This document shows positions 1 to 64,000 of a DNA stretch of 64,000 nt, one piece after another. Location of the stretch: the NCBI RefSeq assembly GCF_009792355.1, contig NZ_CP047045.1, forward strand, positions 2,816,501 to 2,880,500, read 5' to 3'. A program made the translations under genes and the position numbers. Position 1 is the stretch's first letter. Every line of letters begins with the position of its first letter. Source of the stretch: Terricaulis silvestris. GTDB taxonomy: Bacteria > Pseudomonadota > Alphaproteobacteria > Caulobacterales > Aquidulcibacteraceae. The notes below the pieces were generated by a model. It made no database searches and was not told where the DNA came from. It saw nothing but the letters and a program-made list of their open reading frames with translations.

Positions 1-152
1 TGCCGACCCAACACAACGGCGGCAACGATTTCGCCGATGGCGGTCCGGGCTTCTCGTTCCCGGTGTGGGAGTGGAACGGCACGACGTACGTGAACGCCAA
101 TCGCACCGTTGCGGACTCTGCATTGGGCGACGCCCGGTTCATTCCGAACTAA
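1..152 (+). CDS. C-terminal end of an unidentified protein (partial)
   Basis: An open frame enters from the left edge, with codons starting at base 3, and ends at a TAA at 150-152. It encodes about 49 residues rich in Gly, Asn and aromatics, with the end reading DARFIPN. The composition resembles the end of a secreted or surface protein, but I recognise no family. It is convergent with the SixA-like gene and the two stop codons share four bases. Whether the frame is a real gene depends on sequence to the left, but the open frame up to a clean shared stop supports it. Confidence 0.5.
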   Translation, partial: PTQHNGGNDFADGGPGFSFPVWEWNGTTYVNANRTVADSALGDARFIPN

Positions 153-646
153 TCGCGATCAGGCTTCCAAGCCGTCAGCAGACGCGGCCCCGCGGCGCGC
201 AGCAGTTCGCCGCGGATTTCAAACGCCGCGAATGCCGCGGTCGGAAAATGCGTGCTGAACTCGCGCGCGAGCTTGGAGCCGTCGTGGGCTTGATGCACCA
301 GCGTCGAGACCAATTCGCCGATGCCAGGATTGTGGCCAACCACCACGACGCTCTCCGCGTCGCTCGCGGTGAACGCGTCCCAAATGCCCTCAAGCGCGGC
401 ATGGTACAGCGCGTCTTCGATGCGCGTCTCCAGCGCGAAATTCTGCAAGCCGACCTCCGCCGTCTCCCGCGTGCGCTGCGCGCTGGAGACCAGCGCCAGC
501 ACAGGCTTCAGCCCCGCATCCTCCACGGCCGCGCCCGCCAGCGCCGCCTCGCGTTTGCCCCTGCCCGTCAGCCCGCGCGCTTCGTCGCTATCGGCCTCGT
601 GGGCGCGGACGGCTTTGGCGTGGCGGAACAAGATCAGCGTGCGCAT
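149..646 (-). CDS. SixA-like histidine phosphatase family protein
   Basis: The 165-aa protein belongs to the histidine phosphatase (phosphoglycerate mutase-like) superfamily, short SixA type. The phosphate-accepting RHAK motif is at residues 8-11. The arginine of SSAQRTRETA lies in the middle, and the second histidine sits in VVVGHNPGIGEL. SixA proteins remove phosphate from phosphohistidine in phosphotransfer proteins, but many relatives act on other phospho-substrates, so the target here is unknown. Length fits the family and there is no signal peptide, so it should be cytoplasmic. It is divergent from the lysyl-tRNA synthetase gene 92 bp away. Confidence 0.85.
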   Translation of the reverse strand: MRTLILFRHAKAVRAHEADSDEARGLTGRGKREAALAGAAVEDAGLKPVLALVSSAQRTRETAEVGLQNFALETRIEDALYHAALEGIWDAFTASDAESVVVVGHNPGIGELVSTLVHQAHDGSKLAREFSTHFPTAAFAAFEIRGELLRAAGPRLLTAWKPDRD

Positions 647-738
647 ATGGATGAATGTGCCTTTCCTCGCGCTCGCCGCAAAGGGCCGCTTGGCGAAAAT
701 GCCATGGGCGCGTTATCCGAAGAGTATGAGATTCGCTG

Positions 739-2328
739 ATGTCTGACCTCGCCACACTCGCCGCCGGCGCAAAGGCCTGGCCGTTCGAACAAGCCCGCCT
801 GGTGGCCGAGCGTCTGAAACGGCAGCCGAAGGACGTCGTCGTGTTCGAGACCGGCTACGGCCCCTCGGGCCTTCCGCACATCGGCACCTTCGGCGAAGTC
901 GTGCGAACCAGCATGGTCCGCCACGCCTTTCGCGTGCTCACGGACGACAAAATCGCGACCAAGATCATTTGCGTCTCGGATGACATGGACGGGATGCGCA
1001 AGATTCCGGATAACGTCCCGAACCACGCGCTGCTCGAACCTTACCTGCAACGGCCGCTGACCGACGTGCCCGATCCGTTCGGCACGCACGAAAGCTTCGC
1101 GCATCACAACAATGCGCGGCTGCGCGCGTTCCTGGATGGCTTTGGCTTCGAGTACGAGTTCAAGTCGGCGACCGAACTCTACAAGTCAGGCGCGTTCGAC
1201 GCGACGCTGCTGAAGGCGCTCCAAGTCTACGACAAGATCATGACGATCATGCTGCCGACGCTCGGCGAAGAGCGGCGTAAGACGTACAGCCCCTTCCTGC
1301 CGATCTCGGCGAAGAGCGGCCGCGTGCTCTACGTGCCGATGAAAAAGATTGACGCCGCCAACGGCACGGTGACGTTCGACGACGAAGACGGCGAAGAGAT
1401 CACGCAAACCGTCACCGGCGGCCGCGCCAAGATGCAGTGGAAGCCGGATTTCGGCATGCGTTGGGCGGCGCTCGGCGTCGATTTCGAAATGTTCGGCAAG
1501 GATCACCAGCCGAACCAGCCGGTCTATGCGAAGATTTGCCAAGCGCTCGGCGTCGAGCCGCCGATTAACTATGTCTATGAGCTCTTCCTCGATCAGCACG
1601 GCGAGAAGATCTCAAAGTCGAAGGGCAACGGCATCTCGATCGAGCAATGGCTCGCCTACGCCGCGCCGGAAAGCCTCTCGCTGTACAACTTCCAGAAGCC
1701 GAGAACGGCGAAGAAGCTCTATTTCGACGTCATCCCGAAGGCGGTGGACGAGTATCTCACATTCGTCGATGCCTACCAGAAGCAGAATGACGCCGAACGG
1801 CTCGAGAATCCTGCTTGGCACATTCATTCCGGCAAACCGCCGACCAACGCATCACCAATCTCGTTCGCGCTGCTCATGAACCTCGTCTCCGCGTCGAACG
1901 CCGAGACGAAGGATCAGATCTGGGCCTTCATTCGCAAATACGCGCCAGGCGCCACGCCGCAAACGCACCCGTTCCTGGACACCCTCACCGATTACGCACT
2001 CCGTTATTTCAACGACTTCGTGAAGCCGACGAAGCAATTCCGGGCCGCCACCGACAAGGAACGCGCGGCGTTCGAAGACATGATCAAGCGCCTCGACGCA
2101 TTGCCAGCGGATGTCACCGACGGCGAAGCGATCCAGGCCGAGGTCTACGCCGTCGGCAAGGAGCATGGATTCGAGCCGCTGCGCGACTGGTTCAAGGCGC
2201 TCTACGAAGTGCTGTTCGGCGTAGAAAGCGGCCCCCGCTTCGGCCAGTTCGCTGCAATCTTTGGCGTGCGCGAAACCGCGGCGCTGCTGCGCAAAGGGCT
2301 GGCGGGCGAGCTCTTGAAAGCGGCCTAA
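739..2328 (+). CDS. lysS: Lysyl-tRNA synthetase, class I
   Basis: This 529-aa enzyme charges tRNA-Lys with lysine at the cost of ATP. It is a class I synthetase: the HIGH-type motif is PHIGT around residues 46-50 and the KMSKS-type loop is KISKS at about 290-294. This fold is unrelated to the class II LysRS of E. coli. It is usual in archaea, many alphaproteobacteria and spirochetes. Length matches the family. The gene stands alone, divergent from the SixA-like gene and convergent with a small zinc-ribbon-like gene, with four shared bases at the stops. The ATG at 739 is the first good start, although its ribosome binding site is weak. Confidence 0.95.
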
Positions 2329-2570
2329 GCCGCGTTCGACGCTTTCGTCGTGGGGTTCTGCACCAGCCTGAACGTCGGCACACTCCGCCCATGCCAACGC
2401 TCCACCACTTCGCCACAGACTTGGCATTCGAATATGCCAATGTCCTTGATCGGCAGCTGCGCCTCGGCGCGCTCATACTTGGCGCCGCACGCGCAGGCCA
2501 CGCAGGCGGAATAAGCAGGAAGAGGCACGGGCAAACTCCGTCTGCACCATGGCTGGATCAGCGTTACCAA
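2325..2570 (-). CDS. Small zinc-ribbon-like hypothetical protein
   Basis: This 81-aa frame has a CACG pair near residues 26-29 and a CQVCG pair near 49-53. Together they form a likely four-cysteine zinc site. The tail [15 protein letters not shown] resembles short hypothetical proteins found across alphaproteobacteria, in which a Cys-x-x-Cys knuckle is followed by a Trp-Asn/His-Gly strand. The first 20 or so residues look less conserved, so a later start is possible. Function is unknown. The gene shares four bases at its stop with lysS. Confidence 0.6.
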
Positions 2571-2600
2571 AGCATTGTGTAATGCGCCCTTCGTTTCGTG

Positions 2601-4013
2601 TCAGCCGTTCAACGCACGCTCCGCGCGCCACGCCGCGATGACCGCACTAGCGCTGCGGTCGATATCGGCCTCAGTCGTGCCCGCGCCAATCACTGAAACG
2701 CGGATGATCTGCCGCCCGCCCCAAACAGCCCCGCCAACGAAGCACTCACCCTCGCGCTGGATGCGCGCTATGGCGCGTTGTGTCAGGGCATCGGCGCGTT
2801 CGCCGTCGAAATCCGTCCCGCAACGCACCGCGACTTGGTTCAGCACGACCTCATTCATAATCTCGATATCGCCTTCGCTCGCGAGCCGATCGGCCATCCG
2901 CCGCGCCAACGCGCAGTGGCCACTGACCATGTCCGCGACGCCGGTGCGACCGAGCGATTTGATCATCGCCCAGGTCCCGAACCCACGCGCCCGGCGCGAC
3001 AACTCCGGCACGTAGTCCGCAGGATGGCGCTCATTGCCCTCAGGCAGATAGCTCGCCGCGATCAGCATGGCCCGGCGATGGGCGTCGCGGTCGCGCACGA
3101 TGGCGTAGCCGCTGTCGTATGGCGTCTGCAGCCACTTGTGCCCGTCAGTGCCCCACGAATCCGCCAACTCAACCCCAGCCCCAAGCGACGCCAACTCACG
3201 CGAAGCGCGCGCCCACAGGCCAAACGCGCCATCGACATGCAGCCAGGCGCCCTTTTGCTTGGCGATTGGCGCTATTTCAATGAACGGATCGAACGCGCCG
3301 GAATTGATGTGCCCCGCTTGGGCAATGGCGATGATCGGGCCGTCCAGGTTTCGCATCGCCGCTTCAAACGCCTCGGCGCGCATGCAGCCCTCGCGGTTGA
3401 TGGCCACGGACACGACGCGCGACGTGCCGAGACCGAGGTATTTGAGAGCGGAAAAGACCGTCGAATGCGCCTCTTCGCCGAGCACAACATGGATCGGCGG
3501 CGCGCCGAACAAGCCTTGCGCTTCGCAATCCCAGCCGGCGCGGCGCAGCACCTCACCGCGCGCCGCCGCCAAACAGGTGAAATTCGCGATGGTGGCGCCG
3601 GTGACGAAGCCGACAGAACTCTCGCGCGGCAGGTCGAGCAGATCGAGCAGCCACTGCCCCGCAACCTCTTCGATCGCCGATGCAGACGGCGTCGCGTGTG
3701 CATTGCCAGTGTTCTGCGCCCATGTGCTGGTGAGCCAGTCGACAGCCATCCCCGCCGGCGCGGACGCGCCGATCACCCAGCCGAAGAAGCGCGGGCCCGT
3801 CATGGCGGCGAGCCCCGGTTCGGCGCGCTCGATCAGCTCCGTAACCAGAGCATCAATGCTCGCGCCGCGCTCGGGAATAGCGCCGCCAAGCCGCTCAAGC
3901 ATGTCCGCGTAGCCGATCTCAGGACGATGCGACCGCGCCGGCGCACCTGCTCGATATGCGGCGGCGTATTCCGCGATCCGCGTCAGCACGCTGGCAAAGT
4001 CGTTCTGGGTCAT
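2601..4013 (-). CDS. PLP-dependent group II decarboxylase family protein
   Basis: The 470-aa protein is a fold-type I PLP enzyme of the group II decarboxylase family, which includes aromatic-L-amino-acid, glutamate and histidine decarboxylases. The cofactor-binding HVDGAFG motif is present, and the Schiff-base lysine lies in the signature SWGTDGHKW. The N-terminal GPRFFGWVIGASAP segment is typical of bacterial members annotated as pyridoxal-dependent decarboxylases or aminotransferases. Substrate cannot be assigned. An ATG at 4013 preceded by GGAG supports the start. It is divergent from the glycosyltransferase gene. Confidence 0.85.
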   Translation of the reverse strand: MTQNDFASVLTRIAEYAAAYRAGAPARSHRPEIGYADMLERLGGAIPERGASIDALVTELIERAEPGLAAMTGPRFFGWVIGASAPAGMAVDWLTSTWAQNTGNAHATPSASAIEEVAGQWLLDLLDLPRESSVGFVTGATIANFTCLAAARGEVLRRAGWDCEAQGLFGAPPIHVVLGEEAHSTVFSALKYLGLGTSRVVSVAINREGCMRAEAFEAAMRNLDGPIIAIAQAGHINSGAFDPFIEIAPIAKQKGAWLHVDGAFGLWARASRELASLGAGVELADSWGTDGHKWLQTPYDSGYAIVRDRDAHRRAMLIAASYLPEGNERHPADYVPELSRRARGFGTWAMIKSLGRTGVADMVSGHCALARRMADRLASEGDIEIMNEVVLNQVAVRCGTDFDGERADALTQRAIARIQREGECFVGGAVWGGRQIIRVSVIGAGTTEADIDRSASAVIAAWRAERALNG

Positions 4014-4120
4014 GCGCGCTCCATTTGATGTCGTCCTGTACTCTGCAGTCGACCGCCGCGCGAGGCGCGCGAAGGGCAGATGGCGCTTTCCCTTTTGAGT
4101 TGTATCTTGACAACCCTTCG

Positions 4121-4148
4121 TTGGTTGTGAGTAACCACCTCCTACAAT
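4121..4148 (+). promoter_or_regulatory. Possible promoter of the glycosyltransferase gene
   Basis: A TACAAT hexamer at 4143-4148 is preceded by TTGGTT at 4121-4126 with a 16-bp spacer. Transcription would begin only a few bases before the ATG at 4163, so the message may be nearly leaderless, which fits the absence of a ribosome binding site. A TTGACA at 4107-4112 lies too far from this -10. This is an inference from sequence only. Confidence 0.3.
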
Positions 4149-4162
4149 CCTGTGTTGAGCCG

Positions 4163-5599
4163 ATGGGGATGGATGGGGGCGAGCCTCGGTTAGACGGCCT
4201 GCGTCCCGTGGCGACTGTCAGCGCCGCGGAGTTGGACGCCGCGCGCCTCGCCTTTCACCGCGCCTTCCCCGCACGCTCGTCCAAGCGCGTGTTTTTTGCG
4301 ACGCAGGTCCTCGCGCTCACCGCGCTGATAGGCTTGATCGTCTGGGCGTTTGCGGCGGCCCCTGCGCTTTCATTCGAAGTCGCGCATATCGCGGCGCTCT
4401 GCTTGTTCGCGCTCGCCATTGGCTTGCGTTTGGTAGCAGCGGCCAGCTTGGCGCCGATCTTGTGGCGGTTAGCTAAGCCGCAGCAATGGCCAGTCTATAC
4501 GGTGTTGTGCCCACTCTACCGTGAAGCAAATATAGTCCCTGACCTGGTGGCCGCGCTCAATGCGCTGGACTACCCGGCGAACGCACTCGATGTGAAGCTA
4601 TTGGTAGAGGGCGACGACGTCGATACGATCGCAGCGGCGCTAGCCGCTTCAAGCGCGCCGCATATTGAAATCGTGATCGTACCGGCGGCAGCGCCGCGGA
4701 CCAAACCGAAAGCACTCAATGTCGGTTTAGCCCGCGCGCGCGGCGAGTTTGTCGTCGTCTACGACGCGGAGGATCGTCCGCACCCGCAACAGCTGCTCGC
4801 GGCTCTGGGCGCATTTGAGGACGGCGACGGCAGGTTAGCCTGCGTGCAGGCTCCGCTCGTGATCGATAATGCCGACGCTAACTGGATCGCGCGCCAGTTC
4901 GCCTCCGAGTATGCCATCCAGTTTCGCGAAGTATTGCCTCTGCTGGCGCGCATGCGCGTACCCGTATCGCTCGGCGGCTCCAGCAATCACTTCCGCACCG
5001 AAGCGTTGCGCACGGTCGGCGGCTGGGACAGCTACAACGTCACTGAAGATGCCGACCTGGGCTATCGCTTCGCCCGCGACGGCTATCGCATCGATGTGAT
5101 CGGTCCACCGACTTACGAAGAGGCGCCGGTCACGTTCGCAGCCTGGCTCAATCAACGCACGCGCTGGATAAAGGGACACATGCAAACGTGGCTCGTGCTG
5201 ATGCGCGATCCGATCCGGACGGCGCGGGAAATGGGCGTGGTGTCCTTCGCTATGATGCACCTGATGCTTAGCGGCGGGCTGGTCGCGGCGTTCCTGCACG
5301 GGCCGATCGCTTGCGTGATCGCGATCGCCGCGCTTTCGCCCTACACGCTGCTCACCCCAGCAGATTTCGTGCTGGCGCTCTGCGGCTATTGCGTCGCCAT
5401 CTTCGCCGCACTTACGGCTTGCGCCTTGTCAAATAGTTTGAGTCACGCCCGAGCGGCGTTGACTATGCCGGCTTACTGGCCGCTCGCATCTATTGCCGCA
5501 TATCGCGCGCTATTCGCTTTACTGTTTCGCCCGCACCGTTGGGCCAAGACCGCCCACGGCGTGTCGCCGCGCATACGTATGCTCGACCCGGCGCGTTAA
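4163..5599 (+). CDS. Membrane-bound family 2 glycosyltransferase
   Basis: With the start at 4163 the protein has 478 aa. Two hydrophobic segments near residues 40-100 precede a GT-A domain: TVLCPLYREANIV opens the fold and DAEDRPHP carries the metal-binding acidic pair. EDADLGYRFA is the TED-like base motif and NQRTRWIKGHMQTW is the Q-x-x-RW motif of processive BcsA-like enzymes. More hydrophobic segments follow. It probably moves sugars from nucleotide donors to a lipid or polymer acceptor at the inner membrane; product unknown. The frame is open upstream to 3956, but that part looks non-coding. ATG 4169 is an alternative start. Its stop is shared with the aldolase gene. Confidence 0.85.
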   Translation: MGMDGGEPRLDGLRPVATVSAAELDAARLAFHRAFPARSSKRVFFATQVLALTALIGLIVWAFAAAPALSFEVAHIAALCLFALAIGLRLVAAASLAPILWRLAKPQQWPVYTVLCPLYREANIVPDLVAALNALDYPANALDVKLLVEGDDVDTIAAALAASSAPHIEIVIVPAAAPRTKPKALNVGLARARGEFVVVYDAEDRPHPQQLLAALGAFEDGDGRLACVQAPLVIDNADANWIARQFASEYAIQFREVLPLLARMRVPVSLGGSSNHFRTEALRTVGGWDSYNVTEDADLGYRFARDGYRIDVIGPPTYEEAPVTFAAWLNQRTRWIKGHMQTWLVLMRDPIRTAREMGVVSFAMMHLMLSGGLVAAFLHGPIACVIAIAALSPYTLLTPADFVLALCGYCVAIFAALTACALSNSLSHARAALTMPAYWPLASIAAYRALFALLFRPHRWAKTAHGVSPRIRMLDPAR

Positions 5600-6612
5600 C
5601 GCAGCGACACGAGCAAGGCGCACATCCTTTTGACGTCGGCCTCGTCCTGGTTCCAGGAAACGACTAGGCGCGCTTCGCCTGATCCCTCCTCGGCCCAATC
5701 GTAGAAATCGGCGCCACCGGCGCGCAACTTGGCCAAGCCCGCCACGCCCGGCTTGATGAAGACCTGGTTGCTCTCGACGGGCGCGGACAGAAACGGCGCT
5801 GCTGCTTCGCCCAGTTGCGCGGCCAATGCATTGGCGCGCTCCGCCAAGCGGAGCCAAAGCCCACCTTCGAAATACGCCAACAATTGCGCCGCCGCGTAGC
5901 GTCCCTTGCAGAACAGGTGTCCGCCGCGCTTGCGGCGGCGCGCGATCTCTTCGGCACGATAGAGATCGAAGCAAACGATAGCCTCGGCGGCGAGCGCGCC
6001 ATTCTTCGTCGCTCCAAACGACAGCACGCCGACGCCGCCGCGCCAGGAAATGTCAGCGGGGGCGCATCTGAGCGCCACCAGCGCGTTCGCGAACCGCGCG
6101 CCATCCATGTGCAGCGCAATACCGGCTTCTTTGGCAATAGCGCCGAGCGCTGCGACCTCGTCTGGGCGGTAGATCGCCCCGCGTTCGGTGGCTTGTGAGA
6201 TTGAAGCGGCGGCGGGTTGGATCGAGTGAATGCCGCGTGCATTGCGCGCGATGCCCTCCTTCAACGCCACCGCCGACATTTTGGCGTGCGCGCCTTCCAC
6301 CAAAACCAGCTTGGCGCCGCCGGAATAGAATTCCGGCGCGCCGCATTCGTCGCAGGCGATGTGCGCTTCGGCGTGACATATGATGCCGCCCCATGGCGGC
6401 GTCACGCTTGCGAGCGCGATCGAGTTCGCCGCGGTACCTGTCGCCACAGTGAAGACGCGCACCTCGCGTTCGAACACTTCACCGAATTTTTCGTCCAGCT
6501 GCTTTGACCACGGATCTTCGCCGTACGCCGCGACAGGCTTGTCGTTTACGGCGCTCAGTGCAGCCAAAATCTCCGGCGCGGCTGCGGCAGTGTTGTCGGA
6601 ACGAAAGTTCAT
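5596..6612 (-). CDS. Low-specificity L-threonine aldolase family protein
   Basis: The 338-aa protein is a fold-type I PLP enzyme of the threonine aldolase/beta-eliminating lyase family, which splits threonine or allo-threonine into glycine and acetaldehyde. The N-terminus MNFRSDNTA matches the family's F-x-SDN opening. HMDGARFANA is the cofactor-binding Asp motif, and the catalytic lysine lies in LSFGATKNGAL. I chose ATG 6612 over the longer frame because the family motif starts there and a GAGGTG ribosome site precedes it. It could feed glycine supply, and it is distinct from the threonine-synthesis genes 6 kb away. Confidence 0.9.
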   Translation of the reverse strand: MNFRSDNTAAAAPEILAALSAVNDKPVAAYGEDPWSKQLDEKFGEVFEREVRVFTVATGTAANSIALASVTPPWGGIICHAEAHIACDECGAPEFYSGGAKLVLVEGAHAKMSAVALKEGIARNARGIHSIQPAAASISQATERGAIYRPDEVAALGAIAKEAGIALHMDGARFANALVALRCAPADISWRGGVGVLSFGATKNGALAAEAIVCFDLYRAEEIARRRKRGGHLFCKGRYAAAQLLAYFEGGLWLRLAERANALAAQLGEAAAPFLSAPVESNQVFIKPGVAGLAKLRAGGADFYDWAEEGSGEARLVVSWNQDEADVKRMCALLVSLR

Positions 6613-6773
6613 GTCTCTTTCACCTCTGGCCGCCGCGCGGCAATATCTCATTCACGCTTACACGCACGGACAGTCAATATTCGTTTCAAAACGACACGAA
6701 ACGCAACGCGTGCGAACGCTTGCTTTACAGAGCCGCGATAGTCTTACCGTGAAATTATCCATCGGGGTGGGCG

Positions 6774-9080
6774 TTGCAATACTTCATCAACCATGCGGCG
6801 ATCGAACGCGCGGCAGAAGAAGCCTTCACGGGCCCGCGCGCACGATACGTGCTGTTCGGCGTGATTGCGCTTGCCGCCGCCGCCGCCGCTGGCCTCGCTG
6901 TTGGCGCCATTTGGCTAGGCCTCGCGCTGCTTGTTGACGCCGGCCGCAACGCGTTCGCTGCACGGCTGCAAGATTTTTCAGTCGCGCAAATGCGCGCTGC
7001 TCACCTGGCGCTCGATATAGTGAGTGCAACGAGCTTGGTGTGCGCACCGGCAATCGCGTGGTATGCGCGCGGCGAACTCGGTGTCGCGTTGGCCGTCGCC
7101 ATGTTGTTCGTGTTGTTGACGCACACTGCCTTCAGCGCCCGCCGGGGCCGCATGCACACATTGGCCGCCTGCACCCCGTACGCTTTCGTGGGTCTGGTTT
7201 TCCTGCTCGAGGCCGCCGCCGCGGACGCCTTTTGGCTCATCACCGCGTGCGCCCTGATGGTCGGTTATGCCTTCGCCGCGACGTTGCATCACAGCCACCG
7301 CGCCGCCCATGCCCGCATGCAAGACGCCGAATGGGTGCGTCAGCTCAACATGAGCTTCGGCGACGCCGCATCCGCGGCCTGGGAGATCGATTTCACGCGC
7401 GAACGCCTCGTCGGCGCGCCGCGGCTTGCGGCCCTGCTCGGCCGCCCGGTCACCTATCGCGACGTAGTCGAGAACGGATGCTTTGCACCCGCCGCTGACA
7501 AAGCCCTGGTCAGCGCCGCGTTTGCGCCTTCGCGCGGCGCGGTGCGCCGCATCGCGCTGGAACACGAAGTGCTTGGCGCCGATGGGTCACGCAGGCGCGT
7601 GCGTCATCAGGGCTTCGTTCGCACCACGCCGGACGGCGCGCCCGTCCGCCTCACCTGTGTCACCCGCGACGCAGCCGCTGTCGCCGCCAGCCCGGCTTTG
7701 CCGCGCGATGTTACCGAGGCTGCAGCCGCCGCTCTCGTTTCGCAGAATGAGCAACTCAAGACACTCAGCAACGAACTTACGGCGAATTTTGACGACATCA
7801 TTGCCGACGCCGGCGGAACGCTAGCGCAAATTCTGCGAACGTTGGCGGAACGCAGCCCTATGGTCGAGCGCGGCATCGACGATCTCGCGCACGCGCGCGA
7901 CGACGCGGAAACAGCCAATCTGGCCAAATCGCAATTCCTCGCCAATATGAGTCACGAGTTGCGCACGCCTCTGAACGCCATCATCGGCTACGCCGAGATG
8001 TTGCAGGAGGATGCTGAAGATAGCGGCGACAAGGCGACCGTACAGGATCTCAACCGCATCCTCACCGCCGCCAAGCATTTGCTCAGCCTCATCAACGAAA
8101 TCCTCGATCTCTCCAAGATCGAATCCGGACGCATGGATGTGACCGCCGCGCCGTTCGACGCCACCGACATGCTGAAGGATTTGATCGAAACTGTGCGTCC
8201 GATCGCCGAGCAAAACGGAAATACGCTCCGGCTCAACGCAGCCTACGTGCGCGCGGTCAACAGCGACTCGATGAAGCTCGGACAGTGCGTCCTCAATCTG
8301 CTCTCGAACGCCGCCAAGTTCACCAAGAACGGTCGCATCGACATCGAACTCAGCCAGCGCGCGTGCAACGGCGTCGAACAAGTGTTCATTGTGGTGCGCG
8401 ACACCGGCATTGGCATGTCCAAAGAGCACATGTCGCGCCTGTTCCAGCCGTTCGTGCAGGCCGATCCTTCCATCACACAGCAATATGGCGGCACCGGCCT
8501 AGGTCTCACCATCACGCGGCGTTTCGCGCAGTTGCTCGGCGGCGATGTCACCGTGCAAAGCGCGCTGGGCGAAGGCGCGGCATTCACGCTCCACGTTCCA
8601 GTTGATTTCTCTGATGCCTCCGCCGCGCTGGGCGCCGCCGCCAAGATCGACGAAGTCCAAGGCGCCGAGGGCGCGCCGCTTGTCATCGTCATCGAAGATG
8701 AACCGGACGCCCGCGAACTCGCCGCCCGCGCCCTGACGCGCGCCGGCTTCGCCGTGCAAGGCGTCGGCGGTGGCGAGGCAGGCCTGGCGCTCGCGCGCGC
8801 CAAGTCTCCGGCATTGGTGCTGCTCGACATCTTCCTGCCTGATCGATCAGGCTGGCGCGTGCTGCAAAGCCTGAAGCACGATCCGAAAACGCAAGACATC
8901 CCGGTCGTCGTGCTCTCCGTGAACGAGGACCGCGCTCACGCGCTCGCACTCGGCGCAGCCGAACATATCGTCAAGCCCGCCGACCGCGACATGCTCGCGG
9001 CCACCGTGATGCGCTTCGCGCGCTTGCCGGCACGCCAAGAAGCAGCGCCCAGCCCAACCGCACAAAAGGCAGCGAGCTAG
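6774..9080 (+). CDS. Hybrid sensor histidine kinase with C-terminal receiver
   Basis: This 768-aa protein has about four N-terminal membrane segments (residues 20-160) and a PAS-like region around 190-310. A short helical linker leads to a HisKA domain with phospho-acceptor His394 in MSHELRTPLNAIIGY. The ATPase domain has its N-box in LNLLSNAAKFT, plus DTGIGM and GGTGLGLTI. The C-terminal receiver has Asp685 in LLDIFLPDRSG. There is no phosphotransfer domain or DNA-binding partner next to it, so it is an orphan hybrid kinase. The start is TTG at 6774, preceded by GGGGTGGG, with no in-frame ATG nearby. It shares its stop with the M20 peptidase gene. Confidence 0.9.
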   Translation: MQYFINHAAIERAAEEAFTGPRARYVLFGVIALAAAAAAGLAVGAIWLGLALLVDAGRNAFAARLQDFSVAQMRAAHLALDIVSATSLVCAPAIAWYARGELGVALAVAMLFVLLTHTAFSARRGRMHTLAACTPYAFVGLVFLLEAAAADAFWLITACALMVGYAFAATLHHSHRAAHARMQDAEWVRQLNMSFGDAASAAWEIDFTRERLVGAPRLAALLGRPVTYRDVVENGCFAPAADKALVSAAFAPSRGAVRRIALEHEVLGADGSRRRVRHQGFVRTTPDGAPVRLTCVTRDAAAVAASPALPRDVTEAAAAALVSQNEQLKTLSNELTANFDDIIADAGGTLAQILRTLAERSPMVERGIDDLAHARDDAETANLAKSQFLANMSHELRTPLNAIIGYAEMLQEDAEDSGDKATVQDLNRILTAAKHLLSLINEILDLSKIESGRMDVTAAPFDATDMLKDLIETVRPIAEQNGNTLRLNAAYVRAVNSDSMKLGQCVLNLLSNAAKFTKNGRIDIELSQRACNGVEQVFIVVRDTGIGMSKEHMSRLFQPFVQADPSITQQYGGTGLGLTITRRFAQLLGGDVTVQSALGEGAAFTLHVPVDFSDASAALGAAAKIDEVQGAEGAPLVIVIEDEPDARELAARALTRAGFAVQGVGGGEAGLALARAKSPALVLLDIFLPDRSGWRVLQSLKHDPKTQDIPVVVLSVNEDRAHALALGAAEHIVKPADRDMLAATVMRFARLPARQEAAPSPTAQKAAS

Positions 9081-10498
9081 CGCTCGTAGTGCGCGGCGAG
9101 AACGCGTGCGACGACTTCCGTGACGCGCTTGCCCATCGGAATGTGCAGGAACTCGTTCGGACCGTGGGCGTTGGAGTGCGGACCAAGCACGCCCGTCACC
9201 ACGAACTGAGCATCCGGAAACTTCTCACCCAGCATGCCCATGAACGGGATCGAGCCACCCTCGCCCATCATCGCAACCGGCTGACCAAAGACGGCGTGTG
9301 AAGCGTCCTCCAGCGCCGCTTCGAGCCACGTCGCGGTCCTTGGCGCATTCCAGCCGGAGCCTTCTTTCTCGCCGTCGTAGTGCACGCGCGCGCCATAAGG
9401 CGGATCACGCTCCAACATGTCCTTCAACACGCTATTGGCCTTCTTCGCGTCGGCCGTTGGCGGCACGCGCAGCGAAAGCTTCGCTTCGGTGAAAGGCCGC
9501 AACACGTTGCCGGCGTCGCGCGGCGCCGGCGCGCCGGCAAAGCCGGTCACCGAGAGCGCCGGCCGCCAGGTGCGGTTCAGCACTAGCTCGGAGAGTTCGT
9601 CGCCATTCGGTTTCATGCCGGCGACAAACGGAAACTTGGCGTAGACCTGATCGCCAAGCGCTTGGGCCGCAACCTTCGCTTGCTTCTGCCGGTCCGCGGG
9701 AATTTCGACGTTGAATGCAGCGCCTTTGATCGCACCCGTGTCGACATCTTCCACCCGCGCCAACAACTGGCGCATCACCCTAAAGCTCGACGGCACGACG
9801 CCAGATGCGTCGCCGGAATGGACGCCCTCGTCCAATACGTCCACCCGCAACGTCCCGCCAACCATGCCGCGCAACGATGTCGTCAACCAAAGCCGATCGT
9901 AGTCGCCGCAGCCGCTATCGAGGCAGATCACTAGCGACACGTTGCCGATGCGATCCGCCAACGCGTCCATGTACGCCGGCAAGTCGGGCGAGCCACTTTC
10001 TTCCGACGCTTCGATTACGATCACCGAGCGCGCATGCGGCACGCTTTGATCCTTCAGCGCCAACAGCGCCGCCAGCGCGCCAAACATGGCGTAGCCGTCA
10101 TCGGCGCCACCGCGACCGTAGAGCTTATCGCCCTCCAGCACCGGGACCCACGGCCCCTTGCCGTCGGCCCACCCCGTCATTTCCGGCTGCTTGTCGAGGT
10201 GACCGTAGAGCAGCACGGTGTCGTCGCTCTTGGCGCCTGGCACGTCGATGAAGATGAGCGGCGTGCGCCCCGGCAAACGCTCCACGCTCAGGGTAGCGCC
10301 AAGAGCTGGCAGGCGTTCGGTCGCCCACGCCACGAACAGATCAACCGCCCTGTCCATGTGGCCGAGCGTCTGCCAGTCCGGCTCGAACGACGGCGACTTG
10401 TTCGGGATGGCGATATACTCGACCAAGGTCGGCACGATCGCATCGCGCCAAATCTCGTCGGTGAATTTGCGCAACTGTGTCTGAACGATCTCGGCCAC
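9077..10498 (-). CDS. M20 family metallopeptidase (dipeptidase-like)
   Basis: The 473-aa protein is a di-zinc M20 peptidase. LLYGHLDKQPE carries the first metal histidine and the following Asp, GRGGADDGYAMFG the bridging Asp, and EASEESGSPDL the catalytic glutamate pair. The central dimerisation (lid) domain and the late HGPNEFLH histidine are also visible. Members hydrolyse dipeptides or N-acyl amino acids in the cytoplasm; this one resembles the carnosinase/DUG1-like dipeptidase branch. The start is GTG at 10498 with a good GGAG six bases before it. The gene stands alone. Confidence 0.9.
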   Translation of the reverse strand: MAEIVQTQLRKFTDEIWRDAIVPTLVEYIAIPNKSPSFEPDWQTLGHMDRAVDLFVAWATERLPALGATLSVERLPGRTPLIFIDVPGAKSDDTVLLYGHLDKQPEMTGWADGKGPWVPVLEGDKLYGRGGADDGYAMFGALAALLALKDQSVPHARSVIVIEASEESGSPDLPAYMDALADRIGNVSLVICLDSGCGDYDRLWLTTSLRGMVGGTLRVDVLDEGVHSGDASGVVPSSFRVMRQLLARVEDVDTGAIKGAAFNVEIPADRQKQAKVAAQALGDQVYAKFPFVAGMKPNGDELSELVLNRTWRPALSVTGFAGAPAPRDAGNVLRPFTEAKLSLRVPPTADAKKANSVLKDMLERDPPYGARVHYDGEKEGSGWNAPRTATWLEAALEDASHAVFGQPVAMMGEGGSIPFMGMLGEKFPDAQFVVTGVLGPHSNAHGPNEFLHIPMGKRVTEVVARVLAAHYER

Positions 10499-10603
10499 GG
10501 GCGGCTCCTTTTCGCTAGGAACCTAGGGCGTTCGGCGTAGGACTTCCATCACGGCCTGCCCCTCGACAACGCCAGCCCACCTCCCTTAAGCCTGCTCCCG
10601 CTC

Positions 10604-10678
10604 GCGGGCGTAGTTCAGAGGTAGAACGTCAGCTTCCCAAGCTGAATGTCGGGGGTTCGATTCCCCCCGCCCGCTCCA
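10604..10678 (+). tRNA. tRNA-Gly (CCC)
   Basis: A 75-nt cloverleaf can be drawn with a seven-pair acceptor stem (GCGGGCG with CGCCCGC). The anticodon stem TCAGC/GCTGA holds the loop TTCCCAA, giving anticodon CCC. The T-arm is GGGGGTTCGATTCCCCC, and CCA is encoded at 10676-10678. It reads the GGG codon. It lies between the divergent starts of the M20 peptidase and ndh genes. No integrase or duplicated tRNA end lies nearby. Confidence 0.96.
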
Positions 10679-10778
10679 ATATCCGCACCGGTCCACAATG
10701 ACGCAGGCGGGTTTTCAGGCTCCCTGCGTCGTGGGCGCCGTCGCCGCTGTGCTTATATCTGTGGGTGCGAGGATAACG

Positions 10779-12101
10779 ATGACGCATCTCGACGCCAACC
10801 GCCGCGACGACGACGCGCCGCTGCCGAAGGTCGTCATCATTGGCGCTGGTTTCGGCGGGCTAGCCGCGGCCAAGACGCTGGCGCGCGCGCCTGTCCGCGT
10901 CACCGTGATCGACCGGCGCAACCATCATCTGTTTCAACCGCTCCTGTACCAGGTCGCGACCGCGGGCCTCGCGCCGAACCAGATCGCGACGCCGATCCGC
11001 GCCATCGTGCGCAAGCAAAAGAACGCGCACGTAGCACTCGGCATGGTCGAAGGCATCGATACGGCCAATAAGGCCGTCATGCTCGGCGCCGGACGCGTGT
11101 CGTACGATTATCTCATCGTCGCCACCGGTGCGCGCCACGCTTATTTCGGTCACGACGAATGGGAGCGTTTCGCGCCGGGCCTGAAGACGCTTGAGGACGC
11201 TACCGAACAGCGCAAGCGCATCCTGCTCGCGTTCGAGCGCGCCGAACTTGAGGACGATCCCGCCGAACGCGCGCGTCTCACTACCTTTATCGTCATAGGG
11301 GGCGGCCCCACCGGCGTTGAAACCGCCGGCGCCATCGCGGAACTCGCGAAGAAGGCGCTTGCGCGCGACTATCGCCGCATTGATCCTAAGAGCGCCCGCA
11401 TCGTTCTGATTGAGGCGGCGACGCGCCTGCTTGGCGCTTTCCCCGAAGATCTCTCAGAACACGCCCGCCGCGCACTGGAAAAGCTCGGCGTTGAAGTTCG
11501 CCTTGGCCACGCCGTCACGGACGTGGACGAGGAAGGCGTCACTCTTGGTGACGAAGGCATCGACTCGCGCACCGTGATCTGGGCCGCCGGCGTGCAATCC
11601 TCACCCGCCGCGCGCTGGCTCGACATTTCCGCAGACCGCGCCGGGCGCGCCATCATCGACGCTGACCTGCGCGCGCCGGGGCACGATGAGATTTTCGTCA
11701 TCGGCGACTGCGCCGCCGTCAACGACGCCAACGGCAAACCGCTGCCGGGCGTCGCGCCCGTCGCCAAGCAGCAGGGCGCCTATGCCGCACGCGCGATCCT
11801 GGCGGCGGTTAAGGGCGAGCGTTTGGATAAGCCGTTCCGCTATGTCGATTACGGCAATCTGGCCACCGTCGGCCGCCAAGCCGCGATCGCCGATTTCCGC
11901 GGCTTCCACTTGAAGGGCTTTATCGGCTGGCTCGTCTGGTGCGCGGCGCACATTTACTATCTGATCGGCTTCAAGAACCGTATCGCTGTCGCGCTCGATT
12001 GGACTTGGTCCTATCTCACCTTCGAGCGTGGCGCCCGGCTGATTACGGGAGACGTAGTGACCGAGGCGCCGTATCATCGTGACAAGCGCGAAGCGGCGTG
12101 A
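10779..12101 (+). CDS. ndh: Type II NADH:quinone oxidoreductase (NDH-2)
   Basis: This 440-aa flavoprotein passes electrons from NADH to the quinone pool without pumping protons, at the inner membrane face. The FAD-binding GAGFGGLAAAKTLA motif begins at about residue 22. QPLLYQVATAGL is the NDH-2 signature, the NAD-binding GGGPTGVETAGAIAEL follows, and FVIGDCAAV closes the FAD site. The C-terminal part holds amphipathic segments such as GFIGWLVWCAAHIYYLIGF for membrane attachment. The ATG at 10779 with GAGGAT upstream fits better than the open frame to 10698. It converges on thrC with a 6-bp gap. Confidence 0.92.
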   Translation: MTHLDANRRDDDAPLPKVVIIGAGFGGLAAAKTLARAPVRVTVIDRRNHHLFQPLLYQVATAGLAPNQIATPIRAIVRKQKNAHVALGMVEGIDTANKAVMLGAGRVSYDYLIVATGARHAYFGHDEWERFAPGLKTLEDATEQRKRILLAFERAELEDDPAERARLTTFIVIGGGPTGVETAGAIAELAKKALARDYRRIDPKSARIVLIEAATRLLGAFPEDLSEHARRALEKLGVEVRLGHAVTDVDEEGVTLGDEGIDSRTVIWAAGVQSSPAARWLDISADRAGRAIIDADLRAPGHDEIFVIGDCAAVNDANGKPLPGVAPVAKQQGAYAARAILAAVKGERLDKPFRYVDYGNLATVGRQAAIADFRGFHLKGFIGWLVWCAAHIYYLIGFKNRIAVALDWTWSYLTFERGARLITGDVVTEAPYHRDKREAA

Positions 12102-12107
12102 CCGCTA

Positions 12108-13400
12108 TCAAGAGAGCAGCAGTGATTGGCGCAACGTCGCGAGGCGCGGTTCGATTTCAGTCGGTGAGCCTGCCGGCGGCAAAGCGGCCAGCGCAGGTGG
12201 CACAGGAATCGTCTGGCCAATGATCGGTTCGACGATCTCCGGAAACTTCGCCGGATGCGCCGTCGCCACAATCACCCAACGTCTTGCTACGGCGCCATCC
12301 TGCGTGTGTCGCGCAAACGCTTCCGCGGCGGCGGCTGTGTGAGGACACCAAATCTGCGCGTGCTGTTCCCAGCCGGTGCGAATGCGCGCGCGGATCGCTT
12401 CGTCATCCACCACGTACGCGGTGACCGCGCACCGCAACTCCGCGAGGTTTGGGTAGAGATGGCGTAGACGTTCGCCATTGCTTGGGTCGCCGACATCCAT
12501 GGCTGACGCCAAGGTGGGGATGGTGGCGCGCGGGCGCCATTCGCCGGAGGTGAGATAATCCGGCATGGTGCGATTGGCGTTGTGCGCCAGAACGATCTGA
12601 TCGATCGGCAAGCCCAGCTTGCGCGCCCACAGGCACGCGGTGGCGTGGCCGAGGTTGCCGCTCGGGATGACGAAGGACGCCGGCGCGCCGTGTTCGTTCC
12701 AGATCGCCAGGCTAGTCGCGGCGAAGTACGTCATCTGCGGCAACAATCGCGCGACGTTGATGCTGTTGGCCGACGACAACGCGAACTTGGCGCTCAGCGC
12801 AGAATCCACGAACGCCTCCTTCACCAGGCGCTGGCAATCATCGAATGCGCCGTGCACGGCGAACGCGTGAACATTGCCGCCCCAGCACGTGAGCTGGCGT
12901 TCTTGCGCCGGCGACACCATGCCCTTCGGGTAGAGCACGCTGACTTGCACGCCCGGCCTACCATGAAAAGCGGAGGCGACGGCGCCGCCTGTGTCGCCGG
13001 ATGTTGCCACAAGGATGTGTAACGGTCGCTCGCCTTCGGCCCGCGGGACGCGCGCCTGGCACGCCGCCAGAAACCGCGCGCCGAAATCCTTGAACGCCGC
13101 CGTTGGACCGTGAAAGAGCTCCAGCACTTGGGCAGGATGGCCATCGATGCTGTTCAGGGGCGCAGGAAACGAAAATGCGTCCGCGGTTATCGCAGCGAGC
13201 TGATCGGCCAGCGGATCATCCGCAACGAAAGTCTCCAGCAACGCAGCCGCAAACACTGGTAGCGCATCGGGCGCTGCCCGCGCGTCGAAGCGCGGCCATT
13301 GGGCAGGCACATAAAGTCCGCCATCGGGCGCGATGCCTTGCATGAGTGCCGCGCTAAACGAAACCGGCGCCGCTCCGCCGCGCGTGCTGACGTAACGCAT
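12108..13400 (-). CDS. thrC: Threonine synthase
   Basis: This 430-aa PLP enzyme converts O-phosphohomoserine to threonine, the last step of the pathway. The N-terminal RGGAAPVSFSAALMQGIAPD fits the bacterial ThrC start, and the cofactor lysine lies in HGPTAAFKDFGARF. The phosphate-binding glycine-rich loop follows as ATSGDTGGAV. Length matches the roughly 430-aa bacterial form. It is the last gene of the thrA-thrB-thrC run, 2 bp after thrB, so it is almost surely co-transcribed. Confidence 0.95.
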   Translation of the reverse strand: MRYVSTRGGAAPVSFSAALMQGIAPDGGLYVPAQWPRFDARAAPDALPVFAAALLETFVADDPLADQLAAITADAFSFPAPLNSIDGHPAQVLELFHGPTAAFKDFGARFLAACQARVPRAEGERPLHILVATSGDTGGAVASAFHGRPGVQVSVLYPKGMVSPAQERQLTCWGGNVHAFAVHGAFDDCQRLVKEAFVDSALSAKFALSSANSINVARLLPQMTYFAATSLAIWNEHGAPASFVIPSGNLGHATACLWARKLGLPIDQIVLAHNANRTMPDYLTSGEWRPRATIPTLASAMDVGDPSNGERLRHLYPNLAELRCAVTAYVVDDEAIRARIRTGWEQHAQIWCPHTAAAAEAFARHTQDGAVARRWVIVATAHPAKFPEIVEPIIGQTIPVPPALAALPPAGSPTEIEPRLATLRQSLLLS

Positions 13401-13402
13401 GG

Positions 13403-14347
13403 CTAGATCTCAACGAGCCGCGCGCCGGCGGACTCTATGTCGACGACCCAGCCATCCACGCCGATCTGACGCGACGCGAACTGCGCCTCCATCGCCGCCA
13501 GAGCGCTCTGCGCCTGCTCGGCCAACGCCCAGGCGAAAATGGTCGGCCCCGCGCCCGATATCGAGCAACCGAGCGCGCCTTGCGCCATCGCCGCCGCTTT
13601 CACGTCCGCAAAGCCCGGTATCATCGATTGACGCTGCGGCTCGATGAGCACGTCTTCGAAGGAAGCTCGAATCATATCCACATCGTTCGAGTAGCAACCG
13701 GCAATGAACCCCGCGAGGTTTGCCGTCTGCCACACGAAGTCCGACATGCCGATCGTTTTGCTCAGCACCGCGCGCGCTTCCTTTGTCGCCAGATACAAAT
13801 GCGGGTGCACCACGACTGCGCGCACACCCTTCGGCACCGGAATCTGCTTCACGCGCGGATGATCGATGCCGACAGTAAGAACCAGGCCGCCGAATAATGA
13901 TGGCGCGATGTTGTCCACGTGAAGCGATCCGCTGGCGACCGCTTCGCCCTGCATCGCGAACTTCAGAAGATCGAGCTTGCTGAATGGCGTTTGCAACAGT
14001 CGGTTCGCCGCCACTACCCCGGCAACAGCTGAGGCCGCCGAGCCGCCGAGGCCCGAGCCAAGCGGAATACCCTTCTCGATCTCGAGTTCGATGCCGAACG
14101 CTGGCGCCGCCGCTTCGACAAGCGCCTGAACCGCGCGGCCCGCAGTATTCTGCGCGGCTTCCAGGGGAAGATCATCGGCGACGCCCCTGATCGCTTTGAT
14201 CGTAACGCCGGGCGTTGCCGATACGGACGCCGTGACGCGATCACCCAGCACATCAACCGAGAAGCCGAGAATATCGAAGCCGACGCCGACATTGCCGACC
14301 GATGCCGGCGCAAACGCCGTCGCGCGCTGGGCGGCTGCCGCGCTCAC
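13403..14347 (-). CDS. thrB: Homoserine kinase, GHMP family
   Basis: The 314-aa enzyme phosphorylates homoserine. It is the GHMP-fold ThrB: an ATP-binding P-SGLGGS motif lies at about residues 95-103 in PLGSGLGGSAASAV, and the C-terminal GCSISGAGPTIFA is the third GHMP motif. Many alphaproteobacteria instead use an unrelated aminoglycoside-phosphotransferase-like homoserine kinase, so the GHMP type inside a thrABC operon is noteworthy. The start overlaps the thrA stop by four bases, implying translational coupling. Confidence 0.95.
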   Translation of the reverse strand: MSAAAAQRATAFAPASVGNVGVGFDILGFSVDVLGDRVTASVSATPGVTIKAIRGVADDLPLEAAQNTAGRAVQALVEAAAPAFGIELEIEKGIPLGSGLGGSAASAVAGVVAANRLLQTPFSKLDLLKFAMQGEAVASGSLHVDNIAPSLFGGLVLTVGIDHPRVKQIPVPKGVRAVVVHPHLYLATKEARAVLSKTIGMSDFVWQTANLAGFIAGCYSNDVDMIRASFEDVLIEPQRQSMIPGFADVKAAAMAQGALGCSISGAGPTIFAWALAEQAQSALAAMEAQFASRQIGVDGWVVDIESAGARLVEI

Positions 14348-16827
14348 ATGCGCGCTCCAAGGTAGGACGCGAGGCGCAGAAGGTCGGCGAACACGCCACC
14401 GGCCGTAACTTCCGGTCCAGCGCCGGGCCCTTGCACGATGAGTGGGTTGGCGCTGTAGCGGCGCGTTGAATAGCGCACGATGTTGTCGGTGAGCGCGGTG
14501 TTCGCCAGCGGCGCTGAGGCGTCGAGTTCGACAACGCCGACGCGCGCTTCACCCGCAGCGGTAACGCGTCCGACATGGCGCAGCACCTTCCCGCGCGCGC
14601 GCGCGGCTTCGAGCCGTTCGCGCATCGCCGCATCGTGTTCCGGCAACTTCTCCATGAACTCCTCGACGCCGACGTCCTGCAGCGCTTTCGGCGCCAAGCT
14701 CTCGACCACGACGTCGGAGAGCTCCAGCGCCAAGCCCATCTCACGCGCCAGGATGATCAGTTTGCGCGCCACGTCCATCCCCGAAAGATCGTCGCGCGGA
14801 TCGGGTTCTGTGTAGCCGCGCTCCTTGGCGTCGCGCACGACGGCCGAGAACGGCGCGCTGCCGTCATAGACATTGAACAGATACGCCAGCGTGCCTGAGA
14901 AGATGCCTTCGATGCTGGTGATTTCGTCGCCGGTTTCCCTCAACTCGCGCGTCGTGCGCACCACGGGAAGCCCCGCGCCAACGGTGGTTTCGTAAAGATA
15001 GTGCGCTCCGCTGGCCTGCCGCGCCTTCGCCATGTCCTGGAAATACGCGTAGTCGGCGCTGTGAGCCTTTTTGTTGGCCGTGACCACGTGGATGCCACGC
15101 TCGAAGAATTGCACATAGCGGCGCGCCACGTCCTCGCTGGCGGAGCAATCGATGATCACACTGTGCGGCAAGTGCTCGGCGCGCACGTGATCGATGAACT
15201 TGTCGATATCAAGAGTGCTGCCGGCACTATCCCGCTCGCCGCGCCAATCGCTCAGCGCCGCGCCGCGATCGAACAACGCCATCTGTTTCGATGACGCAAT
15301 GGCGCGGACGCGGAAGTCGAGATTGAACTCCTCGCGCAGCCGCGCGCTCTGTGACGCAAGCTGATCCAGAAAAACGCTGCCCACCGAACCCGGCCCGATC
15401 ACGCCGATCGAGAGCGTGTGCGGCGAAAGGTAAAAGCTCGCATGCGCCGCTCGTAGCGCGCGCGTCGTGCTGGCGGCGTCCACCACAGCGGAGATGTTGC
15501 GTTCCGACGCGCCTTGCGCGATGGCGCGGACGTTCACGCCAGCGCGGCCGAGCGCAGAGAAGAGCTTTGCCGCCACACCCGGCATCCCAGCCATGCCGTC
15601 ACCGACAATGGCTAGGATCGCTAAGTCACGATCGATTGTGACGTCTTGAATCTGCCCCGTGCGCAATTCGCGATCGAACGCGTCGCGCACCACGGCGGCG
15701 GCGCGCTCCGCTTGCGCTTCCGGTATCGCGCAGCAGATCGAGTGCTCGGAACTGCCCTGCGAAATCAGAATGACGGAGACGTCGGCCTGCCGGAGCGCGC
15801 CGAACAGACGATGCGCTGTCCCCGGCACGCCGATCATGCCGGCGCCTTCGAGATCGATCATCGCGACGCCTTCGATGCTGGTGATGCCTTTCACCGGCAG
15901 CGTCGATTGTGGATTGGCGCAAATCAGCGTGCCGCTCCCTTCGGGAGCAAACGTATTGAGAATGCGGATAGGGATCGCGTCGGCAATTGCGGGGCCCATC
16001 GTCTGCGGATGGATCACCTTGGCGCCGAAATACGCGAGCTCCATCGCTTCGTTGTAGGAGAGTGAGTCGATCACCGTCGCGCCCGGCACGCGGCGCGGAT
16101 CGGCGGAGAGCACGCCGTCGACATCGGTCCAGATACAAATCTCGCGGGCGCCCAGCAGCGAGCCAAAAATGGACGCGGAGAAATCGCTGCCGTTGCGCCC
16201 AAGCGTTGTCTGCGCACCCTGTTTGTCGGAGGCGACGAAGCCCGTAATGACCAAGAGCGTCTCAGCTCCCGCGTCAATGACCTGCGCTAAGCTCTCCCGC
16301 GAGCGCGCCCAATCGACCATCGGCCCCAGCGGCCCTTGATCCACGACGATTACCTTGCGCGCATCCACCCACGCGACCGGTGTCGCCCTGCTCCGTCCGC
16401 GCTCACGAAGAAAGTACGCGAACAATTTCGACGACCAAATCTCACCGTATCCGGCAACCAGATCGCGCACATTCGGTGCGGCCGTGCGCGTCAGCTGCAC
16501 CGTGTGCTGCACGCCGCGAATATCGCGCAGATCGCTGTCTAACTCATCGCCATAGCGCGCCACCGCTTCGGCTGAGAGCAGTTCGCTGGCAATGCCGGTG
16601 TGGCGCTCGCGCAGGTCGGAAATCGCGCTGTCGATGTCGCCGCGCTGCTCCGCCAAGCTCACCAGCGCGTAGAGCGCGTCCGTTACGCCACGGCACGCCG
16701 ATAGCACGACCGCCGAGCGTTCGCCCGTCCGCGCCTCCACGATATCGGCGACGCGGCGAAGGCACGCGGCATCGGCGACGCTGCTGCCGCCGAACTTGTG
16801 CACTACCCAGGCCGCTTCACCCGACAT
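14344..16827 (-). CDS. thrA: Bifunctional aspartate kinase / homoserine dehydrogenase
   Basis: The protein has 827 aa, matching enterobacterial ThrA (about 820). The aspartokinase domain opens with VHKFGGSSVADA. A regulatory pair of ACT-like domains sits in the middle, including IEGVAMIDLEGAGM and LAILAIVGDGMAG. The NAD(P)-dependent homoserine dehydrogenase part starts near IGVIGPGSVGSVFLDQL and carries the catalytic-region DDLSGMDVARKLIILARE. The fusion joins the first and third steps from aspartate. ATG 16827 has GAGGA just upstream; a TTG at 16845 is less likely. It lies 60 bp after metB, in the same direction. Confidence 0.95.
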   Translation of the reverse strand: MSGEAAWVVHKFGGSSVADAACLRRVADIVEARTGERSAVVLSACRGVTDALYALVSLAEQRGDIDSAISDLRERHTGIASELLSAEAVARYGDELDSDLRDIRGVQHTVQLTRTAAPNVRDLVAGYGEIWSSKLFAYFLRERGRSRATPVAWVDARKVIVVDQGPLGPMVDWARSRESLAQVIDAGAETLLVITGFVASDKQGAQTTLGRNGSDFSASIFGSLLGAREICIWTDVDGVLSADPRRVPGATVIDSLSYNEAMELAYFGAKVIHPQTMGPAIADAIPIRILNTFAPEGSGTLICANPQSTLPVKGITSIEGVAMIDLEGAGMIGVPGTAHRLFGALRQADVSVILISQGSSEHSICCAIPEAQAERAAAVVRDAFDRELRTGQIQDVTIDRDLAILAIVGDGMAGMPGVAAKLFSALGRAGVNVRAIAQGASERNISAVVDAASTTRALRAAHASFYLSPHTLSIGVIGPGSVGSVFLDQLASQSARLREEFNLDFRVRAIASSKQMALFDRGAALSDWRGERDSAGSTLDIDKFIDHVRAEHLPHSVIIDCSASEDVARRYVQFFERGIHVVTANKKAHSADYAYFQDMAKARQASGAHYLYETTVGAGLPVVRTTRELRETGDEITSIEGIFSGTLAYLFNVYDGSAPFSAVVRDAKERGYTEPDPRDDLSGMDVARKLIILAREMGLALELSDVVVESLAPKALQDVGVEEFMEKLPEHDAAMRERLEAARARGKVLRHVGRVTAAGEARVGVVELDASAPLANTALTDNIVRYSTRRYSANPLIVQGPGAGPEVTAGGVFADLLRLASYLGARM

Positions 16828-16887
16828 CCATTCCTCGCGCACCAATGCTAACTAGCGGCTCCGCGCCGCGCAAACCCAGTCGCCTGC

Positions 16888-18048
16888 TCACCGCGCTCTC
16901 GCCACAGCATGGCTCAAAGCCAATTCCAGATCAGCGATGAGGTCGTCCGGATGCTCCAACCCGACCGACACACGCAGCAGGTTGTCCCCAATGCCCGCCG
17001 CTCGACGCGCTTCCGGGCTCATGGCGGCGTGGGTCATGGTTGCGGGATGCGCGATCAGGCTCTCGATGCCGCCGAGCGACTCTGCCAACGCGAAATGGCG
17101 CAGGTTGCGCGTCAGCGTGCGAATGTCGGCGCCTGCCGCCAACTCGAAGCTCAGCATGGCGCCGAAGCCGCTTTGTTGACGCGCCGCAAGTTCGTGATCG
17201 GGATGGGTCTCCAGGCCGGGATAATGCACCACCGCCACCGATGGCAGTTCGCTGAGCCGAGCGGCCACGCGCGCAGCCGTCGCCTGCTGGCGTTCAAGGC
17301 GCACGTGCAGCGTCCGCAAGCCGCGCAGTGTGAGCCAGGAATCGAATGGCGCACCAGTGACGCCAGTGCAATTCGCCCACCAGCGCAATTCCTCCGCGTC
17401 CGCCGCCGCCGCCGCCACAACCGCGCCACCGACAACGTCCGAGTGACCGTTCAGGTACTTCGTCGTCGAATGCACGACATAGTCGGCGCCCAGCGCGATC
17501 GGCTTTTGCAGGACCGGCGAAAGGAACGTGTTGTCGACCGCCACCTTCGCGCCGGTTGCTTTCGCGCGCTTGGCCAGCGACGCGATGTCCGCAATCCGCA
17601 TCAGCGGATTGCTCGGCGTTTCGATCCACAGCAACGCCGGCTGCTGCGCAAGCGCTGCTCCCACTGCGTCGGCATCGCGGAGGTTGGCGTACTGAATACG
17701 GATCTGCCCCTTGCGCGCCCGCGCCTCGAACAGTCGCCACGATCCGCCGTAGCAATCATGCGTCGCGATCACGAGCGCATCTTGCGGCAGTTGCGCCAGC
17801 ACCAGATCCACGGCCGACATGCCGGAACTGGTGATGACCGCGCCCGCACCGCCTTCAAGCTTGGCGATCGCATCCGCCAGCGTCGAACGCGTGGGATTGC
17901 CGGAGCGCGTGTAGTCGTATTCGCGCTTCTCGTTGAAATCCGCGAAGCTGTAATTCGCCGACAGATAGAGCGGCGGCATCACCGAACCGTGAGCGGAATC
18001 CGAATCGACGCCAGCACGACAGGAAATGGTTTCGTCACGGTCAACCAT
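16888..18048 (-). CDS. metB: Cystathionine gamma-synthase / O-succinylhomoserine sulfhydrylase family
   Basis: The 386-aa protein is a Cys/Met-metabolism PLP enzyme. It joins an activated homoserine (from MetX) with cysteine or sulfide. Family marks are YTRSGNPTRSTLADAIAKLEG, the cofactor-stacking Tyr region and the lysine in VVHSTTKYLNGHSD. Choice between cystathionine synthase (MetB) and direct sulfhydrylase (MetZ) cannot be made safely by eye. The context after MetX fits either. ATG 18048 overlaps the metX stop by eight bases and matches the conserved start. I reject the upstream extension to 18114, which lies inside metX. Confidence 0.88.
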   Translation of the reverse strand: MVDRDETISCRAGVDSDSAHGSVMPPLYLSANYSFADFNEKREYDYTRSGNPTRSTLADAIAKLEGGAGAVITSSGMSAVDLVLAQLPQDALVIATHDCYGGSWRLFEARARKGQIRIQYANLRDADAVGAALAQQPALLWIETPSNPLMRIADIASLAKRAKATGAKVAVDNTFLSPVLQKPIALGADYVVHSTTKYLNGHSDVVGGAVVAAAAADAEELRWWANCTGVTGAPFDSWLTLRGLRTLHVRLERQQATAARVAARLSELPSVAVVHYPGLETHPDHELAARQQSGFGAMLSFELAAGADIRTLTRNLRHFALAESLGGIESLIAHPATMTHAAMSPEARRAAGIGDNLLRVSVGLEHPDDLIADLELALSHAVARAR

Positions 18049-19012
18049 GAGCGGGCGCCTCCAAGCATTTTCTGATGATCGGCGCGATGCGTGCGGGCTC
18101 TTTGAGAAACGCATCGTGGCCGTAGATGGACGGAAGAGTGTGAAACCCGCGCAAGTGCGGCAGCCGTTCAGCCAATTCGCGAACGAGGCTGATGGGAACG
18201 AGCTGATCGTCGAGGCATCCGACCAGCGTCACTGCGACGCGGACATCCACAGGATCAACGAAAGCGCGGTCAATTGATTCGCTGAGCGTCAGCCACCGGC
18301 GCGGCGCGCCTGCTTCGGCGTATGTTTCGCCGCGCGCTTCGAGATAGCGGTCAACGCCGCCACGTCCTTCCGCGTCGATGCCGGCGCCAAACCGCGCTTC
18401 GAACTCGTCGGCGGTGCGATAGGTAATCATTGCAAGTTGCCGCGCCAGCGCGAGACCGCCAGCGGCGTCGCCATGCTCCAGCCCAAACGCCACGATGCGC
18501 CGCTGCACGCCGCGCCACGCCAACGCCTGCGCGGCGGGCCGATGCGCCGCCGAGATCACGCACAGCCGCTCGATCCGTTCCGGCGCGAGCGCCGCCAGCG
18601 CGAGCCCAACCAATCCGCCATAGGAAGCGCCGACAAACCCGTGCAGCTTGGGCACGCGGAGCCGGCCCAAAGCAATCACGATCAGACGCGCCTGATCCTG
18701 CGGGGTCAGCCGCACGCGATGATTGCCGGCAGGCGCGAAATCCAGTCCAATCAAGCCGAACCGATTGAGATCGACGGCGCCGTGGTCGCTAATCGTCTCG
18801 CGCCACCAGCCGTCCTCGCCGCACACATTCAAGCCGGCGGAAATGCCTCCCAACGCCAGTATTTGAGGCGCTTCGCGCGGACCGAAACAGCGCAAGCGCA
18901 CGTGCGTATCCGGCAGCAGATCGCCGCTCTCAAGCACGAAATCCTTCGGAATCGGCGCAGCGACATCCTCAAATGGCGCGCTTGGCAGCCGCGTTAGAGC
19001 TAGCGCCGTCAT
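18041..19012 (-). CDS. metX: Homoserine O-acyltransferase, MetX type (alpha/beta hydrolase fold)
   Basis: This 323-aa protein acylates homoserine, committing it to methionine. The nucleophile elbow is GASYGGLVGLA, the Asp lies in VGCLDDQLVPIS and the His in IYGHDAFLKE, a MetX hallmark. The GASYGG elbow resembles MetX proteins shown to use succinyl-CoA (for example in xanthomonads) more than the acetyl-transferring GGSMGG form. That is an inference about acyl choice. It is shorter than typical MetX (about 370 aa). Its ATG at 19012 forms a TGATG overlap with the upstream 109-aa gene, and the SAM-II leader lies ahead of both. Confidence 0.88.
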   Translation of the reverse strand: MTALALTRLPSAPFEDVAAPIPKDFVLESGDLLPDTHVRLRCFGPREAPQILALGGISAGLNVCGEDGWWRETISDHGAVDLNRFGLIGLDFAPAGNHRVRLTPQDQARLIVIALGRLRVPKLHGFVGASYGGLVGLALAALAPERIERLCVISAAHRPAAQALAWRGVQRRIVAFGLEHGDAAGGLALARQLAMITYRTADEFEARFGAGIDAEGRGGVDRYLEARGETYAEAGAPRRWLTLSESIDRAFVDPVDVRVAVTLVGCLDDQLVPISLVRELAERLPHLRGFHTLPSIYGHDAFLKEPARIAPIIRKCLEAPAHG

Positions 19013-19341
19013 CACGCCGCCGCCACGTCGCGTTTGGCCAAAACCAAGTGCTCGATGCTGCCGCGTTCCGCGAGGCCGTCATCCAGCAGCGTATTGAGGA
19101 GGTCGCGGGCCGATTGTGCCGATACCTGCTTCAGCCGACATCGCACATCAAAGCCGCCGTCACTGCGGGCTAGCTGCAGCGCAAGCACGTCTGCGCCGGC
19201 GCAGGAAACGCGCTCAGAAACGGCCGTCCACGCGGTCCAATCCCGGACCGCAAGATGCACATCATGCTGAAATTCAACGCCCGGGAGGTCGGCTAACGCC
19301 GCATCCCCGCTTGCCCGACAGGCGCTATTTGAAAGTCCCAT
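19012..19341 (-). CDS. Unknown 109-aa protein, first gene of the SAM-II-controlled operon
   Basis: I do not recognise a named family. The protein alternates short strands and helices: a segment around FQHDVHLAVRDWTAW, then DVLALQLARSDGGFDVRCRL, and a helix QSARDLLNTLLDDG leading to RGSIEHLVLAKR. This beta-alpha-beta pattern is reminiscent of small ACT-like or ferredoxin-like sensor domains, but the match is only by eye. The ATG at 19341 has GGAG seven bases upstream; an in-frame GTG at 19422 would sit inside the riboswitch and is rejected. Its stop and the metX start form TGATG, so the two are translationally coupled. A regulatory or assembly role in methionine synthesis is an inference. Confidence 0.7.
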   Translation of the reverse strand: MGLSNSACRASGDAALADLPGVEFQHDVHLAVRDWTAWTAVSERVSCAGADVLALQLARSDGGFDVRCRLKQVSAQSARDLLNTLLDDGLAERGSIEHLVLAKRDVAAA

Positions 19342-19420
19342 AGCCAAACTCCGCGCATAAACGCAGCGTCGAATTGGATGGGAGCTTGCGGGCCGAGGGC
19401 GGACGCGCCGAGGCGCACTC

Positions 19421-19478
19421 ACCTCCGCTTTAGCTGTATTTATAACGCGCCCGCAAGCTGAGCATCAAATCGGCGCGA
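19421..19478 (-). ncRNA. SAM-II riboswitch aptamer
   Basis: Read on the minus strand, this 58-nt segment follows the SAM-II layout closely. A 5' P1 strand TCGCGCC is followed by an A/U-rich start of loop 1 (GATTTGA) and a closing GGCGCG. Then come TTATAAATACAGCTAAAG and a purine-rich GGAGG. The conserved ATAAAT-x-x-AGCTAAA stretch is the hallmark of the class, which occurs mainly in alphaproteobacteria ahead of methionine genes. SAM binding should lower expression of the downstream genes. The aptamer ends about 80 nt before the first start codon, so the expression platform is longer than the usual compact form. Confidence 0.92.
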
Positions 19479-19483
19479 CCAAA

Positions 19484-19512
19484 CCAATAGTGCAGTGCAG
19501 CGCGCTTGTCAC
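19484..19512 (-). promoter_or_regulatory. Putative promoter of the SAM-II operon
   Basis: On the minus strand GTGACA (19512-19507) and TATTGG (19489-19484) are separated by exactly 17 bp. Initiation about seven bases downstream of the -10 would fall just before the aptamer's P1 strand at 19478, which is what a riboswitch transcript needs. The -10 match is moderate, so this is an inference supported by geometry. Confidence 0.45.
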
Positions 19513-19638
19513 CATGCAATCTAATCTCCGAATGAAATCCAGCCGATCACGTGTTCGAGACCCGAAAGCAGGCGCCGCAAAAAGTGGCAGGCCCGCCGCA
19601 AGGCCTTGGCGTGCGCCCGGCGGCGCCGGTAACGTGAG

Positions 19639-20745
19639 ATGATGTTAGCGACCGCCAAACGCGTCGTTGTGAAGATCGGTTCGTCGCTTCTCGTCGATGG
19701 CGAGAGCGGCGAGCCAGCCCGCGCCTGGCTCGCCAGCCTGGCCGACGACGTCGCGGCGATGCGGGCAGCTGGCAAAAGCGTGCTGATCGTGTCGTCTGGC
19801 GCCATCGCACTTGGGCGGCGCGCGCTCGGCCTGGAGCGCCTGCACCGGCTCGAACACAAGCAGGCCGCCGCCGCCGCCGGTCAGGCCCGGCTGATGGGCG
19901 CCTACGAGGAAGCCTTCGCCCGCCACGGCATTCCGGTTGCCCAGGCGCTGCTGACCACAGACGACACCGAGCGCCGCCGCCGCTGGCTCAACGCGCGCGC
20001 GACATTGGAAACCCTGCTGGAACTCGGCGCGGTACCGATCGTCAACGAGAACGACACCGTCGCCACCGTCGAAATCCGATACGGCGACAACGACCGCCTC
20101 GCCGCTCGCGCCGCGCAGATGATCTCCGCCGACGCGCTCGTCTTGCTCTCGGATGTCGATGGACTCTACAGCAGCGATCCGCGCCATGACGCTAGCGCGG
20201 CGTTCATCCCTGAAGTCGCCGGGATCACGCGCGAAATCGAAGCCATGGCTGGCGATCCCGGTGCGCTGGGCTCGGGCGGCATGCGCACCAAGATTGAAGC
20301 GGCCAAGATCGCCACCAGCGCAGGCTGCGCCGTCGCCATCACGCGCGGCGACGTGGCTCATCCGCTTGCTGCGTTGGAAGCTGGCGCACGGGCGACATGG
20401 TTCCTCCCCCTCGCCACCCCGCGCGCGGCCTACAAAGCTTGGATCGCCGGGACGCTTGCCCCGCGCGGTGCACTGACAGTGGACGCCGGTGCCGCCGCCG
20501 CACTTCGTACCGGCAAGAGCTTGCTCGTCTCGGGCGTCAGCCAAGTCAGCGGCGCATTCGAGAAAGGCGACGCCGTCCGGATCTTGGACATTGATGGCGC
20601 CGAATTGGCGCGCGGGCTTGCGCGCTACGACGCGGCTGACGCTGCGCGTATCCGTGGCTTGAAGAGCGCCGATATCGCGCAAGCACTCGGCTACGACGCC
20701 GGCGCTGTCATCATCCACGCCGATGATATGGTGGTGACGTCATGA
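19639..20745 (+). CDS. proB: Glutamate 5-kinase
   Basis: The 368-aa enzyme phosphorylates glutamate at the gamma carboxyl, the first step to proline. The amino-acid-kinase domain begins [10 protein letters not shown], contains [14 protein letters not shown] and the substrate loop NENDTVAT, and ends with [17 protein letters not shown]-terminal PUA domain starts near [18 protein letters not shown]. Length is that of the two-domain ProB. Proline feedback is usual for the family. The start codon of proA overlaps its stop by four bases. It is divergent from the SAM-II leader. Confidence 0.95.
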
Positions 20746-22004
20746 CCTTCCTCGAAGCGCAAATGCGCGATATCGGCCAACGTGCTCGTGCTGCTGCTAC
20801 AGCGCTCGCCTTAGCCGACCCTGCGCAACGCACGACGGCACTGCGCGCCATGGCGCAACATTTGCGTGCAACCAGCGCCGCTATCCTTGCCGCGAACGCC
20901 GCAGATGTCGCGCGCGCCAAGGAGAAGGCGCTGGCGGAGAGCTTTATCGATCGCCTTGCACTCACGCAGCAGCGTCTGGAGGCGGTCGCAGCCGGCGTTG
21001 AGACGATCGCCGCCCTTCCCGATCCCGTCGGCGCCGTCATGGCCGAATGGACACCTCCCAACGGCCTCACCATCCAGCGCGTACGTACGCCGATCGGCGT
21101 GATCGGCATGATCTTCGAAAGCCGCCCCAATGTCGCCGCCGACGCCGGCGCGCTGGCGCTCCGCGCCGGCAACGCCATCATCCTCCGCGGCGGCAGCGAC
21201 AGCGCCGACAGCGTCGCCGCGATTGTCGCGGCATTACGCGTCGCGCTGCTGAGTGCTGGATTGAGCGAAGACGCTATTCAAGCCGCGCCGACCGCCGATC
21301 GCGCGGCCGTGGGTATGATGCTGGCGGGCTTGGACGGCGCCGTTGATGTGATCGTTCCGCGCGGCGGCAAAACGTTGGTCGCTCGCGTGCAGGAAGAAGC
21401 ACGCGTCCCGGTGTTCGCGCACCTTGAAGGCGTCTGCCACACGTACATCCACACCGGCGCCGATCGCGCCAAGGCCGTGGCGATCACCGTCAACGCGAAG
21501 ATGCGACGCGTCTCCGTCTGCGGCGCCACCGAAACGCTGCTGATCGATCGCGCCATAGCTGCCGCAGTGCTGCCGGAGATTGTCGCCGCACTCAAGGCGC
21601 AGGGTTGCACCCTACGGGGCGACGACGAAGCGCGCGGCATCGTCGCGATGGAAACCGCGACCGACGAAGATTGGCGCACGGAGTACCTCGCGCCGATCCT
21701 TGCCGTCCGCGTCGTCTCCGACCTGGAAGAGGCCATGGCGCACATCGCCACTTACGGCTCCCAACATACCGATTGCATCGTGACAGAGGACGAAACGACC
21801 GCTGGACGCTTTCTACGCGAGGTCGATAGCGCAATCGTTCTGCACAACGCCTCGACGCAGTTCGCGGATGGCGGAGAGTTCGGATTTGGTGGAGAAATCG
21901 GCATCGCCACCGGCAGGCTGCACGCGCGCGGGCCTGTCGGCGCAGAACAGCTCACAACGTTCAAGTACGTCGTGCGCGGGTCTGGTCAGATACGTCCGGG
22001 CTGA
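20742..22004 (+). CDS. proA: Glutamate-5-semialdehyde dehydrogenase (gamma-glutamyl phosphate reductase)
   Basis: The 420-aa enzyme reduces gamma-glutamyl phosphate with NADPH to the semialdehyde that cyclises toward proline. It belongs to the aldehyde dehydrogenase superfamily. The catalytic cysteine lies in [11 protein letters not shown], and [10 protein letters not shown] and [20 protein letters not shown] are ProA signatures. It works with ProB, which channels the unstable phosphate. The ATG overlaps proB by four bases. It converges on the TolC-like gene with a 9-bp gap and no visible terminator. Confidence 0.96.
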
Positions 22005-22013
22005 GACGAACGC

Positions 22014-23318
22014 TTAGCGCCCACGCAAGTCGTCGTTGTCGATCGAGCCGCCGCCGCTGGTTGGCACGTCGAGTTGGCCGACCGAAGCGAGCAGCTGACG
22101 TTCCGCCACCACGAGATCGCGCTCCGCTTGGGCCAGAGCAAGGCGCGCGATCAGCAGGTCCTGCTCCTGATCGAGCACTTCGACAGTGGAGCGCAGGCCA
22201 GTCTCTTGTTCGAGCGTCACGCCTTCGTAAGCAAGTTCCGCCGCCTGGACTTGCTCGCGGGCAGAATCCACGGCGGCGCGCGCGCTGGCGAGGCCGGTCC
22301 AGGAATTCGTCACCAGCTCCTGCACGGCGCGCTGTGTCGCCGCGAGGTCGAGATTGGTCGCCGCGCGGAGAGCGCGCTGCGCCCGCGAGCGCGAACGGAT
22401 CGCGCCGCCTTGGAACAACGGCACCGACATGCGCACGCCGATCGAGTCCGTCGTCGCTTCGGTAGCGTCTTCGTCGTCAAAATCCGCGCCGATGGACTGG
22501 CCGCCTTCCAGCGTCACCCGCAACCGTCCAGCGGAGTCAGCGATATCGACGTTTGCATCGGCCAACACAGTTTCCGCCTCGGCGCTCTGCAGAATTGGGC
22601 TCTCGCGCACCGCGATTTCCAGCGCCGAACCGAGATCCGTAGGCAATCCGCCAGCAGGCTGCGGCGCTTGCAAATCCGACGGCGGCGTGCCGACCAGCCG
22701 CTGATAAGCCTGCACGGCCGCGGCGAGCGCGCCTTGCGCCTGAACCAGCTGCGTACGCGCCTGCGCCTGTCGTGCTTGCGACTGCGCAACGTCGGTGCGC
22801 GTCACGACGCCAGCGTCGAACTGCGCTTGCGCGTATTCGAGAAGCCGCGTCAGGTTGGATACGGTCGTCTCGCGCGCCGCCACGACAGCCTGCGCTTGGC
22901 GCACGTCGGCGTACGCGCGTGTCACATCGAGCAGCAGCGACTGCAAAGTGTTGTCATAGTCGGCGACAGCGCCTGCGATCTGCGCACGCGCGCCGCGTGT
23001 GGTGGCGACCACGCGGCCGCCGCCAAAGACGAGCTGCGAAGCGCCGACCGAGCCCGACCAAGTCTCACTCGACGGCGTGTCAATACCTGGCCCCTGTCCA
23101 TCGCGATTGCTGCGCGTCGCGCCCGCGGACAGCGAAAGCTGCGGTAGCGCTTCGGCCCAGGCTTGCGGCAGCGCTTCACGTGTGGCGTTCAGGCGCTGAC
23201 GTGTCGCCGCGAGGGTCGGATTGGTTTCCACCGCCGTGGTCATCGCCTCGGTCAAGGTATCGGCTTGAGCCGGCATCGCCGTCGTCAGAGCCAACAAAGA
23301 CGCCACTACAAATCGCAT
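22014..23318 (-). CDS. TolC family outer membrane efflux protein
   Basis: The 434-aa protein has a Sec signal peptide (MRFVVASLLALTTAMPAQA) followed by two repeats of long alpha-helical coiled-coil segments joined by short strands, the TolC/OEP layout. Motifs such as ETWSGSVGASQLVFGGGRV and VRMSVPLFQGGAIRSR mark the outer-membrane strands of each half. It should form the exit duct for the MacAB-like pump encoded just upstream. ATG 23318 has GAGGAAG ahead of it. The longer frame to 23426 runs back into the permease gene and is rejected. Confidence 0.9.
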   Translation of the reverse strand: MRFVVASLLALTTAMPAQADTLTEAMTTAVETNPTLAATRQRLNATREALPQAWAEALPQLSLSAGATRSNRDGQGPGIDTPSSETWSGSVGASQLVFGGGRVVATTRGARAQIAGAVADYDNTLQSLLLDVTRAYADVRQAQAVVAARETTVSNLTRLLEYAQAQFDAGVVTRTDVAQSQARQAQARTQLVQAQGALAAAVQAYQRLVGTPPSDLQAPQPAGGLPTDLGSALEIAVRESPILQSAEAETVLADANVDIADSAGRLRVTLEGGQSIGADFDDEDATEATTDSIGVRMSVPLFQGGAIRSRSRAQRALRAATNLDLAATQRAVQELVTNSWTGLASARAAVDSAREQVQAAELAYEGVTLEQETGLRSTVEVLDQEQDLLIARLALAQAERDLVVAERQLLASVGQLDVPTSGGGSIDNDDLRGR

Positions 23319-23331
23319 GAGAACTTCTTCC

Positions 23332-24573
23332 TCATTCCCGCCGCAGCGCCTCGATCGGGTCGAGCTGGGCGGCGCGCCACGCGGGGTAAGCGCCGAACAC
23401 CACTCCAACCAATCCAGAGAACGCAATCGCCAGCCCCGCGTTTAACGGGGACACCACCAAGGGTAGGTTAAATAGCGATGTCATCCCCCATGCGCCAGCG
23501 ACCCCGATAACTAACCCAATTACTCCCCCGGCCACGGAAAGTGTAACAGCCTCCAGGCCGAATTGATGAAGAATATCTGACTGACGAGCGCCCAACGCCT
23601 TGCGAAGCCCGATCTCGCGTGTCCGTTCGGTGACGCTGACCAGCATGATGTTCATGATCCCGATACCCCCCACAAGAAGAGAGACCGCTGAAATTCCCCC
23701 CAGGAGGTAGGTGAACACCTGCGTGGTCTGCGCCGCGGTTTCGGTGATCGAGCTTAGATTCTGCACCGTGAAATCATCCTCGCCTTCACGCGTACGGTGG
23801 CGCTGGCGCAACAGGTTCTCGACGTCTTCCTGCATTGTCGTCAGCGCATCTTCGCTGCTCGCCTTCACCGAGATCTGGCTGACGGAATCCCCCCGCCCGC
23901 GACGGCCGGAGATACGACGTTTCACCGTCGTCAACGGCGCCAGCACGATATCGTCTTGATCCATGCCGAAACCGGATTGACCTTTCGATTCCAGCACGCC
24001 GATCACGTCGAACGTGCCGCCATTCATGCGCACGGTCTGGCCGACTGGATCAATGTTCGGGAATAATTCAGCCGCGACCGTTGCTCCCAGAACGACGACA
24101 CGGCGCGCTTGGCGTTCTTCCGTGTCATCGAACATGCGCCCCGACGAAATCTCCCAATCGCGCGCAATCAAATAGTCGGGCGTCACGCCTTCGACTTGCG
24201 GGTTCCAGTTGAGGCCGTTGGCGATCACCTGTGTGCGCGCGCGTTGCGACGGCGCAACGGCAACGACGCCGTCGATTTGCTCGGCGATGGCGTTGGCGTC
24301 ATCCATCGTGAGCGTATCCCAGCCCTGACCACCGCCGGCGGCGCCGCGCAAACCGCCCGCACCGCGCTGCGCGCCAGGAACGACGATCAGCAGGTTCGAC
24401 CCCAAGCTCGCGATCGAGCGCTCTACCTGCGCTTGCGCGCCGGAGCCCAGCGCCACCATCGCCACCACCGAGGCGACGCCGATGATGACGCCCAGCGCCG
24501 TCAGCGCTGAGCGCAACGGATTGGCGCGCAACGCACGGCCAGCACTGGAGACGAGGTCAGACGTGCGCATCAT
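23332..24573 (-). CDS. MacB-like ABC transporter permease
   Basis: The 413-aa protein has one N-terminal membrane segment (ALTALGVIIGVASVVAMVAL). A periplasmic MacB-PCD domain of roughly 200 residues follows, then three C-terminal segments of the FtsX family, including the MacB mark GIMNIMLVSVTERTREIGLRKALGA. Mechanotransmission proteins of this type do not pass substrate through the membrane. They use ATP to drive periplasmic adaptor and duct movements. The ATG at 24573 has AGGAG seven bases before it and overlaps the ATPase gene by 17 bp. Separate ATPase and permease genes differ from fused E. coli MacB. Confidence 0.93.
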   Translation of the reverse strand: MMRTSDLVSSAGRALRANPLRSALTALGVIIGVASVVAMVALGSGAQAQVERSIASLGSNLLIVVPGAQRGAGGLRGAAGGGQGWDTLTMDDANAIAEQIDGVVAVAPSQRARTQVIANGLNWNPQVEGVTPDYLIARDWEISSGRMFDDTEERQARRVVVLGATVAAELFPNIDPVGQTVRMNGGTFDVIGVLESKGQSGFGMDQDDIVLAPLTTVKRRISGRRGRGDSVSQISVKASSEDALTTMQEDVENLLRQRHRTREGEDDFTVQNLSSITETAAQTTQVFTYLLGGISAVSLLVGGIGIMNIMLVSVTERTREIGLRKALGARQSDILHQFGLEAVTLSVAGGVIGLVIGVAGAWGMTSLFNLPLVVSPLNAGLAIAFSGLVGVVFGAYPAWRAAQLDPIEALRRE

Positions 24574-25270
24574 GGCGCGTCTCCTGAGAATTGAGATGAT
24601 CGGCAACGATCCTGCCGTCCCGCATTTCGATGGTGCGCTTGGTCGCCCGCGCTATGTCGTGATCGTGCGTGACGAGCACGACTGTCGCGCCTTCCTGGTT
24701 GAGCTGACTGAACAGCGCCAAAATCTCGATGCCGGTATTGGTGTCCAACGCGCCCGTCGGTTCATCCGCCAGCAACAAAGCCGGCTTGCCCGCCAGCGCT
24801 CGCGCAATGGCGACACGCTGCTGTTGGCCGCCGGAAAGTTGTGTCGGCCTGTGCCCCATGCGCTCGCCCAAGCCGACGCGCTGCAGCAATTCCGCCGCGC
24901 GGTCCTTGCGCTCCTTCGGCAGCACGCCGCCATAGATCATCGGCAGCTCGACATTCTCGAGCGCCGTCAAACGCGGCAGCAGGTTGAAGCTTTGAAATAC
25001 GAACCCAACGGTCTGGTTTCGGAACACAGCAAGGTTGTCATCGCTCATCGCTCCGATATCGTTGCCGGCGATGGTGATGCGACCATCGGTGGGCGTATCG
25101 AGACCGCCGAGAATGTTCATCAGCGTCGACTTACCCGAACCGGACGGTCCGACGATCGCGCAATAATCGCCGCGCGGAATGCTAAAGCTCACGCCATCCA
25201 GCGCGTGCACTGTCTCATCGCCCATGCGGTAGAGCTTCACCAACGCCTGGGCTTCGATCAGTGTGTCCAT
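24557..25270 (-). CDS. MacB/LolD-type ABC transporter ATPase
   Basis: This 237-aa nucleotide-binding protein has Walker [13 protein letters not shown], the Q-loop region [15 protein letters not shown] and the signature [15 protein letters not shown]. Walker B is [12 protein letters not shown] and the switch histidine lies in [10 protein letters not shown]. It powers the adjacent permease. The ATG at 25270 overlaps the adaptor's TGA by one base (TGATG), so translation is coupled along the operon adaptor-ATPase-permease-TolC. Confidence 0.95.
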
Positions 25271-26859
25271 CACCCGCCCCGGATGCGGACACCGCCGCCA
25301 GGACCGCCGCCACGGCCACCGCCGCCGAACGGACTGCTGGAGTTCTCCTCCTCCGCGCGCGGACCGCCACCGATGATGACTTCGTCGCCTTCGTTCAAGC
25401 CGGAGTGCAGCAGCGTGTAGCCATTGTCGGCAACGCCAATCTCAACCAGCACCGGCGCCGGCTTATTGTTGCGCAGCACCCAGACTATCGCTTGGTTGCG
25501 CACCTCCTGCCGTGGCCCGGCGCCTGAGCGCACCTGCGTCAGCAATTCGCGCTGCTGAGCGGTCAGCGTTGGCTCGATCGCTTGGATCACTTGATCGCGC
25601 ATCCGCCGCATCGCCGCGCGCCGATCACCACCGCCGCCTTGTCCCCGGGCCGGCATCGTCGCCATTGCATTTTCGAATGCGGTCTGCGCCGCCGCACGTT
25701 GTTGCTCGTTGAGCTGAAGGCTCTCCGCGAGCTGCGCCACGACGCGGCCACGTCCTTGCCCACCACCGGCGCGCCGGCCTTCGCCGCCTTGTCCGCGTTC
25801 GCCACGCGTTTGCGCGACAGCTTCGCCAGAACGCTCGCGCCGCTCACCGCCACCGCTCACGAGCGCCTGACCTCGCGCCACCAATTCAGGATCGGCCGGA
25901 CGGAACCGGAGCGCCGTGTTCGGCACGCGCAACACGTCCTCGCGCTGCTCCAGCACGATCTCAGCGTTCGCCGTCATGCCCGGCAACAATTGGCGGCCCG
26001 GATTGTCTGCCTCGACCACAACTGTGTAGCTCACAACGCCAGATTCAGCGACGCCCTGCTGACGCACTTGGCTGACGACGCCTTCAAACTCGCGATCTGG
26101 AAACGCATCGACTGTGAACTGCACGGCCTGGCCTTCGTTGACCTCGCCAATGTCGGCCTCGTCCACCGTGATGTTCGCCTGCAGGCGCGACAAATCCTGC
26201 GCGATCACAAAGAGCGTCGCCGCTTGCAAGCTCGCCGCCACCGGCTGCCCGACGTTCACTTGCCGGTCCACTACGACGCCCTCGATCGGCGAGCGGATCA
26301 CGCTACGCTCCAGATCGGTGCGCGCCGTCGCCACCTGCGCCGCACCCGAAGCGACAGCGGCCCGCGCCGTATCGCGTGCGGCGCGTTGCTGCGCCATCAA
26401 CTGCTCCGACGCAAAGCCACGCTGCTGCAACAGCACATAGCGCTGGTAATCCGATTGCGCGACGGCGAGCTGGGCTTGCTGCTGCGCCAATTGCGCTTGC
26501 GCTTGGACAATGCGTTGCTGGAACGGCGTCGGGTCAAGGCGCGCCAGCACTTGCCCCGCGCGAACCTGCGAGTTGAAGTCGACCAGCACTTCCGACACCG
26601 GCCCCGACACCGTCGCGCCGACGTTTGCTGAAACCAGCGGCTGCAGCGTCCCCGTCGCGCTCACCACCCGCGTAATCGCGCCACGATCCACCGCGGCCGT
26701 GCGATACGGATCGGCGTCGCTCTTGCCGTTCATCAGGCTCCAGCCGATGAGCAGCACCACTGCTGCTGCGCCGCCTGAAATGTACAAGCTGCGGCCACGC
26801 AGAAAGCCTGGCCGTTTCGACCAGAGTTCCATCGCCTTCTGCTTCAGTTCGGCAAACAT
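25270..26859 (-). CDS. MacA-like periplasmic adaptor with an inserted Spy/CpxP-like helical domain
   Basis: The 529-aa protein has an N-terminal membrane anchor (residues 28-43) and a lipoyl half-motif near 75-110. A coiled-coil hairpin spans about 110-185, the second lipoyl half lies near 190-205, and beta-barrel regions continue to about 320. Then an insertion of roughly 130 residues (325-455) interrupts the membrane-proximal domain. It consists of a Gly/Arg-rich stretch and two helices with LNEQQRAA and LTAQQRELL, resembling the LTxxQ motifs of Spy/CpxP chaperones. The adaptor fold resumes at AIVWVLRNNKPAPVLVEIG. The tail is Gly-rich. It links the ABC permease to the outer-membrane duct; substrate is unknown. 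Confidence 0.9.
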   Translation of the reverse strand: MFAELKQKAMELWSKRPGFLRGRSLYISGGAAAVVLLIGWSLMNGKSDADPYRTAAVDRGAITRVVSATGTLQPLVSANVGATVSGPVSEVLVDFNSQVRAGQVLARLDPTPFQQRIVQAQAQLAQQQAQLAVAQSDYQRYVLLQQRGFASEQLMAQQRAARDTARAAVASGAAQVATARTDLERSVIRSPIEGVVVDRQVNVGQPVAASLQAATLFVIAQDLSRLQANITVDEADIGEVNEGQAVQFTVDAFPDREFEGVVSQVRQQGVAESGVVSYTVVVEADNPGRQLLPGMTANAEIVLEQREDVLRVPNTALRFRPADPELVARGQALVSGGGERRERSGEAVAQTRGERGQGGEGRRAGGGQGRGRVVAQLAESLQLNEQQRAAAQTAFENAMATMPARGQGGGGDRRAAMRRMRDQVIQAIEPTLTAQQRELLTQVRSGAGPRQEVRNQAIVWVLRNNKPAPVLVEIGVADNGYTLLHSGLNEGDEVIIGGGPRAEEENSSSPFGGGGRGGGPGGGVRIRGG

Positions 26860-26967
26860 CGTGCTTCCTCAATTGGCTGCGGCCTTCGCCGCGGCAACAC
26901 TCTTCCCCTCTTAACGCGCGAAGAGCGCGGCCAGGTGAGCCATCCCCCGGCCGCGCAAGCCGCGCCG

Positions 26968-27582
26968 TTAGCGTCCGCGACGATGCGGGCGTGCGGCGTC
27001 AGCTTCTTCGCGTGTCACGCGCCCGTCACTGTTGGCGTCGAGACGCTCGAACATGCCCGACCCCATGGTGGCGTACTCGCTGCGCGAGATTTGGTTATCG
27101 CCGTTGGCATCGGGATTCACACGCTCTGGACGTTGACGTTGTTCACCTTCCGCGCGCTCGCGCCGTTGCGGGCGTTCCGCGGTGGAGATGACGCCATCGT
27201 CGTTGGCATCGAGACGATCGAACATCTCGGTAGGACGCGCGAGAAATTCGTCCCGCGTCACGTTGCCATCGTTGTTGGCGTCGGCACGTTCGAGGCTATG
27301 CATGCCGCCGCCATGACGGCCACCGCGTCGGCCGCGACGATCGCCCGGTTCAGCGCGACGTTCTTCGCGCGTGAGTTGGCCGTCATTGTTCGCGTCGAGC
27401 CGCGCAAACGTGGCGTCACGACCGGTGTCGAATTCCTGCCGCGTCAGCACGCCGTCGCTGTTGGCGTCGGACTGGAATACGCCGTGCTGGCGCTGGGGCG
27501 CAGCCTGGTCTTGGGCCAGGGCGAAGCCGGCCGCACCGGCAAGCGCCGCGAAGCCGGCGGCGGCGAGCAATATCTTTCGCAT
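26968..27582 (-). CDS. Secreted EF-hand calcium-binding protein
   Basis: The 204-aa protein starts with a clear Sec signal peptide, MRKILLAAAGFAALAGAAG, with likely cleavage after FALA. It carries six EF-hand-like loops of the D-x-[ND]-x-DG type, including DANSDGVLTRQEF, DANNDGQLTREE, DANNDGNVTRDEF, DANDDGVISTAE and DANGDNQISRSEY. Arg-rich linkers lie between loops, for instance GDRRGRRGGRHGGG. It should bind calcium in the periplasm. It lies 108 bp upstream of the adaptor gene in the same direction. The ATG at 27582 is set by the signal peptide; the longer frame to 27873 crosses a terminator. Confidence 0.88.
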   Translation of the reverse strand: MRKILLAAAGFAALAGAAGFALAQDQAAPQRQHGVFQSDANSDGVLTRQEFDTGRDATFARLDANNDGQLTREERRAEPGDRRGRRGGRHGGGMHSLERADANNDGNVTRDEFLARPTEMFDRLDANDDGVISTAERPQRRERAEGEQRQRPERVNPDANGDNQISRSEYATMGSGMFERLDANSDGRVTREEADAARPHRRGR

Positions 27583-27692
27583 TTGAAAAACGTCTCCTTC
27601 CGGCCGACCCACTCGCCTCGGCCATGGTTCCCAATTAGCTGTCCGGCTTTTCCCGCGTTGGTCGTGGTTGCGCCAAAGTGTGTCTGGCCAGC

Positions 27693-27733
27693 AAAAAAAA
27701 GCGGCCGGCGCACGGGAGATGCGCCAGCCGCTG
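27693..27733 (-). terminator. Rho-independent terminator
   Basis: On the minus strand a GC-rich stem (AGCGGCTGGCGCA pairing with TGCGCCGGCCGCT around a short loop) is followed directly by eight T residues. It lies downstream of the EF-hand lipoprotein gene at 27880-28365 and upstream of the EF-hand gene at 27582. The two EF-hand genes are therefore probably separate transcripts. Confidence 0.85.
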
Positions 27734-27781
27734 GTCTTCGCCTGACGCCGGGGAGGGAGACCGTGGCGTCGGCAGGGGTAA

Positions 27782-27834
27782 ATCGGGCGTCTTGGGGAGG
27801 GATTAGCCCGATGATTGAAAGTTAGCCCGAGGAT
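27782..27834. repeat. Short direct repeats with a flanking inverted copy
   Basis: TTAGCCCGATGAT (27803-27815) recurs as TTAGCCCGAGGAT (27822-27834), a 19-bp period. ATCGGGC at 27782-27788 is the reverse complement of part of the first copy. The spacing suits a regulator binding two faces of DNA, but no start codon lies immediately downstream on either strand. The rest of the roughly 300-bp gap between the two EF-hand genes holds only the terminator. Confidence 0.3.
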
Positions 27835-27879
27835 GTGTCCTGCATTTTTCGGCCAGGGCCGAATTGGCGCCAAGACGTG

Positions 27880-28365
27880 TCAGCGGCGATCCTCAATGCC
27901 CAACCGAGGCCGTTCCACCGGCGGGCGCGCCTGATTGACGAGGCGCACGAACTCGCCACGCGAGAGCGCACCGCTTTGATCTTCGTCATAGTCACTGACG
28001 CGGCCACGAATTTCGGTTTCGAACTCCACGCGCGTGATGATGTTGTCGACGTTGCGGTCGAAATCGAGCCGATAGGGGCCAAGCTGCCCGCCGCCAAGAA
28101 CGCCATTGGCCCACGATTGGAACTCGATCGGCGTCAACGCACCATCGCCACCGCTGTCGGCGCGTGCAAATTCGCGTGCGATGCCTGCCTCGATCTCAGC
28201 CGATGTCGTGCTGAGATCGCCATCCGCATCGAAGCTCACGAACATCATGGCGTCGCCCGACAGCAAGGCGCGCACCGGCTCGCCCGTAAACCCGCCGCCG
28301 CCACTCGCGCAGGCCGTCAACGCGGCAGCGCCGCAAGCCGCGAGCGCCAAGGTCTTCAAAGCCAT
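27880..28365 (-). CDS. EF-hand-containing lipoprotein
   Basis: The 161-aa protein begins MALKTLALAACGAAALTAC and so has a lipoprotein signal with the lipobox LTAC, Cys near residue 19. Degenerate EF-hand loops follow: DADGDLSTTSAEIE, ADSGGDGALTPIEF, DRNVDNIITRVEF and DEDQSGALSRGEF. The fit to the Asp-x-Asp-x-Gly pattern is looser than in the neighbouring EF-hand protein. It is probably anchored in the envelope and binds calcium. The ATG at 28365 follows a GAGGGGA ribosome site; the longer frame to 28482 is rejected. It is divergent from the response-regulator gene. Confidence 0.8.
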   Translation of the reverse strand: MALKTLALAACGAAALTACASGGGGFTGEPVRALLSGDAMMFVSFDADGDLSTTSAEIEAGIAREFARADSGGDGALTPIEFQSWANGVLGGGQLGPYRLDFDRNVDNIITRVEFETEIRGRVSDYDEDQSGALSRGEFVRLVNQARPPVERPRLGIEDRR

Positions 28366-28539
28366 GAATCGTCCCCTCTTCGTCTTGCCCACCAAGCCAG
28401 CCAGCCTGTGGCGGCCATAAGGCGACATAGCGCCTGTTCTTGCCCAAGTTTGTCGCCCGGGCCGTCCGCCAATCTTTGGCACAAATCCGGCACGCGCACT
28501 GTGTAGATTTTTGTCGTCCGGCGCCGCACATCAAGACCC

Positions 28540-29262
28540 ATGACGCTGGAGGACCCCCATATTTTGGTCGTTGACGACCATCGCGAGATCCGCGAGTCGC
28601 TGGCGCAGTTCCTGAAAAAGAACGGCCGGCGCGCCACCGCCGTGGAAAGCGCCGAGGCCGCCCGCAAAGCGATCAAGGAAAACCGCGTCGACCTCATCAT
28701 CCTCGACATCATGATGCCTGGCGAGGACGGGCTCTCTCTCGCCCGTCACATCCGCGAGACCAATCACATCCCCGTCATCCTGCTCTCGGCCCGCGCGGAG
28801 GAGCTCGACCGCATCATCGGCCTCGAAGTCGGCGCCGACGATTACGTGGTGAAGCCCTTCAATCCACGCGAGCTGATGGCGCGCATCGACGCTGTCCTCC
28901 GCCGCACCCACGCGCTCCCGCCCGAAGCGCAAGCGCCCACGGGCGAAGCCATGCGCTTCGATCGCTGGACGCTGAAGGTGGCCGAGCGCGAATTGGTCGA
29001 TGACGACGGCAACACCCACGAACTCAGCACCGGCGAGTATCGCCTGCTGCTCACTTTCCTGCAGCGTCCAAAGATCGTACTGACGCGCGACCAGCTTCTC
29101 GACCTCGCCTTTGAGCGCGGCACTGACGTGTTCGATCGCGCCGTCGACACTCAAGTCAGCCGTCTGCGCCGCAAGATCGAGATCGACGCGCGTTCGCCCA
29201 AGCTAATCAAGACGGTCTGGGGCGGCGGTTACGTGTTCACAGCGCCCGTGGAAAGGGCGTGA
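28540..29262 (+). CDS. OmpR-family response regulator
   Basis: The 240-aa protein has a receiver domain (acidic DDH near residue 10, phospho-acceptor Asp56 in ILDIMMPGEDG, Lys in DDYVVKPFNPRE). A winged-helix DNA-binding domain follows, with RLRRKIEIDARSPKLIKTVWGGGYVF at its end. The histidine kinase gene follows with a four-base GTGA overlap, so the pair forms one signalling unit. It is divergent from the EF-hand lipoprotein gene, which makes that gene and the efflux operon candidate targets. That link is inferred from position only. Confidence 0.95.
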   Translation: MTLEDPHILVVDDHREIRESLAQFLKKNGRRATAVESAEAARKAIKENRVDLIILDIMMPGEDGLSLARHIRETNHIPVILLSARAEELDRIIGLEVGADDYVVKPFNPRELMARIDAVLRRTHALPPEAQAPTGEAMRFDRWTLKVAERELVDDDGNTHELSTGEYRLLLTFLQRPKIVLTRDQLLDLAFERGTDVFDRAVDTQVSRLRRKIEIDARSPKLIKTVWGGGYVFTAPVERA

Positions 29263-30656
29263 CCAACCCGCTGAACACGCTGACCGGCCGACTGGTCCTC
29301 GTCACCATCATGGCCGTGCTGCTTTCGTACACCGTCGCGTTCTTCATTTACGCCAATGAGCGTGGCGCGGCGCTTCGGCGCGCGGCCGAAACCGCCGTGA
29401 TCGAACGCGTCGCCTACACCGCCGAACGCCTGCGCGAAACGCCATCCTCGCAACGCGCCTTCATGGCCGAGACCATTCGCGATTTCTCCATTCGCTACAG
29501 TGTCGATGAAACGCCCAGCATCACCGCGTCCTCGCCTTCCGGCCCCGGCGCGCGGGTCTCGCGCGCAGTCGCCCAGCGCATAGGCGGCGACGTTCGCGGG
29601 TCATCACGCACAGTCGAAGCGCCTTCGCGACGCTGGCGCGTTCTGCGCGACGGCCCACCCGGCGAGGGGCGCGAATTTGGACACCGCGAGCGTCGTGACG
29701 ATGCAGGCGAAGGCCCAATGGTCCGCAGCACCGAAGTCAGCCTCTCTGTGCAACTCGACAACGCAACATGGCTGAACGCCCGTGCGCGGCTCCCCGGCCC
29801 GCGGCCTGCGCCCTTCAGCGTCCTCGTTGGCGCACTCGTATCGATCATCGCCGTTGGCATCGGCGCGGCGCTGATCTCACGTCAGATCGGTCGGCCTCTC
29901 GCCGATCTCGCGAACGCCGCGCGCGCACTCGGGTCAGGTCAAGCCAATGTCTCCGCACCGGTCAGCGGCCCGGACGATGTCCGCCGCGCCTCGACCGCGT
30001 TCAACGCCATGGCCGAACGCCTTGGCCGCCAACTCAATCGTCAGCGCCAGATGCTGTGGGCGCTGAGCCACGACTTGCGCACGCCGATCACCGCGATCCG
30101 CCTGCGCGCCGAACTGATTGAAGACGAAGCCACGCGCCAGCGTTTGCTCGGCTCGGTTGAAGAAATGGAACGGCTCACCGAGCAGGCGCTCTCCCTCGCC
30201 CGCGCCGGCGCCAGCGAAGAAGCGCGCTCAACCGTCGATCTCGCCGAGATCGCGCGGACGCTCTGCGGCGAGTTGCAAGACATGGGCGTCAACGCCACCG
30301 CCGACGCGCCGCAAGCCGTGATGGCCGAGTGCCGCCCAAGCGAACTCGCACGCGCCATGCGCAACCTGGCGGAAAATGCCGCGAAGTACGGCGGTGGCGG
30401 CATGATGCGGGTTTATCGCTCACCCGCCAACGAAGTCGTGGTTGAAGTCAGTGATGACGGACCTGGCGTCGCCCCAGACCAGCTCAGCAAACTCGCAGCG
30501 CCCTTCTTCCGCGCGGACGATGCACGCAGCGAAGCCAACGGCGCGGGCCTTGGCCTCGCCATAGCCCAAGCCATCGCCGAAGCGCATGGCGGCCGTCTTG
30601 TGCTGGAAAACCGTATTCCGCGCGGCTTCAGCGCGAAGCTTGTTCTGCCGGGCTGA
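29259..30656 (+). CDS. EnvZ-type sensor histidine kinase
   Basis: The 465-aa protein has a first membrane helix near residues 10-30 and a periplasmic region of about 150 residues, unusually Arg-rich around 110-150. A second helix follows near 185-205, then a HAMP domain and HisKA with phospho-acceptor His271 in LSHDLRTPITAI. The ATPase domain has NLAENAAKYG, DDGPGVAPDQL and GAGLGLAIAQAI. It should phosphorylate the regulator encoded before it. The start is GTG, overlapping the regulator stop. The 3' end overlaps the convergent TraB-like gene by 29 bp. Confidence 0.93.
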   Translation: MTNPLNTLTGRLVLVTIMAVLLSYTVAFFIYANERGAALRRAAETAVIERVAYTAERLRETPSSQRAFMAETIRDFSIRYSVDETPSITASSPSGPGARVSRAVAQRIGGDVRGSSRTVEAPSRRWRVLRDGPPGEGREFGHRERRDDAGEGPMVRSTEVSLSVQLDNATWLNARARLPGPRPAPFSVLVGALVSIIAVGIGAALISRQIGRPLADLANAARALGSGQANVSAPVSGPDDVRRASTAFNAMAERLGRQLNRQRQMLWALSHDLRTPITAIRLRAELIEDEATRQRLLGSVEEMERLTEQALSLARAGASEEARSTVDLAEIARTLCGELQDMGVNATADAPQAVMAECRPSELARAMRNLAENAAKYGGGGMMRVYRSPANEVVVEVSDDGPGVAPDQLSKLAAPFFRADDARSEANGAGLGLAIAQAIAEAHGGRLVLENRIPRGFSAKLVLPG

Positions 30657-31563
30657 CGCGCTCGACGGTCAGCCCACGCGCTCGAAACTGCTCGATCAGC
30701 CCATCCGGCCCCAGCATGTGTCCCGCACCAACCGCAACGAAATCGACGCCCGAGCCATCAAGCTCGCGCGTGAGCACATCCATCCAAGCGTTGTTACGCT
30801 CTGCAAACAGCACGCGGTAGACGTCCGGGTAATCATGGCGCGTATCTTCGACGACGAGACGCTCGAGTGTTTCGATATCGCCCTGCTCCCAAGCCCTCGA
30901 TAAGGTATCGACTTGCTCAGCGCCCATCTCCGTCTGTTCGAGAGAATCGACGAGCATCTGACGCTGGACCTCCGGCGAGAGATTGGCCAGAAAGCCGATC
31001 TGCTGTTCGATGGTCTCGAACGCACGCGTTCGTTTGCCAAGCGCTTCAGCGGCGGCGTCGATTGCGTTGTCCACGCCTGCCGCCGTTTCGTATCCCGCCT
31101 GCAGCATCGGCATCATCGACAGCGTGATCGCCGCGAGCCACGGCCGCATCCGCTCGAACATCGCCGGCGGCGCGTTGAGGCGTTGAAGCAAAGCCGTCAG
31201 CTTCGCGTTCTCTTCCACCGTCAGCAAACCCGACAACGGTTGATCCGATGGCGCCATGCCCAGCTGCAGCACCAACACTTGCGCGCGCGCCTGCGCATCG
31301 TCGGTGATCTTCAGCTCAGTCCAAACCTCATCCGACTCCGCCAGCGCCGCGCGCGCATTGGCGCCGCCCCATTGCGAGCCGGGCCGGCGAATGTGCACGG
31401 TGCCAAAGAGATAGATCGTCGAATCCGCATCGCGCACCGCGAACAGCGCCGGCTCGACTTCTGTCAGCACTGGCGCAGGCGCTGGCGCCGCGGGTTGATC
31501 GGCGCGCGCCGGCGCGACCAACGCAAGCACAGACACAGCAAGCAATGCAGCGCGCAGTTTCAT
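30628..31563 (-). CDS. TraB/GumN family protein, secreted
   Basis: The 311-aa protein has a Sec signal peptide (MKLRAALLAVSVLALVAPARA). The TraB/GumN core opens with LFAVRDADSTIYLFGTVHI, where the GTVH motif is typical, and closes with FVAVGAGHMLGPDGLIEQFRARG. Some family members are proposed metalloproteases related to Tiki, and others occur in polysaccharide clusters; the bacterial role is not settled. It lies 10 bp after dcd in the same direction and could share its transcript. It overlaps the histidine kinase gene tail to tail. Confidence 0.85.
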   Translation of the reverse strand: MKLRAALLAVSVLALVAPARADQPAAPAPAPVLTEVEPALFAVRDADSTIYLFGTVHIRRPGSQWGGANARAALAESDEVWTELKITDDAQARAQVLVLQLGMAPSDQPLSGLLTVEENAKLTALLQRLNAPPAMFERMRPWLAAITLSMMPMLQAGYETAAGVDNAIDAAAEALGKRTRAFETIEQQIGFLANLSPEVQRQMLVDSLEQTEMGAEQVDTLSRAWEQGDIETLERLVVEDTRHDYPDVYRVLFAERNNAWMDVLTRELDGSGVDFVAVGAGHMLGPDGLIEQFRARGLTVERVSPAEQASR

Positions 31564-31573
31564 TCTGAAAGCC

Positions 31574-32581
31574 TCACCGCCAGGGCGCGAAGTTCTTCGA
31601 GAGCTTCAAGCCCTGCCCCTGATAGTTCGATCCAGACTCCCCATAAAGCCGCTCAACCGGTCCGCAAAGCGGCTCGAACACGAGCTTGCCCACGGGCTGG
31701 CCATCCTCAACGAAGAACGGCACATCACGCGAGCGCACTTCCAACACGGCGCGCCCTTCGTTCGGCGCAATGCCAAACCCAGGATCGAAAAAGCCCGCAT
31801 AATGCGCGCGAAATTCGCCCAGCTCGGGGCGGATCGGCGCCATCTCCGCCGCTTCGTCCGGCGGGATCACGACGTTTTCCTTCGACGCAAAAATGTAGAA
31901 CTGCCCGGGATCGAGCACGACGCGCCCCTTACGCGCTTCCATCGGCTCCCAGAAATCGCGCGGATCGTACGCGCCGACGCGATCAAGATCGATCACGCCT
32001 GAGTGGCGCTTGGCGCGAAAGCCAACCGGACCCGTCATCGCCAGATCCATCGTGAAATCAATCTCGCGCTTCGGATGCTGCGGCCCGCGCCGCAAGCGCA
32101 CTTGGCTCAGTCGCGTGCCTGTCCGGACCAGCACCGAAAACGTGCACGGCGAAATCTCCGCCCACATCGGCCCGCGATAACCCGCCGGCACGTGATCGAA
32201 CGACGACGCGCCGTCTAAAATCAGCCGCGTGAAAACATCGACACGCCCGGTCGAACTTTTCGGATTGGCTGCGCCCGCAATGTGCTGCGGCAGCGCCAGT
32301 TCTTCCTGCACCTGCACGAGATACACACAGCCCGTCTCAAGCACCGCGCCGGCACGCAAATCGATCTTGTGCATCACAAGCTGGTCGTCGAGCCGATCCT
32401 GCACCTTCGCGCCCGCTCCCGGCAGAAAGCTCGCGCGCAACCGGTACGCGGTTTCCCCCAGGCGCAGATCGAGGCTGGCCGGCTGAATCTGGTCGTCAAT
32501 GAACGGCGTATCCGCAACGATCCAGCCCTGCTTGATCGCGCGTTTGAGCTCCGAGTCGGACAAAACGCCGTGAGTCGTCAT
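31574..32581 (-). CDS. dcd: 2'-deoxycytidine 5'-triphosphate deaminase (long form)
   Basis: The 335-aa protein converts dCTP to dUTP, supplying dUMP for thymidylate. It is nearly twice the length of E. coli Dcd and holds two dUTPase-like halves, a form common in alphaproteobacteria. The first half contains IQPASLDLRLG and ANPKSSTGRVDVFTRLI, the latter with the nucleotide-binding Ser/Arg region. The second half contains AGFFDPGFGI. The ATG at 32581 forms a TAATG overlap with the preceding small gene. The longer open frame is rejected because homology begins at this ATG. Confidence 0.9.
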   Translation of the reverse strand: MTTHGVLSDSELKRAIKQGWIVADTPFIDDQIQPASLDLRLGETAYRLRASFLPGAGAKVQDRLDDQLVMHKIDLRAGAVLETGCVYLVQVQEELALPQHIAGAANPKSSTGRVDVFTRLILDGASSFDHVPAGYRGPMWAEISPCTFSVLVRTGTRLSQVRLRRGPQHPKREIDFTMDLAMTGPVGFRAKRHSGVIDLDRVGAYDPRDFWEPMEARKGRVVLDPGQFYIFASKENVVIPPDEAAEMAPIRPELGEFRAHYAGFFDPGFGIAPNEGRAVLEVRSRDVPFFVEDGQPVGKLVFEPLCGPVERLYGESGSNYQGQGLKLSKNFAPWR

Positions 32582-32793
32582 TATTCCGTTCTGCCACGTG
32601 ATTGCAGGTTCGCGCCACACCATGGGCAGAAGGCAATGGTCATCGCCGAGCTGCCACCATCATGGATGATCAGGCCATACCGCTTGGTTTCAGAGTTGAA
32701 CGTGATCAGCGCATCGGGGCAGTCGAAACGATCCGCGTGCTGACCACATACCTGCGCCAGATCCCGTTCCATGCTGTCGCAGCAATGGTTCAT
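32581..32793 (-). CDS. Small cysteine-rich hypothetical protein coupled to dcd
   Basis: This 70-aa protein has a Cys pair in MNHCCDSM, further Cys in LAQVC and DCPD, and a C-terminal knuckle FCPWCGANL. A central YGLIIHDGGSSAMTIAFC strand pair lies between them. The pattern matches a small family of bacterial hypothetical proteins with DCPD and HDGGSS motifs, probably zinc-binding. ATG 32793 has GGAG in front; a GTG at 32805 is less likely. The stop and the dcd start share one base (TAATG), so translation is coupled. Function is unknown. Confidence 0.75.
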   Translation of the reverse strand: MNHCCDSMERDLAQVCGQHADRFDCPDALITFNSETKRYGLIIHDGGSSAMTIAFCPWCGANLQSRGRTE

Positions 32794-32866
32794 TTCACTC
32801 TCCACCGTTCGCCTTCTAGCATTACCCGGCTGGCCTTGGGCTAGGGAGAGCCGCTAGATTGGCCCC

Positions 32867-33262
32867 ATGTACGAGCAGGAAACATCAGGAATGATCGTGC
32901 GGGTCGAGCCGCAATTCCTGCCGGCGGAATCCGCGCCGGACGAAGGCCGTTTCGTCTGGGCTTACACCATCGAGATCGAAAACCGCTCGACCAACCCGGT
33001 GCAGCTGCTCTCCCGCTTCTGGCGCATCACCGACGAGAACGGCATCACCCAGGAAGTTCGCGGCAGCGGCGTCATTGGCCAGCAACCGGTGATCAATCCC
33101 GGCCAGAGCTTCCGCTACACCAGCGCCGCGCCACTCGCCGCGCCCTCGGGCGTCATGCTTGGCACTTACTCAATGCAGCGCGTCGAGAACGGCGAAGCCT
33201 TCGACGTCGCCGTACCCGCATTCGCGCTCGAAAGCCCGCATCAAGCCAAACTGGTGAACTGA
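32867..33262 (+). CDS. apaG: ApaG domain protein
   Basis: The 131-aa protein is an ApaG of usual length with a fibronectin-III-like beta sandwich. Marks are FVWAYTIEIENRSTNPVQLLSRFWRITD, with the conserved RxWxI strand, and the glycine-rich VRGSGVIGQQPVINPGQSF. GTYSM lies near the end. ApaG has been linked to cobalt resistance and magnesium efflux in enterobacteria, but the biochemical role is uncertain. The stop overlaps the next ATG (TGATG). Confidence 0.92.
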   Translation: MYEQETSGMIVRVEPQFLPAESAPDEGRFVWAYTIEIENRSTNPVQLLSRFWRITDENGITQEVRGSGVIGQQPVINPGQSFRYTSAAPLAAPSGVMLGTYSMQRVENGEAFDVAVPAFALESPHQAKLVN

Positions 33263-33807
33263 TGATCTTCCAAGGCTTCGAAGATGCCATGCGCCGCATC
33301 GTCACCGGCGATGACGCAGACGGCCGTTCTGTCATCATTGTCGACGGCCCGCCCTCCGGCGGCATCGGCGATCCAGCGCTCGGCGGCCTCGCGGAAATCT
33401 GGCACGAAGCCGTCAACGGCGCGATCGATCCGAAGGATTACACCGATCGCGGCGAGACGACGTCCGTGCTTTCACCCAGCGGCGGCAACGTGAAAGTGCG
33501 CTGGTTCATGATCCAGCCGCCGCCGGAAGGCGCGCCACCGGAAATGTTGAAAGCCGCCGCACATCAACGCTTCGGCGATTTCGGCGCCGCGCACGAATTG
33601 CGCGACCAGGATCGCCACCCCGCGATGCACCAGACGCAAACACTCGACATCGTCTGCCTGATCTCCGGTGACGCGTCTCTCGTGCTCGACACCACCGAAA
33701 CCCGCATCAAACCAGGGCAAATCGTGATCCAGCGCGGCACGAGCCACGGCTGGACAGCGCACGGCGGGCCTGCGCTTTTTCTAGCTGTGCTGATCGACCG
33801 GCACTAA
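33262..33807 (+). CDS. Cupin domain protein
   Basis: The 181-aa protein carries a single C-terminal cupin barrel. The first conserved half lies around HPAMHQTQTLDIVCLISGDASLVL and the second around IKPGQIVIQRGTSHGWTAHG. The N-terminal hundred residues contain a second partial strand set. Such proteins often sit next to catabolic or redox genes and may bind a metal with the His residues seen here. No substrate can be assigned. It is translationally coupled to apaG and convergent with hslO, sharing four bases at the stops. Confidence 0.85.
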   Translation: MIFQGFEDAMRRIVTGDDADGRSVIIVDGPPSGGIGDPALGGLAEIWHEAVNGAIDPKDYTDRGETTSVLSPSGGNVKVRWFMIQPPPEGAPPEMLKAAAHQRFGDFGAAHELRDQDRHPAMHQTQTLDIVCLISGDASLVLDTTETRIKPGQIVIQRGTSHGWTAHGGPALFLAVLIDRH

Positions 33808-34691
33808 AGCCCAACGCGCTGGGGCGAGATCACGTAGGTCCGCGCGCAAAACTGACACTTCGCGTGCAGCATGCCGTCCGGCTCAACCAGATCGCGCAAC
33901 TCCTCATGCGGAAAATTGCGCATCACGCCGGCCAAACGCTCCTCATCGCATGAGCAGCGATCCGAGAGCGCCGAAGCTTCGCCCATCCGGGCGCCTTCTT
34001 CGTGAAAGAGCCGATAGAGCAATCGATCCGCCGGCAGTTCCGGATCGACCAATTCTTCGTCCGTCACCGTCGCAAACAGCATGGACGGGCGCACCCAATC
34101 TTCCACTGTATCGCCGCGCTTATCGTCACCCGCCACGCGCTGCATCAACACGCCGCCCGCGCGCCATGAGTGCGGTGCATTTGCGCCCATCATCTCGCCG
34201 ACCGCGAGACGAATGCCCGTGTCGGTTTGCTCGCTGACGCGAAAGAAAGCCTCGGCGCACTCAGCCAGCGTCTCGCCCTCAAGCGCAACGATGCCTTGGT
34301 ACGGCTCCTGCCCGGGACCGAGATCGAGCGTCATCGTCAGACTACCCGCGCCCAACAATTTCGCTGGCGGCAACCGGTTGGCGTTCTTCAGCGCGTCTGC
34401 CGCGCCGTCCGCCAAGCGCGCGTAACCGCGCAAGCCGCCGGCGCCATGCTCCGCCACGAGGAGCGTCACCGGCCCCTCACCTTGCGCCTGCACCACCATG
34501 CGTCCGTCCGCCTTCAGCAGCGAGCCGACCAGCGCAACCAAAGTCAGCGCCTCGCCCAGCAACAGCGCCACCGTCCGCGGGTAGTCATGACGGTGCAAAA
34601 TCGGATCGAGCGCGCCGGCGCCGAGCCGCGCGATGCGTCCGCGCACGGGCGCGTTGTCCAAGCTGAAAGACGCGATCAGGTCGTCAAGCAT
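33804..34691 (-). CDS. hslO: Redox-regulated chaperone Hsp33
   Basis: The 295-aa protein is Hsp33, a cytoplasmic holdase activated by oxidation. The C-terminal zinc switch is visible as CSCDE and CQFCA, separated by about 30 residues. The N-terminal domain includes LGEALTLVALVGSLLK and the substrate-binding middle region. Length is near the usual 290. It lies 42 bp after argF in the same direction, an arrangement often seen in alphaproteobacteria, so it probably belongs to the argD-argF transcript. Confidence 0.95.
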   Translation of the reverse strand: MLDDLIASFSLDNAPVRGRIARLGAGALDPILHRHDYPRTVALLLGEALTLVALVGSLLKADGRMVVQAQGEGPVTLLVAEHGAGGLRGYARLADGAADALKNANRLPPAKLLGAGSLTMTLDLGPGQEPYQGIVALEGETLAECAEAFFRVSEQTDTGIRLAVGEMMGANAPHSWRAGGVLMQRVAGDDKRGDTVEDWVRPSMLFATVTDEELVDPELPADRLLYRLFHEEGARMGEASALSDRCSCDEERLAGVMRNFPHEELRDLVEPDGMLHAKCQFCARTYVISPQRVGL

Positions 34692-34733
34692 CGGCGCGAT
34701 GTGGGATGCGGCGGATCGCGAAGCAACCCGCCA

Positions 34734-35663
34734 TCACAGCTTGCCGAAACACCAGAGCAGCACGGCCTTTTGCGCGTGAATGCGGTTCTCGGCTTCGTCC
34801 CACACGCCAGAGCGCGGACCGTCGATGACGGCGTCCGTCACTTCCTCGTTCCGGTGCGCCGGCAAGCAATGCAGGAACATCGCGTTCGGCGCCGCGGCCC
34901 TCATCGTGTCTTCGTTCACCGCAAACGGTGGAAACGCCGCCATGCGCGCGTCTTTGTCGGTGTCGCCCATCGACACCCAGGTGTCGGTGACAACCACATC
35001 CGCGCCGGCAATCGCCGCCTTCGCGTGGGTGGAAACCGAAACATCCGCGCCCGCCGCCTTCGCCGCTGCTACTTCCTGCGACCGCAGCGCGTATGACGCC
35101 GGCGTCGCGATCCGCATCTTGAAGTTCAGCTTCTCCGCCGCGTGCACGAACGAAGCGCAGACATTGTTGCCGTCGCCTAGCCACGCGATCGTCTTGCCCT
35201 CAACGCCGCCCAGCCATTCCTCGATCGTCATCAAATCCGCAATGATCTGGCAGGGATGCGAAAGATCGGTCAGCCCATTGATCACCGGCACGCTCGATGC
35301 CGCTGCGAAATCCAGCACGTCCTGATGGTTGTTGGCGCGGATCATCACCGCATCCACCATGCGCGACAGCACGCGCGCGGTATCTTCAACGGTCTCCCCG
35401 CGCCCCAGCTGCGTGTCGGCCGCATTAAGCACAATCGACGTGCCGCCGAGCTGGTGCATGCCGATTTCGAACGAGACGCGCGTGCGGGTCGAGTTCTTCT
35501 GGAAGATCATCGCCAGCGCATGACCATCGAGCGGCGCATCTTCATCCCACGCGCCCTTGGTCGACGATGCGCGCGCCACTTTGCGCCGGCGCGCTTCGTC
35601 GAGAATAGCCCGAAGGTCGGCCTTCGAGAGCGCGGAAATGTCGAGGAAGTGCCGCGCGCTCAC
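34734..35663 (-). CDS. argF: Ornithine carbamoyltransferase
   Basis: The 309-aa enzyme makes citrulline from ornithine and carbamoyl phosphate. The carbamoyl-phosphate site is [21 protein letters not shown] follows, and the ornithine loop [14 protein letters not shown] contains the conserved HCLP. The length is typical of anabolic enzymes. The start overlaps the argD stop by four bases. Confidence 0.96.
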
Positions 35664-36853
35664 GCGCCCGCCTGCGCCATTTGCTCGGCGAGCACGGCAT
35701 CGATTGCATCGATCGCGTGGCTGATCTCGGCTTCGCTGATCACCAGCGGCGGCGCCAAGCGCAGCACGTTGTCGCCGGCAACGCCGACCAGCACCTTGCG
35801 CGCGCGCAGTTTGGCTTGAATTTCCTTCGGATTGATCTTGAGCTTCAGCCCGCGCAACAGACCTTTGCCGCGCGTCTCCACCACCAGGTCCGGATGGCGA
35901 TCCTTCACGCCTTCCAGCGCCTGGCCGAGGAAGTTCGCCACCACGTTCACGCGCTCCATGAATTCCGGCTTCGAGAGCTCATCGTAGCAAGCGTTGCCGA
36001 CAGCCATCGCCAGCGGATTGCCGCCAAAGGTTGTGCCGTGCACGCCGACGACCATGCCCTTCGCCGCCTCACGCGTCGCCATGAACGCGCCCATCGGGAA
36101 GCCGCCGCCGACGCCTTTGGCCACCGCCATCACGTCCGGCGTCACGCCCGACCATTCATGCGCCCACATCTTGCCAGTGCGGCCCGCGCCCGACTGCACT
36201 TCGTCGAAGATGATGAGGAAGCCGACTTCATCGGCCAGCTTGCGCAGACCGCGCAAGAATTCGTCGCTCGCCGCGCGCACGCCGCCTTCGCCCTGCACCG
36301 GCTCGACAATAAGCCCAGCCGTCGTCGGCCCGACCAGCGCTTTCACGCTCTCCAGATCGCCGAACGTCGCCTGCAGATAACCCGGCAGCTTCGGGCCGAA
36401 ACCATCGAGGTAGCTCGGATTGCCGCTCGCATTGATCGCCGCATAGGAGCGGCCATGGAACGAGCCTGCGAAGCCGATGATGTCGACGCGCTCAGGATTG
36501 CCGTTCGCGGTGTGATACTTGCGCACCAGCTTCAGCGAGCCTTCGATCGCCTCGGTGCCCGAGTTGGTGAAGAACACGACGTCGGCGAAGCAATCACGCG
36601 TGTACTTCTCGGCCAAATCGAGCTGGCCCTTCACCTTGAACATGTTCGAGGTGTGCCAGAGCTTCGCGGCTTGCTCAGTCAGCGCCTTCTGCAACACCGG
36701 CGGCGCGTGGCCCAACGCGTTCACCGCGATGCCCGCGATGCAATCCAAATACTTCTCGCCCTTGTCGTCCCAAATCCAGCAGCCTTCGCCGCGCACGAAG
36801 ATCTGCTCCGGCGGCGCATAGACAGGAAGAAGCGGGCTTTCGGCGGCGGCCAT
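35660..36853 (-). CDS. argD: Acetylornithine aminotransferase
   Basis: The 397-aa enzyme is a class III PLP aminotransferase that makes N-acetylornithine and can also serve in lysine synthesis. Marks are [18 protein letters not shown], the cofactor Asp in [17 protein letters not shown] and the Schiff-base lysine in [18 protein letters not shown] chose ATG 36853, where [14 protein letters not shown] matches the family start; the open frame to 36913 adds an unmatched leader. It heads argD-argF-hslO. Confidence 0.95.
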
Positions 36854-36936
36854 ATTTTGAACTCTCGCGAAAAAGAAAGGCGCGGTTTTGATCCGCGCCG
36901 CTTGCAAGGTCAAGCTGGCCGTATATTCACGATTTC

Positions 36937-37944
36937 ATGAGAAAAGACCACACCCTGCCGCGCGGCGAATTGCACCGATTGCAACACAAATCCGTCGTCT
37001 TGGAAGGCAATCCGCAAGGCGATCCAACCGCGCGCGAAATCCATGTCTGGACCCCGCCCGGCTGGACGCCGGACGAAACCTTGCCGCTGCTGGTGGACCT
37101 CACCGGGTATTGGGGCGCAGGCCCCGGGCATACCAACTGGAAAAATTACAGCGAGAACGTGCCGGAACGGCTCGATCGCCTCGTCGCCGAAGGCATGCCG
37201 CGCGTCGTCGCTGCCTTTCCGGATTGCTTCACCAAGCTCTACGGCAACCAGTATCTGAACAGCGCAGGCTCCGGCCGCTACGCTGACTACATTTGCGACG
37301 AAGTGGTCGCCACCGTCGAAAGCAAGTTCAAGTGCGGCGGCAAAGGCCGGCGCGGCGTGTTCGGCAAAAGCTCCGGCGGCTACGGCGCCGCGTGGCATGG
37401 CCTCAACCGCAGCGACTTCTGGGACGCCATTTCCATTAACAGCGGTGACATGGGCTTCGACGCGCTCTACCAGCCCACGCTCTACGATGACGTCGATCAG
37501 CTCCGGAAATTCGACTACTCGATCGAGAAATGGGTCCGCCACGTCGAGAGCCAGCCGAAGCTCAAAGACAAGGATCGCATGATCCTCATGGATTTCGCGC
37601 AAAGCGCCTTCTATGACCCCGATCCTTCGGCGTTTCGCTGCATGCAGCTCCCACTCGATCCGCGCACTGGCGAATTCATTCCCGAGCGCTGGAACAATTG
37701 GATGGCGCACGACCCTGTCGTGATGTTCGACACGCTCGGCGAAAACCTGCGCAAGCTGAAGCTGATCTACATGGACTGCGGCTGGTCAGATCAATTCCGC
37801 ATCCATTTCGGCATGCGGCGCTTTGCAAAAAAGCTCACCGCCGCCGGCATCGCGCACACCTACGAAGAATACGACGACGACCACAGCGACGTGGACTATC
37901 GCATGGATGTGTTCCTGCCGCTGATGGCGAAAGCGCTGAGTTAA
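36937..37944 (+). CDS. Alpha/beta-hydrolase-fold esterase (enterochelin esterase-like)
   Basis: The 335-aa protein belongs to the putative esterase D/enterochelin-esterase group. WTPPGWTPDETLPLLVDLTGYWG forms the core first strand, the nucleophile elbow is FGKSSGGYGAAW, and a late histidine lies in DDHSDVDYR. No signal peptide is evident, so it is probably cytoplasmic. Substrate unknown. It is divergent from argD. Its stop is followed after a few bases by the left palindromic module of the DUF559 cassette, whose first hairpin could also end this transcript. Confidence 0.85.
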   Translation: MRKDHTLPRGELHRLQHKSVVLEGNPQGDPTAREIHVWTPPGWTPDETLPLLVDLTGYWGAGPGHTNWKNYSENVPERLDRLVAEGMPRVVAAFPDCFTKLYGNQYLNSAGSGRYADYICDEVVATVESKFKCGGKGRRGVFGKSSGGYGAAWHGLNRSDFWDAISINSGDMGFDALYQPTLYDDVDQLRKFDYSIEKWVRHVESQPKLKDKDRMILMDFAQSAFYDPDPSAFRCMQLPLDPRTGEFIPERWNNWMAHDPVVMFDTLGENLRKLKLIYMDCGWSDQFRIHFGMRRFAKKLTAAGIAHTYEEYDDDHSDVDYRMDVFLPLMAKALS

Positions 37945-37949
37945 TCGTC

Positions 37950-37998
37950 CCCTCTCCCGCTGTGCGGGAGAGGGTGCCGCGAAGCGGCGGGTGAGGGC
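37950..37998 (+). repeat. Palindromic module, left copy, flanking the DUF559 gene
   Basis: A hairpin CCCTCTCCCGC-TGT-GCGGGAGAGGG (37950-37974) is followed by a second hairpin GCCGC-GAA-GCGGC and then GGGTGAGGG. The same module occurs in inverted orientation at 38370-38420. In form it resembles the intergenic REP-like palindromes of many proteobacteria. Confidence 0.85.
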
Positions 37999-38021
37999 GC
38001 GCGTAGAAATAGGAGACGGTT

Positions 38022-38369
38022 ATGCGCGATCCTAACGCTCACAAACGCGCCCGTGAGATGCGCAAAAATCCAAGCAGCGCCGAGGAGAAGCTGTGGTCGC
38101 TGCTGCGCGATCGTCGCCTGATCAAACGCAAGTTCAGACGTCAATATCCAATCGGTCCATGGGTTGCAGACTTTGCATGCCCAGCAATCCACCTCGCCAT
38201 CGAGGTCGATGGTCCATCCCACGACGACCCCGATCAACAGAAATGGGATGAGATGAAAGAAGAATACTTGCGCGCTTCGGGGTGGCAGTTACTGCGCATC
38301 AAGAACGCGGACATTTTTCAAGCATTCGGCGAAGTCGAAGCGCAGATCATTTGTGCGATCGGTGACTAG
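38022..38369 (+). CDS. DUF559 (Vsr-like endonuclease fold) protein
   Basis: The 115-aa protein is a single-domain DUF559 member. It opens with ARE(M)RKNPSSAEEKLW, typical of the family. The nuclease-like core follows: FRRQYPIGPWVADFACP and the acidic IEVDGPSHDD strand, then GWQLLRIKNADI. The domain shares the fold of very-short-patch-repair and restriction-type nucleases; activity has rarely been tested. ATG 38022 has GGAGACGG ahead. The gene fills the whole space between two inverted palindromic modules, so it looks like the cargo or agent of a small mobile or REP-associated unit. Confidence 0.9.
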   Translation: MRDPNAHKRAREMRKNPSSAEEKLWSLLRDRRLIKRKFRRQYPIGPWVADFACPAIHLAIEVDGPSHDDPDQQKWDEMKEEYLRASGWQLLRIKNADIFQAFGEVEAQIICAIGD

Positions 38370-38421
38370 GCCCTCACCCGGTCGCTTCGCGACCACCCTC
38401 TCCCGCGCAGCAGGAGAGGGT
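38370..38421 (-). repeat. Palindromic module, right copy (inverted)
   Basis: Read on the minus strand this is CCCTCTCCTGCTGCGCGGGA, then GAGGGTGGTCGCGAAGCGAC and CGGGTGAGGG. It is the left module with small changes. The second hairpin is GGTCGC-GAA-GCGACC here and GCCGC-GAA-GCGGC on the left, so both arms changed together and pairing is kept. It starts one base after the DUF559 stop codon. Confidence 0.85.
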
Positions 38422-38432
38422 TGAAGCAACGC

Positions 38433-39266
38433 TCAACTCCGCAGCCGATATCCACTCTTCAGCATCGCCCAGCACGCCCAGCACAGCGCCAGCGCTAGCG
38501 CACCGGACACCAGCGCGCCCATCAGCAGCGGCGCATCATGTGCGCCGATGAAGCCGTGGCGGAAGCCGTCGATCAGGAAGAACACCGGATTGTAGTGCGA
38601 GAAGGTGCGGAACGGTTCGGGCAGCGCGTCAGTTGAATAGAACGTGCCGGAGAGAAACGTCAGCGGCACGATGATGAAGTTGGTCACCGCCGCGAGGTGA
38701 TCGAATTTGTCGGCCCACACGCCGCCCAGCAAACCAATCGCGCCAAAGATCACCGACGCCACGATCGCATAATAGATCGCCCACAACGGTTCGGCCGGCA
38801 CGATGTTCGCCATCCACGCCACCGCAATCAGCGACGCGGCGCCCACCAAGATCCCGCGCGCCGCGGCGCCGACGATAAATGCAATCGTCAACTCAAGCGC
38901 ACTCAACGGCGGCATCAGAAAGTCGACCGAATTGCCCTGCACTTTCGCGATCACGATCGACGACGACGCATTTTGAAACGCATTCGAGATGATCGACATC
39001 ATCACGAGCCCCGCCGCGAGCCCGTCCGCGTAAGCCCGCGTGGTGCCTGGCCAATCGCCATCCCGCAGCACCAGCCCGAACACCATCATGAACAGCAGCG
39101 TCTGGATCAGCGGCGCGAACACCGTCTGCGCGCCGACCTTCAGAAAGCGCCGGACCTCCCGCCAGATCAGGGTTTGCAACCCCAACCAATTCACAGCTCC
39201 GTAGCGCCGCGATGTCAGCGGCGGCGTGGTCACGCGCGTGTCCATACCGAGAACAGAGCCTTTCAT
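38433..39266 (-). CDS. ABC-2 family transporter permease
   Basis: The 277-aa protein has six predicted membrane segments, for example TVFAPLIQTLLFMMVFGLVL and AIYYAIVASVIFGAIGLLGGV. It also has the family stretch FIIVPLTFLSGTFYSTDALPEPF. It resembles permeases of polysaccharide or drug exporters (NodJ/DrrB type), which need a separate ATPase. None is encoded beside it; the next gene upstream is gcrA in the other direction. ATG 39266 lacks a clear ribosome site; Met at 39245 is an alternative start. Confidence 0.85.
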   Translation of the reverse strand: MKGSVLGMDTRVTTPPLTSRRYGAVNWLGLQTLIWREVRRFLKVGAQTVFAPLIQTLLFMMVFGLVLRDGDWPGTTRAYADGLAAGLVMMSIISNAFQNASSSIVIAKVQGNSVDFLMPPLSALELTIAFIVGAAARGILVGAASLIAVAWMANIVPAEPLWAIYYAIVASVIFGAIGLLGGVWADKFDHLAAVTNFIIVPLTFLSGTFYSTDALPEPFRTFSHYNPVFFLIDGFRHGFIGAHDAPLLMGALVSGALALALCWACWAMLKSGYRLRS

Positions 39267-39399
39267 AAATTCTTAACGGTTGTGAGCGCCCGTTAACTAA
39301 GAGGAACGAGCTAAGGCCCGATCCTCACGACAGATAATGCGTTTCGGTCGGTTGATCACCCTCTGGAGAAGCAGTGAGTAAGTCAGCCAGTTTCGGGGA

Positions 39400-39418
39400 T
39401 TATCCACTGGATATAGTA
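39400..39418 (+). promoter_or_regulatory. DnaA-box-like site and -10 element upstream of gcrA
   Basis: TTATCCACT at 39400-39408 differs from the DnaA box consensus TTATCCACA at the last base. A TATAGT hexamer follows at 39413-39418, and gcrA starts about 100 bp later. In Caulobacter, DnaA activates gcrA transcription, so the placement makes sense. A TTGACA at 39446-39451 could belong to another promoter. The rest of the 255-bp gap shows no gene. Confidence 0.45.
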
Positions 39419-39521
39419 TTCCCCACCATCTTACGGCCCTATAAGTTGACATCTTCGTCAGAAAGGCGAGTAGTCAAGTCGTCCTGCCGAGAGGCAGGCC
39501 ATGGGCCAAGGGGGCTTGATC

Positions 39522-40028
39522 ATGGGTTGGACTGACGAGCGTGTTACGCTCCTTCGTAAGCTATGGGCCGAAGGCCTGAGCGCGAGCCAAATAGCTAAGC
39601 AACTAGGCGGGGTAACCCGCAACGCCGTAATCGGCAAAGTCCACAGGCTTGGACTTGCTGGCCGCGCGACACCGTCGCGTCCGGCCAAGCGTCCGGTCCG
39701 TACCGCGCGTCCGCGCGTGATGGGTCCGAGCGTTCCGCGCCTGCGGATGCCTTCGACGATGCCGACGGTGGTCATTCCGGATCTCGAACCGCTTAAGTTC
39801 GAGGATGGCAAGGCCGCCAACGTGCTCACGCTCAACGAGAGCATGTGCAAATTCCCGATCGGCGATCCGACCGACCCTGACTTCGCCTTCTGTGGGCGCG
39901 GTTCAAGCGGCGGCCCGTATTGCAGCGATCACGCACGGCTGGCCTACCAGCCGAGCCAAGCCAGAAAGCGGCGCACCGCCGGTGCGCCCGACGAGCTTCG
40001 TCGCATGCTACGCCTCGCGGCGATGTGA
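39522..40028 (+). CDS. gcrA: Cell cycle regulator GcrA
   Basis: The 168-aa protein matches GcrA. The N-terminal helix-turn-helix MGWTDERVTLLRKLW and QLGGVTRNAVIGKVHRLGL is the DNA- and sigma-factor-linked module. A basic Pro/Arg-rich linker follows, and the C-terminal conserved part has CKFPIGDPTDPDFAFCGR and YCSDHARLAYQP. In Caulobacter, GcrA acts with sigma-70 at promoters methylated by CcrM at GANTC. ATG 39522 fits the conserved MSW-type start with GGGGG ahead; the earlier ATG at 39501 is less likely. A strong terminator follows the gene. Confidence 0.96.
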   Translation: MGWTDERVTLLRKLWAEGLSASQIAKQLGGVTRNAVIGKVHRLGLAGRATPSRPAKRPVRTARPRVMGPSVPRLRMPSTMPTVVIPDLEPLKFEDGKAANVLTLNESMCKFPIGDPTDPDFAFCGRGSSGGPYCSDHARLAYQPSQARKRRTAGAPDELRRMLRLAAM

Positions 40029-40054
40029 TACGCGACCCCTCGTGACTGCAAAGA

Positions 40055-40087
40055 CGCCGCGGCGAATGGGCCGCGGCGTTTTTGTTT
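40055..40087 (+). terminator. Rho-independent terminator of gcrA
   Basis: An eight-pair stem CGCCGCGG/CCGCGGCG with an eight-base loop (CGAATGGG) is followed by TTTTTGTTT. It lies 27 bp after the gcrA stop, so the hemerythrin gene should have its own promoter in the next 110 bp. Confidence 0.9.
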
Positions 40088-40201
40088 GAGCCAACGGCGC
40101 GCGTGTACCTCCGAATTTGCGAGCCGCTTGCAACACCTGCCTGCGCGGAACTTCACGCCCGTTTGCGCTGTTACTCAGCGCAATCACGGGAGATTTTCAC
40201 G

Positions 40202-40717
40202 ATGGCCGCCACACAGACGCATTCCGAAACCAAACGCCGCACCTCGACGCGCAAAGCCGCGCCAGACGCGATCAAGCTGCTGAAGGACGATCACCGCCAG
40301 GTCGAGGAATGGTTCGAGGCGTTCGAGAAAACCAATAGCGGCTCAAAGAAACAAAAGCTCGCCGACGACATCTGTCTCGCGCTCAAGGTTCACACCCAGA
40401 TCGAAGAAGAGATATTCTACCCCGCGTGCCGCGAAGCCGGCCTGGAAGAGGATTTGATGGATGAAGCCGATGTTGAGCACGACGGCGCGAAAAAGCTGAT
40501 CGCCGAGATCGAAGCCGGCAAACCCGGCGACGACCACTGGGACGCGAAAGTCAAAGTGCTGTCCGAGATGATCAAGCACCACGTCAAGGAAGAAGAGCAA
40601 CGCGACGGCATGTTCGCTAAGGCGAAGAAGAAGGCCGATCTCGATCTCGATGCGCTCGGAGAAGAGATGCAGGCGCGCAAGGCAGACCTGATGAAGCAGA
40701 AAAAGAACGGCGGCTAG
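40202..40717 (+). CDS. Hemerythrin HHE-domain protein
   Basis: The 171-aa protein forms a four-helix HHE bundle for a di-iron centre. The ligand-bearing helices are LLKDDHRQVEEWF, VHTQIEEEIFYP, EADVEHDGAKKLI and IKHHVKEEEQ. N- and C-termini are charged, with a Lys-rich tail. Such proteins may sense or store oxygen or nitric oxide, or help iron-sulfur repair. ATG 40202 has GGGAG upstream; the open frame to 40082 covers the preceding terminator. The gene is followed by a bidirectional terminator. Confidence 0.92.
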   Translation: MAATQTHSETKRRTSTRKAAPDAIKLLKDDHRQVEEWFEAFEKTNSGSKKQKLADDICLALKVHTQIEEEIFYPACREAGLEEDLMDEADVEHDGAKKLIAEIEAGKPGDDHWDAKVKVLSEMIKHHVKEEEQRDGMFAKAKKKADLDLDALGEEMQARKADLMKQKKNGG

Positions 40718-40740
40718 GCCGGTTCGCTCACGCAAAACAA

Positions 40741-40775
40741 AACCGGCGGCCACAAGCCGCCGGTTTCACTTTTAG
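40741..40775. terminator. Bidirectional terminator
   Basis: A perfect ten-pair stem AACCGGCGGC/GCCGCCGGTT encloses CACAA. A-rich sequence on the left and TCACTTTT on the right give T-rich tails on both strands. It lies between the convergent hemerythrin and glycine-zipper lipoprotein genes. Confidence 0.8.
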
Positions 40776-40792
40776 GTCAGTACCGTCGCGCC

Positions 40793-41320
40793 TTAGGCTG
40801 GCGTCCACTGTCCAGCGCCGTTGCGGCAGAACGTTTCCGGCGGCAGCTGCTGGTTGCCATATTGCGGATCGTTGATCGTCGCGCGCACCGTACGGCATTC
40901 TCCGCCGTAGCCAGAAGCCTGTTGCGGGCTCGACACCGAAAGTGAGCGCGGCGCGCCTTGATCAGATTGCCAGCTTTCGTTCACTGGCCCGCCTGAGTTC
41001 AGCGACTGGTAGTAGGCGTTTTCGACACGCTGTTGCTCGCGCGCCGTCAGCCAACGGCAAACGCCGTACGTGCCGAGGCCGCCCGCGGCCGCGCCAAGCG
41101 CAGCGTTCTCACCGCGATTATCTTCATCGCCGATCAACGCACCCGCGACCGCGCCAACGCCAGCGCCAATCAGCGCGTTGCGCGTGCACTGTGAAAGCCG
41201 CGTACCGCCCGTGCCGCCGCCGCCGTAACCGCCCCCGCCAGAGCCGTAACCGCCAGTGCTTTCGCACGCGCCCAAAGTCAGGGCCGCCGCGAACACGGCG
41301 CACATCAATTGCATCTTCAT
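40793..41320 (-). CDS. Glycine-zipper lipoprotein
   Basis: The 175-aa protein has a lipoprotein signal, MKMQLMCAVFAAALTLGAC, and then a Gly/Tyr-rich stretch. A glycine zipper follows: ALIGAGVGAVAGALIGDEDN and ALGAAAGGLGTYGVC. This is the fold seen in envelope 2TM glycine-zipper proteins such as SlyB. The C-terminal region, with CRTVRATINDPQYGNQQLPPE and FCRNGAGQW, looks like the surface-antigen domain often paired with this zipper. It is probably an outer-membrane-linked structural lipoprotein. ATG 41320 has GGAG upstream. Confidence 0.85.
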   Translation of the reverse strand: MKMQLMCAVFAAALTLGACESTGGYGSGGGGYGGGGTGGTRLSQCTRNALIGAGVGAVAGALIGDEDNRGENAALGAAAGGLGTYGVCRWLTAREQQRVENAYYQSLNSGGPVNESWQSDQGAPRSLSVSSPQQASGYGGECRTVRATINDPQYGNQQLPPETFCRNGAGQWTPA

Positions 41321-41403
41321 CGTGACACTCCGTTCATGTCGCCCCAACGGGCGTTGTCCCCTGCGCTCTTAGCCACTCTAGCAGGTGCGAAGTGTGACCG
41401 CAG

Positions 41404-41709
41404 CTACTGCTGACGATCGCAAAGCGTTTCAGCCGCGCCGGCGCGGGTCCAGCGGGTCTGATCCATGCGCCCGCGCAGTTCCGCGCCTTGGTCGGCATAG
41501 CGATAGCCGGCGCTCGAAATCCGCGATGGCAGTGTCAGCGTGGTGTACCCTTCTTGTACGACAACCACCTGTTCGAGCGTGAAGGTCACTTGAAGCTCAG
41601 AGCCATCCTCGCACTCGAACCGCGCCACGATCGTTTCCGACGGCCCAGGAGGGCAAGGCGTCTGGCATGCCGCAAGAGCCAAGCAGATAAGTGCAATCGC
41701 AGCGCGCAT
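41404..41709 (-). CDS. MliC-like lysozyme-inhibitor lipoprotein
   Basis: The 101-aa protein starts with a lipoprotein signal, MRAAIALICLALAAC, with lipobox LAAC. The rest forms a small beta barrel like MliC/PliC: VARFECEDGSELQVTF, then SAGYRYADQGAELRGRMDQ and the tail GAAETLCD. The paired cysteines (FEC and ETLC) fit the family disulfide. MliC proteins block c-type lysozyme from the outer membrane. ATG 41709 follows GAGGAGA. It is divergent from the TIR-domain gene. Confidence 0.8.
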   Translation of the reverse strand: MRAAIALICLALAACQTPCPPGPSETIVARFECEDGSELQVTFTLEQVVVVQEGYTTLTLPSRISSAGYRYADQGAELRGRMDQTRWTRAGAAETLCDRQQ

Positions 41710-41835
41710 GGAAATCTCCTCAGCGGCTCTCTTACGCCATTTTGACGGTCCGATGAAAGCCCGCCTCTTACGCGGCTTTTTCTTGCCCCGCGTGTATCCC
41801 ACAGCCTAAGACACGCGCCTTGTCAGGGGGACGCG

Positions 41836-43542
41836 ATGTCAAACGGCTATCTGATTGCGGCGTCGGGCGACGTCAGCGCAGCGCATGAGATCGGTGAAGG
41901 CTTCGGCCTCGATGTCATTGACGCCGGCTCCGTCAGCGATGTGGAAGCGACGGCGACCGAATTCGCCAACGCGGCGAATGTCGGTTTGCTGCTGAGCATC
42001 GCCGCGGCGAGCGACGCAAGCTTCGTCGCACTGGTAGAAGCGCTCACGCACCGCGTTAATCGCGTGCAGCTGATCCTTGTTGAGGCGGAAGCGCACGCGG
42101 CGTTTCCGTCATTGCCCACGATGTGGCCAGCCATGTCGCTCGATGACGCCCGTGCACGCGCCAGCGCACTCGCGCTGCAACGCCAGGAAAGCGACGGCGC
42201 AACCGGTGGCGAACCGCCACACGCGCACCCGCTGCCGCCTACAGAAGCGCCGCCGATCCGTGAGCGACCTGAAGAACCCGCGGCTGACACGAGAGACGAA
42301 CCCGCAGCGGAAGAACCTGCTCTGGATGGCGCGCCGCTTGAGGATCATGTCGAGGCGCCCACCAGTGACGATGAAGCGCCGACAGACATTGGAGCAACGC
42401 CGGACGAACCGGTGCCATCAGAAGAATTACTCGGCGGCGCGGAACGCGAACGCGCGATCGACATCGAGGAGCGCGCCGAAGATTCCTTCGGTGCAGGCGC
42501 GCCCGAACCCGCGCCACAAGAGCAACCCGCGGACGAACCTGTCGCCGCCGCTCCGCCACCAGCCGCTAGCGCGCCAGAGCCGCCGCCTGCGGTCAGCGCG
42601 CCGGCGCCGCCACCACGTGTCGAACCGCCGGAAGCGCCACCACCTCAGCCTGCGCCTAAGCGCACTGAAGCACAGGACGGCGCACGCGCTGCGCCTGGTG
42701 CTGGCGCCGCCGCGCCAAGCGCGCCCGCTGACGCTACCGCGTTTGCACCAAAGAAGCTGCGTCGTGGCGAGGCCGAACTCGTGCGCATCGTCGTGCACCA
42801 GCCGAAAGATCTGAACGACGTCATCAAAGCGGCGAAGAAGATCGACCCTCGATCCGATCCCGCGCCTAGCGGCGTCAGCATCGGCGAAGTCGCCATTGGC
42901 GCCAGCATCGGCGTTGCGCTCGAAGTCAGAGGCGCTACGGCTGATGGCACAGTGCAGCGCCGCACTTGGACCGGCGATGCGATCGACTTCTCCTTCGTTG
43001 TCGAAGCCGACGCGAGCGTGAAGCAAGTCGTGCTGCTCGCGCGCGTATTCGTGAACGACGCGCAAATCGGCGTCCTCGCTTTCACCCGCAACGTCTCCGG
43101 TCCAGCCAAGAAGCCACACTCCGCCGGCGACCGTGTCCGCCTGAAACGCCACAAGCGCGTCTTCCTCTCCTATTCAAGCAAAGACCGCGAAACCGTCTCC
43201 CAAATCGCCACCGCCTACCAAATGGCCGGCGTCGAACACTTCTGGGATCGCGCGTCGCTCAAGTCCGGCGAAGAATGGCACCCACGCCTGCGCCGCGAGA
43301 TCGATCGCGCCGACTTGTTCCACCTGTGCTGGTCGAAGTCCGCCTCTGAATCCGAGTGGGTGCAGAAGGAAGCCGAGCACGCGCTGACACGCCGCAAGAA
43401 GAACAGTGGCAAGCCCGACATCACGGTGCAGATGCTCGATGGCCCACCCTGGGCGCCTCACTCGGCGGAACTCGACACCATCAATTTCGACGACTTTGTC
43501 CGCGCCGCTATCGTCGGCTATGCCCGCGGCGACGGCTCTTAA
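41836..43542 (+). CDS. TIR-domain protein with unknown N-terminal domain
   Basis: The 568-aa protein has three parts. Residues 1-115 form a compact alpha/beta-like domain that I do not recognise. Residues 120-305 are a Pro/Glu/Ala-rich, low-complexity linker. Residues 306-425 look like a beta sandwich that often precedes TIR in bacterial proteins. Residues 438-568 are a TIR domain: KRVFLSYSSKDRE opens it and SESEWVQKEAEHAL contains Glu512, at the place of the catalytic glutamate of NAD-cleaving TIRs such as SARM1. No signal peptide. No other known defence gene is adjacent. It could be a stand-alone immune NADase or a signalling adaptor. Confidence 0.85.
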   Translation: MSNGYLIAASGDVSAAHEIGEGFGLDVIDAGSVSDVEATATEFANAANVGLLLSIAAASDASFVALVEALTHRVNRVQLILVEAEAHAAFPSLPTMWPAMSLDDARARASALALQRQESDGATGGEPPHAHPLPPTEAPPIRERPEEPAADTRDEPAAEEPALDGAPLEDHVEAPTSDDEAPTDIGATPDEPVPSEELLGGAERERAIDIEERAEDSFGAGAPEPAPQEQPADEPVAAAPPPAASAPEPPPAVSAPAPPPRVEPPEAPPPQPAPKRTEAQDGARAAPGAGAAAPSAPADATAFAPKKLRRGEAELVRIVVHQPKDLNDVIKAAKKIDPRSDPAPSGVSIGEVAIGASIGVALEVRGATADGTVQRRTWTGDAIDFSFVVEADASVKQVVLLARVFVNDAQIGVLAFTRNVSGPAKKPHSAGDRVRLKRHKRVFLSYSSKDRETVSQIATAYQMAGVEHFWDRASLKSGEEWHPRLRREIDRADLFHLCWSKSASESEWVQKEAEHALTRRKKNSGKPDITVQMLDGPPWAPHSAELDTINFDDFVRAAIVGYARGDGS

Positions 43543-43584
43543 GCGCCGATGGGCGGAGCGACAAATGTGCTAGGAGCGGTCCTC

Positions 43585-45330
43585 ATGAGTGCACAACTCT
43601 CCGCGGCCCCGCTGCCGCCCGCGCCAGAATGGCATGGCGCCAGCGAAAGCCTCATCGTCGGCGCCGATCATCCTTGGATCACGCCCGCTGAAGCCAACGG
43701 CTTCACCGAGACGCCGAACTACGCCGAAACACGCGCGTGGATCGAACGCCTCGCCGCCGCATCGCCGATGATCCGCATCGAATCCTTCGGCCGCTCGCCG
43801 CAGGGACGCGAGCTTTTCGTCGTGTTCGCCACCGCCGACGGCGAAGACCTCGATCACGACAAACCGACGCTCTTTGTCCAAGCCGGCATCCACCCCGGCG
43901 AGATCGACGGCAAGGACGCAATGTTCATGCTACTGCGCGACATCGCCTTCGGCGAGAAGCGCGCGCTGCTCGATCGCGTCAATCTCGTCTTCGTGCCGAT
44001 CTTCAACGTCGACGGCCACGAGCGCGCCTCACCCTACAACCGTCCCAACCAGCGCGGCCCCAGCAACCAAGGCTGGCGCAACACCGCGCAGAACCTCAAT
44101 TTGAACCGCGACTACACCAAGCTCGACGCGCCCGAAACACGCGCCATGCTCGCGCTGCTGCAAAGCGTGCGCCCCGATCTCTACATTGATGTCCACGTCA
44201 CCGACGGCATGGATTACCAGTACGACATCACATACGGTTTCATGGGCCGCGATCGCTCGTACGCCGCCTCACCCCACATCGCACGCTGGCTCAACCAGCA
44301 CTTCCGCCCAGAAGTCGACGAAGCGCTCGATCGCAACGGCCACGTCCCCGCCGACCTCATCTTCGCCAACAACGACCGCGATCTCGCCGAAGGCCTCGCC
44401 GCCTTCACGTTCTCGCCGCGCTTCAGCCAATCCTACGGCGACATGGTCGGCATGCCGTCGGTGCTGATCGAGAACCACTCGCTGAAGCCGTACCGCCAGC
44501 GCGTGCTCGGAACCTACGTGTTGCTCGAAGAAAGCCTGCGCCTGCTCGCCCGCCACGGTGGATCGCTCCGAAGCGCCGTCGCTGCCGACGCGCGCGAACG
44601 CCCGCGCACGCTTCCCGTTGGCTGGACTCAAACAGAGGCGCCGATCTCACAACGCCCCTTTCTGCCAATCGAGCACGAAAGCTATCGCTCCACCGCCTCG
44701 GGCGCCGAAGAAACCCGCTGGATCGGCCGCAACGCCGCGCCAACGCGCATGCCGCAATACGGTCAGGAATCCACAATCACGCTCCAACGCCCGCGCGCCT
44801 ATTGGGTGCCGGCGACGAAGCAAGACGTGATCACCGTGCTGCGCCTTCACGGCATACAATTCGAAACCATCACCGAAGCGCGCACCGTCAACATCGAGCT
44901 GCTGCGCCTACCGCAGGCCCGCGCTGGCGTGGCGCCGGTCGAAGGCCGCACCCGCGTCACCGCCGGCGAGCCGGACCGGATCACACGCGAAGAATGGATG
45001 CCACCCGGCTCGATCCGCGTACCCACCGATCAACCACTCGGCGATCTCGCCATGATCCTGCTCGAACCGCAGAGCGAAGATTCCTTCTTCGCCTGGGGCT
45101 TCTTCAACGAGATACTGCAGCGCGTCGAATATCTCGAAGCCTACGCACTTGCGCCGATGGCCGACGAAATGCTGGCGAACGACGCAGCGCTCCGCGCCGA
45201 ATTCGAAGCAAAGCTCGCCACCGATCCCGCCTTCGCCGCCGATCCCGACGCGCGCCTCGCGTGGTTCTACGCCCGCTCGCCATACTACGACACGCGCTAT
45301 CAGCTCTATCCGGTCGGCATCGAACGCTGA
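43585..45330 (+). CDS. M14 family zinc carboxypeptidase-like protein
   Basis: The 581-aa protein is an M14 peptidase. The zinc ligands are in GIHPGEIDGKDAM (H-x-x-E), and the third histidine in LYIDVHVTDG. The substrate arginine region NLNLNRDYTK is also present. The C-terminal 250 residues are an extra domain. ATG 43585 has AGGAG eight bases before it, better than ATG 43549, which has none; the N-terminus MSAQLSAAPLPPAP is only weakly signal-like. Substrate unknown. The 3' end overlaps the convergent amine oxidase gene by 25 bp. Confidence 0.88.
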   Translation: MSAQLSAAPLPPAPEWHGASESLIVGADHPWITPAEANGFTETPNYAETRAWIERLAAASPMIRIESFGRSPQGRELFVVFATADGEDLDHDKPTLFVQAGIHPGEIDGKDAMFMLLRDIAFGEKRALLDRVNLVFVPIFNVDGHERASPYNRPNQRGPSNQGWRNTAQNLNLNRDYTKLDAPETRAMLALLQSVRPDLYIDVHVTDGMDYQYDITYGFMGRDRSYAASPHIARWLNQHFRPEVDEALDRNGHVPADLIFANNDRDLAEGLAAFTFSPRFSQSYGDMVGMPSVLIENHSLKPYRQRVLGTYVLLEESLRLLARHGGSLRSAVAADARERPRTLPVGWTQTEAPISQRPFLPIEHESYRSTASGAEETRWIGRNAAPTRMPQYGQESTITLQRPRAYWVPATKQDVITVLRLHGIQFETITEARTVNIELLRLPQARAGVAPVEGRTRVTAGEPDRITREEWMPPGSIRVPTDQPLGDLAMILLEPQSEDSFFAWGFFNEILQRVEYLEAYALAPMADEMLANDAALRAEFEAKLATDPAFAADPDARLAWFYARSPYYDTRYQLYPVGIER

Positions 45331-46538
45331 AGAAACACGAGCACTTGCTCGGCCGCTTCATGCCCCGTTTCAAACGCGCCATGCGCCGTCGAGTAGCGAT
45401 GTTTCGAGCACGCCTCGCCAGCAAAGAACAACGGCTCGCGCGGCGCGGCTAGGACAGCGCGCATCTCCGCACATCCCGGCTTTGCATACGAATACGATCC
45501 CATTGCCAGCGGATCGACCGCCCACGCGGACGACGCCAGCGTTGTCAGCCGCGCCGGAAACGAAGAGCCCAGCAAGCTCGCCAGCTCTTCCTTCGCGTAC
45601 GCTACCATCGCGTCCGCGCCCGCCTCCGCGAGCCCACGCGCGAGATCGCCGCCAAAGTAAGACTCCACCACCGGCTTTCCCGACGGCCTCAAATGGTACG
45701 AACCCATGTCCGCAGTGTCGAAGCGTGGAAACAAGTGCCCATCGACTGGAAATTCCTCAGGCTCAGCCAGCGCGAAAAACACCTTCTCCGCCGTTCCCAA
45801 AGGCAATCCCGCCGCCGCCTCCAATTTCTCCTGCATCTCGGGCGCAAACGCGATCGTATGCAGGATCGATGTCGGCACGGTGATGATGGCGCCCCGCGCC
45901 TCCACAACACCACGCGATGTCTGCAAGCGAACGCCCGCGCCGCTCTCAACGCCCGTCACCCGGGCATCCAGCACGACCGGCAGCTCAGCGCCCAACGCCG
46001 CGAACACCGCGCCATACCCTTCGCGCACGCGCCAGTTCTGCCCTGTGTCTTCGTAGCGCGCATAGTCGCGCGCATCGATGCACTCAAGCGTCGCGCCGCT
46101 GATGTACGAGAAGATGGCGTGCAGCATCGGATTCCAGCGATTGCCAGATTCCAGATATGCACTCGCCGCCACGGGCGGCATTTTTTCCGCTTCCGCATCG
46201 ATGCGATTCTCAAACACAGCGAACGTCTTGCGAAAGTCCTCAAGCTCAGCGTCAGTCACGCCGACATGCCCACTCTGCCGCGTCCACGGCGCCGGCGTTC
46301 GATCCACAGTAAAACCAGACGCCTCCGCGAGCGCCACCATCGGGTTGCGATCCGCCGAGTGCAGCCAGCCACACCCCAAATCGAGCGCCTGCTCGCGCTG
46401 AATCGTGTGCGCCCGGCCGCCGACGCGATTCCGCGCCTCCAGCAATACGAACGACACGCCCGCCTTCGCCAGTCGCCGCCCAGCGGCAATGCCCGCCGCG
46501 CCCGCTCCCACCACCACGACGTCATAGAAATCGCTCAT
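45306..46538 (-). CDS. FAD-dependent amine oxidase
   Basis: The 410-aa flavoprotein has the N-terminal Rossmann motif VVVVGAGAAGIAAGRRLA, followed by LLEARNRVGGRAHT, which is the monoamine-oxidase signature. The closing FAD segment is LFFAGEACSKHRYSTAHGAFETG. It lacks a signal peptide. The family oxidises primary or polyamines and phytoene-like substrates; this one is short and bacterial, and its substrate is not clear. The flanking genes give no hint. It starts 100 bp from tRNA-Ile2 on the other strand. Confidence 0.88.
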   Translation of the reverse strand: MSDFYDVVVVGAGAAGIAAGRRLAKAGVSFVLLEARNRVGGRAHTIQREQALDLGCGWLHSADRNPMVALAEASGFTVDRTPAPWTRQSGHVGVTDAELEDFRKTFAVFENRIDAEAEKMPPVAASAYLESGNRWNPMLHAIFSYISGATLECIDARDYARYEDTGQNWRVREGYGAVFAALGAELPVVLDARVTGVESGAGVRLQTSRGVVEARGAIITVPTSILHTIAFAPEMQEKLEAAAGLPLGTAEKVFFALAEPEEFPVDGHLFPRFDTADMGSYHLRPSGKPVVESYFGGDLARGLAEAGADAMVAYAKEELASLLGSSFPARLTTLASSAWAVDPLAMGSYSYAKPGCAEMRAVLAAPREPLFFAGEACSKHRYSTAHGAFETGHEAAEQVLVFLQRSMPTG

Positions 46539-46640
46539 GGGCGATCATAACGCGCCGAACGCCCTTCCGGCGCCCCCTCCGCGATGCTAACTCGGCCCGC
46601 TTGGCCAAGCGTAGCTATGTTTCGCGGAAGCCAAAGCTAC

Positions 46641-46716
46641 GGGCGCGTAGCTCAATGGTTAGAGCCGGCCGCTCATAACGGTCTGGTTGCAGGTTCGAGT
46701 CCTGCCGCGCCCACCA
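46641..46716 (+). tRNA. tRNA with CAT anticodon, probably tRNA-Ile2
   Basis: A 76-nt cloverleaf has acceptor stem GGGCGCG/CGCGCCC, D-arm TAGCTCAATGGTTAGAGC and anticodon loop CTCATAA (anticodon CAT). The T-arm is GCAGGTTCGAGTCCTGC, with an encoded CCA end. The acceptor stem is that of minor isoleucine tRNAs, whose C34 is turned into lysidine by TilS to read AUA. It is not an initiator, because the acceptor starts with a G-C pair and the anticodon stem lacks three G-C pairs. Elongator Met is the alternative. Confidence 0.85.
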
Positions 46717-46784
46717 CGTTTCCCTCTGATGCCGCGTGCCTCCGCGAGTTGTCCGAAGTTGCTTCGGCGGTCCCGCTGGCTGAT

Positions 46785-47093
46785 TTATTGCGCCGACGGC
46801 GACAAGCCCTTCAGCTTGACGATAAACTCGCGCACCCCGTTTCGAAGCGGGTCGAAAAGTGGATTGTGCTTTTCTCGGATCATCACCTCGCTAAGCAGCT
46901 TCAATCCGATCGCCGCCTCGGCGGCGGCGTCAGGCGCAAGCCCGGTGCTTCCTCGCATCCGCTCGACGATCGCGAACAGATCGTCATGATTCACATGCTC
47001 GAACGTCAGAGTGGCCGGCTCCTCCGGCCGTTCGCCGTCGCGTGCGCGCAAGAGTTGCAGCGACACTTGATAGGTATAGCCCGTTGACGGCAC
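46785..47093 (-). CDS. DUF3861 domain protein
   Basis: The 102-aa protein fits DUF3861: YTYQVSLQLLRARDGE, then ATLTFEHVNHDDLFAIVERMRG and the well-conserved GLKLLSEVMIREKHNPLFDPL. Function is unknown. The start is GTG at 47093, with AAGGAG seven bases upstream. The open frame extends to 47348 but that part has no match and no ribosome site. The 190 bp to the next gene hold no clear feature. Confidence 0.85.
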   Translation of the reverse strand: MPSTGYTYQVSLQLLRARDGERPEEPATLTFEHVNHDDLFAIVERMRGSTGLAPDAAAEAAIGLKLLSEVMIREKHNPLFDPLRNGVREFIVKLKGLSPSAQ

Positions 47094-47283
47094 GGCATAT
47101 CTCCTTAGCTTCAATTGCACAAAGACTCGGGTCGCTGTGCTTGCGCCACGAGAGATGATGATCGCCCCGTCACCATGCAAGGCATTGGGGTCCCTCTGGT
47201 TTGCATCGACGCCATCACAGCCTGCGCCAACAGAAAACACGCTCAAGGACGAACCGCGCTTGATCGAGCGTCGCCCTTCTCTC

Positions 47284-48165
47284 CTATGCCGCCATTTGTA
47301 ACGCTGCGCGGTTCGATACGAGGAATTCGCGCACGGAGATCGGCGCACGGCCCGTCAGCGTGTCGACTACGTCAGTGCGCACTGCGTGCTTGCCTTCACT
47401 CGCCGAGACATCGAACGCGACCAGCAGATCTACGACCGCCGGCGGCAGACCGGCATGCGCAAGGCCTTCGCGTAAACTGGCAGCGGACACGTCAACATGC
47501 GCCACCGGGCGACCGCTCAATTCGCTCGCGATTGCGACGAGTTCAGCCTGCGTCACCGGATGAGGTCCGGTGACATCCAAAACCTGGCGCCCTTTCGCCG
47601 AAACCAGCGCCGCCGACGCGACGCGCGCCGCATCCTCACGCGCGATGTAGGTGCGTCCGCCGCCATGCGTTGCGCTGATCAACTCACCCGATTGCACGGC
47701 GTGCGGCAGACCCATGAGGATTGTTTCTGCATAGAGATTGTTGCGCAGGATGGTCCAGTCGAGCTTGCTCGCGAAGATGGCGGCTTCGGTCCAGAAGTGA
47801 TCGCCTTCGACGGACGGCCGTTCCGTCGGCGCTGGCGACGGCGCCGAGGTGTAGACAATGTGCTTGACGCCCGCCTTCTCCGCCGCCGCGACGGCATTGC
47901 GATGCTGCTTCACGCGGCGGTCCGTGCCGTCAACCGCATCCGTGCTGATCAAAAGCAAACGCTCCGCGCCCTTGAACGCGCGCGCGAGCGAGCTTGGATC
48001 ATCAAAATCAGCGCGGCGCACCTCGACGCCGCGCGCAGCGAGATCGGTGAGTTTCCCGGGGTCTCGGGTGGTGGCGAGGATCGGCCCCGCCTTGGCTTCG
48101 AGCAGGTTTTCGACCACCAGCCGGCCCAAATGCCCGCCCGCGCCCGTCACAAGTAGCTTCTTCAT
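47284..48165 (-). CDS. NmrA-like NAD(P)-binding oxidoreductase
   Basis: The 293-aa protein is an atypical SDR of the NmrA/QOR2 type. LVTGAGGHLGRLVVENLL is the nucleotide-binding motif, followed by VRRADFDDPSSLARAFKGAERLLLIS and VYTSAPSPAP. The C-terminal ISVREFLVSNR is close to YtfG (quinone reductase) relatives. It probably reduces quinones or senses the NADP state. It is divergent from an HxlR regulator gene, the usual arrangement for redox-inducible reductases, so repression by that regulator is a fair inference. Confidence 0.88.
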   Translation of the reverse strand: MKKLLVTGAGGHLGRLVVENLLEAKAGPILATTRDPGKLTDLAARGVEVRRADFDDPSSLARAFKGAERLLLISTDAVDGTDRRVKQHRNAVAAAEKAGVKHIVYTSAPSPAPTERPSVEGDHFWTEAAIFASKLDWTILRNNLYAETILMGLPHAVQSGELISATHGGGRTYIAREDAARVASAALVSAKGRQVLDVTGPHPVTQAELVAIASELSGRPVAHVDVSAASLREGLAHAGLPPAVVDLLVAFDVSASEGKHAVRTDVVDTLTGRAPISVREFLVSNRAALQMAA

Positions 48166-48268
48166 TATCTTACCCCGGTCTCTATTTGAGAGTAGGGCTT
48201 AGATGGAGAGTGCCCAGAGGCCGCCAAGAAGGCAGTTTTTTGGGAGATGGGCACATCGAGGTAACTAG
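48166..48268. promoter_or_regulatory. Divergent promoter region between reductase and HxlR genes
   Basis: This 103-bp gap serves both start codons. An imperfect inverted repeat CTCTATTTGAGAG lies near its left end (48180-48192), a size that could bind a dimeric HxlR regulator. No clear -35/-10 pair stands out. Confidence 0.3.
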
Positions 48269-48685
48269 ATGAAGAGCAAAGCGTCCGCTTCGACCGCCGC
48301 CGATGGCTGCTTGACCGATGCGATCAAAGCCTACCGCGACACTGGCGCGCCACTCGAGCAATGTCCGGTGCGCGACGTGCTCGATCAGATCGGCGACAAA
48401 TGGAGCACGCTGCTGATGCTCACGCTCGCAGAGCGGGCGCATCGTTTCGGCGACTTGCGCCGCGCGGTGCCTGATATTTCGCAACGAATGCTGACGCAGA
48501 CGTTGCGTGACTTGCAGCGTGACGGCCTGATCAGCCGCACTGTTCACCCCACTGTGCCACCGAGCGTCGAGTACAAACTAACGACACTCGGCCAATCGTT
48601 GTTGGAGCCGCTCGCGCACCTGATCCGCTGGGCCGAAGCCAACCACGCCGCCATCCGCACGGCGCGGGCGGCGTTCCCGGCGTAG
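48269..48685 (+). CDS. HxlR-family transcriptional regulator
   Basis: The 138-aa winged-helix protein has the family opening [20 protein letters not shown], with the conserved cysteine used for redox or electrophile sensing in YodB/HypR relatives. It continues with [25 protein letters not shown] and a wing containing [10 protein letters not shown]. It probably represses the divergent NmrA-like gene and itself. Its stop is followed by a 213-bp gap with no supported gene. Confidence 0.92.
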
Positions 48686-48898
48686 TGACCGCCTACGCCA
48701 GTCTGAACCAATCACCGCCAGTTCGAGGCTCGCCAAATCGACTACCAGCGCGCATGCGAGCGGAGCGGACGTCGCGGCGCTCACTCCGGCTTCGTCGGCG
48801 CTGGCACGGTCAGAGCCCAGTGCCCTGTTTCGTCCTTCCCGGCCCACGCCATGCTTCCGGGCGTTGCCGCTTGTTCCTGGCGCTTCTTGCACACTGAG

Positions 48899-49714
48899 TC
48901 ACACAGGCAGACTCATCTCCTTGCGCAGGCTCATGTCGAACAGCTGCGCTGGCATGAGCCGCCGGAGCATGTTGAGCTGATGGGCGTTTTTTCCAGCGAG
49001 GTAGCGGGTTTTCGGAGAACGGTCTTGGGCTGCCTTTAGCACGACATCCGCCACCAACTCTGCGCTGTCGCCGGTGGCCGCGAGCTTGCGGAAATACGCA
49101 TCCACTTTCGCGCGTGCGCGATCATAAAGTGGCATGGGCTGGTCCGGCAGCGTCCTATTCTGTTCAAACGATGTATTCGTGAAGCCCGGCTCAACGAGCA
49201 CGACGCGGATGCCGAACTCGCGCACTTCGTGGTCGAGAGATTCTGAATAACCTTCCACGGCGAACTTGGTTGCCGAATAGAGCGCCATGTAGGGTGTGGG
49301 CACCAAGCCGAGAACAGAACTGATGTTGACGATGCGGCCCTGACCTTGCGCGCGCATCGTGGGCAACACGGCGCGCGTCATCCGGGCGATGCCGAACACG
49401 TTGACATCGAATAGCGCCTTGGCCTCTTCAGTTGAGAACTCCTCGGCGCCGCCGGACAAGCCAGAGCCCGCGTTATTGACGAGAAGATCAATGCGGCCGG
49501 TCTCGTCGATAACTGATTTGACCACGGCCGCGACCGATGCGTCGTCCGTTACGTCGCCCGTCAGCATGATGACCCCGCTCGGACCCTTGCTGGTTGTCCG
49601 GCGGCTGGTCCCGAAAACGGTGAACCCAGCCTTCGCGAGGGCCTCGGCGCTAGCGCGGCCAATGCCGGAGGATGCGCCGGTCACGATCGCTGTCTTTCCT
49701 GAGTTCCGTTTCAT
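48899..49714 (-). CDS. Classical SDR oxidoreductase
   Basis: The 271-aa protein is a short-chain dehydrogenase. The nucleotide motif is VTGASSGIGRASAEAL, followed by LLVNNAGSG. The catalytic Ser is in NISSVLGLVPTP and the YxxxK is YSATKFAVEGYSESL. The C-terminal extension with RYLAGKNAHQLNMLRRLMP is common in 17-beta-HSD-like bacterial SDRs. ATG 49714 follows a near-perfect GGAGG. It is divergent from a TetR gene over a palindromic operator and is probably that regulator's target. Confidence 0.93.
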   Translation of the reverse strand: MKRNSGKTAIVTGASSGIGRASAEALAKAGFTVFGTSRRTTSKGPSGVIMLTGDVTDDASVAAVVKSVIDETGRIDLLVNNAGSGLSGGAEEFSTEEAKALFDVNVFGIARMTRAVLPTMRAQGQGRIVNISSVLGLVPTPYMALYSATKFAVEGYSESLDHEVREFGIRVVLVEPGFTNTSFEQNRTLPDQPMPLYDRARAKVDAYFRKLAATGDSAELVADVVLKAAQDRSPKTRYLAGKNAHQLNMLRRLMPAQLFDMSLRKEMSLPV

Positions 49715-49742
49715 TTGATCCTCCGAAGCCGGCATCCGGCCT

Positions 49743-49785
49743 ATTGCATTATGCTCGTACGATCATATAATGATCATAATGCAAT
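49743..49785. promoter_or_regulatory. Nested palindromic operator and promoter between SDR and TetR genes
   Basis: ATTGCATTATG (49743-49753) is repeated in perfect inverted form as CATAATGCAAT (49775-49785). Inside lies a second palindrome GATCAT-ATA-ATGATC (49761-49775), which contains a consensus TATAAT at 49766-49771. The layout is that expected for a TetR dimer pair blocking divergent promoters. The TetR gene starts 22 bp to the right. Confidence 0.75.
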
Positions 49786-49806
49786 CGGAAAGGGCCGGAG
49801 ACGCAG

Positions 49807-50445
49807 ATGCGATACGAAAAGGGTCGAAAGGATGCCTCGCGCACCCGGATCATGGAGGTGGCGGCCGAGCGCTTTCGGAGCGACGGCATCGCCGCGAGCG
49901 GCCTCGCCGGCATCATGAGCAAAGCCGGGCTGACCAACGGGGCCTTCTATCCGCACTTTGAATCCAAGGCCGACCTTGTGCGTGAAAGCGTTGCGGCAGC
50001 TTTGGACGATCGGGCGAAGGCGATGCACGAGCTGGCGTCCGCTGGCGGACTAGAAGCCGTCATCGCGGCCTATCTCTCGCCGCAGCACCGGGACAGTCCG
50101 GGCAATGGCTGCGCGTTGGCGGCGCTCTTGCCCGAACTCGCGCGCCAGCCTGCTGACACGCGCACCCTGTGCGCCAAGAACTTTCAAGCGACGGCGCGTC
50201 AGATCGCGTCGGCCTTGCCGCCAAAGACCGAGAACCCAGAGAGCATTGCGATTGGCGTTTACGCGACGCTCATCGGCGCGCTGCAGCTCGCGCGCGCTGC
50301 GAAAGGCTCGCCGCTGTCGGACCGCATCTTGGCTGCTGGCGCCGATGCGGCGCGGGCGCTGATCGGATCGCCTCAGTCCGATGGAGGTGCGTCGTCACCG
50401 CCGCGGGCGCGAGCCAAGCGCGCGGCGAAGCGCCGTCCCAACTAG
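49807..50445 (+). CDS. TetR-family regulator
   Basis: The 212-aa protein has an N-terminal helix-turn-helix: RTRIMEVAAERFRSDGIAAS then IMSKAGLTNGAFYPHFESKADL. The C-terminal half matches the ligand domain of regulators for aromatic or electrophile-responsive reductases, with PGNGCALAALLPELAR. The tail is Arg/Lys-rich. It sits 30 bp before the isomerase operon and divergent from the SDR gene, so it may control both. The palindrome at 49743-49785 is the likely operator. Confidence 0.92.
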   Translation: MRYEKGRKDASRTRIMEVAAERFRSDGIAASGLAGIMSKAGLTNGAFYPHFESKADLVRESVAAALDDRAKAMHELASAGGLEAVIAAYLSPQHRDSPGNGCALAALLPELARQPADTRTLCAKNFQATARQIASALPPKTENPESIAIGVYATLIGALQLARAAKGSPLSDRILAAGADAARALIGSPQSDGGASSPPRARAKRAAKRRPN

Positions 50446-50475
50446 GCCGCGCCACTACGCTGGAGCACTCCTCAA

Positions 50476-51069
50476 ATGACGCAGAACATCGAACTCTTTT
50501 ACGACTTCCGCAGTCCCTACAGCTATCTGGCGTTCACGCAGTTGCGCGAGATGGACATCGACATCGCGCTCCGGCCGATGAGCATCCTCAAAGTCATGGA
50601 AAAGGTCGGCAACGTGCCGACCACGATCACCTGCGCCGCCAAGGGCCGCTACGCGCGCGCGGACCTGGCGCGCTGGGCGCGCCGGTACGGGCTTGCGCTA
50701 AACCCATCGAACATGCGCGACAATGACGGCGACGCCTGCTCGCGTGCGGTACTGGCGGCGGCTTCGCCCGCTGATGCGGCCGCGATCACGCTGGCGCTCT
50801 ATCGCGCCGGCTGGAGCGAGAAGAAGACGCTCGCGACGACGGACGACATCGTTGCAGCGATCGCAGCATCGGGCCTCGATCCGACCCTGATCGCCGCGCG
50901 GATCAACGCCCCCGACGTGATCGCGCAACTCGACGCCAACACCGACGAAGCGGCCGAGCGCGGCGTGTTCGGCTCGCCCACAATCTTTGTCGGCGACGCA
51001 ATGTTCTTCGGCAACGACCGGCTCGATTTCGTGCGCGAGGAACTCGCAGGCCTGGAGAAGGCATCATGA
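50476..51069 (+). CDS. 2-hydroxychromene-2-carboxylate isomerase family (DsbA/GST-kappa fold)
   Basis: The 197-aa protein has a thioredoxin-like fold with a helical insert. ELFYDFRSPYSYLAF carries the serine used with glutathione in HCCA isomerases and GST-kappa, and GVFGSPTIFVGDAMFFGNDR is the cis-proline loop and family end. HCCA isomerase acts in naphthalene breakdown, but many members act on other compounds. Its stop overlaps the next start by four bases. It heads a coupled operon of small-molecule enzymes. Confidence 0.9.
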   Translation: MTQNIELFYDFRSPYSYLAFTQLREMDIDIALRPMSILKVMEKVGNVPTTITCAAKGRYARADLARWARRYGLALNPSNMRDNDGDACSRAVLAAASPADAAAITLALYRAGWSEKKTLATTDDIVAAIAASGLDPTLIAARINAPDVIAQLDANTDEAAERGVFGSPTIFVGDAMFFGNDRLDFVREELAGLEKAS

Positions 51070-51764
51070 CCAACAAGAGCAAGCCTCTCGCCCTCGTCAC
51101 CGGCGTCGGTCCGGGCACCGGCGCAGCCGTCGCGCGCCGCTTCGCCCAAGGCGGCTACCGCGTGGCGATGTTGGCTCGCGATGCGGAACGGTTGGCCGCA
51201 CTGGAGAAGGAGATACCGGATTCGATCGCCGTGCCGTGCGACGTTGCCGACGCGGCTGCGCTGGAGCGCGCGATTGCGGCGGTCGGCGATCCTAAAGTGG
51301 TCGTCCACAACGCCGTGGGCGGCGCGTTCGGCACGTACATGCAGATCGAGCCCGACGTGCTCCAGCGCAATTTTGAGATCAACACGATGGCGCTGCTCCA
51401 CCTCGCGCGGCTGACGACGCCAGCGATGATCGCAGCGGGCGAAGGCGCGCTGATCGTCACCGGAAACACTTCGGCCCAACGTGGGCGCGCCGCTTTCGCG
51501 GGATTTGCGCCGACAAAGGCCGCACAGCGAATCCTCGCGGAATCGCTCGCGCGCGACCTGGGACCGAAGGGCGTGCACGTCGCCTATCTCGTCATCGACG
51601 CTGTGATCGACGTGCCATGGCAGCGCCAGCGCCTGCCCGACGCGGCGGACGATTTTTTCATTTCACCCGCCTCTATCGCGGCTGAAGTCCATCATCTCGC
51701 GCATCAGCCGCGCGACGCCTGGTCGTTCCTCGCCGAGGTCCGCCCTTTCCACGAACAGTGGTGA
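51066..51764 (+). CDS. SDR family protein, atypical active site
   Basis: The 232-aa protein has an SDR fold: LALVTGVGPGTGAAVARRFAQGGYRVAMLARD is the altered nucleotide motif and VVHNAVGG replaces NNAG. The ITGNTSAQRGRAAFAGF region has Phe where the classical YxxxK tyrosine would stand (FAPTKAA), so the usual catalytic Tyr appears absent. It may therefore bind NADP without ordinary dehydrogenase chemistry, or use another residue. It overlaps genes on both sides within the operon. Confidence 0.85.
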   Translation: MTNKSKPLALVTGVGPGTGAAVARRFAQGGYRVAMLARDAERLAALEKEIPDSIAVPCDVADAAALERAIAAVGDPKVVVHNAVGGAFGTYMQIEPDVLQRNFEINTMALLHLARLTTPAMIAAGEGALIVTGNTSAQRGRAAFAGFAPTKAAQRILAESLARDLGPKGVHVAYLVIDAVIDVPWQRQRLPDAADDFFISPASIAAEVHHLAHQPRDAWSFLAEVRPFHEQW

Positions 51765-51769
51765 GCGCG

Positions 51770-52243
51770 ATGGCCGACCACGCCGAAGGCGCGCTCGACG
51801 GCTTGCAACAGCTGCATGCGATGCTCGCGGGCAATCACCGGGCGCCGATGGGCGAGAAGCTTGGCTTCAAACTCGTAAAGGTCGAGCGCGGCCGTGTGGA
51901 GTTCGAAGGCGCACCCGACCGCAGCGTCTACAATCCGCTGGGGTCGGTCCACGGCGGCTATGCAGCGACGTTGCTCGACAGCGCGTGCGGCATAGCAGTG
52001 CATTCAGAGCTTGAGGCCAATCGCGGACACACCACGCTGGAACTCAAGGTTTCATACTTGCGTGGCCTCAGCGAGCGCAGCGGGACGGTGCGCGCGACGG
52101 GTCGCGCCGTTTCGGTCGGGCGCCGCGTGGCGTTCGCGGAAGCCACGCTTCACGACGGCGAGGGACGGTTGTGCGCGACCGCCACATCGACACTGCTCGT
52201 ATTCGAGATCGAACCCAGCTCGAGCGGAAAGAAAATTCCATGA
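51770..52243 (+). CDS. PaaI-type hotdog thioesterase
   Basis: The 157-aa protein has the hotdog fold, with NPLGSVHGGYAATLLDSACG bearing the HGG motif of PaaI/YdiI thioesterases. The strand LELKVSYLRGLSERSGTVRA follows. It should hydrolyse acyl- or aryl-CoA esters. The ATG at 51770 is chosen; a GTG at 51761 overlapping the previous stop (GTGA) is equally possible. The stop overlaps the next gene's ATG by four bases. Confidence 0.9.
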   Translation: MADHAEGALDGLQQLHAMLAGNHRAPMGEKLGFKLVKVERGRVEFEGAPDRSVYNPLGSVHGGYAATLLDSACGIAVHSELEANRGHTTLELKVSYLRGLSERSGTVRATGRAVSVGRRVAFAEATLHDGEGRLCATATSTLLVFEIEPSSSGKKIP

Positions 52244-53235
52244 AGGCGTTCATCCTCGATCGCTATGGGAGCGCGCTGCGCTTTGGCGATATGCCGGAGC
52301 CTGAGCTGCGCGACGATGAGGTGCTGGTTCAAATCCACGCTGCTGGCGTCAATCCGGTGGATTCCAAGATCAGAGACGGCGAGTTCAAACTCATTCTGCC
52401 TGCTCGGTTGCCGCGTATTTTGGGCAATGACCTGGCCGGTATCGTGCTTCGGGTCGGCGCGCGTGTGCGGCGATTCAAGCCCGGCGATGAAGTCTATGCG
52501 AGTGCTCCGACTGAGCGCATTGGCGCCTTCACGGAATTGATCGCGATCCAAGAAGGCGCTTTGGCGATCAAACCGAAAAACCTCACCATGGAAGAAGCGG
52601 CGTCCATCCCGCTGGTCGGCCTTACGGCATGGCAGGCGTTGGTTGAAAGAGCCAACTTAAAGGCGGGCCAGAAGGCGCTCATCCACGCGGGCGCCGGCGG
52701 CGTGGGCACATTCGCGATTCAGCTCGCGAAGCACCTTGGCGCGACCGTCGCGACGACAACGAGCACGGCGAATGTCGAACTGGTCAAAAGCCTCGGCGCG
52801 GATGTTGTCATCGATTACAAGAAGGATGCCTTCGAAGCGATCCTGCGCGACTATGATGTCGTCTTGAATAGTTTGGGCACGGACACGCTCGAGAAATCTC
52901 TGCGCGTGCTGAAGCCCGGCGGAAAACTCATCTCAATCTCGGGTCCGCCCGATCCCGCTTTCGCGAAACAGATTGGTGCGAGCTGGCCTTTGCAATTGGT
53001 GATGGGCCGCTTGAGCGCTCGGATTCGCAAGCAGGAAAAATCTCACCGCGTCGAGTATTCCTTTCTGTTCATGCGCGTGAACGGCGATCAATTGCGCGAG
53101 ATCACGTCTCTCATCGAAGCCGGCGTCATCCGCCCGGTCATCGACCAGGTCTTTCCGTTCGAACGAACAAACGACGCCCTGGCCTACGTCGAGACCGGAC
53201 GCTCCAAGGGCAAAGTCGTCATCAAGGTGAGATAG
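52240..53235 (+). CDS. NADP-dependent MDR oxidoreductase (quinone-reductase type)
   Basis: The 331-aa protein is a zinc-independent medium-chain dehydrogenase/reductase. The start is MKAFILDRYGSALRFGDMP. The substrate part has HAAGVNPVDSKIRDGEFK, and the nucleotide part has ALIHAGAGGVGTFAIQLAKHLGA. The zinc-ligand cysteines of alcohol dehydrogenases are missing. It likely reduces quinones or enones. ATG 52240 overlaps the thioesterase stop (ATGA). An alpha/beta hydrolase gene follows 19 bp later with a strong AGGAGG. Confidence 0.92.
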   Translation: MKAFILDRYGSALRFGDMPEPELRDDEVLVQIHAAGVNPVDSKIRDGEFKLILPARLPRILGNDLAGIVLRVGARVRRFKPGDEVYASAPTERIGAFTELIAIQEGALAIKPKNLTMEEAASIPLVGLTAWQALVERANLKAGQKALIHAGAGGVGTFAIQLAKHLGATVATTTSTANVELVKSLGADVVIDYKKDAFEAILRDYDVVLNSLGTDTLEKSLRVLKPGGKLISISGPPDPAFAKQIGASWPLQLVMGRLSARIRKQEKSHRVEYSFLFMRVNGDQLREITSLIEAGVIRPVIDQVFPFERTNDALAYVETGRSKGKVVIKVR

Positions 53236-53254
53236 GACTCAAAGGAGGAGAGCA

Positions 53255-54124
53255 ATGAATACGACCACCAAGCAGATATCCGGCTCAAGCGATGCGTGGA
53301 AGAGAGCGCCGACCAAGTTTGTCGATGTTGGCGGCACGCAATTCGCCTACCGGCAACTCGGCCCGGACAACGGCGTGCCGGTGATCTTCCTCAATCACCT
53401 CGCGGCTGAATTGGACAGGTGGGATCCTCGTGTCGTCGACGGCATCGCCGCGAGACGCCGCGTGATCGTGTTCGACAACCGAGGCGTCGGCTTGTCAGAA
53501 GGATCGGCGCCCACATCGGTGGAGGCAATGGCGCGCGACGCAATCGCCTTCATTCGTGCTTTGGGTTACAAGCAAGTCGATCTGTTCGGCTTCTCACTTG
53601 GCGGCTTCGTCTCGCAAGTGATCGCGCTCGAAGCGCCAGAATTGGTGCGGAAGATCATCCTGGCGGGCACGGGACCCGCTGGCGGAGCGGGCATCGACCA
53701 GGTGACGTCGTTGACCATTCGCGACATGATCAAGGCCGGCCTCACCTTCAAGCATCCGGAATACTATCTCTTCTTCACCGGCTCTCCCAACGGCCGAAGA
53801 TCGGCTCGCGACTTCCTGCAACGCCTGAAAGAGCGCGCCGCCAATCGCGACAAGGGGGTCTCAATCAAAGCGTTTCGCAACCAGTTGAAGGCAATTCACG
53901 CGTGGGGCGTTCAAACGCCGTCCGATCTGTCGCGTATTCGCCAGCCGGTGCTGGTGGCGAATGGCGATCATGACAGGATGGTGCCGAGCGGCAATTCGGT
54001 CGATCTGGCGCGTCGGCTGCCGAATTCCGAACTCGTCCTCTACGACGACGCGGGACACGGCGGAGTCTTCCAACACCACGGCGCTTTCGTGAAGAAGGCC
54101 TTGGAGTTCTTGGAGGCAGCTTGA
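53255..54124 (+). CDS. Alpha/beta hydrolase
   Basis: The 289-aa protein has the alpha/beta hydrolase fold: VIFLNHLAAELDRWDPRVVD opens it and the nucleophile elbow is LFGFSLGGFVSQV. The Asp is in LVANGDHDRMVP, and the His in YDDAGHGGVFQHH. The N-terminus is soluble. An AGGAGGAG ribosome site precedes the ATG, and the gene probably ends the TetR-linked operon. Esterase or C-C hydrolase activity are both possible. The next 205 bp hold no recognisable feature. Confidence 0.9.
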   Translation: MNTTTKQISGSSDAWKRAPTKFVDVGGTQFAYRQLGPDNGVPVIFLNHLAAELDRWDPRVVDGIAARRRVIVFDNRGVGLSEGSAPTSVEAMARDAIAFIRALGYKQVDLFGFSLGGFVSQVIALEAPELVRKIILAGTGPAGGAGIDQVTSLTIRDMIKAGLTFKHPEYYLFFTGSPNGRRSARDFLQRLKERAANRDKGVSIKAFRNQLKAIHAWGVQTPSDLSRIRQPVLVANGDHDRMVPSGNSVDLARRLPNSELVLYDDAGHGGVFQHHGAFVKKALEFLEAA

Positions 54125-54329
54125 CTTGGGCTTTGCCTGACTAATCGGGCGCACCGCGTGGGAAGCGTTTGAGCGGCCTCGTGGTGTCCTGGCGTCCGGC
54201 TTCGTCAACGCCCCACCGGCGGCGCGCTATCGAGCCTGACGTGTACGGCGCCGGCGTCCTTCCGACCCTGAGGCCATTCCTCGACGCTTCCGCCATCTCA
54301 CCAGCCGTTGCCAAGAGCGTTTCGCATCG

Positions 54330-55565
54330 ATGACAAACTCCATCACTTTGCATTCGTCAGCCAGTTCGGCGGCGCGCTTAACGCCCGCTCTGGTGACGTT
54401 GCTTGCCTGCCTGGCTGCGCTTGGCGCTCTCTCCACCAATATCATCCTGCCCTCGTTTCCAACGATGGCCGCCGATCTTGGCGCGACCACGCGCGAGTTA
54501 GGCGTGACGGTGAGCGGCTTCTTGCTGGCTTTCGCGCTCGGTCAAATCGTGGTGGGTCCATTGTCGGATCGCTACGGACGCAAACCGTTCGTGCTAGGCG
54601 GGCTCGTGGTCTTCGTTGCTGGCAGCGTCGTGGCGGCCAGCGGTGACAGCCTCGGGCTCGTTGTCGCGGGGCGTGTCATACAGGCGCTCGGCGTTTGTGC
54701 GGCGTCAGTCCTGTCGCGCGCCATCGCGCGGGACTTGTTTGACGGCGCCGCACTGGGACGCGCGCTCGCGTTTACAATGGTCGCGATGGCGGCAGCGCCA
54801 GGCTTCTCCCCACTGCTCGGCGCGGCGATCGACTCAACGCTTGGCTGGCGCGCATCGTTTCTGTTTGTTGGCGCGCTTGGTTTTCTAGTCGCGCTGTTCT
54901 ATGGCGCCGCTCTGGGAGAGACCAATCCGCCCGCGCGCCGATCCTCAGCGCGCTTCGCCGATATCGTCGGCGCGTACGGGCAATTACTTGTCAACCCGAG
55001 CTTTATCCCGCCGGCGCTCAGCGTCAGCCTCATCGTGGGCGGATTGTACGCCTTTTTCGCTTCGGCCCCGGCAATCCTGATCGACGACATGCAGCTCGAC
55101 ACCATTGAGTTCGGCATGTTTTTCGCCGCGACCGTTTTGGTCGTGTTTGGCTCCGGCATGATCGCACCGAGACTCGCGAAGCGTTTCGGTCAAAAGCAAA
55201 TCGCTCTCGCGGGCGCGGTCATCGCGCTGGCGGGCGCCATAATCTTGCTTGCGTCCGGCCTGGCTGACTTCGGTCTCGCGGGATTCGCTGTCGCCATCAC
55301 CATCTTCCTGCTTGGCATGGGGATGGCGAACCCACTTGGCACGGCGATCACGCTTCACCCGTTCGGCCATCAAGCCGGGATCGCCTCGGCGCTGCTCGGT
55401 TTCCTGCAAATGGGATGCGCGGCCGTCGCGATAACGTCCGCAGCGCTGTTTGCGACAACGGCGGCAATTGCTCTGGCAATTGTGTTGCTTGTCTCGACCG
55501 GCATTGCCGTCGTGTTCTTCATGGCCGCGCCCAACGACCGACAAGAAGACCACCATGACGCTTAA
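54330..55565 (+). CDS. Bcr/CflA-type MFS drug exporter
   Basis: The 411-aa protein has 12 predicted membrane segments. The DHA1/Bcr marks are STNIILPSFPTMAADLG in the first helix pair and VGPLSDRYGRKPFVLGG in loop 2-3. The antiporter motif region RAIARDLFDGAALGRALAF is also present. It should export small drugs or metabolites in exchange for protons. It follows the hydrolase gene after a 205-bp gap and precedes a YciI gene by 36 bp, so the last two may be co-transcribed. Confidence 0.9.
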   Translation: MTNSITLHSSASSAARLTPALVTLLACLAALGALSTNIILPSFPTMAADLGATTRELGVTVSGFLLAFALGQIVVGPLSDRYGRKPFVLGGLVVFVAGSVVAASGDSLGLVVAGRVIQALGVCAASVLSRAIARDLFDGAALGRALAFTMVAMAAAPGFSPLLGAAIDSTLGWRASFLFVGALGFLVALFYGAALGETNPPARRSSARFADIVGAYGQLLVNPSFIPPALSVSLIVGGLYAFFASAPAILIDDMQLDTIEFGMFFAATVLVVFGSGMIAPRLAKRFGQKQIALAGAVIALAGAIILLASGLADFGLAGFAVAITIFLLGMGMANPLGTAITLHPFGHQAGIASALLGFLQMGCAAVAITSAALFATTAAIALAIVLLVSTGIAVVFFMAAPNDRQEDHHDA

Positions 55566-55601
55566 GTGTCGAAGCCCATCACTTATCGGAGGATACAGCC
55601 G

Positions 55602-55898
55602 ATGAAATGCTATCTGTGCAAGTACATCCCGCCGCGCGCGGACTTCCTCGCAACCATGACTGCGGAAGAACGCGACTGGATGAAGCAACATGGGGCCTTC
55701 TTGGATGAACTCCTCGAACAGGGATTGATCGTCGCGCATGGGCCCGTGGCCGATCCAAATGGCGGCTACGGCGTGTCGCTGTATCGGATCGCAGATGATC
55801 AGAATATCGAGGCGATAACCTCCAACGATCCCATCGTTAGAAATGGCGCCGGCCACTACGAGCACCATCCAATGCCTCATTTGAGGACGCGCGACTAA
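55602..55898 (+). CDS. YciI-like protein
   Basis: The 98-aa protein has the YCII dimeric alpha-beta barrel: EERDWMKQHGAFLDELLEQGLIVAHGPV, with the family histidine, and then GGYGVSLYRIADD and ITSNDPIV. YciI proteins resemble muconolactone isomerase, but their role is unclear. ATG 55602 is preceded by GGAGG with a 9-base spacer; the longer frame to 55566 is rejected. Confidence 0.88.
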   Translation: MKCYLCKYIPPRADFLATMTAEERDWMKQHGAFLDELLEQGLIVAHGPVADPNGGYGVSLYRIADDQNIEAITSNDPIVRNGAGHYEHHPMPHLRTRD

Positions 55899-56026
55899 CA
55901 CACTTGCCTGTTGCCAAACTCATCCAAGAACAGAAAGTGGAGCAACGCGACGACCCATTCCGACGTTAGTGCGCCTTCCATGCCGAGCGGGTGGTCGACC
56001 CAATGGACGCGCCGGCACGCTCTTTT

Positions 56027-56211
56027 CACCGCGCCGCGTTCTCCACGATTTCCTTGTCGACGCCTGCGCTGGCGCAGGACTGAGGGCTGGCTCCGCGCCC
56101 AATCGCTTCGGTGACGTTGGGGGTCGTAAGCTTGCCTATCGGTCCGTGGGCGAGGGCAAACCTACCGTGCTCGCGCATCGCTTTCGCGGTGGGTGCCATT
56201 CTCAAGCGTGA
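56027..56211 (+). pseudogene. Fragment of a secreted alpha/beta hydrolase gene
   Basis: In one frame the sequence reads SLSTPALAQD then stops, like the end of a Sec signal peptide. In another frame, starting about 56116, it reads VGGRKLAYRSVGEGKPTVLA followed by HRFRGG and a stop at 56209-56211. The second stretch looks like the N-terminal strand pair of an alpha/beta hydrolase (the usual text is ...AYRSVGEGxPIVLxHRFRG). The rest of the enzyme is missing. I infer a frameshifted, truncated gene. The rest of the 480-bp gap between the YciI gene and the TetR gene shows no intact frame. Confidence 0.45.
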
Positions 56212-56296
56212 GGCCCCGCCGGCTTACCTGAATGAGGCGCTTGGAGCCTTTGCCCGTGCGCTCCGAGGCCGAGCGTTGATGCCGCCCCGACCGCAG

Positions 56297-56330
56297 GCGC
56301 TCTCGCGAGACGCGCGTCTTGCGAGAGCGC
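56297..56330. repeat. 34-bp near-perfect palindrome
   Basis: GCGCTCTCGC (56297-56306) and GCGAGAGCGC (56321-56330) are exact inverted copies, and the core AGACGCGCGTCT is itself a palindrome. No T-run follows on either strand, so it is not a standard terminator. It lies 50 bp before the TetR start at 56381. Confidence 0.7.
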
Positions 56331-56380
56331 GTGAGGCGCCGCATACTGGCTTCGTCCTTTGAACGGATTGCGAGTTCGCG

Positions 56381-57034
56381 TTGAAAGTCTCAGGCGCCAA
56401 GCGCAAGGCCCTTCCACAAGACCTGCCGGCGCGAACCAAGCGCGACGAACAGCGCGACGCCACGCGTCAAGCGCTGAAGGCGGCGGCGCGTAAACTGTTC
56501 CTCAACGGCGAGTATTTCACGACCAACGTGCAGTCGATCGCCGTCGAAGCCGGCGTGACACGGGCCACCTATTATCTCCACTTCCCCACGAAGCAGGCGA
56601 TCCTGTGGGAGCTGCTTCGTGAGGAGATCCAACGCCAGCGGGGGATGTATCTGCGTCTCGCCGCGCTCTCTGAACCGTCGATTGCTGACGTGCGCGACTG
56701 GCTTTCGCATTTCGCCCGGGCGACGCAGCGCAGCCGCCGCATGATCAGCTTTTCGCAGATGGCTGTCGGCCTGCATCCCGAGCTGATAAACGTCTTCTCC
56801 GAGGCGCGCGACGAACTCCTCGATATTCTGAGCAACGCGTATCCGACGCTGCGGCGTTCCGAGACGCGTGGCGCACGCGTGAACCCAAAGCGCATCGAAG
56901 GTCACCTCCTCATCATGCAGATCGACGAGGTTTGCCTCAATCTCGCGCTCGGCGTTTGGCCGCTCGACCGCCAAGCAAGCATCGATTTCCTCGCTGCGCG
57001 CGTGGCGGCGTTTCTGGCGAGCCTCGATCAGTAG
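56381..57034 (+). CDS. TetR/AcrR-family regulator of the catabolic cluster
   Basis: The 217-aa protein has the HTH in KAAARKLFLNGEYFTTNVQS and AVEAGVTRATYYLHFPTKQAIL. The ligand domain follows, including RRMISFSQMAVGLHPEL. The start is TTG at 56381; there is no in-frame ATG close by and no clear ribosome site, so the start is uncertain. It sits 113 bp before the TonB receptor gene and probably binds the palindrome in that gap, making it a local repressor of uptake and ligase genes. Confidence 0.85.
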   Translation: MKVSGAKRKALPQDLPARTKRDEQRDATRQALKAAARKLFLNGEYFTTNVQSIAVEAGVTRATYYLHFPTKQAILWELLREEIQRQRGMYLRLAALSEPSIADVRDWLSHFARATQRSRRMISFSQMAVGLHPELINVFSEARDELLDILSNAYPTLRRSETRGARVNPKRIEGHLLIMQIDEVCLNLALGVWPLDRQASIDFLAARVAAFLASLDQ

Positions 57035-57069
57035 GCCGCGTCCATCGCATTCGCGATAACGACTTTTCG

Positions 57070-57085
57070 CAAGACAGCTGTCTTG
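57070..57085. promoter_or_regulatory. 16-bp perfect palindrome upstream of the TonB receptor gene
   Basis: CAAGACAGCTGTCTTG is a perfect inverted repeat in the 113-bp gap between the TetR gene and the receptor gene. The size and place suit a TetR dimer operator. A TTGTCA at 57083-57088 overlaps its right edge and could be a -35 box, but no clear -10 follows. Confidence 0.6.
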
Positions 57086-57147
57086 TCAATGCGTCTCGCA
57101 ATGCTACCGTCTGAGATAACGAGAAAACGACATGGGAGGATTATGAA

Positions 57148-59355
57148 ATGGCTGGCGAAGCCTGGCGCATCATGTTGTGCGCGACGACACTCTTTGCGGG
57201 ATTGGACACCGTCGCCCTCGCCCAATCGGCGGCTGAGGAGGAAGACATCGTCGTCACCGCGCGCCGGCGCGAAGAGGCGCTGCAATCCGTCCCGATCACG
57301 GTAACCGCCTTCACCGGCGAACAACTGCGCGAGCAAAGCATCTCGACAACGGAAGAGCTCCAATTCCATACGCCAGCCTTGCAGGTCGTCGGCACGACGT
57401 ACGGACCGTCCGTGCCGAGCTTCACCATTCGCTCGCAACGCCAGCTCGAGCCGATCATTACGCAGGATCCCTCCGTCAGCATCTATTTCGCGGACGTGGC
57501 GCAAGCTCGCCCACACGGCGTCAACGCGTCCTTGTGGGATCTCGATTCAGTGCAGGTGCTGAAAGGCCCGCAAGGCACTCTGTTTGGCCGCAACACGACC
57601 GGCGGCGCCATTCTGATTACTCCGGCGCGGCCCGATCTTGAGGCCTTCGGCGGTTACTCGGCGCTGCGGGTCGGCGACTACGACATGCTGGGCGGCACGT
57701 TCGTCTTCAACGTGCCCTTGAGCGACGAATTCGCCGTCCGAGTCGGCGCCAACGCCGACACGCACGAGGGCTACAGCACCAACGTTCTCACCGGCGAGAA
57801 GCTCGACAACCAGAACGCCTACTCTTGGCGCCTCTCCGCGCTGTGGCGCCCCACGACGACGTTCGAGACGCTGTTCATCTATTCCGCTTTCGAAGACATA
57901 AATAATGGCGTCGCGCAAAGATTGACGGCCACCCGCCTCGCGTCGCAGGCGGACGACCTCGCCCGCGCGCAGGCGTTGGATTTCCACGAGTTCGAAAGCA
58001 ATCTCGATCCGCGCTTCGCCAAGGCGCAATCCTCGAACCTGGGCAACATCACGACGATTGACCTCTCCTCCACGCTCACGTTCAAGAACATCGTCGGGTA
58101 TCGCAGCGTCAGCGCTCATACGTCGGAAGACACGGACGGCTCGAGCGAGGCGATTTTTGAATCCTTCTACGAACTCGACGCCGATCAATTCAGCGAGGAG
58201 GCGCAACTTCTGGGGCGTGCGCTGGACAACAGGCTCGATTGGATCGTGGGCGCCTATTACTTCCAGGAAGACGGCAACGATATGCAGGATTCGCTGCTGT
58301 TCGGCCTCCGGCACAGCGAAGCGAGCGCCACCAACACGTCTTACTCGGTCTATGCGCAGGGTACTTACGACACGCCTTGGCTCGAAGGCCTCTCCTTAAC
58401 GGCCGGCCTGCGGCAAACCTGGGACGAGCGCGAGATCACGGCGCGGAACCGAACCAATGGCGTCTGCCGCATCCTCACGGCCAATATCGGCGGCGTACCG
58501 ATATCGCCATGCGAGAAAACCGTGTCGACGGAGTTCGACCAACTGACCTGGACGCTGACGGCGGACTACCAGGTCAATGAGGACACGCTCCTCTACGGTA
58601 CGGTGCGCACTGGTTATCGCTCCGGCGGGTTCAACCTCCGCGCCGGCATCCCGCGCGAATTCGAGCCGTTCAGGCCGGAAACCGTGACGGACTACGAAAT
58701 CGGGCTTAAAGCGGATTGGTCACTCGCCGGCGCCCCGGTGCGGACCAATCTCTCCATCTACTACGATCAGTACGAGGACGTGCAGCGCACCAATTCCTTC
58801 ATCGACCCCGACATTGGCGCCTTCACCACCATCGTCTTCAACGCGCAGCAGGCCACGATCCAAGGCTTCGAAGCCGACGCAACCATCGAGCCGATCGAAG
58901 GGCTAGAGCTGCGCGCCTATTATTCTTACTCGGACGCCTCCTATGACGAATGGCGCCTGCCCAACGGCGTCGATCTCTCGGCCAACCAATTCTCGTTTGC
59001 GCCCGAGCATTCCGGCGGCGGCTCGATCCGCTATGAATGGCCGCTCGGCGGCGACATGGGGCAGATAGCGGCGCAGATCGACTATTTCACACAAAGCGAA
59101 ATCCAGTTTACCGACGTCAATGAACCGACAGGCGTCGGCGCGGCTTACGAACTCTGGAACCTGCGCGCCGATTGGAACGATCTTGGCGGCCAGCCCGTCG
59201 ATCTCTCTCTCTTCGTCAAAAACGCGCTTGACGAGGAATACCATCCGGCCGGCAATACCACCTATGTCTCCGTCGGCTTCAGCAGCGGGTTCCTCGGCGC
59301 GCCGCGCACGATTGGCGCGGAATTGCGCTACCGCTTCGGCGCGGAGGCCGACTGA
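57148..59355 (+). CDS. TonB-dependent outer membrane receptor
   Basis: The 735-aa protein has a signal peptide ending near AGLDTVALAQ. A TonB-box-like DIVVTARRREE follows, then a plug domain with VQVLKGPQGTLFGRNTTGGAI and a 22-strand barrel. The last strand is FLGAPRTIGAELRYRF, with four extra residues (GAEAD includes them) after the usual terminal aromatic. It imports a scarce ligand across the outer membrane using the proton motive force via TonB. The next gene is an acyl-CoA ligase, so the ligand is more likely an organic acid than iron. GGGAGG precedes the ATG. Confidence 0.93.
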   Translation: MAGEAWRIMLCATTLFAGLDTVALAQSAAEEEDIVVTARRREEALQSVPITVTAFTGEQLREQSISTTEELQFHTPALQVVGTTYGPSVPSFTIRSQRQLEPIITQDPSVSIYFADVAQARPHGVNASLWDLDSVQVLKGPQGTLFGRNTTGGAILITPARPDLEAFGGYSALRVGDYDMLGGTFVFNVPLSDEFAVRVGANADTHEGYSTNVLTGEKLDNQNAYSWRLSALWRPTTTFETLFIYSAFEDINNGVAQRLTATRLASQADDLARAQALDFHEFESNLDPRFAKAQSSNLGNITTIDLSSTLTFKNIVGYRSVSAHTSEDTDGSSEAIFESFYELDADQFSEEAQLLGRALDNRLDWIVGAYYFQEDGNDMQDSLLFGLRHSEASATNTSYSVYAQGTYDTPWLEGLSLTAGLRQTWDEREITARNRTNGVCRILTANIGGVPISPCEKTVSTEFDQLTWTLTADYQVNEDTLLYGTVRTGYRSGGFNLRAGIPREFEPFRPETVTDYEIGLKADWSLAGAPVRTNLSIYYDQYEDVQRTNSFIDPDIGAFTTIVFNAQQATIQGFEADATIEPIEGLELRAYYSYSDASYDEWRLPNGVDLSANQFSFAPEHSGGGSIRYEWPLGGDMGQIAAQIDYFTQSEIQFTDVNEPTGVGAAYELWNLRADWNDLGGQPVDLSLFVKNALDEEYHPAGNTTYVSVGFSSGFLGAPRTIGAELRYRFGAEAD

Positions 59356-59372
59356 CGGGTTGAGCTAGCATC

Positions 59373-60851
59373 ATGAAGCGTCGCGAGATCACGCTGCCGC
59401 CGCAGGACGCCGTGAAGCTGCCCATGGGCGTGCTGCCGGCTTATCATGCGGCGCGCACGCCCAAGGCCCCCGCGATCACGGTGGATCACCACACCGTCAC
59501 GTTCGGGGAGCTTGAAGCAAGCGCCAATCGACGCGCCCGCATGATGGCGGCGCGAGGCGTTGGTCAAGACGATCTGGTGATGTTGTCGGCGCCGAATGGG
59601 CTTGCGTTCTACGAAACGGCATTCGCCGCTTGGAAGCTCGGCGCGTCGGTATGCCATGTGAACGCGCGGCTTCCCGATCCCGAATTATCGGCGATCGTGG
59701 ACCTCGCGCGCCCGAAACTGATCGTCGGCGCCGCGCCGGCGGGCTGGTCGACGGAAACGCATCTCCTCCCCGATGCGCCCGTCGACCAGAGCCTGTCTCC
59801 AGAGGCGCTCGAGCCGAGCGTCGCACGGCACTGGAAGGTGTCCACCAGCGGCGGATCGACGGGGCGGCCGAAGCTCATCGTCGATCGCATGCCGAGCCTG
59901 TGGAGTCCGGAGTTCGGATCACTTGGCCAAAGACCGGGCGACGTCACCGTCAATCCGGCGCCGCTTTATCACAATGCGCCCTTTGGGCTCATGCACGTCA
60001 TGCTCTTCATCGGCGGCCACGTCGTCGAGATGAAGCGCTTCGAGCCGTGCCGCATGCTGGAGCTTGTCGCGCGCTGGCGCGCCACCTGGCTCTATCTCGT
60101 GCCCACGATGATGCACCGCATCTGGCGGATTGCGCCTGAAAAGCGCGAGCGCCACGACCTCTCCTCGCTCGAACTTATCATTCACATGGCGGCGGCGTGC
60201 CCCGTCTGGCTGAAGGAGAATTGGATCGATTGGCTGGGGCCGGATGTGCTCTGGGAATTGTACGGCGGCACCGAAGTGCTCGGCGCCACGATCATCAACG
60301 GCCGCGAGTGGCTCGAACACAAAGGCTCCGTCGGCCGGTTGTGGATGGGCAAGGGCATGAAGGTGCTCGATGAGCGCGGTGACGAATGCGCGCCCGGTCA
60401 GATCGGCGAAATCTATTTCGACGTGAGCGGAGGCCAGCCCTATGAGTATGTCGGCGCCGAAGCCCGCCGGCGTGGCGATTGGCAATCATTCGGCGACATG
60501 GGTTATCTCGACGCGGACGGCTACCTCTACATCGCCGACCGCCGCACTGACATGATCATCTCCGGCGGCGCCAACGTCTATCCGGCGGAAGTGGAGGCCG
60601 CGCTCGAAGAGCATCCGAACGTCGGGTCCAGCGTCGTCATTGGCTTGCCTGACGACGATCTTGGCCATCGCGTGCATGCGCTCGTCGAGCTTGCGCCGAA
60701 CGCCAAGGCGGATGCGCACGGGCTCAAAGTGTTCCTTGCGACGCGCATCTCTGGCCACAAGATCCCGAAGACGTTCGAGTTCACTAGCGAACCGTTGCGT
60801 GATGAGGCTGGCAAAGTGCGCCGTTCGGCGCTCCGCGACGAGCGGCTCTAG
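59373..60851 (+). CDS. Acyl-CoA ligase, AMP-binding family (I)
   Basis: The 492-aa enzyme is an ANL-superfamily ligase that activates a carboxylic acid as AMP ester and then CoA thioester. The phosphate loop is STSGGSTGRPKLI, and the A5 region LYGGTEVLGATIING replaces the common YGxTE. DMGYLDADGYLYIADRRTDMI and ANVYPAEVEAAL follow, and the C-terminal catalytic lysine is in GKVRRSAL. It resembles bile-acid- and aryl-CoA ligases in general layout. It lies 17 bp after the receptor gene and is probably co-transcribed. Substrate unknown. Confidence 0.92.
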   Translation: MKRREITLPPQDAVKLPMGVLPAYHAARTPKAPAITVDHHTVTFGELEASANRRARMMAARGVGQDDLVMLSAPNGLAFYETAFAAWKLGASVCHVNARLPDPELSAIVDLARPKLIVGAAPAGWSTETHLLPDAPVDQSLSPEALEPSVARHWKVSTSGGSTGRPKLIVDRMPSLWSPEFGSLGQRPGDVTVNPAPLYHNAPFGLMHVMLFIGGHVVEMKRFEPCRMLELVARWRATWLYLVPTMMHRIWRIAPEKRERHDLSSLELIIHMAAACPVWLKENWIDWLGPDVLWELYGGTEVLGATIINGREWLEHKGSVGRLWMGKGMKVLDERGDECAPGQIGEIYFDVSGGQPYEYVGAEARRRGDWQSFGDMGYLDADGYLYIADRRTDMIISGGANVYPAEVEAALEEHPNVGSSVVIGLPDDDLGHRVHALVELAPNAKADAHGLKVFLATRISGHKIPKTFEFTSEPLRDEAGKVRRSALRDERL

Positions 60852-62182
60852 CTCCAGGCCTTCGCCGCATCGACGGCTTCGCGCAATGGCTTCATGCCAA
60901 GCGCCAGCAGCAGCGCGGCTATAGGCGCGAGCAGAGCGACGCTTGCCGCGATGGCGTAGCCTACGGCAGCGGCATCTTTGAACACGAAGTCGGTGAACAT
61001 GGCCACGACCAGAGGGCCGAGCCCCAATCCCATCATGTTGAACACGAAGAGATAGAGCGCAGACACCTGGCCGCGCATATGGCTCGGCGTCACGATCTGC
61101 AGCGCCGCGGACGCGACTCCGGAAAACGGCAGCACGAACTGCAGCAGCGCCATGAGCACGAGGAAGATAATTGCATCATCGACGAAGAATGCACCGACGC
61201 CGATCGTGAGCGGCACGACCATGGCGAACGCAAAATAGCGCAAGTGCGCATCCTTACGCCCGGCCGCGAACATGCGATCGACCATGAAGCCGCTGAACAG
61301 GCCGCCTGGGATCGCGCCTAAGAGCAATACGAGCGCCAGTGCGCCACCAACATTACCAGGAATCCAGCCGAAATGACGTATGAGGTAGCTCGGCGTCCAG
61401 GCGCCGACACCGTAGCCGATCATGGAAAGGCAGCCGAAACCGACGAAATGGCAAGCAAACAAACGCCAGTGCGATCTCAGAAACGCGACGAGCTCCGCGA
61501 ATGAGCGCTTGCCGCCACCAGCGGGAAGGTCGCGTCGCCGCGGCTCGTGCATCGCGAACGCAGCAAACGCCAGGACCAATCCGGGTAAGCCCGTTACGAT
61601 GAACACAGCTTGCCAGGGTCTCACATCGCCGATGAGCGGCAGCCGTACGAACGCGGCGTCACCGATTGCGGTGATGATCCAACCGCCGACGGCGACAGCG
61701 ACCGCCGTGCCGATCGTGGCGCCAAGGGCAAACACGGCGATGGCCAACGCCAAGCGTCGCGGTGGAAACATGTCCGCGATCAGCGAATACGCGGCCGGCG
61801 AAAGCGCGGCCTCGCCCGCGCCCACCCCGAGGCGTCCGACGAAGAGCTGCAGCCAGTTCTGCGCGAAACCACAGGCGCTCGCGGCCAGCGACCAGATCGT
61901 CACGCCACCAAAAATCACCCACCGCCGCGACACGCGATCAACCAGCCAGCCAATCGGAAACCCGAAAATCGCATAGAACGCGCCGAACGCCAGACCATGC
62001 AACAAACTGATCTGGAAGTCGGTGATGCCGAGATCGCTGCGAATCGGGTCGACCATCAAAGAGATGACCTGCCGATCTAGGAACGAGACAGTGCATAACA
62101 CGAGCAGGATCGCGACGGCCGGCCATCCGGTAAGACCGGCCACGCGCGCCCGGCCATCGCTAACTGTGCTGTCCTGCGCCAT
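60848..62182 (-). CDS. MFS transporter (spinster/anion:cation symporter-like)
   Basis: The 444-aa protein has 12 predicted membrane segments, starting VAILLVLCTVSFLDRQVISL, where the SFLDR text marks the spinster-like MFS branch. WLVDRVSRRWVIFGG is the loop 2-3 motif, and FVGRLGVGAGEAALSPAAYSL the fourth/fifth helix. In alphaproteobacteria such carriers often sit beside TonB receptors and take up organic acids across the inner membrane. ATG 62182 is chosen; the frame upstream to 62389 runs through the divergent promoter. It shares four stop bases with ligase I. Confidence 0.9.
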   Translation of the reverse strand: MAQDSTVSDGRARVAGLTGWPAVAILLVLCTVSFLDRQVISLMVDPIRSDLGITDFQISLLHGLAFGAFYAIFGFPIGWLVDRVSRRWVIFGGVTIWSLAASACGFAQNWLQLFVGRLGVGAGEAALSPAAYSLIADMFPPRRLALAIAVFALGATIGTAVAVAVGGWIITAIGDAAFVRLPLIGDVRPWQAVFIVTGLPGLVLAFAAFAMHEPRRRDLPAGGGKRSFAELVAFLRSHWRLFACHFVGFGCLSMIGYGVGAWTPSYLIRHFGWIPGNVGGALALVLLLGAIPGGLFSGFMVDRMFAAGRKDAHLRYFAFAMVVPLTIGVGAFFVDDAIIFLVLMALLQFVLPFSGVASAALQIVTPSHMRGQVSALYLFVFNMMGLGLGPLVVAMFTDFVFKDAAAVGYAIAASVALLAPIAALLLALGMKPLREAVDAAKAWS

Positions 62183-62317
62183 AGATCGCCGCCTTCGCTT
62201 GAGAGCGACGCAAATGCTAGTGCAATCGCGTGTCATACGGGCGCCGACGCTCTTGTCATCGAATAGGCGATTGCCGCGTACGGCCACCACGCGACACTTG
62301 ATTTTCGCCCTGGCGGC

Positions 62318-63907
62318 GTGAACCAATTTCGTATGACCAATTGTCCAACGCCGCACACATGGCTCGCGGACGCACGCTCGCTCTATCACGCATTCGAGAT
62401 GGCGGCCGATCGCTTTGGAGAGCGGATCGCGATCATCGACGGCGATGAACGGCTTACTTGGCTTGATCTTCGGCGCGAGAGCTGCCTCGTCGCGCGTGCC
62501 CTGATGGGGTCAGGCGTCGCGCGCGGCGATCGCTGCTGCATTTGGGCCGCCAACCAAGCGCGCTGGATCGTGACGGCGCTTGGCTTGCACGCCGTCGGCG
62601 CAACGCTTGTCCCAGTCGGCGCGCGGCTCAAGGCGCGCGAAGTCGGCGACATCCTACGCCGCACGCGCGCCAGACTCTTGTTTTGCGATCCGGGGCTTGT
62701 CCATGACGAGTCTATCGACGGCGGTGACGACCTCAAGGCGATTGTCGCCTTCGGCGGCGCGGACGACCACACTTTGTCGTGGGCGGAATTCCTGCTCCGC
62801 GCCGAAACCGTCACCGAAGCGGATCTCGACGGTCGCATCTTGGCCGACGCGCCGGATGATTTAGCCGACATCCTCTTCACCTCAGGCACGACTGGCGTTC
62901 CCAAGGGCGTGCCAATGACTCACGCGCAAAGCCTCATCGCGTGCGCGCAGCAGCAGCTCTGCGTGTCGCGATTCATCGCGGGCGACGTGTTCGCCGTCGC
63001 CTATCCGTTCGCGCACAACGCGGGCTATCGCGCCGGCTGGCAGGCGGGACTGCTGTTCGGCGCCACGGTTATCGCCGTGCGCAACACGAAGGCGATCGAT
63101 TTTCTGCGCCTCATCGACGAGGAGCGCGTCACCATCCTGCCCGCCGTGCCGACAATCCATCAGGCCATGCTGGCGCATCCCGATCGCGCTCAGTTTGATC
63201 TCTCCTCCATCCGGAACGTTTCAACGGGCGCGACCGTCATCCCGGTCGAACTCATTGCCGACATGCGCGTATTCTATGGCGCGGAAGCCGTGTCGACAGG
63301 CTACGGACTGACAGAGGCCGCCGGCTCAGTCAGCCACACCCGCCCGGGCGACAGCGCCGACGTGATCGCGACGACGACAGGTCGCCCGCTCGACAATCTC
63401 GAAGTGAAGCTGGTGGACGCTTCGCACAACGAGGTCCGGCGCGGCGACGCCGGTGAGATCGCGGTGCGTGGGCCTCAGATCATGCGCGGCTATTTCGAGG
63501 ATGCCGAAGCCACACGCGCCGCCTTCACCGAGGACGGTTTCCTGCTCACAGGCGATGTCGGGAAGTTCGACGCCGCAGGCAATCTCAAGATTACCGATCG
63601 CATCAAGGACATGTTCATTGTCGGCGGTTTCAACGTCTATCCGGCAGAGGTCGAAGCGCAGATCCGGCGCATGGACGGTGTGGAAGACGTCGCCGTGATC
63701 GGCGTGGAGGACCATCGCCTCGGCCAGGTCGGCCACGCCTTCATCGTCCGCGCGGCGCGCTCGACGTTGGATGAAGCCGCAATCATCGCCTGGTGCCGCG
63801 GCGCGATGGCGAACTACAAGGCGCCGCGCAGCGTCACCTTTCTTGACGCACTCCCGCGCAACGCAACCGGCAAAGTGTCAAAAGCGGCGCTACGCGTTCC
63901 AGGCTAA
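62318..63907 (+). CDS. FadD3-like acyl-CoA ligase (II)
   Basis: The 529-aa enzyme is a second ANL ligase. The phosphate loop is LFTSGTTGVPKGVPM, and STGYGLTEAAGSVSH is the A5 region. LLTGDVGKFDAAGNLKITDRIKDMF and GFNVYPAEVEAQI follow, and the catalytic lysine is in RNATGKVSKAAL. It resembles the FadD3 group, which activates ring-derived acids in steroid breakdown, but eye inspection cannot fix the substrate. The start is GTG 62318 or ATG 62333. It is divergent from the MFS gene and its stop is shared with the crotonase gene. Confidence 0.92.
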   Translation: MNQFRMTNCPTPHTWLADARSLYHAFEMAADRFGERIAIIDGDERLTWLDLRRESCLVARALMGSGVARGDRCCIWAANQARWIVTALGLHAVGATLVPVGARLKAREVGDILRRTRARLLFCDPGLVHDESIDGGDDLKAIVAFGGADDHTLSWAEFLLRAETVTEADLDGRILADAPDDLADILFTSGTTGVPKGVPMTHAQSLIACAQQQLCVSRFIAGDVFAVAYPFAHNAGYRAGWQAGLLFGATVIAVRNTKAIDFLRLIDEERVTILPAVPTIHQAMLAHPDRAQFDLSSIRNVSTGATVIPVELIADMRVFYGAEAVSTGYGLTEAAGSVSHTRPGDSADVIATTTGRPLDNLEVKLVDASHNEVRRGDAGEIAVRGPQIMRGYFEDAEATRAAFTEDGFLLTGDVGKFDAAGNLKITDRIKDMFIVGGFNVYPAEVEAQIRRMDGVEDVAVIGVEDHRLGQVGHAFIVRAARSTLDEAAIIAWCRGAMANYKAPRSVTFLDALPRNATGKVSKAALRVPG

Positions 63908-64000
63908 CCGCGCCATTTGGGCGGTCGCTGCTCGCGGAAGGCAAGCGCTGCTTCGTCAACGTTGCCAGTCATCGCGCACAACACTTGCGTGCGGTTCTCC
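63904..64000 (-). CDS. Enoyl-CoA hydratase/isomerase family protein (C-terminal part)
   Basis: Only the last 32 codons lie in the window. They read ENRTQVLCAMTGNVDEAALA then FREQRPPKWRG before TAG. The end F-x-E-x-R-P-x-W-x-G is the standard tail of crotonase-family proteins. The enzyme would hydrate or isomerise enoyl-CoA, the step expected after CoA activation by the two ligases. The gene continues beyond the right edge. Confidence 0.8.
   Translation of the reverse strand, partial: ENRTQVLCAMTGNVDEAALAFREQRPPKWRG

Follow-up and report, generated by a model that had tools for sequence, protein, structure and literature searches.

SAM-II is a standard model of pseudoknot riboswitches that hide a ribosome site without refolding, and the locus analyzed here raises the question of how such an aptamer could act on a start codon that lies far beyond it. 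In the window (the whole 64,000-nucleotide stretch of Terricaulis silvestris DNA that was analyzed), cmscan matches the Rfam SAM-II family (SAM_alpha, RF00521; model positions 1-79) to positions 19486-19409 with 38.8 bits (gathering score 36). The aptamer and all features described below are on the minus strand. Downstream are genes for a 109-aa ACT-like protein (19012-19341), homoserine O-succinyltransferase MetX (metX, 18041-19015, NF006449), cystathionine gamma-synthase (16888-18114, TIGR02080) and a bifunctional aspartate kinase/homoserine dehydrogenase (AK-HSDH; 14344-16845, NF006959); these methionine/SAM biosynthesis genes form one operon with that of the 109-aa protein. The latter has no match in Pfam or NCBIfam, and AlphaFold2, with a 13-sequence alignment, predicts a beta-alpha-beta-beta-alpha-beta fold (pLDDT 82.6). 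Its neighbors in the PDB include, along with other ferredoxin-like folds, ACT domains with a regulatory role in aspartokinase and phosphoglycerate dehydrogenase, and on the basis of this model it is possibly a free-standing regulatory subunit encoded beside AK-HSDH.

In direct occlusion, the Shine-Dalgarno (SD) sequence lies inside P2 and the start is right behind it. The accessible text of a 2024 review places SAM-II in this group, and reports that P1 of a studied metX SAM-II RNA is protected with or without ligand (PMC10907184). The window leader shares the aptamer, above the gathering score, and the pathway with such riboswitches, but not the layout: its ATG is distant and has an SD sequence of its own. 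The first well-placed start is ATG 19341-19339, preceded by GGAG at 19352-19349. An earlier note on this DNA had put the first start 80 nt past the aptamer; that is a fair description, the distance being 80 nt from an SD-like GGAGG in the 3' strand of P2 (19426-19422) and 67 nt from the end of the Rfam match. The frame of the first gene is open upstream as far as GTG 19422, inside P2, and a start there would permit direct masking. This start was rejected because the frames of same-genus relatives begin at the corresponding downstream start, with an SD-like tetramer in 22 of 23, and because the intervening spacer is not conserved.

The leader does contain a second partner for the aptamer. The 3' side of loop 1, together with the start of the P1 3' strand, forms arm 5 (AGCTTGCGGGC, 19459-19449), and the leader beyond the aptamer contains its perfect 11-bp complement, arm 3 (GCCCGCAAGCT, 19393-19383). 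The perfect 10-nt complement described in the earlier note (AGCTTGCGGG at 19459-19450 and CCCGCAAGCT at 19392-19383) is thus present as given and is extended by one further pair, C19449:G19393. According to the RF00521 alignment and the sequence, P1 consists of CGCGCC (19472-19477) and GGCGCG (19446-19451), and the first three bases of the latter are common to arm 5, so that the aptamer and the alternative helix are mutually exclusive. A 9-nt arm has p ~0.002 in this leader relative to 400 dinucleotide shuffles; a chance match of the arms was rejected on the basis of these shuffles and of the conservation described below. Aptamer and arm 3 are separated by a variable spacer with GC-rich hairpins (19394-19421). 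Beyond arm 3 is a second strand, the anti-P1 block TCGACGC (19366-19372), which complements the P1 5' sequence GCGCCGA (19476-19470) with one mismatch and which belongs to the arrangement in addition to the single stem that had been proposed. Finally, GGAGTTTG (19352-19345), which includes the SD sequence, is an 8-bp complement of CAAGCTCC (19388-19381), which lies in arm 3 and immediately beyond it. This pairing is possible at -9.8 kcal/mol and is absent from the minimum-energy fold.

The reading that we favor, at a probability of roughly two in three, is that of a SAM-II riboswitch with a strand-exchange (anti-aptamer) platform, presumably ON without SAM, probably kinetic and here read out mainly at translation. 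Without SAM, arm 3 would pair with arm 5, and loop 1, P2 and the P1 3' side would be lost. The 5' strand of P1, now unpaired, could take up the anti-P1 block, which closely precedes the ribosome site, and that site would stay more open. If SAM, which this leader presumably binds, were bound during transcription, arm 3 and the anti-P1 block would stay free and fold back onto the SD and start region, and expression would be OFF. The arm duplex, at -20 to -22 kcal/mol (-21.8 kcal/mol as given), is far more stable than P1 (-10.8 kcal/mol), and the choice between the two is therefore probably kinetic. Unless the pseudoknot and bound SAM together contribute ~10 kcal/mol, these energy models would require SAM to bind ahead of the synthesis of arm 3, within the ~40 nt of transcription from the end of P2 to the end of arm 3.

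Arm 3 is strongly conserved within the genus. An RF00521 match is present in 29 of the 61 genomes searched, including that of the window, and arm 3 occurs in all 25 same-genus loci from this search, with exact complementarity of at least 9 nt in each. The alignment comprises the 23 full-length loci; two (L011 and L031, both in genome G003) are cut by contig ends and were left out, and these also carry arm 3. One weaker same-genus match (G015, 28.7 bits) falls outside the 25. When gaps are counted against identity, column identity across the 23 loci is 1.00 in arm 3, versus 0.41 in the spacer before it and 0.39 in that after it, and 0.88 in the block TCGNCGC, which complements P1 5' GCGCCGA except at N. 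The block occurs in 21 of 23 leaders, in some of them with a single change at another position, and N in these is always A, T or C, G being absent. From the genus alignment, RNAalifold returns the arm 5:arm 3 and P1-5':anti-P1 helices, nested, without being prompted. In free folds of the 23 leaders the arm helix has a probability of at least 0.95 and P1 of about 0 in every case, whereas the anti-P1 helix exceeds 0.5 in only five. The genome of the window contains two RF00521 matches. The second SAM-II copy (L001, G000:C1:2987076-2987153) has the same arm and anti-P1 block and lies ahead of a 23-aa open frame, which overlaps a gene that we take, by eye, to encode a LysR-type regulator.

A covariance model of both helices, R1, was built from the 23 same-genus loci, and its matches within the genus are largely by construction. 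These occur in 24 of 30 same-genus genomes, one of which (G028) is doubtful, and are absent from the other six. R1 also matches 33 of 60 family genomes, 81 of 299 order genomes and, in the phylum sample, 24 of the 398 genomes drawn, including that of the window. Matches L112, L115 and L206 were set aside as doubtful, and fifty order matches were taken by region.

Beyond the genus, the significance of arm 3 was assessed for each leader with 400 dinucleotide shuffles and a threshold of p<0.05. L029 and L123, which lack arm 3, L027, which is the same locus as L198, and L206, for which no start was called, were left out of this and the following folding test. Class controls were the best-scoring, canonical RF00521 matches: the best 29 new loci among the matches listed, reduced to 27 by parsing, which failed for the aptamers of L124 and L143. 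Four classic f2 loci were added, L003-L006 serving as controls and not as members. Arm 3 is significant in 23/23 same-genus leaders, a count independent of R1; in the f1, f2, f4 and f5 leaders, which were chosen with a model that contains the helices and whose counts are thus biased upward, it is significant in 6/7 leaders from the rest of the family, 2/2 new f2, 9/15 f5 and 2/32 f4. The controls give 2/27 for the class and 0/4 for classic f2. Taken by itself, the anti-P1 heptamer passes the same threshold in two of seven family leaders, one of two f2, three of 15 f5 and eight of 32 f4 leaders, and in no control; since it does so in none of the 23 same-genus leaders, it was rejected as proof in itself.

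The effect on the ribosome site was computed as the energy needed to open positions -16 to +3 around the start in 79 leaders, each folded whole (SAM-free), without the aptamer (a stand-in for the SAM-bound state) and with 25 shuffled aptamers. For these leaders the start was chosen manually among the open frames, for the controls by script, and pseudoknots were omitted from the folds. Removal of the aptamer makes the site harder to open in 71/79 leaders. Relative to shuffled aptamers, the native aptamer eases opening in 69/79, by a mean of -2.38 kcal/mol (Wilcoxon 2e-11, nominal, the leaders being related). For the same-genus leaders, which were chosen without the model, this holds in 18/23 (p=0.0019, likewise nominal given their relatedness); L001, L007, L016, L018 and L019 go against the model. 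Among the 31 control SAM-II leaders (27 class and four classic f2), easing occurs in 15, with a mean z of 0.02. When the same-genus leaders are folded as the SAM-bound stand-in, the ribosome site has a mean of 11.8 expected pairs, of which 3.5 fall on arm 3 extended by four bases and 2.7 fall on the anti-P1 block. The effect is also present in 29/32 f4 leaders, most of which lack a significant arm 3; arm 3 alone is therefore not its carrier and other strands contribute, perhaps including anti-P1.

The idea of a switching stem that excludes the aptamer, unlike ordinary masking, is thus supported by an invariant arm in a variable leader, by the rarity of that arm in other SAM-II leaders, and by the opening test with its negative control. 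As a general property of SAM-II it is not supported, given the control values for the arm (0/4 and 2/27) and for opening (15/31). The proposal to compare folds with and without the aptamer gave a divided answer: the alternative helix is linked to an expression signal as an average ribosome-site shift across the order, but not as a change of pairing in the window leader, where the SD sequence and AUG are predicted to be paired, with equal probabilities, in both the free and the bound fold. Only the opening energy shifts there (13.15 kcal/mol free, 15.25 bound and 16.32 shuffled), and the anti-P1 helix has a probability of 0.01. In these models the window's own leader is a weak case for the switch, whereas the computed switch is clear in L013, L017 and L024.

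It may be that the distant start is served differently. The accessible text on Sinorhizobium meliloti metA describes reliance on the riboswitch SD sequence in P2 for translation that starts 74 nt downstream, and states that the terminator was not predicted to be SAM-responsive and that the authors could predict no riboswitch-driven antiterminator (PMC9373788). By analogy with that study, GGAGG 19426-19422 could be a standby SD sequence that recruits 30S subunits for the start ~80 nt downstream, hidden in P2 by SAM, with the arm secondary. The geometry is similar, a purine-rich stretch is conserved at this P2 position in the genus, and the assigned start lacks an SD-like tetramer in 13/32 f4 leaders. 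However, a tetramer of this kind (GGAG, GAGG, AGGA, AAGG or GAAG) precedes the downstream start in 22/23 same-genus leaders, and arm 3 in 25/25 loci would be left without a reason. Moreover, two leaders from the same family (L029 and L123, with frames that by eye resemble metZ) have a start directly behind the aptamer and, again by eye, no arm 3, which sets direct occlusion beside strand exchange within one family. A standby SD sequence is thus unlikely here. As far as the text of that study was accessible, metA resembles the window leader in SAM-II translational control from a distant start and differs from it in having the SD sequence inside P2.

Arm 5:arm 3 could alternatively act as an antiterminator, SAM leading to Rho-dependent or non-canonical termination within the leader. 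SAM-II terminators are in print, according to the accessible text of two reports (PMC1273637, PMC2258182), and a search of named sequences provides further examples. SAM-II-like letters surround the pattern in 42 of 57 named stretches. In nine named loci, six from Herbaspirillum, two from Oxalicibacterium and one from another member of the Burkholderiales (L057), arm 3 supplies the 5' half of an intrinsic terminator, as in GCCCGCAAGC-n-GCTTTCGGGC-TTTTTT. Arm 3 lies inside the terminator hairpin in L035 and L070. In L040, L069 and L080 the terminator is between the aptamer and arm 3, as it is by eye in L037 and L083, where the scan made no call. The genes behind L035, L046 and L055 are metX, and those behind L069 (partial) and L083 encode O-succinylhomoserine sulfhydrylase.

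For the window leader, however, a terminator scan of 19200-19650 found no GC hairpin followed by a U run between the aptamer and the gene. The sole site in that interval, a terminator-like hairpin on the minus strand (19606-19589), precedes the aptamer; 0.7 sites are expected by chance in the scanned region. Among the 42 parsed named loci, a simple scan called no terminator in records titled Hyphomonadaceae, Terricaulis, Caulobacterales, Parvularculaceae or Alphaproteobacteria. Attenuation would also leave the opening-energy effect unexplained, and for this leader we consider it improbable.

Some of these loci extend past the boundaries of the Rfam family. Of 16 loci scanned, L035, L057, L069, L070 and L160 reach the RF00521 cut-off and 11 have no match. 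The terminator loci L046, L055 and L086 are among those without a match at the cut-off, and the SAM-II identity of the Herbaspirillum and Oxalicibacterium elements therefore rests on motif letters. R1 also found SAM-II-like aptamers below the Rfam cut-off (L161-L205, f4 and f5 genomes): L158, L163 and L181 have no RF00521 match, while L160 has one. L163 is ahead of a frame resembling homoserine dehydrogenase, and other f4 and f5 leaders are, by eye, ahead of homoserine dehydrogenase or metX. Three metagenome-assembled contigs, L040, L062 and L080 (labelled bacterium, Actinomycetes and Acidimicrobiaceae), also have a SAM-II-like aptamer and arm 3, although these could reflect binning errors; L040 precedes a gene resembling that for betaine-homocysteine methyltransferase.

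The strand-exchange reading can also be examined at the level of individual pairs. In an alignment of 50 leaders (A3, from which 13 antisense matches were left out), 713/747 pair cells (95.4%) are standard, versus 29-48% with slid partners, the alignment having been fitted to the model. The modelled pairs contain one clear both-sided change, in L199, and the 5' side hardly varies. Such changes are scarce because arm 5 is nearly invariant, being fixed by the aptamer. The check in relatives recommended by the earlier note accordingly held for arm 3, which is invariant, whereas covariation proved largely uninformative and was dropped as a deciding test. Just beyond the modelled pairs, the tenth pair is C:G in 21 of 34 leaders, G:C in five (GGGG with CCCC in L028, L030, L173, L192 and L195) and mismatched in eight, including L116, L118 and L160, which have CCCC without GGGG. 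This co-change is suggestive at the level of sequence and is not proof of pairing. In L199 three stretches have changed in concert: the P1 strand (GCGCTGA), the anti-P1 block (TCAGCGC) and a copy of the P1 sequence at the ribosome site (GCGCTGA). Once the aptamer is removed, the anti-P1 block and this copy are paired in the fold. Judged by eye, a similar closure over the SD sequence could occur in L160 (GCGCT/AGCGC) and L168 (GACGCT/AGCGTC), but neither minimum-energy fold uses this pairing.

That arm 3 is kept for some other reason, such as a protein site or an overlapping element, with its complementarity to loop 1 incidental, would be in keeping with the near absence of both-sided changes and hence of covariation proof, but is very unlikely given the exact complementarity of at least 9 nt in all 25 same-genus loci, the presence of CCCC wherever GGGG occurs among arm-3 leaders (5/5) and the fact that nine loci elsewhere employ this arm in a terminator. 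Three points nevertheless lower our confidence in strand exchange slightly: leaders were chosen with the model, some tenth pairs are mismatched, and some terminator loci fall short of the Rfam cut-off.

Relative to direct-occlusion SAM-II, the window leader differs in its distant start and in having a strand, downstream of the aptamer, that can displace P1, loop 1 and P2. With the strand-exchange riboswitches (group 3 of the review) it shares, as far as their accessible text goes, two mutually exclusive secondary structures and an antisequestor logic (PMC10907184, PMC2258182); those riboswitches have other aptamer classes, and the accessible part of the review treats SAM-II under direct occlusion only (PMC10907184). 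In the available text of Leyn et al. (2014), a beta-proteobacterial metXZ element ahead of met genes is described as a pseudoknot that has two alternative conformations, and the authors speculate that an antiterminator arises from interaction of GC-rich regions 3 and 4 with the terminator stem (PMC4239095). That element, as described there, has six conserved regions followed by a terminator hairpin, which the window leader lacks, and the antiterminator idea matches the nine named loci with this arm. We infer from this description that the metXZ element has the same arrangement as the arm-3 SAM-II leaders. For S. meliloti metZ, the accessible text reports a predicted rearrangement into a terminator (PMC9373788). 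A description of an anti-P1 or Hyphomonas SAM-II platform was not found in the open-access literature, as judged from titles and the openings of abstracts. The suggestion that the platform is not the usual one thus holds in that the arm is significant in only 2/27 class leaders and 0/4 classic f2 leaders, but the transcriptional form has a speculative precedent in the printed text that was accessible (PMC4239095), and nine named loci use the arm as the 5' half of a terminator.

On a broader scale, the odds seem to us slightly in favor of an old and widespread strand-exchange SAM-II subgroup, in which one arm directed against loop 1 and P1 acts as an antiterminator in beta-proteobacteria ('metXZ') and as an antisequestor of the ribosome-binding site (RBS) in the order of the window. 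The nested anti-P1 strand would reinforce that arm and would also hold the SD sequence. The RBS may in turn mimic a P1 strand, as in L199, the aptamer and the RBS competing for one strand, and switching would be kinetic.

If a conserved strand-exchange branch of this kind is real, one small aptamer would serve at least three read-outs, and the orphan beta-proteobacterial metXZ element would probably be absorbed into SAM-II. The 11 of 16 scanned SAM-II-like loci without an RF00521 match suggest that the Rfam cut-off misses part of the class. The leaders would then form a natural series, from a terminator, through a terminator with a distal arm, to the RBS only, in which a single arm could be traced between transcriptional and translational control.
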